Origin: a virus
Strand: one strand, 5' to 3'
DNA length: 20,483 nucleotides
IMG/VR virus record: IMGVR_UViG_3300023313_000032
Coordinates: 1-20,483 of that record
Both the position numbers and the translations under genes were made by a program. Numbering within the stretch: position 1 is the stretch's first letter; the number at the start of each line of letters is the position of its first letter. The notes beneath the pieces are model-generated. The model saw nothing but the letters and a program-made list of their open reading frames with translations, was not told where the DNA came from and searched no databases. Below, piece by piece: positions 1 through 20,483 of this stretch.

Positions 1-221
1 TCATTTTTAAGTTTAGTAAATATTGCTACATTTATTTTATACATAACAAATGGAACAATAATACAAAGTAAAAATACAATAAAAGATTTTAATCCATACC
101 ATTGTAATAGTTGTTGCGTAACTTCTGGTAATTCAGCTACTAAGAAATCACTGGCAGTATCAATACCGTTATTTGCTTTTGTTAATAAATCAGCAAGTGC
201 TTGTTGTAATTCGTTTGTCAT
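1..221 (-). CDS. Small membrane protein, possible holin (3' end cut by window edge)
   Basis: Seventy-three residues are visible before the frame leaves the window at base 1. An amphipathic N-terminal stretch (residues 1-40, with an ELPEVTQQLLQWYG segment) is followed by one strongly hydrophobic helix at about residues 46-66 and then lysines. The start ATG has an AGGAAT ribosome site. This layout resembles small phage holins, which form lesions in the inner membrane, but the C-terminus is missing and no lysozyme gene is in view. The holin reading is therefore inferred from shape only. Another small inner-membrane protein is equally possible. It is the last gene visible in the left-hand block. 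Confidence 0.6.
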   Translation of the reverse strand, partial: MTNELQQALADLLTKANNGIDTASDFLVAELPEVTQQLLQWYGLKSFIVFLLCIIVPFVMYKINVAIFTKLKN

Positions 222-231
222 AATTTTATTC

Positions 232-402
232 CTAATTTACAGGTAAGTTAAACTCTACAGAATTACCACATTCACACTTTACATGTATTTTTGTGTAGAA
301 TTCTGGGCTATGGTCTTTTTGTGTAGATACTTCTATCTCTCTACTGCAATATTCACAAGTTTCTTTAAATGTTTCTGCAAAGCTACTATCAAAATCATAC
401 AT
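232..402 (-). CDS. 56-residue zinc-ribbon-like protein
   Basis: A short gene with a clear AAAGGAAT ribosome site. It encodes two cysteine pairs, C16-x2-C19 and C43-x1-C45 (CECG), spaced like a small zinc ribbon. The rest is acidic and without a membrane segment. It sits between two hypothetical genes in the early-type block, with gaps of about 10 bases on each side. Fifteen bases covering its start codon and ribosome site are identical to those of the next gene downstream (start at 221). The function is unknown. Binding of zinc and contact with nucleic acid or a host protein are guesses from the cysteine pattern. Confidence 0.6.
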   Translation of the reverse strand: MYDFDSSFAETFKETCEYCSREIEVSTQKDHSPEFYTKIHVKCECGNSVEFNLPVN

Positions 403-414
403 AATTTTATTCCT

Positions 415-636
415 TTATTCATCTCCACAGGTAGTTAAGTAATCATTTATAAGATCATCACAAAACATTGCATCACTTTCTGATTCAAAATAATTGACAA
501 GTAAGAATCCATCAACTACTTGGTAATCTTCAAAATTACTATCTACTAATAAACTCTTTATTTTATCTTCTTCTTTATCTGATAATTTACTAATATCAAT
601 ACGAACGTAATATTCTTCTACTTGATGAATAGCCAT
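415..636 (-). CDS. Hypothetical acidic protein, 73 aa
   Basis: An acidic protein without recognised domain. The N-terminal part alternates as if forming a strand, a helix and a strand (EYYVRIDISKL, then a lysine/glutamate-rich helix, then a FLLVNYF strand). The C-terminus is a helix with many aspartates. This could be a small alpha/beta fold, but that is only a reading of the pattern. The start ATG overlaps the stop of the gene before it by one base (TAATG), and AAGGAAG lies upstream, so translation is probably coupled. I do not recognise the family. Confidence 0.6.
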   Translation of the reverse strand: MAIHQVEEYYVRIDISKLSDKEEDKIKSLLVDSNFEDYQVVDGFLLVNYFESESDAMFCDDLINDYLTTCGDE

Positions 637-971
637 TAGTAATTCTTCCTTTTGTTTGGTTTTTCAAATTTACGATACCAGCCCTTATTTGAAGTTTCTT
701 CAACATACGCATCATCGTCTAATTGAATGCTGTTTATATAATTAACCTCTGAAAACCTTTCACAAGAAAATGGTGGTTTAAAGGGAAATAAACCTCTTAG
801 TATTTCGCCACTATTACAAGGTACTGAAAACTCCATTATAACTGTATCACTTGGTTTATCGCTCTTACCCGATATAGAATGTATGAGTAAGGGATTATTA
901 CGCAAGACCTCCTCAATAGCCCCATAGACACACTCAGCTTCAACTGTTAGGGTTACTTCTATTTTAGCCAC
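636..971 (-). CDS. Hypothetical protein, 111 aa, GTG start
   Basis: The frame opens with GTG, which overlaps the TAG stop of the preceding gene by one base (TAGTG). No ATG lies near the N-terminus, and a GAGGG ribosome site sits about 10 bases upstream, so GTG is the likely start. The product begins with a beta-like stretch (IEVTLTVEAE) and ends in a basic tail (KFEKPNKRKNY). It has no signal peptide or membrane segment. I do not recognise the family and offer no function. The coupling suggests it is made together with the zinc-ribbon protein encoded just before it. Confidence 0.6.
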   Translation of the reverse strand: MAKIEVTLTVEAECVYGAIEEVLRNNPLLIHSISGKSDKPSDTVIMEFSVPCNSGEILRGLFPFKPPFSCERFSEVNYINSIQLDDDAYVEETSNKGWYRKFEKPNKRKNY

Positions 972-1447
972 TAGTACAAACCCTCACTGAATAACTTTTT
1001 CCCATTACCACCATTTCGTATTAAATCTATTGGTTGGCAATTAGCTAATACAACTTCCATTGCTTCCTCTCTAGTTCTGAACTCTCCAAACTGATTAATG
1101 AAGCCCTGCACTTCTTTGTTGGCTTCTCGTATTTTATGAAACTTCACCATACCTATATTATCAACTTGGCTGTGCATCAACTTATCCCAGTGCCTAGCAC
1201 CGCATAGTATTAAATCACCATATTTATTCGCTGCACAAACAATAATTTCAGTTGGTTTTTCTAAGTTGTTATCTTTCCAATGATCATCTCTATCTATTAA
1301 ATTTTCATCAGTACAATTAGGACAAGGAGCAAATTCACCATTGGCATAATTAACACCAGCATCAACAACACCGACTTCTTTGCCAATCAATTCAATACCA
1401 CATTTCCTGCAATGGTAATACGCATTTTCACCTACAAAATTAATCAT
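971..1447 (-). CDS. Zinc ribbon plus conserved phage C-terminal domain, 158 aa
   Basis: Two parts are visible. Residues 13-45 hold CRKC and CPNC pairs, a four-cysteine zinc ribbon. Residues 66-158 look like a domain found in many phage hypothetical proteins: a strand pair (IIVCAANKYGDLILCGARH), a central QGFINQFGEFRTREEA segment, and a closing LFSEGLY that matches the usual [L]-[YF]-S-E-x-L-[YW] ending. The role of that family is unknown to me. The start ATG overlaps the end of the gene before by eight bases and has a GAGGAA ribosome site. A fusion of a zinc ribbon to this domain could place it on a nucleic acid or host target, but that is inference. Confidence 0.72.
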   Translation of the reverse strand: MINFVGENAYYHCRKCGIELIGKEVGVVDAGVNYANGEFAPCPNCTDENLIDRDDHWKDNNLEKPTEIIVCAANKYGDLILCGARHWDKLMHSQVDNIGMVKFHKIREANKEVQGFINQFGEFRTREEAMEVVLANCQPIDLIRNGGNGKKLFSEGLY

Positions 1448-1616
1448 TAGTATGTTCCTCTACATTGTTCCAAGTAACGTTTCCACTTGATGAAACATTA
1501 CACGCTCGATTTGTAAAAATTATTGATATGTTATCCCCATCAACAAAGGATATTTTAATAAAATCTTCTCGCTTTACTAACTCAGTTATTTTTACTAAAG
1601 CAATTCTAATAAACAT
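1440..1616 (-). CDS. Hypothetical protein, 58 aa
   Basis: Found in what would otherwise be a 170-base gap. The ATG has a strong GAGGAG ribosome site 8 bases upstream, the stop of the preceding gene is two bases away, and the end overlaps the next gene by eight bases. Both junctions are typical of this genome, which supports a real gene. The product is a short chain that looks rich in beta strand (FIKISF, NISIIFTN) with a polar C-terminus. No family is recognised and no function can be suggested. Confidence 0.62.
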   Translation of the reverse strand: MFIRIALVKITELVKREDFIKISFVDGDNISIIFTNRACNVSSSGNVTWNNVEEHTND

Positions 1617-1617
1617 T

Positions 1618-1947
1618 TTATTGCTCCTCTAAATACTCTATTTCAATATCACCATTTTTATTAAAAGGCAGTATCTTAACTTTAATGTTAGGTAGTCTAT
1701 GGGCTACTTCAAGCTCCATTACTAGACCTACTGAATCATCATCAATAAAGTTACTTAATAGCTCATAGGGGTTGTCACAGCCATCCTCAGGACAATCTGG
1801 TAGCCAATATATTTCAGGTGTCTCTAATTGCTTTACACGAGCTTTCAGGGTATCTATTTCTAGTTGCATAAGGTTAATGTACTTAGGTGTAAGTTCTACT
1901 CTATCTGAAATATTGTGATATGCACCTCTGTCAAATTCTAGACTCAT
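1618..1947 (-). CDS. Hypothetical protein with short coiled coil, 109 aa
   Basis: Residues about 25-43 form a heptad-like helix (LMQLEIDTLKARVKQLE), suggesting a dimer. The rest is acidic, with a CPEDGCDNP turn and a C-terminal strand pair. The ribosome site is weak (GAGAG). No family is recognised. It belongs to the run of small genes that follow one another with a few bases between them downstream of the promoter at 6346-6374. Confidence 0.6.
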   Translation of the reverse strand: MSLEFDRGAYHNISDRVELTPKYINLMQLEIDTLKARVKQLETPEIYWLPDCPEDGCDNPYELLSNFIDDDSVGLVMELEVAHRLPNIKVKILPFNKNGDIEIEYLEEQ

Positions 1948-1961
1948 AAGTTACTCTCTAA

Positions 1962-2222
1962 TTAAGCTCTAGATAAAGCATCTAGCCATTGTTCATTTAA
2001 GTGAGTTCTTTCTTTTAATGTATCCATTGTTTCAATCATGCCATCCATATGTAGAAATAATTCATCTACCTTTATTACTGATCTAGTAGGCAATACTTCT
2101 TTATTTACTGTTAAGTAGTCCATCACATTGTTTAACGACTCACTAATACCATCAATATTTATGCTAAGAACTTCATTGTTTCTGTAGACTTCTGCTGCTA
2201 CTAATTTAGTTAATTCTTTCAT
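1962..2222 (-). CDS. Hypothetical helical protein, 86 aa
   Basis: A mostly helical, acidic protein with AAAGGAAT upstream of its ATG. It begins MKELTKLVAAE. A second start-proximal MKELT occurs in the gene at 3813-4187, but the rest differs. Hydrophobic residues repeat with helical spacing through most of the chain, so a small bundle or coiled-coil oligomer is likely. There is no membrane segment and no cysteine. I do not recognise the family. Confidence 0.6.
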   Translation of the reverse strand: MKELTKLVAAEVYRNNEVLSINIDGISESLNNVMDYLTVNKEVLPTRSVIKVDELFLHMDGMIETMDTLKERTHLNEQWLDALSRA

Positions 2223-2225
2223 TGT

Positions 2226-2417
2226 TTATTCCTTTAGTTTATTTTTATTAATAAACTTTCTTGCTAGTTTTTCATTAAAGTCACCTGTTGTTTCAATTAA
2301 TCGCTTATGTTCAAACATAGCAAAACGAGCTATTTCTTCTATGCTCATTGGTGAACCAGCATTACGCATTTTCCTAGCTTGTATTAAAATGAGTTCTTCT
2401 AAGTTATGTTCTTTCAT
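2226..2417 (-). CDS. Hypothetical protein, 63 aa
   Basis: A small basic protein. The frame is open to a TTG two codons further upstream, but the ATG at 2417 is preferred. The ribosome site is weak (GGGTTG), so this start is uncertain. The central part (SPMSIEEIARFAMFEHKRL) looks like two helices with a turn, as in small DNA-binding folds, but it is too short to assign. It lies three bases upstream of the next gene. The function is unknown. Confidence 0.55.
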   Translation of the reverse strand: MKEHNLEELILIQARKMRNAGSPMSIEEIARFAMFEHKRLIETTGDFNEKLARKFINKNKLKE

Positions 2418-2433
2418 AATCAACCCGCACCTT

Positions 2434-2772
2434 TTACCTATTAATGCTTTCTAAGTCATCCCATATCCCACTTTTGCAAAGAGATGTTATCTTTTTTGTA
2501 TCGGTAGGCATCTTAAAAGGTTTGGCGTATGACCATTGCTCAATACCATCATATTCGTTTCTCCATAATTTAATGCCATCACTAAATACTATAATTAAAT
2601 CACTAGCAATTTCTTGTGCAGCGTAGTCATTATCGTATTCTATATTTGCAAGAATTTCGTATTCCTGCCAGTTGCAACAGTAGCCTGTGTATTCAGCACC
2701 GATATAAATTATGTCACTAACTTCATGTCCTGACTCTTTTATATCTATTAATGTTTCTCTTAGTAAATTCAT
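2434..2772 (-). CDS. Hypothetical protein, 112 aa
   Basis: The ATG at 2772 has a GGGAT ribosome site and lies within the end of the preceding gene. An upstream TTG in the same frame (2784) is less likely. The protein has a helical N-terminus, a middle region with paired cysteines (YCCNWQEYEIL) and a long alternating stretch ending in an acidic and tryptophan-rich segment (DGIKLWRNEYDG). The overall pattern is a compact alpha/beta domain that I do not recognise. The cysteines are too few and too close for a standard zinc site. Confidence 0.6.
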   Translation of the reverse strand: MNLLRETLIDIKESGHEVSDIIYIGAEYTGYCCNWQEYEILANIEYDNDYAAQEIASDLIIVFSDGIKLWRNEYDGIEQWSYAKPFKMPTDTKKITSLCKSGIWDDLESINR

Positions 2773-2774
2773 AA

Positions 2775-3245
2775 TTAATCCCAACCATTAGGTTTATGTT
2801 CGTTTAGCCATTCAATAAATTTAGTAGCATTTTCTTGTGACATGAATATAGCTGAGGCTTGAATCGTACGCATAGACAAATAATTCCAAATTTTATTTTC
2901 AACATCAAAATATACTTGATAGTTGTTTAGTGATTTATTAAACTCATAACCATCAGCAAACTCAACTGCTTTACGAATGAACCAGAAATTTTTAGTTAGA
3001 TAATCTGCAACCTTTCCACATTCCTCATCATCTACGAAAATAGCAGGACTTGAGTCTTGTATGCCACTATCAAATCCACAGTCAATTTCAAGCTGGAATC
3101 GCCCTGATTGTATATCAGTACACAGCGTATAATAGTTTGACTCTGTTATAGGTATTTCAAACATTGGTTCAGGTTTACTAACCACTTGTTCTTTTAATTC
3201 AGCTAGTTCTTTTTCTAGTTGTTCAATTCTTTTTAATGTATTCAT
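2775..3245 (-). CDS. Hypothetical protein with N-terminal coiled coil, 156 aa
   Basis: Residues 3-22 form a clear leucine-rich heptad helix (LKRIEQLEKELAELKEQ), so the protein probably oligomerises. After a proline-containing linker comes a globular part of about 125 residues with several aromatic clusters and a closing helix (ENATKFIEWLNEH). GAGGATC precedes the ATG. The start overlaps the end of the preceding gene by four bases. The overall plan of coiled-coil handle plus a single domain is common among phage proteins that bind a host target, but I do not recognise this one. Confidence 0.62.
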   Translation of the reverse strand: MNTLKRIEQLEKELAELKEQVVSKPEPMFEIPITESNYYTLCTDIQSGRFQLEIDCGFDSGIQDSSPAIFVDDEECGKVADYLTKNFWFIRKAVEFADGYEFNKSLNNYQVYFDVENKIWNYLSMRTIQASAIFMSQENATKFIEWLNEHKPNGWD

Positions 3246-3472
3246 TGTTGATCCTCAATACCTCTAGTTACATAATCAAATAATAAGTCTGATTTTGTTG
3301 CTCTCCAGCATTCATAACCATTTTTCATTACAATAACGGCTGCTGGTCTTTGATCTTCATCATATTCATTGGGATCATCGACAAACTCTGTGTAACAACC
3401 AGTTCCATCATTATCAATATCACCATGTATCAATTTGAATAATGCTTTCATTCTTTCATCTATATCATTCAC
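3242..3472 (-). CDS. Hypothetical protein, 76 aa, GTG start
   Basis: The start is GTG, overlapping the TGA of the gene before it (GTGA), with AGGGA just upstream. The first ATG downstream is out of frame, so GTG decides the start. The protein is acidic, with DDPNEYDEDQRP in the middle followed by a strand (AAVIVMKNGYECWRA) and a final helix. It is likely translated by re-initiation after its neighbour. The function is unknown. Confidence 0.6.
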   Translation of the reverse strand: MNDIDERMKALFKLIHGDIDNDGTGCYTEFVDDPNEYDEDQRPAAVIVMKNGYECWRATKSDLLFDYVTRGIEDQQ

Positions 3473-3816
3473 AATCCCTCTCCCTCTGTGTATTCCTTTT
3501 TAAAGCAAGCTATTCTATCTCTCCCTGCTGCTTTGTCTGCGTGTGCTTTACTGTCGTACATAGCAACTGAACCAACAGCATAAATATTAATCCAAGCAGT
3601 ATGCTTCACAGGAGCCATGAGTAAGTCCTGTGCATGATCAGCATATTCAAAGTAACTACCTGACTTTGTATAAGTACGTATCTGTCCATCAACTACACAA
3701 TGTAATGGGAATTCACCATCTGGTGCATCAAATAAATGTAGTTGAGTGACTTTTTCACCATCACGAGTTACTACCTTTGCACCTGCTAGTGCTTGTTCTA
3801 AATTAAATTTTTTCAT
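3469..3816 (-). CDS. Conserved phage hypothetical protein, 115 aa
   Basis: This resembles a small protein carried by many unrelated phages. The signature is an N-terminal L-E-x-A-L-A-G then VVTRDG-x-KVTQL (residues 6-25), followed by VVDGQIRTYTKSGSY and a segment ending DLLM (about residues 41-67). The remainder (about 70-115) may be a separate small domain containing AVGSVAMYDSKAHAD and a lysine-rich tail. The biochemical role of this family is not known to me. A start with AGGAAG upstream and overlapping borders on both sides place it within the early-type gene run. Confidence 0.7.
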   Translation of the reverse strand: MKKFNLEQALAGAKVVTRDGEKVTQLHLFDAPDGEFPLHCVVDGQIRTYTKSGSYFEYADHAQDLLMAPVKHTAWINIYAVGSVAMYDSKAHADKAAGRDRIACFKKEYTEGEGL

Positions 3817-4187
3817 TGTTTATGCTTCCTAATTATTGCTAAACATATAGCTTTGTTAAGTGATTCTGAGTGCATACTTAAATTACTGTATCGCCAAGTA
3901 CAGTGCCATTCTTTATCTGCCTGAAAAATCTCTAGTCTGTGTTTAACTACTAACTTGAAACATAAAGCATCATTTGTTAAAGGGTTATACAAATATTCTT
4001 TTCTTTTTGCTTCAACTACTTTGTAGTCCTCTACAGTTTTACATTGTGCAAACTCACATGAGATATTGGCTCTTGTACCAAATGTACAGCTTATGTTTAG
4101 TAAGAAGTTATTAGATAGCTCTCTGACCTCTACCTGTTCTATTTCAGCTATTTTTTTACATAATTCTAAGTCAGTTAATTCTTTCAT
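3813..4187 (-). CDS. Conserved phage hypothetical protein, 124 aa
   Basis: The C-terminal half matches a motif order I recognise from many small phage proteins: YNPLTNDALCFKLVVKH, then a tryptophan-containing strand, then a closing LNKAICLAIIRKH helix (residues about 66-122). Such proteins are usually listed as unknown or near the NinX/DUF2591 group. I am unsure of the exact family. An AAGGAATTAG ribosome site precedes the ATG. It overlaps its downstream neighbour by four bases and a possible small gene upstream by 17. Confidence 0.68.
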   Translation of the reverse strand: MKELTDLELCKKIAEIEQVEVRELSNNFLLNISCTFGTRANISCEFAQCKTVEDYKVVEAKRKEYLYNPLTNDALCFKLVVKHRLEIFQADKEWHCTWRYSNLSMHSESLNKAICLAIIRKHKQ

Positions 4188-4269
4188 TATCTAATTCCTT
4201 AAAACATTGGCTCATAACTTCTACATACTCTCTAGCATCATCTATATCAGTAGGTAACCATTTAGCCAT
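4171..4269 (-). CDS. Possible microprotein, 32 aa
   Basis: A 32-residue frame starts at an ATG 13 bases after a strong AGGAGG sequence and ends inside the next gene. The product is acidic and helical (TDIDDAREYVEVMSQ) with no other feature. It fills space between the 43-residue gene and the 124-residue gene, both of which have good ribosome sites. The long ribosome-site spacing and the 28-base overlap with the upstream gene keep confidence low. It could instead be chance coding potential. Confidence 0.35.
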   Translation of the reverse strand: MAKWLPTDIDDAREYVEVMSQCFKELDNERIN

Positions 4270-4373
4270 AATGACTTTCCACCCTCCTGTGGGGGTTTTA
4301 TATATATATCAATAATTAAGCTATCATCAACATAACCTGTAATTCCATATCCATCTTTCTCTACATAAATCAT
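4242..4373 (-). CDS. Hypothetical protein, 43 aa
   Basis: The ATG overlaps the TGA of the preceding gene (ATGA) and has AAGGAAT seven bases upstream, the best evidence that this short frame is used. The chain is probably beta-rich (MIYVEKDGYGITGYV, then SLIIDIYIK) followed by a glycine/proline turn (KPPQEGG). The stretch encoding that turn is the only G+C-rich patch nearby. No family is recognised. Confidence 0.55.
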   Translation of the reverse strand: MIYVEKDGYGITGYVDDSLIIDIYIKPPQEGGKSLWLNGYLLI

Positions 4374-4588
4374 TTGGTATTCCTTACTGATGTAAATCCA
4401 TTATGCCAAGCAGCTTTTAATTTCTTACCAAAGCTACCTGTTGCTGTGTATGGATTAGCTGTAATGTCAAACACGTACACTTTCCAGCTATGTGCACTTT
4501 TCTTTGCATACTTTTCTTTTGCTGCTTTACAACCTTTGCCAAATGCAGTTTTTAAGTCAGCATTATTATCAACGGTGTATTCCATCAT
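4370..4588 (-). CDS. Hypothetical basic protein, 72 aa
   Basis: Two adjacent ATG codons open the frame behind GAGGAAG, and either could be used. The product is strongly basic: residues about 13-33 carry many lysines and alanines, and residues 50-72 are again basic (GSFGKKLKAAWHNGF). A small nucleic-acid-binding or RNA-polymerase-binding role would fit the charge, but nothing proves it. Its stop overlaps the start of the next small gene. Confidence 0.6.
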   Translation of the reverse strand: MMEYTVDNNADLKTAFGKGCKAAKEKYAKKSAHSWKVYVFDITANPYTATGSFGKKLKAAWHNGFTSVRNTK

Positions 4589-4597
4589 CTTACTTCC

Positions 4598-5257
4598 TCA
4601 CTTAAATAAATTATTAACAGAGTCGTAAACTTCTACAGGTAATACACTCGTATACTTACTTTCACCTTGAGGTAAATACTGAATCAAGTTAGGTAATAAT
4701 TCCTTTAGCTTAGTGTCTGTAGTGATGCCTTGAAGTGATTCCCACAATGTTGTGCCAGCAGTATAAATTTCTTCTTCTAAGACTTTCTTAGAGTCCAATG
4801 CAGCATTAATAATCTTATACATTGGTGTAGTCTTTTCAGCTAAAAGATAGTCATAGTTGTCTAGTAGAGGAATAACAGGTGTTGCTGTGGATTTAAAAGA
4901 AATATTAGAAATATCATAATTGCTACGATTATTTTGTGGATCACCAATTTTGGCAATAACTTCACCTTTGTTTGTCCATGTTTTATGTTGTCCGATTAAT
5001 ACCTCAATTTTAGGCTGAATATATGTATTTCCTGTTGAAGTTTTAATCCCTAATTTGACACTTGATCTTACCTTAATATATTTATGAAACTCAGCAGGCA
5101 CACCCAAATACCAATCAACTACTTCTTTATTATATTCAAGGTAAGCATTACATAAAGTTTCCTGAACTTCCTTTTCCCAAGTTTTAATGCGTGAACCAAA
5201 CACTTTATTAAGTGCATTTGATACGATTTCTTTTTTTAATTTAATTGATAATTTCAT
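4598..5257 (-). CDS. Nmad5-like protein, 219 aa
   Basis: The general plan fits the phage family named nucleotide modification associated domain 5: an N-terminal MKLS-x-x-LKKEI-x-x-NAL opening, a tyrosine/tryptophan-containing helical region, and a C-terminal TT-x-TKLKELLPNLIQYLP segment before a proline-hydrophobic end. I place it there from memory of this pattern, not from a search. The family is named for its association with phage DNA-modification genes, but its biochemical function is unknown and no modification enzyme is visible in this window. The start has a perfect AAGGAG and overlaps the preceding gene by 17 bases. It is the largest gene of the left-hand block. Confidence 0.6.
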   Translation of the reverse strand: MKLSIKLKKEIVSNALNKVFGSRIKTWEKEVQETLCNAYLEYNKEVVDWYLGVPAEFHKYIKVRSSVKLGIKTSTGNTYIQPKIEVLIGQHKTWTNKGEVIAKIGDPQNNRSNYDISNISFKSTATPVIPLLDNYDYLLAEKTTPMYKIINAALDSKKVLEEEIYTAGTTLWESLQGITTDTKLKELLPNLIQYLPQGESKYTSVLPVEVYDSVNNLFK

Positions 5258-5450
5258 TGTGATACTCCTTACTAGTTATTTCTTTGAGTTCTTCACCATC
5301 TAAATGAGACATAAAGTTCTTTATATAAAACTTATTATTACGTTCTTCTATATTTTCAATAGGTAAATCCCAACCACGGGTTGTATATCCAGTTCTTGTA
5401 AGTTCCATGAATGATGTTTTACATACATGTATAAATTTTGGTAGTTTCAT
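5241..5450 (-). CDS. Hypothetical protein, 69 aa
   Basis: A short soluble protein with AAGGAAAT upstream of its ATG, which overlaps the stop of the gene before it by one base. The N-terminus is basic and the C-terminal third acidic (HLDGEELKEITSKEYHNE). The short strand-like pieces separated by turns do not point to a known fold. No function is offered. Confidence 0.58.
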   Translation of the reverse strand: MKLPKFIHVCKTSFMELTRTGYTTRGWDLPIENIEERNNKFYIKNFMSHLDGEELKEITSKEYHNEIIN

Positions 5451-5647
5451 TACTTATTTCCTTTTTGATATTCATTAATATCTAGTATGGTTAGCTCTAA
5501 TGAGTAACCTTTACCATTGAAGTTATATGTTAAAGACTGAACAGACTTGATATTGCTATCCATAGGTAGAACTCTGTTGCTGCCTACTAAACAAGGTGAT
5601 TTAAAAGAATTCCATAATACTTTTAATACTTCCCATCTACTTAACAT
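5450..5647 (-). CDS. Hypothetical protein, 65 aa
   Basis: A small protein with a tryptophan-rich N-terminal helix (MLSRWEVLKVLWNSF) and a beta-like C-terminal half (SLTYNFNGKGYSLELTILDI). There is no clear ribosome site, so translation may depend on the gene before it, which ends 36 bases upstream. I do not recognise the family. Confidence 0.52.
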   Translation of the reverse strand: MLSRWEVLKVLWNSFKSPCLVGSNRVLPMDSNIKSVQSLTYNFNGKGYSLELTILDINEYQKGNK

Positions 5648-5683
5648 TTTAATTCACTGTATTCTTTTCTGACTAAATCCAAA

Positions 5684-5902
5684 TTATTCATCATATCTGC
5701 AAAATACAAAAAAATCCATCACTTCATCTACATATTCTACAAACCTATCATTCAACATAAACCAAGAAGAAAATTCTTTTGCTCCTTTATTTAATATGTT
5801 TGTGAATATTTCCATCAAATCATGGTTAGATAAAAATTCTTTATGTTCCTCTAACCATTCTTCACGGACAAAATCTATAGGTAGTGGATTTTTATTGTTC
5901 AT
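5684..5902 (-). CDS. Hypothetical acidic protein, 72 aa
   Basis: The frame holds two ATG codons six bases apart. AGGA directly abuts the first (5908), while the second (5902) has it at a normal distance, so 5902 is chosen. The product is acidic, helical and rich in phenylalanine and tryptophan (SSWFMLNDRFVEYVDEVMDFFVF). Its acidic surface could act as a DNA mimic or protein-binding helix pair, which is inference only. The function is unknown. Confidence 0.55.
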   Translation of the reverse strand: MNNKNPLPIDFVREEWLEEHKEFLSNHDLMEIFTNILNKGAKEFSSWFMLNDRFVEYVDEVMDFFVFCRYDE

Positions 5903-5910
5903 ATTCATTC

Positions 5911-6060
5911 CTAGTTAAATAGTTGATATGCAGTTAAAGCGCCTACAAAACCAATACCAAAACGATATAATATAGGACATTTTTTATTAATAGCAGCAAC
6001 CAATAAATCTATGCCAATAAACCCTAAAATAAATCCAGCTAAAAGCCATAAATAAATCAT
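5911..6060 (-). CDS. Two-helix small membrane protein, 49 aa
   Basis: The ATG overlaps the TGA of the preceding gene (ATGA), so translation is probably coupled. The chain has a hydrophobic helix at about residues 3-23 (MIYLWLLAGFILGFIGIDLL), a short basic turn (NKKCP) and a second, glycine-rich helix to the end (RFGIGFVGALTAY). It should sit in the inner membrane as a hairpin with the basic turn in the cytoplasm. It is the second gene after the promoter at 6346-6374. Its role is unknown. Small early phage membrane proteins often affect superinfection or host membrane proteins. Confidence 0.6.
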   Translation of the reverse strand: MIYLWLLAGFILGFIGIDLLVAAINKKCPILYRFGIGFVGALTAYQLFN

Positions 6061-6320
6061 TGCATTACTCCTAAAAATTTACCAATTATTTCTAATCCTT
6101 GGTATTGTATTAAATATTGTTCTTTATATTTTCCATCCTTAGATATGATCAAAACAACAAGCTTTCCCTGAGCTATGAATTGCTCTTGTATTTTATCGCA
6201 TATTAACCCTTTACGCCTAACCGCTACGATAAACCTACTTATATGTGTATCGAATTGCTTATTCCAATTTTCTTGTGGCTGTGTATCAGTGCCAAATATT
6301 TTTGCAAACTCTTGTTGCAT
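6057..6320 (-). CDS. First gene of the early-type block, 87 aa, unknown
   Basis: The frame is open further upstream, but the ATG at 6320 has GGAG at a good distance, whereas an upstream ATG at 6347 lies inside the promoter and has none. The protein has a polar N-terminus, a basic stretch (FIVAVRRKGLICDKIQ) and a strand pair (KLVVLIISKDGKYKEQYLI) before a C-terminal helix. As the first gene after a consensus promoter it should be strongly made on entry. I do not recognise it. Confidence 0.6.
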   Translation of the reverse strand: MQQEFAKIFGTDTQPQENWNKQFDTHISRFIVAVRRKGLICDKIQEQFIAQGKLVVLIISKDGKYKEQYLIQYQGLEIIGKFLGVMQ

Positions 6321-6345
6321 TGATGTTCTCCAAGTAAGTACAAAC

Positions 6346-6374
6346 ATTATATAGATTATTAACTTCCCTGTCAA
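6346..6374 (-). promoter_or_regulatory. Perfect sigma-70 promoter driving the left-hand small genes
   Basis: Reading the minus strand, TTGACA (6374-6369) is followed by a 17-base spacer and TATAAT (6351-6346). Both hexamers are exact consensus. The start of transcription should be near 6339, giving a leader of about 19 bases before the ATG at 6320. The site lies in the 62-base gap between the A1-like gene and the small-gene block, exactly where an early promoter would be expected. Confidence 0.88.
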
Positions 6375-6382
6375 TAAAAATA

Positions 6383-7984
6383 TTATATATTAAACTTATT
6401 ATTCTTAATGCTTAATATACTTCGCTTGCCATTTTTATAAGTAATTATGTTTGCATGGCTCCAATTTGATAACCCTCGATTATATCCCATATCAAGTTTA
6501 CCCAAAACACCCGCATAATAAATACCACCTAATATTCCAATATTATGACTATGACCAAGATTCATTTTCATACCTGATTTAGCAAATCCGTTAATGCTTC
6601 CTCTTGCACCATTAGCACCCAAGTCTCCATGACTACCAAACTCGATCCCCTCTAATACAAAACTATCATCTGTTTGTAAAAACAACACATCATTAAAATC
6701 ATTGAATAGATTACAAGCGTATTCAAATACACTGAACTCTTGATTGTGCTTCATGGCTTTGTATGTGGCTAGCTGTAATTCTAAAAAGAACTCAGCGTTA
6801 ACAGGATCATATTTATAGTCTGATTCTCGTAGCCATTTTTGCAATGCTAAATCGTGATTGGACTCAACAATAACCAATTGAGAATCGTTACCTATTTTAT
6901 CCTTTATTTCTGATATAACCTTTGTTGTTAATTCAACTTCATCTTTAACAGTTTCAGTAGAATTATTAAACATTTTATAAAGAAAATACGGATCTTTAAT
7001 ATTGTGGTGATTCCTTACCATCTGATCATAAACATCATGCAAAAATACATATTTTGGTTTGAGTTTATCAATCATAGAGTTATTACTTCTCCATGATACA
7101 CTAGCAGCATTTTCATCTAGCTTAGCTGCATGAATATCACCAAAATTAATAGCTAAACAGTTATGGTTAACCTCAACTGAGTCTGGTGTATAATAAACAT
7201 CCAAATCATAAAAGCTCCCTGTATCGCTTTCAGCATTAAGTTGTCGAGCAAACCAATTACCACCTGAGTCAGTTTCAACAAGTAAAGCACCATAGATATG
7301 ATCGAATGCTGCCACTTGACCAGCTCGCTTATTGATGTAATTAGACTGAGTGCAACACCCTGTAGAATACATGTGCTTAGTATCAGTATTTTTACTGTTA
7401 GCAACAGATTCTAGTTGTATTTTCGTATGTGGAACAATCATTGAATTATGTGAAGTATAAGAAGTCATTCCCGTAAACACACGTTTAGCCGTTGGTAATA
7501 TATTCAACTCACCAGAAAATACTAAATCATCAGTAATTTGAATACTTTGATTTTGAATTTTATCTCGGATTTTAGGATCATACCATAGATCATTAGACTC
7601 TTTTGTTAAGTTCTGAAATCCTGATTTATTGTATGTAAATGTACCAACAATAATTTCAGCATTTTTAAACTTAGCGCATTGCTGTAAAGCATCCCAAAAT
7701 TTACCATGAACATGAGTATTGTTCTGTGCTGATGTAAAAATAAAACATTGTTTATCGGTTATTTCTTTAATGTTTATTCTATGTGTAAGTGGATCCTTGA
7801 TGTTACCGCTTGCTATTGGTTTTTCTTGTTGTAATTCCCAAAATTCTTTATAGCGTTCTTTATTCAAAAAGTAATTAATCGTTGACTTTGAGCAGCCGTA
7901 TTTGGCTGCTATGTTTCTTGATGAATAATTTTCTTGCTCACTTAAACGCTGAATTTCTAGTAGTTCATCATGCGTAAAAGCCAT
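6383..7984 (-). CDS. T5 A1-like protein: HTH plus calcineurin-like phosphoesterase, 533 aa
   Basis: Residues 19-41 form a helix-turn-helix (NYSSRNIAAKYGCSKSTINYF). The second half carries the metallophosphoesterase metal motifs in order: GDIH at 282-285 with D290, HD-x2-D at 316-320, NHD at 376-378, HGD at 452-454 and GHSH at 477-480. This order and length (about 550) fit protein A1 of phage T5, which is needed for host DNA breakdown, and its relatives in other phages. The assignment rests on motifs and memory of that family. A metal-dependent nuclease or nucleotide phosphatase acting on host DNA is the likely role, with the N-terminus for DNA binding. GGGGAT precedes the ATG. It is the last gene before the early promoter. 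A simple HTH regulator is an alternative label but ignores the catalytic half. Confidence 0.72.
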   Translation of the reverse strand: MAFTHDELLEIQRLSEQENYSSRNIAAKYGCSKSTINYFLNKERYKEFWELQQEKPIASGNIKDPLTHRINIKEITDKQCFIFTSAQNNTHVHGKFWDALQQCAKFKNAEIIVGTFTYNKSGFQNLTKESNDLWYDPKIRDKIQNQSIQITDDLVFSGELNILPTAKRVFTGMTSYTSHNSMIVPHTKIQLESVANSKNTDTKHMYSTGCCTQSNYINKRAGQVAAFDHIYGALLVETDSGGNWFARQLNAESDTGSFYDLDVYYTPDSVEVNHNCLAINFGDIHAAKLDENAASVSWRSNNSMIDKLKPKYVFLHDVYDQMVRNHHNIKDPYFLYKMFNNSTETVKDEVELTTKVISEIKDKIGNDSQLVIVESNHDLALQKWLRESDYKYDPVNAEFFLELQLATYKAMKHNQEFSVFEYACNLFNDFNDVLFLQTDDSFVLEGIEFGSHGDLGANGARGSINGFAKSGMKMNLGHSHNIGILGGIYYAGVLGKLDMGYNRGLSNWSHANIITYKNGKRSILSIKNNKFNI

Positions 7985-7993
7985 TTATATCCC

Positions 7994-8230
7994 CTAATGT
8001 AAACATTCTTCAACTCCTGTATAATAATCAACTAATTTATCAAGCTCTTTGGCTTTTAAGGTTAGAAAATCCATAATATCATCATCAGTAGCTTTGATAA
8101 CATAATACCTATCTGCTAGTGTCGCATAGCCATGATTTTGTAATCTTAATGTATATTCATCAATTTTTTCTACCTTATAAAGTACACCCATGTACCAAAC
8201 AACTTCACCTATTTTAAATTCTTCTTTCAC
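7994..8230 (-). CDS. Hypothetical protein, 78 aa, GTG start
   Basis: The GTG start overlaps the TGA of the ligase gene (GTGA) and has GGGGAG upstream. The first half reads as a small beta barrel (FKIGEVVWYMGVLYKVEKIDEYTLRLQ), similar in pattern to KOW- or SH3-like barrels. The second half is an acidic helix (DDDIMDFLTLKAKELDKLVDYY). It may be co-translated with the ligase. No family is recognised, and the barrel idea is only a reading of strand spacing. Confidence 0.6.
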   Translation of the reverse strand: MKEEFKIGEVVWYMGVLYKVEKIDEYTLRLQNHGYATLADRYYVIKATDDDIMDFLTLKAKELDKLVDYYTGVEECLH

Positions 8231-9570
8231 CGTAACTCCCCTATTGCTCTAGTAGATTCTTCTTGTTGTTTTAAATCTGCTAAAGTGTTGGCATAACTTT
8301 TATCAAGCCGCAATTCTATAAATCTAGGCAAGAATAAAGACTCTGTTTTATTGTTTTCTGATGTTACTCTTGCGTTGTATTCGATGGTACAAATTTTATT
8401 GATATAACTATCAGCAAATTCCTTAACATCATTACACTTAACACCACGGTCGTTATCTATTAAACCTGATCCTACATTACATTTAACTAACCCGTCCTCT
8501 GATTCTAAATTCAGACCACCAATACAATGCTCGTATTTAGATCCAGATTTTCCATAGTACCAACCAACAATTTTCATTTCGCATTCAAATGTTTCCTTGA
8601 ATTTAATTTGATCGGTTACTCGTTTTGCTTTCCAAATATTATCTTTGGATTTTAGAATAGTTCCCTCTTGTCCTTGTTTGGTCAATTCTCTGAAATGATC
8701 AGCAGCTTCATCTAAATTGTTGACTAATTTAGTGGGCGTAACCGTAATATTGCTAGGTAATGCCATAGACGAAAGTCTGTTAAATCTTTCCGCATAGCTA
8801 ACTGATTTTACCTTACCGTAGAATTCATTATCAGTTAAACAATCCCAAACAATATAACGGACTCTGCTTGCTTCATTGCTATTGATAGTATCCTTGATGC
8901 TTTTATTTAAAATACCGTTACCAATTTTACGCTCTAAAATAACATCATCAGCATCAACAACAACCAATTCACCGCATAAAATATACTGTGTTTCAGGATA
9001 AGAAAAATCCAATCCGTGATATTGTTTACCGTTTCTTGAGTGCATTGTTTTACTATTAATAATACAACAATAAGCACCATCAGATTTCAATTGAGAAATA
9101 GCAGGGAATTTTATATTTTTCTGAATTTTCTTAATATCATAAGCTGAGCATTTCATTACAGGAAATTCAGGCAAAAAATCCTTTTGCACTTTCTGAATAT
9201 TTTTAATACTCAATCCGCATCGTAAAGTTCTTGCTAATACCATATCAACCAATTCTTTATCATCGGATGATAAAAGGGCATACAACAAAGATAATTCCAA
9301 TTTATCTTTACCGTTAGCAGATCCTTTAGTATTAAATTCATTCAGCAACTCATAAATTTCAGTCCTATCAATTCTAGATGAATCGAATAAAGAACTTTCT
9401 GTTGGTATGATTTCTTGAATATGAAAACTAAGCATTGGATCTAAAACAAGTTCAGCAAAACTTAAAAATTCTAAGAATTCTTTGTTTGATGTTTTAAGTT
9501 TCTTCAAATAATCAATTTTTGTATTACCTGATAATTCTTTAATGTTATTTATATGATTTAAAATAGACAT
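8227..9570 (-). CDS. ATP-dependent DNA ligase, T4 gp30-like
   Basis: Seals nicks in duplex DNA using ATP, joining Okazaki fragments and recombination intermediates. The adenylated lysine is K162 in the motif KSDG (162-165). RNGKQYHGLDF follows at 179-189, then the CGELVV motif (E201), VWDC, EGTILKSKDNIWKAK and KFKETFECEMKIVGW, the usual order of nucleotidyltransferase and OB domains. The stretch before the lysine (KNIKFPAISQ) and the NNLDEA segment are close to T4 gp30. At 447 residues it is slightly shorter than T4 ligase (487). AAGGAAT precedes the ATG. A partial promoter and a strong hairpin lie upstream, so its expression may be separately controlled. Confidence 0.95.
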   Translation of the reverse strand: MSILNHINNIKELSGNTKIDYLKKLKTSNKEFLEFLSFAELVLDPMLSFHIQEIIPTESSLFDSSRIDRTEIYELLNEFNTKGSANGKDKLELSLLYALLSSDDKELVDMVLARTLRCGLSIKNIQKVQKDFLPEFPVMKCSAYDIKKIQKNIKFPAISQLKSDGAYCCIINSKTMHSRNGKQYHGLDFSYPETQYILCGELVVVDADDVILERKIGNGILNKSIKDTINSNEASRVRYIVWDCLTDNEFYGKVKSVSYAERFNRLSSMALPSNITVTPTKLVNNLDEAADHFRELTKQGQEGTILKSKDNIWKAKRVTDQIKFKETFECEMKIVGWYYGKSGSKYEHCIGGLNLESEDGLVKCNVGSGLIDNDRGVKCNDVKEFADSYINKICTIEYNARVTSENNKTESLFLPRFIELRLDKSYANTLADLKQQEESTRAIGELR

Positions 9571-9580
9571 ATCATTCCTT

Positions 9581-9607
9581 ATTTTATGTAACTGTTATAA
9601 ATGTCAA
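9581..9607 (-). promoter_or_regulatory. Possible promoter for the ligase gene
   Basis: On the minus strand an exact TTGACA (9607-9602) is followed after only 15 bases by TAAAAT (9586-9581), five of six to consensus. The spacer is shorter than the optimal 16-18, so activity is uncertain. It lies in the 52-base gap directly before the ligase start, downstream of a long hairpin. Confidence 0.35.
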
Positions 9608-9616
9608 CATCCAACT

Positions 9617-9663
9617 TTGATGCTACACCTCAAATGTTGTTTCTAAAACAGGTGTAGCATCAA
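9617..9663. repeat. 14-bp perfect inverted repeat (hairpin) over a stop codon
   Basis: TTGATGCTACACCT at 9617-9630 is exactly complementary to 9650-9663, with a 19-base loop that contains a smaller GTTT/AAAC stem. It covers the last codons and the TAG of the 84-residue gene. Neither side is followed by a T run, so it is not a normal intrinsic terminator in either direction. It could be an RNA-processing site, a protection structure for the upstream mRNA, or an operator at the DNA level. Confidence 0.8.
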
Positions 9664-9877
9664 CGTATGATGGTAAATCCCTGCATGATTCTGACTGTAC
9701 AATGCTACCATTAACAATCTGTTTACCATCAAAATCCATAATATGCCACCAATCAAATTTGTTATGGATAATCATATCTGTAGCTAAGTTTTTTAGATAT
9801 TTTAAATCATCAGAAATTTTAATAATGTCATGCGCTCCACCAATAGCCACATAATCTCCACCGAATAATATATACAT
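9623..9877 (-). CDS. Hypothetical protein, 84 aa
   Basis: AAGGAT precedes the ATG. The chain starts with strands (MYILFGGDYVAIGGAHDIIK), followed by a helix (LKYLKNLATDMI), a WWHIMDFDGKQIV strand pair and an acidic tail. This is a plausible small alpha/beta fold of the type found in many phage hypothetical proteins. No family is firmly recognised. Its last codons form one arm of a 14-bp hairpin, so part of the C-terminal sequence may be fixed by RNA structure and not by protein function. Confidence 0.62.
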   Translation of the reverse strand: MYILFGGDYVAIGGAHDIIKISDDLKYLKNLATDMIIHNKFDWWHIMDFDGKQIVNGSIVQSESCRDLPSYVDATPVLETTFEV

Positions 9878-9901
9878 GTTAATCCTTGTTATTGTTAATT
9901 G

Positions 9902-10732
9902 TTAGCCTACACTTAGTTCAGCTTTAATTTTACCAGCACAGTTATAATTATTTAAAACAAAATCATTAGCTGTAAGTTTAAGTAATTCATCGAGTGTAGA
10001 AAACTCGGGCATTACTAATTCAGGCAAATCTAGTGTTTTGTTTTTCATTTGCTGATCAACAGCATCTAAATGATTACAGTAAATATGAGTATCACCTAAT
10101 GTACCAATAACCGTTCCAGCTTTATATCCTGTCAATTGGCATAACACTTTTAATATAAAGGCATAAGATGCTAAATTATAAGGCAATCCCAAAAAGCAAT
10201 CTACGCTACGCTGTACCCATTTCAAATCCATATAACCATCAGAAATATATACTTGAAACATCACATGGCATGGCATCAAAGCTGCTGTTCTATATTCTTG
10301 AACAACAGGATTCCACGCATTAACAATATGGTATCTTGAATTTGGATCAGCTTTAATACCTTTGATTAAGTTATCTATTTGATCAATGCCTTGCTTGTTG
10401 TAATTACGCCATTGCTCGCCATATAATGATCCTAATTCTTTATTACCTTTACCAGCATAGCGTTCTGCATCATCAGTCCAAATAGTCCAAGCATCACCTG
10501 TTAAATTTGAATACTTTCTCAGGGTATCCAAATCCGTTTTGCCTGATAAAAACCACAACGCTTCACCAATGATGTTTCTGATGTTCATTCGTTTAGTGGT
10601 TAGTAAAGGAAATCCCTCGTCCATGTGATGTTCAATTATCATATCGAAAACAGATAATACTTTACCTGTTCTTGTCTCGCGCTCTTTGCCGTATTCAAAA
10701 ACATCATTAATTAACTCTAGATAATCTCGCAT
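9902..10732 (-). CDS. thyA: Thymidylate synthase
   Basis: Methylates dUMP to dTMP with methylene-tetrahydrofolate. The catalytic cysteine is C155 in ALMPCHVMFQVY. R21, R133, QRS (R175), N186 in LPYNLASYA, and H216/Y218 in DTHIY are all present. N186 (not Asp) marks a dUMP enzyme, unlike the related dCMP hydroxymethylases. The usual SRR phosphate-binding pair reads SRY here (Y134), a mild deviation. At 276 residues it is of normal length and has no visible intron, unlike T4 td. GGAG precedes the ATG, and the stop of the gene before overlaps by one base. It secures thymidine for replication together with its neighbours. Confidence 0.96.
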   Translation of the reverse strand: MRDYLELINDVFEYGKERETRTGKVLSVFDMIIEHHMDEGFPLLTTKRMNIRNIIGEALWFLSGKTDLDTLRKYSNLTGDAWTIWTDDAERYAGKGNKELGSLYGEQWRNYNKQGIDQIDNLIKGIKADPNSRYHIVNAWNPVVQEYRTAALMPCHVMFQVYISDGYMDLKWVQRSVDCFLGLPYNLASYAFILKVLCQLTGYKAGTVIGTLGDTHIYCNHLDAVDQQMKNKTLDLPELVMPEFSTLDELLKLTANDFVLNNYNCAGKIKAELSVG

Positions 10733-10887
10733 TATTTTCTCCGTTTAGTTTTAAGTTTGTTTTTGTGCTTTGATGAAAAATTTCTTGTTTGTTTAAAAAT
10801 TGTATTGCTATAACCAACATATCCATCGAATTTCGAAGTTGCTTGGTAAACAAATAATAAAAATAGTATTGTTGTTATTTTATTCAT
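10732..10887 (-). CDS. Tiny exported or membrane-anchored basic peptide, 51 aa
   Basis: The ATG at 10887 has AAGGAAT and overlaps the stop of the DexA-like gene. The product has a hydrophobic N-terminal helix (residues about 5-15, ITTILFLLFVY) that could be a signal peptide or single anchor, a short polar middle with tyrosines, and a very basic end (KHKNKLKTKRRK). It is too short for a domain. A role at the membrane, binding phospholipid or DNA, would match the charge but is speculative. It lies between exonuclease and thymidylate synthase genes, with coupled starts on both sides. Confidence 0.55.
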   Translation of the reverse strand: MNKITTILFLLFVYQATSKFDGYVGYSNTIFKQTRNFSSKHKNKLKTKRRK

Positions 10888-11495
10888 TATGTTAATAAAT
10901 TCCTTGTCTGTTGCATTAGTAATAAATCCCTCGCGCAATCGTGAATGCTATCATGCTTAACAAAACCATCAATTTCAGGAAAATCATCTAAATACCCTCT
11001 GTTCTTATGGTTAGGCACTAACACTTTAGCAATAACATCTATTGCTGTTCTAACATCACGATAATTCCAAAACCTGAACGGATAGCTTGTTTTATTTGTT
11101 CGATATAAATGCTCAAGTATACCAAAATCAAAAGCATTTCCTCTTGAGTAAACATGGCTATTTGAGTTATCAGATAAATCATATCCTGAATTTTCAAGAA
11201 ATGTTATAAACTCTGAAATGAATTCTTGTATTGATAAATCACTAGGTTTTAATTTTACACAAGATTCATAAGCAACCTTATTATCTGGATTTTTCCAAAA
11301 TTCAACAGTTGATTCAGAATATGTTCTCCCTGAGTTTAATTGATCCATCCAATCCAATTTGAAAGTTTTCCCTGCTTTAATTAAATCGTTAAAATTTAAC
11401 TCTTGTGTTGGATCATAAACAATACAACTCAACGATGTAATTGCTGATGTTTCTATGGTATCTAAAGTTTCAATATCAATAATTAATTCTTTCAT
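10887..11495 (-). CDS. dexA: 3'-5' exonuclease, T4 DexA-like
   Basis: A DEDDh-type exonuclease. D7 and E9 lie in IIDIET (motif I), D123 in RGNAFDFGIL (motif II), and H185/D190 in HDSIHDCARD (motif III). The FVKHDSIHDCARDLLLM stretch is nearly identical to that of T4 DexA, as are SESTVEFWKN and RFWNYRDVRT. At 202 residues it is slightly shorter than T4 DexA (227). In T4 it removes nucleotides from 3' single-stranded ends and is non-essential, helping to recycle DNA and process ends. TAGGT precedes the ATG, which overlaps the stop of the gene before. Confidence 0.93.
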   Translation of the reverse strand: MKELIIDIETLDTIETSAITSLSCIVYDPTQELNFNDLIKAGKTFKLDWMDQLNSGRTYSESTVEFWKNPDNKVAYESCVKLKPSDLSIQEFISEFITFLENSGYDLSDNSNSHVYSRGNAFDFGILEHLYRTNKTSYPFRFWNYRDVRTAIDVIAKVLVPNHKNRGYLDDFPEIDGFVKHDSIHDCARDLLLMQQTRNLLT

Positions 11496-11932
11496 TATTT
11501 ACCTACTATTTTGTTTTCTAAATCTGTTCTAATGTCATTAAGAATATCAATTTCGTTATTAATACGAATTTTTTCTGCTTCAATATCACCAGAATTAGAT
11601 TTAACAAAGGCAGTAACCATCATAGTGTATTCTTCATATACATGTTCTTCATAAGGTTCTTCATGTTCTGAGCAATCAATATCAATATAAAATTCATCAG
11701 CAATTAATTCTGATTTATAATTTAGTTTATTTAATCTTAAATCTTCTTTAAATTTTGATATAGCATTTTCTAAATCATTAATATCGTACCCATCTAGCCC
11801 TAAATGATACTCACTAACACCACAAACCAATCCCTCATAATCTACATTAGCTAGATCGTGTTTTAGTTTGGCTATTTGAGCATCAACTTCATCTAAAGCA
11901 TCAATACATCTTCTAATTCTCTGCACTGTCAT
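11495..11932 (-). CDS. Coiled-coil acidic protein, 145 aa, unknown
   Basis: Helical heptads appear at both ends (RCIDALDEVDAQIAKLKHDL near residues 8-27, and INNEIDILNDIRTDLENKI near 124-142), with a very acidic middle (CSEHEEPYEEHVYEE). An antiparallel or self-associating coiled coil with an acidic centre is likely. No family is recognised. The start lies 20 bases inside the end of the gene before, behind AAGGG. It stands between dda and dexA and may be a small accessory factor for one of them, which is inference from position only. Confidence 0.6.
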   Translation of the reverse strand: MTVQRIRRCIDALDEVDAQIAKLKHDLANVDYEGLVCGVSEYHLGLDGYDINDLENAISKFKEDLRLNKLNYKSELIADEFYIDIDCSEHEEPYEEHVYEEYTMMVTAFVKSNSGDIEAEKIRINNEIDILNDIRTDLENKIVGK

Positions 11933-12107
11933 AATTTACCCTTATACTAAAAAAATCCAAATCTTGCTCAGGCTCAACACCCAATTCCATTTTTATCTCG
12001 TTAAAATAACTAGTATCTTGATAAATTTGATAAATGGTTGTGCTTATTTCTAATCCTTGTAGCAGATCAGATTCGAGCATTTTTTGTGTTGAGTAATTAA
12101 CTTTCAT
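11913..12107 (-). CDS. Hypothetical protein, 64 aa
   Basis: The ATG at 12107 has GGGAT six bases upstream and follows the dda stop by two bases. An in-frame TTG further up (12125) is unlikely. The chain is acidic with a tyrosine-rich centre (TTIYQIYQDTSYFNEIK) and a strand near the end (DFFSIRVNYD). No domain is recognised. It is probably translated with dda. Confidence 0.57.
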   Translation of the reverse strand: MKVNYSTQKMLESDLLQGLEISTTIYQIYQDTSYFNEIKMELGVEPEQDLDFFSIRVNYDSAEN

Positions 12108-12109
12108 AT

Positions 12110-13444
12110 CTATCCCATAGAACAAAACGTGGTACTTTGTGATGATCTTGTTGTTGCTGTATATAACAGCCGTTTAATACTTAAATCTAAATCGAACTGT
12201 AAAAAGTTTGGCGTAAAGACATAAGTGTGGTTATAACTACTTCCCTGTGATTTATAGGTTGTGATTGCATAAATATGTTTAAAGTTATTATATCCATCTT
12301 TAACTTTATAATATTCTTTCCAAATGCGTGAAGCATTATTCTTATCACTTCTTGCACGTTTGACTAGCGTAGCCATGTGATGTTCTAAATAAGGCAAAGC
12401 CTCTGCTTTAGGAACAACAGCATCGTAATACAACTTTGTATATAATGAATACAAATTTAAACGCCAAACTGCGATCGGCTCTGGTGTAAACTCTGAACAA
12501 TGATCTTCTTCGACTTCGTGAATAATAAATTCATCAGAGTTTCTATATTCAAGTGTCGATTCTTGAGCAATAATAGTTTCACCTTTAATAAACTCAGGTA
12601 CATCATAACCATGTAACTGTTGGCGCACCCACTCATTAATCTGATTAACACCTAAAATATTATTACCGTTATTAATGATATTATTTGTATGAGCAACACA
12701 ACGAGCAAAATCGGTATTTTTAAATTCTTTAGATTTTACTTTTTGTAAGAATGAATTAAAAAACTCTCTTTCTTGCTTTACATAAATACCACAACCATCT
12801 TTAACAACCTCTTTTATTTTAGGTAGATATAAATTTGGACTGTCCTGACATTTTCTTAGCTGTTCTGCTAAGTTAATAATCGGATTATCCAAAGCACAAC
12901 GAACAACTTCTGTTAGTCTTGCTTGCTTATTTATTACTGTAAAAACTGAACTTATTCCATTGGTATGATCGTCAACAGGTTCAGCTTGGCAAGGATCACC
13001 AATAAAAATTACTGCTTTAGCTTCATGCTCTAATACATAACCAATAATAGTATCGGATGCTTGGCTAGCTTCATCAATAAATAAAACATCATAATAATGA
13101 CCTTTATTAAATCGATCCTTTTCTAGTTTAACCTGTGTACCATAATTAACCATTTTTAAACCAAGAGCAGAATGAATTGTTCTTGTTTCTACTCGTTCTA
13201 AAATTCCTTGTTCTTTTGCCATATCAGCTAATACTTTAACTGCTTTATGGGTTAGTCCTGTTAACCCAATACTTAAATGCGGTGGTATTGATTTAATAAT
13301 ATCAACAATAACCGTAGACTTACCTGATCCTGCTGATCCTGATAAGGTATGAAAGCGATCATCATCTGTTAATTTTGGCGCATTAATTGTTTGTAATATT
13401 TCTTCTTTTGATTTTTGTTGTGATTCTGTTAATTTAAACGTCAT
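12110..13444 (-). CDS. dda: Dda-like SF1B DNA helicase
   Basis: A 5'-3' helicase of the RecD/Pif1-like group that helps start replication and clears proteins from DNA in T4. Walker A is GSAGSGKST (36-44), Walker B FIDEAS (122-127), motif III GDPCQAEPV (149-157) and motif IV LTEVVR (177-182). AITTYKSQGSSYNHTYVFTP and LLYTATTRSS near the end are motifs V and VI. Length 444 matches T4 Dda (439). A perfect hairpin lies 18 bases before the start, and the ribosome site (AAGAGAAA) is modest, so translation may be adjusted there. Confidence 0.94.
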   Translation of the reverse strand: MTFKLTESQQKSKEEILQTINAPKLTDDDRFHTLSGSAGSGKSTVIVDIIKSIPPHLSIGLTGLTHKAVKVLADMAKEQGILERVETRTIHSALGLKMVNYGTQVKLEKDRFNKGHYYDVLFIDEASQASDTIIGYVLEHEAKAVIFIGDPCQAEPVDDHTNGISSVFTVINKQARLTEVVRCALDNPIINLAEQLRKCQDSPNLYLPKIKEVVKDGCGIYVKQEREFFNSFLQKVKSKEFKNTDFARCVAHTNNIINNGNNILGVNQINEWVRQQLHGYDVPEFIKGETIIAQESTLEYRNSDEFIIHEVEEDHCSEFTPEPIAVWRLNLYSLYTKLYYDAVVPKAEALPYLEHHMATLVKRARSDKNNASRIWKEYYKVKDGYNNFKHIYAITTYKSQGSSYNHTYVFTPNFLQFDLDLSIKRLLYTATTRSSQSTTFCSMG

Positions 13445-13461
13445 TTGTTTCTCTTATTAAT

Positions 13462-13487
13462 CCAAGATTATCCATAAATAATCTTGG
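13462..13487. repeat. 10-bp perfect inverted repeat before dda
   Basis: CCAAGATTAT at 13462-13471 pairs exactly with 13478-13487 across a 6-base loop. In the transcription direction it follows the SPFH gene stop and precedes the dda ribosome site. On the minus strand it is followed by ATTAATAAG, not a T run, so an intrinsic terminator is doubtful. A processing site, attenuator or dimeric operator are alternatives. Confidence 0.75.
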
Positions 13488-13493
13488 CTTTTA

Positions 13494-14414
13494 CTATTTA
13501 GATTGACCCATTTTTACATCAATATATGTTGGTTTTTGTCCCATTGGATAATAAATTACAGAGTTTCCATTTTTACTAGCAGCTTTAGCCATTTCCATAT
13601 CAACATTCAGTCTAATTTCTTCTAATTCCATTTTTCTATATTCTAATAGCATCGGATTTAATCCTTTAGATGTTGCTAAATTTTCTAACCTAATAGTTTC
13701 AGCTTTAGCTAATCTAACTCGCTGATCTATGGCAATAGTAATTTCTTCTTGTTCTAATTTTGCCCGTTTAGCTAATTCTTCTGATGTTTTTAACTCAACA
13801 CTCATTTCCATATCTTTAATTTCATTTGCTTTAATAATATAAGTCTTAGGATAACTAACTTTATTTATAGTTGCTGTGTATAAAATTAACGGGGTATTTT
13901 TAAATCTTTTAGTGATTATTTTTTCAATTGTATCATTAATTTTTTTTCGTTCTTTTTGAAAGGATTCTAATGTGTGTGGAGTTACAACTTCAACAAGAGT
14001 TCTTCGTACTAAATCCTCACCTAATTTTTTATATATTAAAGTTAATGGAATTTTTAATGTGTTTTCATTAACTTTAATAGGAGTGATCATAGTAAACATA
14101 CTATCAATAGTATCAACATCTGATAAATCTAGTTGTGTTTTTACTAATAATTCGATACCAAGTGTTTGATTATCTGATAATCTTACATCTAAAGTAAATG
14201 GTATAATTTCTACTGACTGATCTAACAGTATTAATTTCTTAGTATATTTAAACGCCCATCCAATATTTCTAGTTCCTGCTTGATATGTTTCTTTACTTAC
14301 ACCAGCGTTATCAACAACCTTTCCTACTGTTGATACTGGTATAGTTCTATAGTCCGTACATGCTGATGTTAATACAATAACCATCATTAATAATACAGAT
14401 TTAAATTTATTCAT
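13494..14414 (-). CDS. SPFH/Band-7-like lipoprotein, 306 aa
   Basis: The start ATG at 14414 has AAAGGAC; an earlier in-frame codon is less likely. Residues 1-19 form a signal peptide ending in LTSAC, a lipobox with C19 as the lipidated residue. The next residue is threonine, not aspartate, which favours outer-membrane sorting. Residues about 25-200 read as a Band-7/prohibitin-type domain (beta-rich, then QKERKKINDTIEKII). Residues 200-280 form a long charged helix (ELAKRAKLEQEEITIAIDQRVRLAKAE, shown here only in part as typical of the family). Such proteins build ring-like assemblies at membranes and influence proteases and lipid domains. Anchoring in the periplasm is unusual for the family. 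It overlaps a two-helix membrane protein gene by eight bases. Involvement in lysis timing or superinfection is conjecture. Confidence 0.75.
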   Translation of the reverse strand: MNKFKSVLLMMVIVLTSACTDYRTIPVSTVGKVVDNAGVSKETYQAGTRNIGWAFKYTKKLILLDQSVEIIPFTLDVRLSDNQTLGIELLVKTQLDLSDVDTIDSMFTMITPIKVNENTLKIPLTLIYKKLGEDLVRRTLVEVVTPHTLESFQKERKKINDTIEKIITKRFKNTPLILYTATINKVSYPKTYIIKANEIKDMEMSVELKTSEELAKRAKLEQEEITIAIDQRVRLAKAETIRLENLATSKGLNPMLLEYRKMELEEIRLNVDMEMAKAASKNGNSVIYYPMGQKPTYIDVKMGQSK

Positions 14415-14787
14415 TGTTTTGTCCTTTATTTTCAATTGTGTTTGCTAGTTTTTTAGATTTTAATTGCTGATATTTAAGAATATTTTCTGTTTCTTTTGTC
14501 GTTGGTATCATACTTACTGGTTTATTTTCTGATAAATATTCATCTAAATAGTTATCATTTATTAATGAATGCTGTTTACTCATTTCATTTTGCATTTTAA
14601 TTGCATCATATCGTTCAGTTAATGTATAAAACTGTGAACTTGATATGATCGCTATAACAAACATAACAGCAAAATAATGCTTCCAATGCCAAAATATAAT
14701 TTTGTATTGTTTAAGCTTATGAAATAACAAACCAAACATAGTCACAGTTATAGTAAAGTTAATAATATTCAATATTTCAAAATTCAT
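14407..14787 (-). CDS. Two-helix inner-membrane protein, 126 aa
   Basis: Hydrophobic segments at residues about 5-22 (ILNIINFTITVTMFGLLF) and 38-52 (YFAVMFVIAIISSS) are joined by a basic loop (HKLKQYKIIFWHWKH). A soluble tail of about 70 residues follows, probably on the same side as the N-terminus and thus periplasmic. AGGAG precedes the ATG. The gene overlaps the SPFH lipoprotein gene and probably forms a translated pair with it. No family is recognised. A partner or anchor for the SPFH assembly is an inference. Confidence 0.65.
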   Translation of the reverse strand: MNFEILNIINFTITVTMFGLLFHKLKQYKIIFWHWKHYFAVMFVIAIISSSQFYTLTERYDAIKMQNEMSKQHSLINDNYLDEYLSENKPVSMIPTTKETENILKYQQLKSKKLANTIENKGQNNE

Positions 14788-14800
14788 TCGTTTCTCCTAT

Positions 14801-15031
14801 TTAATGCTGTATGCATACTCCATCTTCATTCCAATACCAAGCAGCACATACATCACAGTATGTGGAACATTCATTACATTCTTGGCAATCTAATTGGACT
14901 TCCTCAATTACCATTTCTTCATTGAATAACATCTGCATAAAATTTTTGGTTTTTTGAAGTGAATCAAAATACCAAGTTTTGTTATTCTTGACTGTAGTTA
15001 CTATGTATTCCATTTCGCCTTGCTTGCACAT
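14801..15031 (-). CDS. Cys-rich small protein, 76 aa
   Basis: The start ATG at 15031 has AGGAAT and follows the primase stop by one base; the frame is open further upstream but lacks a ribosome site there. The N-terminal half is a small strand/helix domain (MEYIVTTVKNNKTWYF). The C-terminal 28 residues carry cysteines at 49, 52, 55, 59, 62 and 73 (DCQECNECSTYCDVC), spaced like a zinc or iron binding knuckle. No family is recognised. Because it directly follows the primase-like gene, it could be a metal-binding helper of that enzyme, but this is conjecture. Confidence 0.6.
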   Translation of the reverse strand: MCKQGEMEYIVTTVKNNKTWYFDSLQKTKNFMQMLFNEEMVIEEVQLDCQECNECSTYCDVCAAWYWNEDGVCIQH

Positions 15032-15032
15032 A

Positions 15033-15944
15033 TTAAATTCCTGTATAGTCGATTGCATCTTGAGCAGAGTTATATAGTTTTTTATTGTCGTAATAGCTAC
15101 CATCCATTTCATCGAGCTGTTCTGCCATTTCAACAAGTTCATCAATGGATAACGGGTATTCTATTTTCTGAGCGTTGTAGCACACTTTAACCATGAATTT
15201 ATATATAGCTAAATGATGCTCACCTATTGGTGTTAACAAGTAATCATCAATCATTTGCTTATATACAAACGGACAATTTTTGGCTCTGATGTTTGTTACT
15301 GGTGGTTTTTTGTTCTTGAGATAAATTTTTCTTTTTAGCTTAGATAATTTATTACTCGCTTTATATTTTTCTTCTTCTGGTGATGATGGATATTTCTCAA
15401 TTAATTCTTTCCAATCCAGCGCTTTCCCTTTAGTTGTAACAAAAATGGAATAGTAATCCTTTCCTTTGTTATCATACATAGCAGGGATATACATCATTCT
15501 TGCTGGGTCTTTTGTTTGTTTATCAACAATACCATCAAGCCAAGCATTACATGCAAACCATACCTGTGATAAATATTCTCTTGAAGCGAACGAATCTAAT
15601 TCTATGCAAACTCTGAGTTTAATTTTATCTTTTGTACAACTAGGACTTGAGTATATTAAGGTGTTGTAATTTTGGAATTTTGATATTATTTCTGATAACT
15701 CTAATGAGCAATCATCAATATCAAGCATTACCATTTCCCAACCAATAACCTGTTTATTTCCCCTTGCTGTGTTATCAGCATAAATTCCACTAGAAATCAT
15801 TCCTTGTTGGGTGTATTCATCTTTTGATGGTTTATGCCCTTTAATGATGGATATTGACTTCATATTGGATATAAATTTATCCCAAGCTAAAGTAACAGGT
15901 GTTGCTGTCTTGGAAAAAAATGATTGGAAGTAACTAAATCGCAT
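15033..15944 (-). CDS. AEP-type primase-like protein, 303 aa
   Basis: Motifs fit the archaeo-eukaryotic primase (AEP) group seen in phage and plasmid replication proteins. MLDIDD at 73-78 would hold the metal-binding D75 and D77. YSSPSCTKDKIKLRVCIEL (98-116) matches the second motif with R111, but the usual histidine is replaced (P-S-C). DPARMMYIPA (147-156) is the typical third region. Residues 190-303 form a basic linker and a helical C-terminal part, perhaps a PriCT-like module. It would make RNA or DNA primers. T4 uses an unrelated DnaG-type primase, so finding this beside uvsY and uvsW is notable. CAGGAG precedes the ATG. With one motif altered, loss of catalysis cannot be excluded. Confidence 0.65.
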   Translation of the reverse strand: MRFSYFQSFFSKTATPVTLAWDKFISNMKSISIIKGHKPSKDEYTQQGMISSGIYADNTARGNKQVIGWEMVMLDIDDCSLELSEIISKFQNYNTLIYSSPSCTKDKIKLRVCIELDSFASREYLSQVWFACNAWLDGIVDKQTKDPARMMYIPAMYDNKGKDYYSIFVTTKGKALDWKELIEKYPSSPEEEKYKASNKLSKLKRKIYLKNKKPPVTNIRAKNCPFVYKQMIDDYLLTPIGEHHLAIYKFMVKVCYNAQKIEYPLSIDELVEMAEQLDEMDGSYYDNKKLYNSAQDAIDYTGI

Positions 15945-15969
15945 TCTAATCTCCTGTAACGCATTCTAA
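15940..15969. repeat. 10-bp direct repeat over the primase start
   Basis: CGCATTCTAA occurs at 15940-15949 and again at 15960-15969. On the mRNA side this reads TTAGAATGCG twice, one copy covering the start codon and the other just before the CAGGAG ribosome site. The pattern would suit a translational or transcriptional operator, but chance duplication is possible. The rest of the 97-base gap upstream shows no convincing promoter. Confidence 0.6.
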
Positions 15970-16041
15970 GGCGTTTAAATTATTCATAAGGTGATTCATC
16001 ATTCGAAAGATTTTAAGAGCTTAGAGAGGGCAATGCGGAGC

Positions 16042-16464
16042 TTATTCGCCAGCTTCAAACATTCTAAGCTTGATAATATAATTCAAATGATTATTTCTAA
16101 ATTTTAACGTATCTAAAAACTCTTTGATTATTTCTGTTGCTGTTTCTAGTTTTGATAGCTTGTCAACTGTCTCAGAAATTTCCAAATCAGCACTCAAATA
16201 CCGCTCTAATTCTTTCGCATTTTTGATAATATAGTTAAATGGTTCTTCTTTGTATGAATTGCACTCACCTTTATAATATCTCATACGATGAACGTATAAC
16301 TGATTTAATGTTTTTGTTGCTGTTGATACGTTATATTTATATGTTTTATAAATTCGTAAATATTTAGCAATAAGTTTTGTTGTGCTTAATATTTCAGACT
16401 CTAAGTTAAGCGGATCGATTTTAGAGTCCTTTTCAATTTCATCTTCTAACTCACTAACTTTCAT
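16042..16464 (-). CDS. uvsY: UvsY-like recombination mediator
   Basis: In T4, UvsY forms a ring that loads the UvsX recombinase onto single-stranded DNA covered by gp32. Here the length (140 versus 137), the acidic N-terminus (KVSELEDEIEKDSKIDP), a central RMRYYKG, and the C-terminal ending (MRxFEAG- type, here LRMFEAGE) all match T4 UvsY. The protein is almost entirely helical. AGGAAAT precedes the ATG. It lies directly after uvsW, as these two genes are neighbours in T4, and it has its own sigma-70 promoter inside the uvsW end. A UvsX recombinase and gp32 would be expected elsewhere in this genome. Confidence 0.88.
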   Translation of the reverse strand: MKVSELEDEIEKDSKIDPLNLESEILSTTKLIAKYLRIYKTYKYNVSTATKTLNQLYVHRMRYYKGECNSYKEEPFNYIIKNAKELERYLSADLEISETVDKLSKLETATEIIKEFLDTLKFRNNHLNYIIKLRMFEAGE

Positions 16465-16485
16465 ATATTTCCTATTGATTCATAC

Positions 16486-16515
16486 ATTATAATATTTTAG
16501 ACTCAGAATTGTCAA
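16486..16515 (-). promoter_or_regulatory. Perfect sigma-70 promoter for uvsY
   Basis: On the minus strand an exact TTGACA (16515-16510) is followed by an 18-base spacer and an exact TATAAT (16491-16486), lying inside the last codons of uvsW. Transcription should begin near 16479, about 15 bases before the uvsY ATG. The bases after the -10 (GTATG) resemble those at the other consensus promoter (GTTTG). Confidence 0.82.
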
Positions 16516-18052
16516 GCGTTATATTTTTAACTTCAACGTCAAACATTTGATTGTTGTAATGCTTACATCTTTCTCGACCATGCTCTAAAGTATAGTTTGT
16601 ATAAGCACCAATACTAAAATCATCAACAATATCATAAACAAATACATCATTACCAAATTTTGACTTTCTTAATATTCGACCAACAGATTGCAATACTTTA
16701 ATTTTTGATTTAGTTGGATGAACTAGAATTAAATTATGTAATCGCTTAATACTAATACCTGTAGATATACAACCCATTGATCCTACAATAATGGCATTTG
16801 TTTCTTCTTCCATTATTTTTCGTATTTCCTCGCGCTGATCTTTCTTAACGCTACCGTTATACAAATATATGCTTCTATCAGGTAATGCAGCTTTAAGCCA
16901 TTTAGTTAAATTTACACCATGTTCAATCTCATTAATCATCATAATAGTATTACCCTGCAAACTTGCTGCTAGATTCATACAGTATTTATTACGCTGTTGT
17001 GATTGGGTGATAAATGGAATTTCTTCTGCGTATTGAGCCTTTTGTCGTTTTTGCTTTCCTTGCTGATCTAACTCACCTCTTGGGGCAGATCGCAAAAACT
17101 TACACTCAGCATCAGGGTATTTTAAAACAATTACTCTAACTTTAAGATTGGCTACTTTATTTTGATCCATTAACTCTTTAGTCGTAATAACTTCTAATAC
17201 TTCGCCAAACAGTCCTGTTAGTGTCATAGAGTTAGCTTTAGCATCTTTTAATGTACCTGTTAAGCCAACTCTTGTATCGGCATAAACACACGCATTTAGA
17301 ATGCTTATGATTGATTTAGCTGCACTTAGATGAACTTCATCATTAATGATAGTTTTAAACTGTTCAAAGAATACAGGATCAGGTTTTGTTTTAGCGTTTG
17401 TTAATGATTGCCAAGTTGAAATAACAATTTGATTATTGTTATCTAATTTACCTTTCGTTATACCTGAAATATTATCATCGGTATTCCACTCTGTTGTTGA
17501 ACTGTAATCCGCAAAATCAGAAATCATTTGCTGAACTAACCCAACACTAGGAACTAGAATTAATATTTTTTGGTTGTATATCTTTTGGTACATACGAATA
17601 AGAATATAACAAATGCAGCTCTTACCTGAACTTGTAGGACTTAACAATAAGCTACGCTGATTATTCAAGGCAAATAACGCTGCATCTACTTGATAGTCGT
17701 ATGGTGTAATACTTTCACCATCAACAGTTATGTTTAGGTTATCAACAAAGTTTTGAAGTTTTTCTCTGGGTAATTTAAGTGTTTTTATTTGTGGATCAAC
17801 AAACACTTCCTTTCCCATATCATTACAAACTTTAACGACATCTTTCCATAAGCCGTATGGCATATTACCATCAACATTTAAAAGATGAATTTTACCATCC
17901 CAATGTTTAGACTTGAATGCAGGGTGAAATCTATAACCATCAGCCATAAAACTAAATTTTTCTCTGAGCAAGCATAAAAAATCAAAATCTTCTGTATCTA
18001 TATAAATGGATATGTTGTCAATTTTACGTATTATTACTGATGTGTTTATCAT
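16487..18052 (-). CDS. uvsW: UvsW-like SF2 helicase
   Basis: In T4, UvsW unwinds R-loops and branched DNA and drives the change from origin-based to recombination-based replication. The N-terminal domain carries DGYRFHPAFKSKHWDGKIHL (38-57), typical of UvsW. A YDYQ motif (118-121) is followed by Walker A SPTSSGKS (138-145), the DEVH box (238-241), LTGT (264-267), and near the end IVGSMGCISTGISIKRLHNL and QSVGRILRKS (motifs V and VI). Length 521 compares with 503 in T4. AAGGAAT precedes the ATG, which overlaps the stop of the membrane protein gene before it. Its final codons contain the uvsY promoter. Confidence 0.95.
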   Translation of the reverse strand: MINTSVIIRKIDNISIYIDTEDFDFLCLLREKFSFMADGYRFHPAFKSKHWDGKIHLLNVDGNMPYGLWKDVVKVCNDMGKEVFVDPQIKTLKLPREKLQNFVDNLNITVDGESITPYDYQVDAALFALNNQRSLLLSPTSSGKSCICYILIRMYQKIYNQKILILVPSVGLVQQMISDFADYSSTTEWNTDDNISGITKGKLDNNNQIVISTWQSLTNAKTKPDPVFFEQFKTIINDEVHLSAAKSIISILNACVYADTRVGLTGTLKDAKANSMTLTGLFGEVLEVITTKELMDQNKVANLKVRVIVLKYPDAECKFLRSAPRGELDQQGKQKRQKAQYAEEIPFITQSQQRNKYCMNLAASLQGNTIMMINEIEHGVNLTKWLKAALPDRSIYLYNGSVKKDQREEIRKIMEEETNAIIVGSMGCISTGISIKRLHNLILVHPTKSKIKVLQSVGRILRKSKFGNDVFVYDIVDDFSIGAYTNYTLEHGRERCKHYNNQMFDVEVKNITLDNSESKIL

Positions 18053-18276
18053 TAAAATAATTCCTTAGTAAACAACTCGTTTATTTTTAACTTTTTAAAT
18101 AACCAAATATAAATATCATATAGTTCAGAGCTAAAAACTATCATGTTCAATACAGGTACAAAACAAATTATTATAAACTCCTTTCTATCGAACTTAAATT
18201 TAATAAGCCTATGTGATGTATACGCCACCATATAAGTAATTAAGCCGAATTCTATATAAAGCATAAATAAAATCAT
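18052..18276 (-). CDS. Two-helix membrane protein, 74 aa
   Basis: The ATG at 18276 has AAGGAAC and overlaps the TGA of the MazG-like gene (ATGA). The frame is open 12 codons further up, but that start lacks a ribosome site. Hydrophobic helices lie at about residues 2-20 and 33-49, separated by a basic loop (HRLIKFKFDRKE), with an amphipathic tail (IYIWLFKKLKINELF). By the positive-inside rule both ends should face the periplasm. No family is recognised. Confidence 0.58.
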   Translation of the reverse strand: MILFMLYIEFGLITYMVAYTSHRLIKFKFDRKEFIIICFVPVLNMIVFSSELYDIYIWLFKKLKINELFTKELF

Positions 18277-18557
18277 GTTAATGTTCCTTGAGTTTTTGAG
18301 TATTCCATCCATTTTTGAAGCTTTGTTATTTTATTTAAAACTGCTTCATCTTCGACTAAATTTGTGATTGGCTGATTGAAATACAATTCTATTACCGCAA
18401 CTAGATCCGTTATTTCTTCGATTAATAAAGCTGTGTTATTTTTAGAAGAATTTGGTGGTATATCATCACCACCAAATCTTAATATTTTACTTACTTGCTT
18501 TCCAACTTCATTACATTCTTCACTGATACAACTAAGTAAGTATTCATTTTTATTCAT
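18273..18557 (-). CDS. MazG-like nucleotide pyrophosphohydrolase, 94 aa
   Basis: Small all-alpha MazG-type enzymes cleave NTPs or dNTPs to monophosphate and pyrophosphate. The metal motif is present: SEECNEVGK gives E13, E14 and E17, and IEEITDLVAVIE gives E48 and D51, matching EExxE...ExxD. The ATG at 18557 has AGGAG and overlaps the TGA of the gene before; the open frame extends 12 codons further but without support. The substrate cannot be told from the sequence. Possible roles are cleaning the nucleotide pool or lowering the (p)ppGpp alarm signal, as proposed for some phage MazG proteins. Confidence 0.82.
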   Translation of the reverse strand: MNKNEYLLSCISEECNEVGKQVSKILRFGGDDIPPNSSKNNTALLIEEITDLVAVIELYFNQPITNLVEDEAVLNKITKLQKWMEYSKTQGTLT

Positions 18558-18799
18558 ACAACTCCTAACAACGTGTCGGTTTGATGTTCCCAATCACAAT
18601 AATCCATGCGCTTAACTCTATCTTTCATAACCCAACCAAAACAAGCATTCATTTCATGATCTGATTTAAAATCCCACTCAATAAAATCTTCAATTCCTGA
18701 GTCAAAAATAAAATATATTTTTTTAGAATTATCATATCTATGCACTGTTTGACATAAACTTAAATTTACTGGCTCTTTATCATTCCAACTTATAAACAT
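18554..18799 (-). CDS. Hypothetical protein, 81 aa
   Basis: A tryptophan- and aspartate-rich soluble protein with GGAGAT before its ATG. Strand-like pieces (KKIYFIFDSGIEDFIEWDF) lie in the middle, followed by a polar region with CDWEHQTD. Two distant cysteines do not form an obvious metal site. It is coupled to both neighbours, by TAATG at its start and ATGA at its end. I do not recognise the family. Position between the clamp and the MazG-like gene is the only hint of role. Confidence 0.57.
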   Translation of the reverse strand: MFISWNDKEPVNLSLCQTVHRYDNSKKIYFIFDSGIEDFIEWDFKSDHEMNACFGWVMKDRVKRMDYCDWEHQTDTLLGVV

Positions 18800-18990
18800 T
18801 ATTCATCTCCATAAAAATAAAACATTAACATAATAAAAAATATACCTAGTGTTATATAATCTTGATTTGTAGGCACAACCTCAATAAATAAACTCGTTAC
18901 TAAATAAGCTAATCCAAAAATGGTTACTGTTTGGAACGCATATAAAAAACTAACGAGAAATTTTTTAGCAAATATATAAAAATTAATCAT
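18799..18990 (-). CDS. Two-helix membrane protein, 63 aa
   Basis: Two long hydrophobic segments, residues about 12-37 (LVSFLYAFQTVTIFGLAYLV) and 45-60 (YITLGIFFIMLMFYFY), with a short polar turn (VPTNQDY) and an acidic end. The ATG overlaps the TGA of the clamp gene (ATGA), so it is likely made by re-initiation after the clamp. The turn should face the periplasm if the lysines near residue 10 stay inside. No family is recognised. Confidence 0.58.
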   Translation of the reverse strand: MINFYIFAKKFLVSFLYAFQTVTIFGLAYLVTSLFIEVVPTNQDYITLGIFFIMLMFYFYGDE

Positions 18991-19652
18991 CTTTCACTCG
19001 CTATATAAAAAGTTACTTTTAAATTTTCTTGTTCTTCATTTGGATCAGTTTCAAATATAACAATACCTGATTGTGTGATCCTAACTTTATAATCTGTATT
19101 AAATAGTTGTAATTTGTTTTTGCGCTCATGCTTTAAATAAACACAAAAATTATCTTTTGTTTTTCCTAAATTAACAGAAAATATTCTATTTGGTTTTGCT
19201 TTATCTAATGCCTTGATATAGCAATTTCCGTTTTCTCCGACTAATGCAATATCTTCTGTTGCATTAGCAGCACTAGCACGAATAACTTTATCTAAAGCAG
19301 ATGCAGATAAACTAAACTCATAAGCAGTTTCCAACTTTCCAAGCTTTCTATCTAAGTAACACAAATCTTCTTTATTGGAATATCGATAAGTTGATTTTGC
19401 CTCTGAGTCCGTAATGATCATCTGATCTTTATTAAAGGTTATCTCAGGCTGATCAAACAGCATTAATTGTTTCAAAAATCCTGACAAATTATGAATAGCA
19501 AATTCACTAAATTCATCTTCTACAGTAGCAACCATTAATCTATTTTTTTGTATGTTTATGCTTGATATTTCATGCCCTGATTGAACAACTAAATGCTGAT
19601 TAAACTTAGCGCATTGTTGTAATACCAATAATGTATTTTCAGATAGCTTCAT
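18987..19652 (-). CDS. Sliding clamp, T4 gp45-like
   Basis: The trimeric clamp holds the DNA polymerase on DNA and in T4 also activates late transcription. The N-terminus (MKLSENTLLVLQQCAKFNQ) and LVVQSGHEI follow the T4 gp45 pattern closely, and ALDKVIRASA begins the second domain in the same place as in gp45. Length 221 fits (228 in T4). The two half-domains are beta-rich, with acidic and lysine patches but no catalytic residues, as expected. Start ATG overlaps the stop of the membrane gene before (ATGA). The clamp loader (gp44/62) and polymerase are not in this window. Confidence 0.88.
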   Translation of the reverse strand: MKLSENTLLVLQQCAKFNQHLVVQSGHEISSINIQKNRLMVATVEDEFSEFAIHNLSGFLKQLMLFDQPEITFNKDQMIITDSEAKSTYRYSNKEDLCYLDRKLGKLETAYEFSLSASALDKVIRASAANATEDIALVGENGNCYIKALDKAKPNRIFSVNLGKTKDNFCVYLKHERKNKLQLFNTDYKVRITQSGIVIFETDPNEEQENLKVTFYIASER

Positions 19653-19840
19653 CGGTTATCCTTTATATTCTTAAATAGAGAAAATGATAAAATTATAAAT
19701 CCTAGATAACTCGTTAGTGAAAGCATGATCCCCATAAAATAATCATAACTGTTGGCTTTTTCATATTCATATAGCATAATCCCTATAGATACTCCTGTTG
19801 TCAAAATTCCTAATATATAAATAATCAACATAATTAACAT
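19649..19840 (-). CDS. Two-helix membrane protein, 63 aa
   Basis: Helices at about residues 3-24 (IMLIIYILGILTTGVSIGIM) and 36-56 (GIMLSLTSYLGFIILSFSLF) are separated by a polar, charged loop (YEYEKANSYDY). The end is basic (KNIKDNR). GGAG lies about 10 bases before the first ATG; a second ATG three codons on could also serve. It sits between the exonuclease and clamp genes with two bases and four bases of spacing. No family is recognised. Confidence 0.57.
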   Translation of the reverse strand: MLIMLIIYILGILTTGVSIGIMLYEYEKANSYDYFMGIMLSLTSYLGFIILSFSLFKNIKDNR

Positions 19841-19842
19841 AA

Positions 19843-20483
19843 TTAAAATTCTCCGTATAATTCATTTAGTTTAATTGGTTTAAAGTCCGTTAAGTGCCTA
19901 GCTAATAAATAACACCTGTGTTGTTGTAGATATGTAACCATCTTCATTTCAGGGTTTAATTTATGCGCTTGCATTTTTTTGTAACAGGTTAAAATTTCTT
20001 GTTTTAATTCTTTTGGTTGGTTATGAATACCAATTAATTTCCAATTGCGTTTAAAGTTTTCAGTTAGTCCCAATTCATCAAGCTTTTCTTTGAGTTTATT
20101 TTCTGATCTAGCTTGCCATAATTCATCTTTAAATTTTTGAGTTATGTTAGGCGCTCGTTTAGCACTACCTGTTTTTTCTTTTTCCAAGTATTGAGTTTTA
20201 AAAAAATCTGAACTGCACTTAATACTTGGAATACCATCAACTTTATCCCCAGATACAATCAAATCGAATTCAAACCTGATAGGATTTTTAACACTAAACA
20301 TTTCTTTAGAGTATTGGCGATACATAAATACATTTGTTTTATTTGTTAACGCAACTAAATCTTTATCATTAGAAATAATTAATGTTTTTTCATTTGATTC
20401 TTTAGACAACACAGCAATTAAATCATCTGCCTCTGCTGTATCAACCTGAATGGTTCTATAAGGAAAAAAATCACTAATATAGA
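19843..20483 (-). CDS. rnh: 5'-3' exonuclease (RNase H, FEN family), 5' part outside window
   Basis: The frame is open to the right edge, so the N-terminus is missing; 212 C-terminal residues are visible. T4 Rnh removes RNA primers and adjacent DNA from Okazaki fragments. Visible motifs: FPYRTIQVDTAEADDLIAVL with an acidic cluster (E17, D19, D20 of the visible part), IISNDKD (36-41), and SGDKVDGIPS (77-86), the helix-hairpin-type DNA-binding turn with D79 and D82. The order and spacing match T4 Rnh. It overlaps no neighbour and ends two bases before the small membrane gene. It cooperates with ligase and clamp in lagging-strand maturation. Confidence 0.88.
   Translation of the reverse strand, partial: YISDFFPYRTIQVDTAEADDLIAVLSKESNEKTLIISNDKDLVALTNKTNVFMYRQYSKEMFSVKNPIRFEFDLIVSGDKVDGIPSIKCSSDFFKTQYLEKEKTGSAKRAPNITQKFKDELWQARSENKLKEKLDELGLTENFKRNWKLIGIHNQPKELKQEILTCYKKMQAHKLNPEMKMVTYLQQHRCYLLARHLTDFKPIKLNELYGEF

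Follow-up and report, generated by a model that had tools for sequence, protein, structure and literature searches.

The DNA analysed here, hereafter the window, is a virus record of 20,483 bases; its genes are of T4 type and are encoded on the minus strand. A minus-strand open reading frame at 15033–15944, with its ATG at 15944 and its stop codon at 15033–15035, encodes a protein of 303 amino acids. The preliminary description had noted three motifs in a fixed order in this protein and a T4-type replication setting around its gene. Both observations were borne out: MLDIDD occupies residues 73–78, YSSPSCTKDKIKLRV residues 98–112 and DPARMMYIPA residues 146–155, and the window encodes UvsW, UvsY, a gp45 clamp, RNase H, Dda, a DexA-like exonuclease, a DNA ligase and a thymidylate synthase. 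The features of the locus are listed below.

15033..15944, minus strand: AEP-type primase gene, 303 aa, stand-alone, without a helicase domain
15387..15944, minus strand: AEP catalytic domain of the AlphaFold2 model, residues 1–186; Foldseek and VIA matches to 6zp9
15711..15728, minus strand: motif I, MLDIDD, residues 73–78; D75 and D77 invariant in 152/152 distinct relatives
15609..15653, minus strand: motif II, YSSPSCTKDKIKLRV, residues 98–112; sister-family His replaced by P101 and C103, K109 and R111 kept
15480..15524, minus strand: motif III and subsequent Arg motif, DKQTKDPARMMYIPA, residues 141–155; D141, K145, D146, R149, Y152 and P154 invariant
15291..15386, minus strand: linker, residues 187–218, in part of low confidence in the AlphaFold2 model
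15036..15290, minus strand: C-terminal four-helix domain, residues 219–303, of the helix-bundle type found after other AEP domains
16042..16464, minus strand: UvsY-like recombination mediator (phrog_231, E 1.6e-29)
16487..18052, minus strand: UvsW helicase (UvsW_N, 8.9e-19; 55% to Vibrio phages)
18987..19652, minus strand: gp45-type sliding clamp (phrog_223, E 1.2e-42)
19843..20481, minus strand: T4-type RNase H, 5' part lost at the contig end
12110..13444, minus strand: Dda-like helicase (phrog_325, E 7.6e-78)
10887..11495, minus strand: DexA-like exonuclease (phrog_255, E 2e-48)
8227..9570, minus strand: ATP-dependent DNA ligase (phrog_114, E 5.1e-100)

The RNase H frame stays open at the contig end, reading EADDLIA up to the last bases. 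Further along the T4-type block, the product of 6383–7984 (minus strand) matches phrog_1745, 'DNA transfer protein' (E 1.9e-183), an unexpected annotation in such a setting, and shows weak helix-turn-helix matches at its N-terminus. An SPFH/Band_7 lipoprotein-like gene (13494–14435, minus strand; phrog_200) is overlapped by a small gene (14407–14787, minus strand) whose product resembles a membrane protein, so that the two may form a membrane pair.

Profile scans matched the 303-aa protein to PHROG 9765, 'DNA primase' (E 1.4e-54), and to the VapE-type helicase-primase family phrog_256 (E 9e-11). The PHROG 9765 match, together with 46–48% identity over the full length to Vibrio phage genes, indicates a real gene and not a chance reading frame. 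Pfam and NCBIfam scans gave no family above the cut-off; a match to P22 Abc2 (residues 82–127, E 0.003, below the Pfam cut-off) was judged to be due to chance. The gp61/DnaG-type profile phrog_47 was absent from scans of the protein, which returned AEP-type families, and a role in anti-phage defence was rejected after PADLOC gave no match.

The predicted fold is that of an archaeo-eukaryotic primase

An AlphaFold2 model of the whole protein was built from 42 window and IMG/VR sequences (mean pLDDT 82). Its top PDB match in Foldseek was the AEP domain of cyanophage S-2L PrimPol (6zp9; E 3.9e-6), the sole match below 0.001, and VIA-align gave a Z score of 10.4 over 143 residues against the same structure. 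The remaining leading structural matches of residues 1–190 were nearly all AEPs, with Z scores of 4.5–7.5 that are singly not strong; RepB', NrS-1, Prim-PolC, PriS and LigD polymerase domains were among the AEPs recovered. A library of viral models gave 76 matches at E ≤ 0.001; those with names include many primases, primase-helicases and VapE/VirE-type proteins, and the first match (308 residues) was 46% identical to the window protein. Profile-profile alignment with the histidine-bearing VapE-type AEPs gave a probability of 97.3 and an E value of 1.9e-11 over 121 columns. The structure prediction and fold search of residues 1–190, which the preliminary description had proposed as a check, therefore recovered AEPs and not the unrelated fold that it had named as the contrary outcome. 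On the evidence of the model, the window protein is a stand-alone archaeo-eukaryotic-type primase (AEP), as had been suggested from the sequence.

The C-terminal 85 residues are modelled as four helices; taken by itself, this domain found helical-bundle matches of no more than middling quality, with RepB' (Z 6.1) amid unrelated proteins. S-2L PrimPol, the best structural match, has the same layout, with an AEP domain (1–190), a linker and a helical domain (210–300) (PMC8065100), but it differs from the window protein in possessing H118 and, at its C-terminus, a VapE-like helicase domain. Moreover, S-2L PrimPol is described as the sole possible polymerase of its phage (PMC8065100), whereas the window's phage type has the gp43 polymerase. 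The predicted folds of proteins from Agrobacterium phage Atu_ph07 and cyanophage S-TIM5 (BFVD A0A2L0UZL6 and H6WG13) also match the window AEP, and further large phages may carry unnoticed AEPs.

Catalytic residues are invariant and the motif II histidine is missing

Conservation was counted over 152 distinct relatives of the T4-type group, with 38 VapE-type sequences as the sister family. At pairwise identities down to 26%, 26 residues are invariant in the 152 sequences, among them D75, D77, R111, D141, Q143, T144, K145, D146, R149, Y152 and P154; the K109 column holds Lys in 150 and Arg in 2. AEP motif I (hhhDhD/E) is thus present, with D75 and D77 in every relative, and so is motif III (hD/E), whose D141 is also kept in 38/38 sister-family sequences. 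The third stretch quoted in the preliminary description, DPARMMYIPA, exists, but the metal-binding Asp of motif III is most likely D141 (in VDKQTKDPAR), five residues earlier, because D141 aligns with the motif III Asp of S-2L PrimPol (D146...R154) and of the VapE-type primases. R149, placed by sequence alignment, follows motif III, is succeeded by Met or Leu and is invariant in the 152 sequences, which makes it a candidate for the motif IV Arg conserved in the PrimPol-PV1 supergroup. A small alignment of the S-2L family yielded nothing significant in profile-profile comparison, so the equivalence of motif II was taken from the sister family and that of motif III from a hand alignment.

The N-terminal AEP domain of the VapE/VirE-type primase-helicases (phrog_256, Staphylococcus and Streptococcus phages) aligns along its length with the window protein and shares its acidic residues, R111 and R149. 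These proteins differ from the window protein in having a fused VapE helicase and, at motif II, the loop YSTHKHT, with His at the P101 position in 38/38 and at the C103 position in 32/38. The second His of the loop is Asn in 5/38 and Tyr in 1/38; since the first is always kept, it may be the functional one in the VapE-type family. Among the 152 T4-type relatives, position 101 is Ala (144), Pro (4), Ser (3) or Gly (1) and position 103 is Ser (138), Cys (11) or Asn (3). A His is therefore found at either candidate position in 0/152, and no column of the protein holds an invariant His in these sequences. The earlier reading of P-S-C in place of the expected histidine was correct, both His of YSTHKHT being replaced (P101 and C103).

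The T4-type group accordingly lacks the motif II sxH of the classical AEP signature, whose His serves in nucleotide binding in most AEPs. The motif II His is, however, family-specific among AEPs (PMC5862659), so that the superfamily assignment stands while the classical signature does not. The PrimPol-PV1 supergroup (PolpTN2, RepB', PrimQH and PrimHYQ) likewise comprises AEPs without an obligatory His; the position is occupied by Gln, Tyr or His in PrimPol-PV1 families, and by Arg/Lys in DR0530-like proteins (PMC5862659), in contrast to Ala/Pro/Ser/Gly at one candidate site and Ser/Cys/Asn at the other in the window family. Judged by its sequence, S-2L PrimPol has H118 where the strand that follows the loop begins; in the window model this strand starts at K109, suggesting that either K109 or R111 could occupy the position of the His.

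A large family found mainly in uncultured viruses

Full-length relatives with 46–48% identity were found in the Vibrio phages V6Aob, 2.058.O, 3.058.O and henriette 12B8, and one with 25% identity in phage C48C1 (Kyanoviridae). For Staphylococcus and Streptococcus phage primase-helicases, the alignment covers the N-terminal domain, at 25%. Complete homologues have 306–329 aa. The Vibrio phages share the window's gene order uvsW-uvsY-primase-dda, with small genes in between, and the genes of henriette 12B8 (VPDG_00043), V6Aob and 2.058.O are orthologues by identity, length and gene order. Their records name the product only as 'DNA primase' or 'hypothetical protein', and the annotation is silent on both an exchange and the missing His.

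Sequence patterns derived from a single protein, either that of the window or that of V6Aob, detected no relatives in viral contigs; an alignment of five relatives did recover them. With this five-sequence alignment, relatives were found encoded in 192 IMG/VR stretches, and two further searches returned at least 600 stretches each, indicating that the AEP family is large. No relatives were found in the bacterial and archaeal genome contigs searched, so that no prophage or host source came to light. In a phage collection, 2377 records match T4 gp61 vs. 6 (from five phages) that match the C48C1 AEP. The AEP family is thus one of mostly uncultured viruses, common in environmental virus data and nearly absent from culture collections.

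AEP and gp61 exclude each other in T4-type genomes

The T4 replisome is the textbook example, and its primase gp61, a zinc ribbon and TOPRIM protein, is unrelated in fold to the window AEP, which would take the same place beside gp41 and gp43. In the T4 core genome, gp41 and gp61 are found together (Petrov et al., PMC2993671). None of gp41, gp43 and gp61 is encoded within the 20-kb window fragment, and they were therefore sought in relatives. The gp61 detector was phrog_47, which finds T4 gp61 and also gives matches in 11/14 control prokaryotes; it was used rather than PF13155 (Toprim_2) because the latter misses T4 gp61 itself.

The first 13 AEP carriers comprised three Vibrio phage genomes (henriette 12B8, V6Aob and 2.058.O), C48C1 and nine contigs of 97–160 kb. 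No gp61 was detected in any of them at E ≤ 1, nor in five further AEP contigs of 74–99 kb at E ≤ 0.01, and gp41 was present in all 13 and in 3/3 further carriers tested (16/16). Conversely, gp61 without an AEP was found in 9/9 genomes (T4, HTVC008M, Melnitz, Mosig, Cr30, S-T4, S-SKS1, SynMITS9220M01 and syn9). The resulting 18 vs. 9 table gave a Fisher p of 2e-7, a value to be read with the relatedness of the genomes in mind, as they are not independent. Among 228 IMG/VR AEP loci, most of them on incomplete metagenome contigs, gp61 was found in none. Where all four genes were present in IMG/VR loci, the order gp43-AEP-uvsX-gp41 was kept on one strand in 102/102, a fixed order that applies to the Kyanoviridae-like relatives. 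In Melnitz, a Methylophilales phage, a 108-aa frame at 10446–10772 that overlaps the start of a DnaB-like gene is annotated 'DNA primase', and the gp61 profile match lies elsewhere in the genome (26017–27054).

The mutual exclusion of AEP and gp61, with gp41 alongside the AEP, supports the earlier suggestion that the primase has been exchanged. A full gp61 homologue in the same genome, which had been named, together with an absence of nucleotide binding by the protein, as evidence to the contrary, was not found in the 20-kb fragment by which the window genome is known; because the window is such a fragment, the absence of gp61 from its phage is inferred from the 46–48% identical relatives.

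AEP carriers form two lineages

In the gp41 and UvsW trees, the AEP carriers fall into two groups, one of Vibrio phages and the window and one Kyanoviridae-like, with gp61 carriers between them. One of the two is very common among uncultured viruses. The minimum number of changes on these trees is two, and none of the bootstrap trees requires only one. A single carrier clade was rejected (p-AU 0.012 for gp41 and 0.0008 for UvsW), although T4, Cr30 and the Vibrio group have long branches, so that this result should be read with caution. With a VapE-type outgroup, the AEPs themselves group together. Given the two carrier clades, there were probably two or more events in which the primase was exchanged or passed on; combined with the single AEP group, the two clades point to an AEP of one kind that was either taken up twice or passed between T4-type lineages.

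Proposed function

We consider the gene product likely to be the replicative primase of its T4-type phage, an AEP that displaced gp61 and works beside gp41 and gp43. This reading draws on homology, the predicted fold, the acidic triad, the exclusion of gp61, the company of gp41, synteny and the missing His. In the proposed mechanism, the stand-alone AEP would couple to gp41 and prime for this DnaB-type helicase, and would hand its primers over to the family B polymerase gp43. D75, D77 and D141 would hold the catalytic metals, and the triphosphate may be neutralised by K109, R111, K145 and R149, basic residues kept in the family, instead of by the His.

Human PrimPol is an AEP that serves in a side job, and the window AEP might similarly act in lesion restart, gap filling or recombination-linked priming while host DnaG primes the lagging strand. 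Such a role would suit its nearest neighbours in the window, the recombination genes UvsW and UvsY together with Dda, but it is quite unlikely given that the AEP takes the place of gp61 in every genome tested and lies within the core block gp43-AEP-uvsX-gp41 in metagenome relatives, and that gp61 is counted with gp41 in the T4-type core genome (PMC2993671). The absence of the motif II His from all relatives could also mean that catalysis has been lost and that the protein is a dead AEP remnant that persists as a subunit for DNA binding or helicase loading, and the preliminary description had placed its activity in doubt on account of this His. That doubt is weakened, not removed. The His is missing from the whole family, yet D75, D77 and D141 are among its 26 invariant residues; an active site no longer in use would be expected to accumulate changes, and a triad kept at such low identity argues against decay. 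Other AEP families are active without the His, including PolpTN2 with Gln at this position (PMC5862659). Taken together, these features favour an enzyme that is active but has an altered nucleotide pocket, and a dead remnant appears very improbable.

Within the replicative-primase reading, the enzyme could be of the PrimPol kind, starting and extending DNA with dNTPs instead of making short RNA primers. The top fold match, S-2L, is a PrimPol, and the NrS-1 PrimPol also matches; on the other hand, the gene of the replicative polymerase gp43 adjoins the AEP in relatives, and the window encodes a T4-type RNase H, an enzyme that in T4 removes RNA primers. We regard this sub-case as possible but rather doubtful.

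Implications

No description of an exchange of gp61 for an AEP was found in the open-access literature searched, a scope that leaves most subscription journals outside. We lean, with some reserve, towards a broader picture in which the gp41-gp61 primosome was dismantled two or more times, an AEP lacking any motif II His primes for a DnaB-type helicase, and the triphosphate is held by a conserved set of Lys and Arg residues as a new pocket solution, in lineages that are abundant in the environment and nearly absent from culture. The family raises the question of how an AEP binds nucleotides without this histidine. If a T4-type fork indeed runs on an unrelated primase, the helicase-primase coupling of gp41 and gp61 can be rebuilt with another enzyme, and these phages would represent a natural experiment on what helicase-primase coupling requires.
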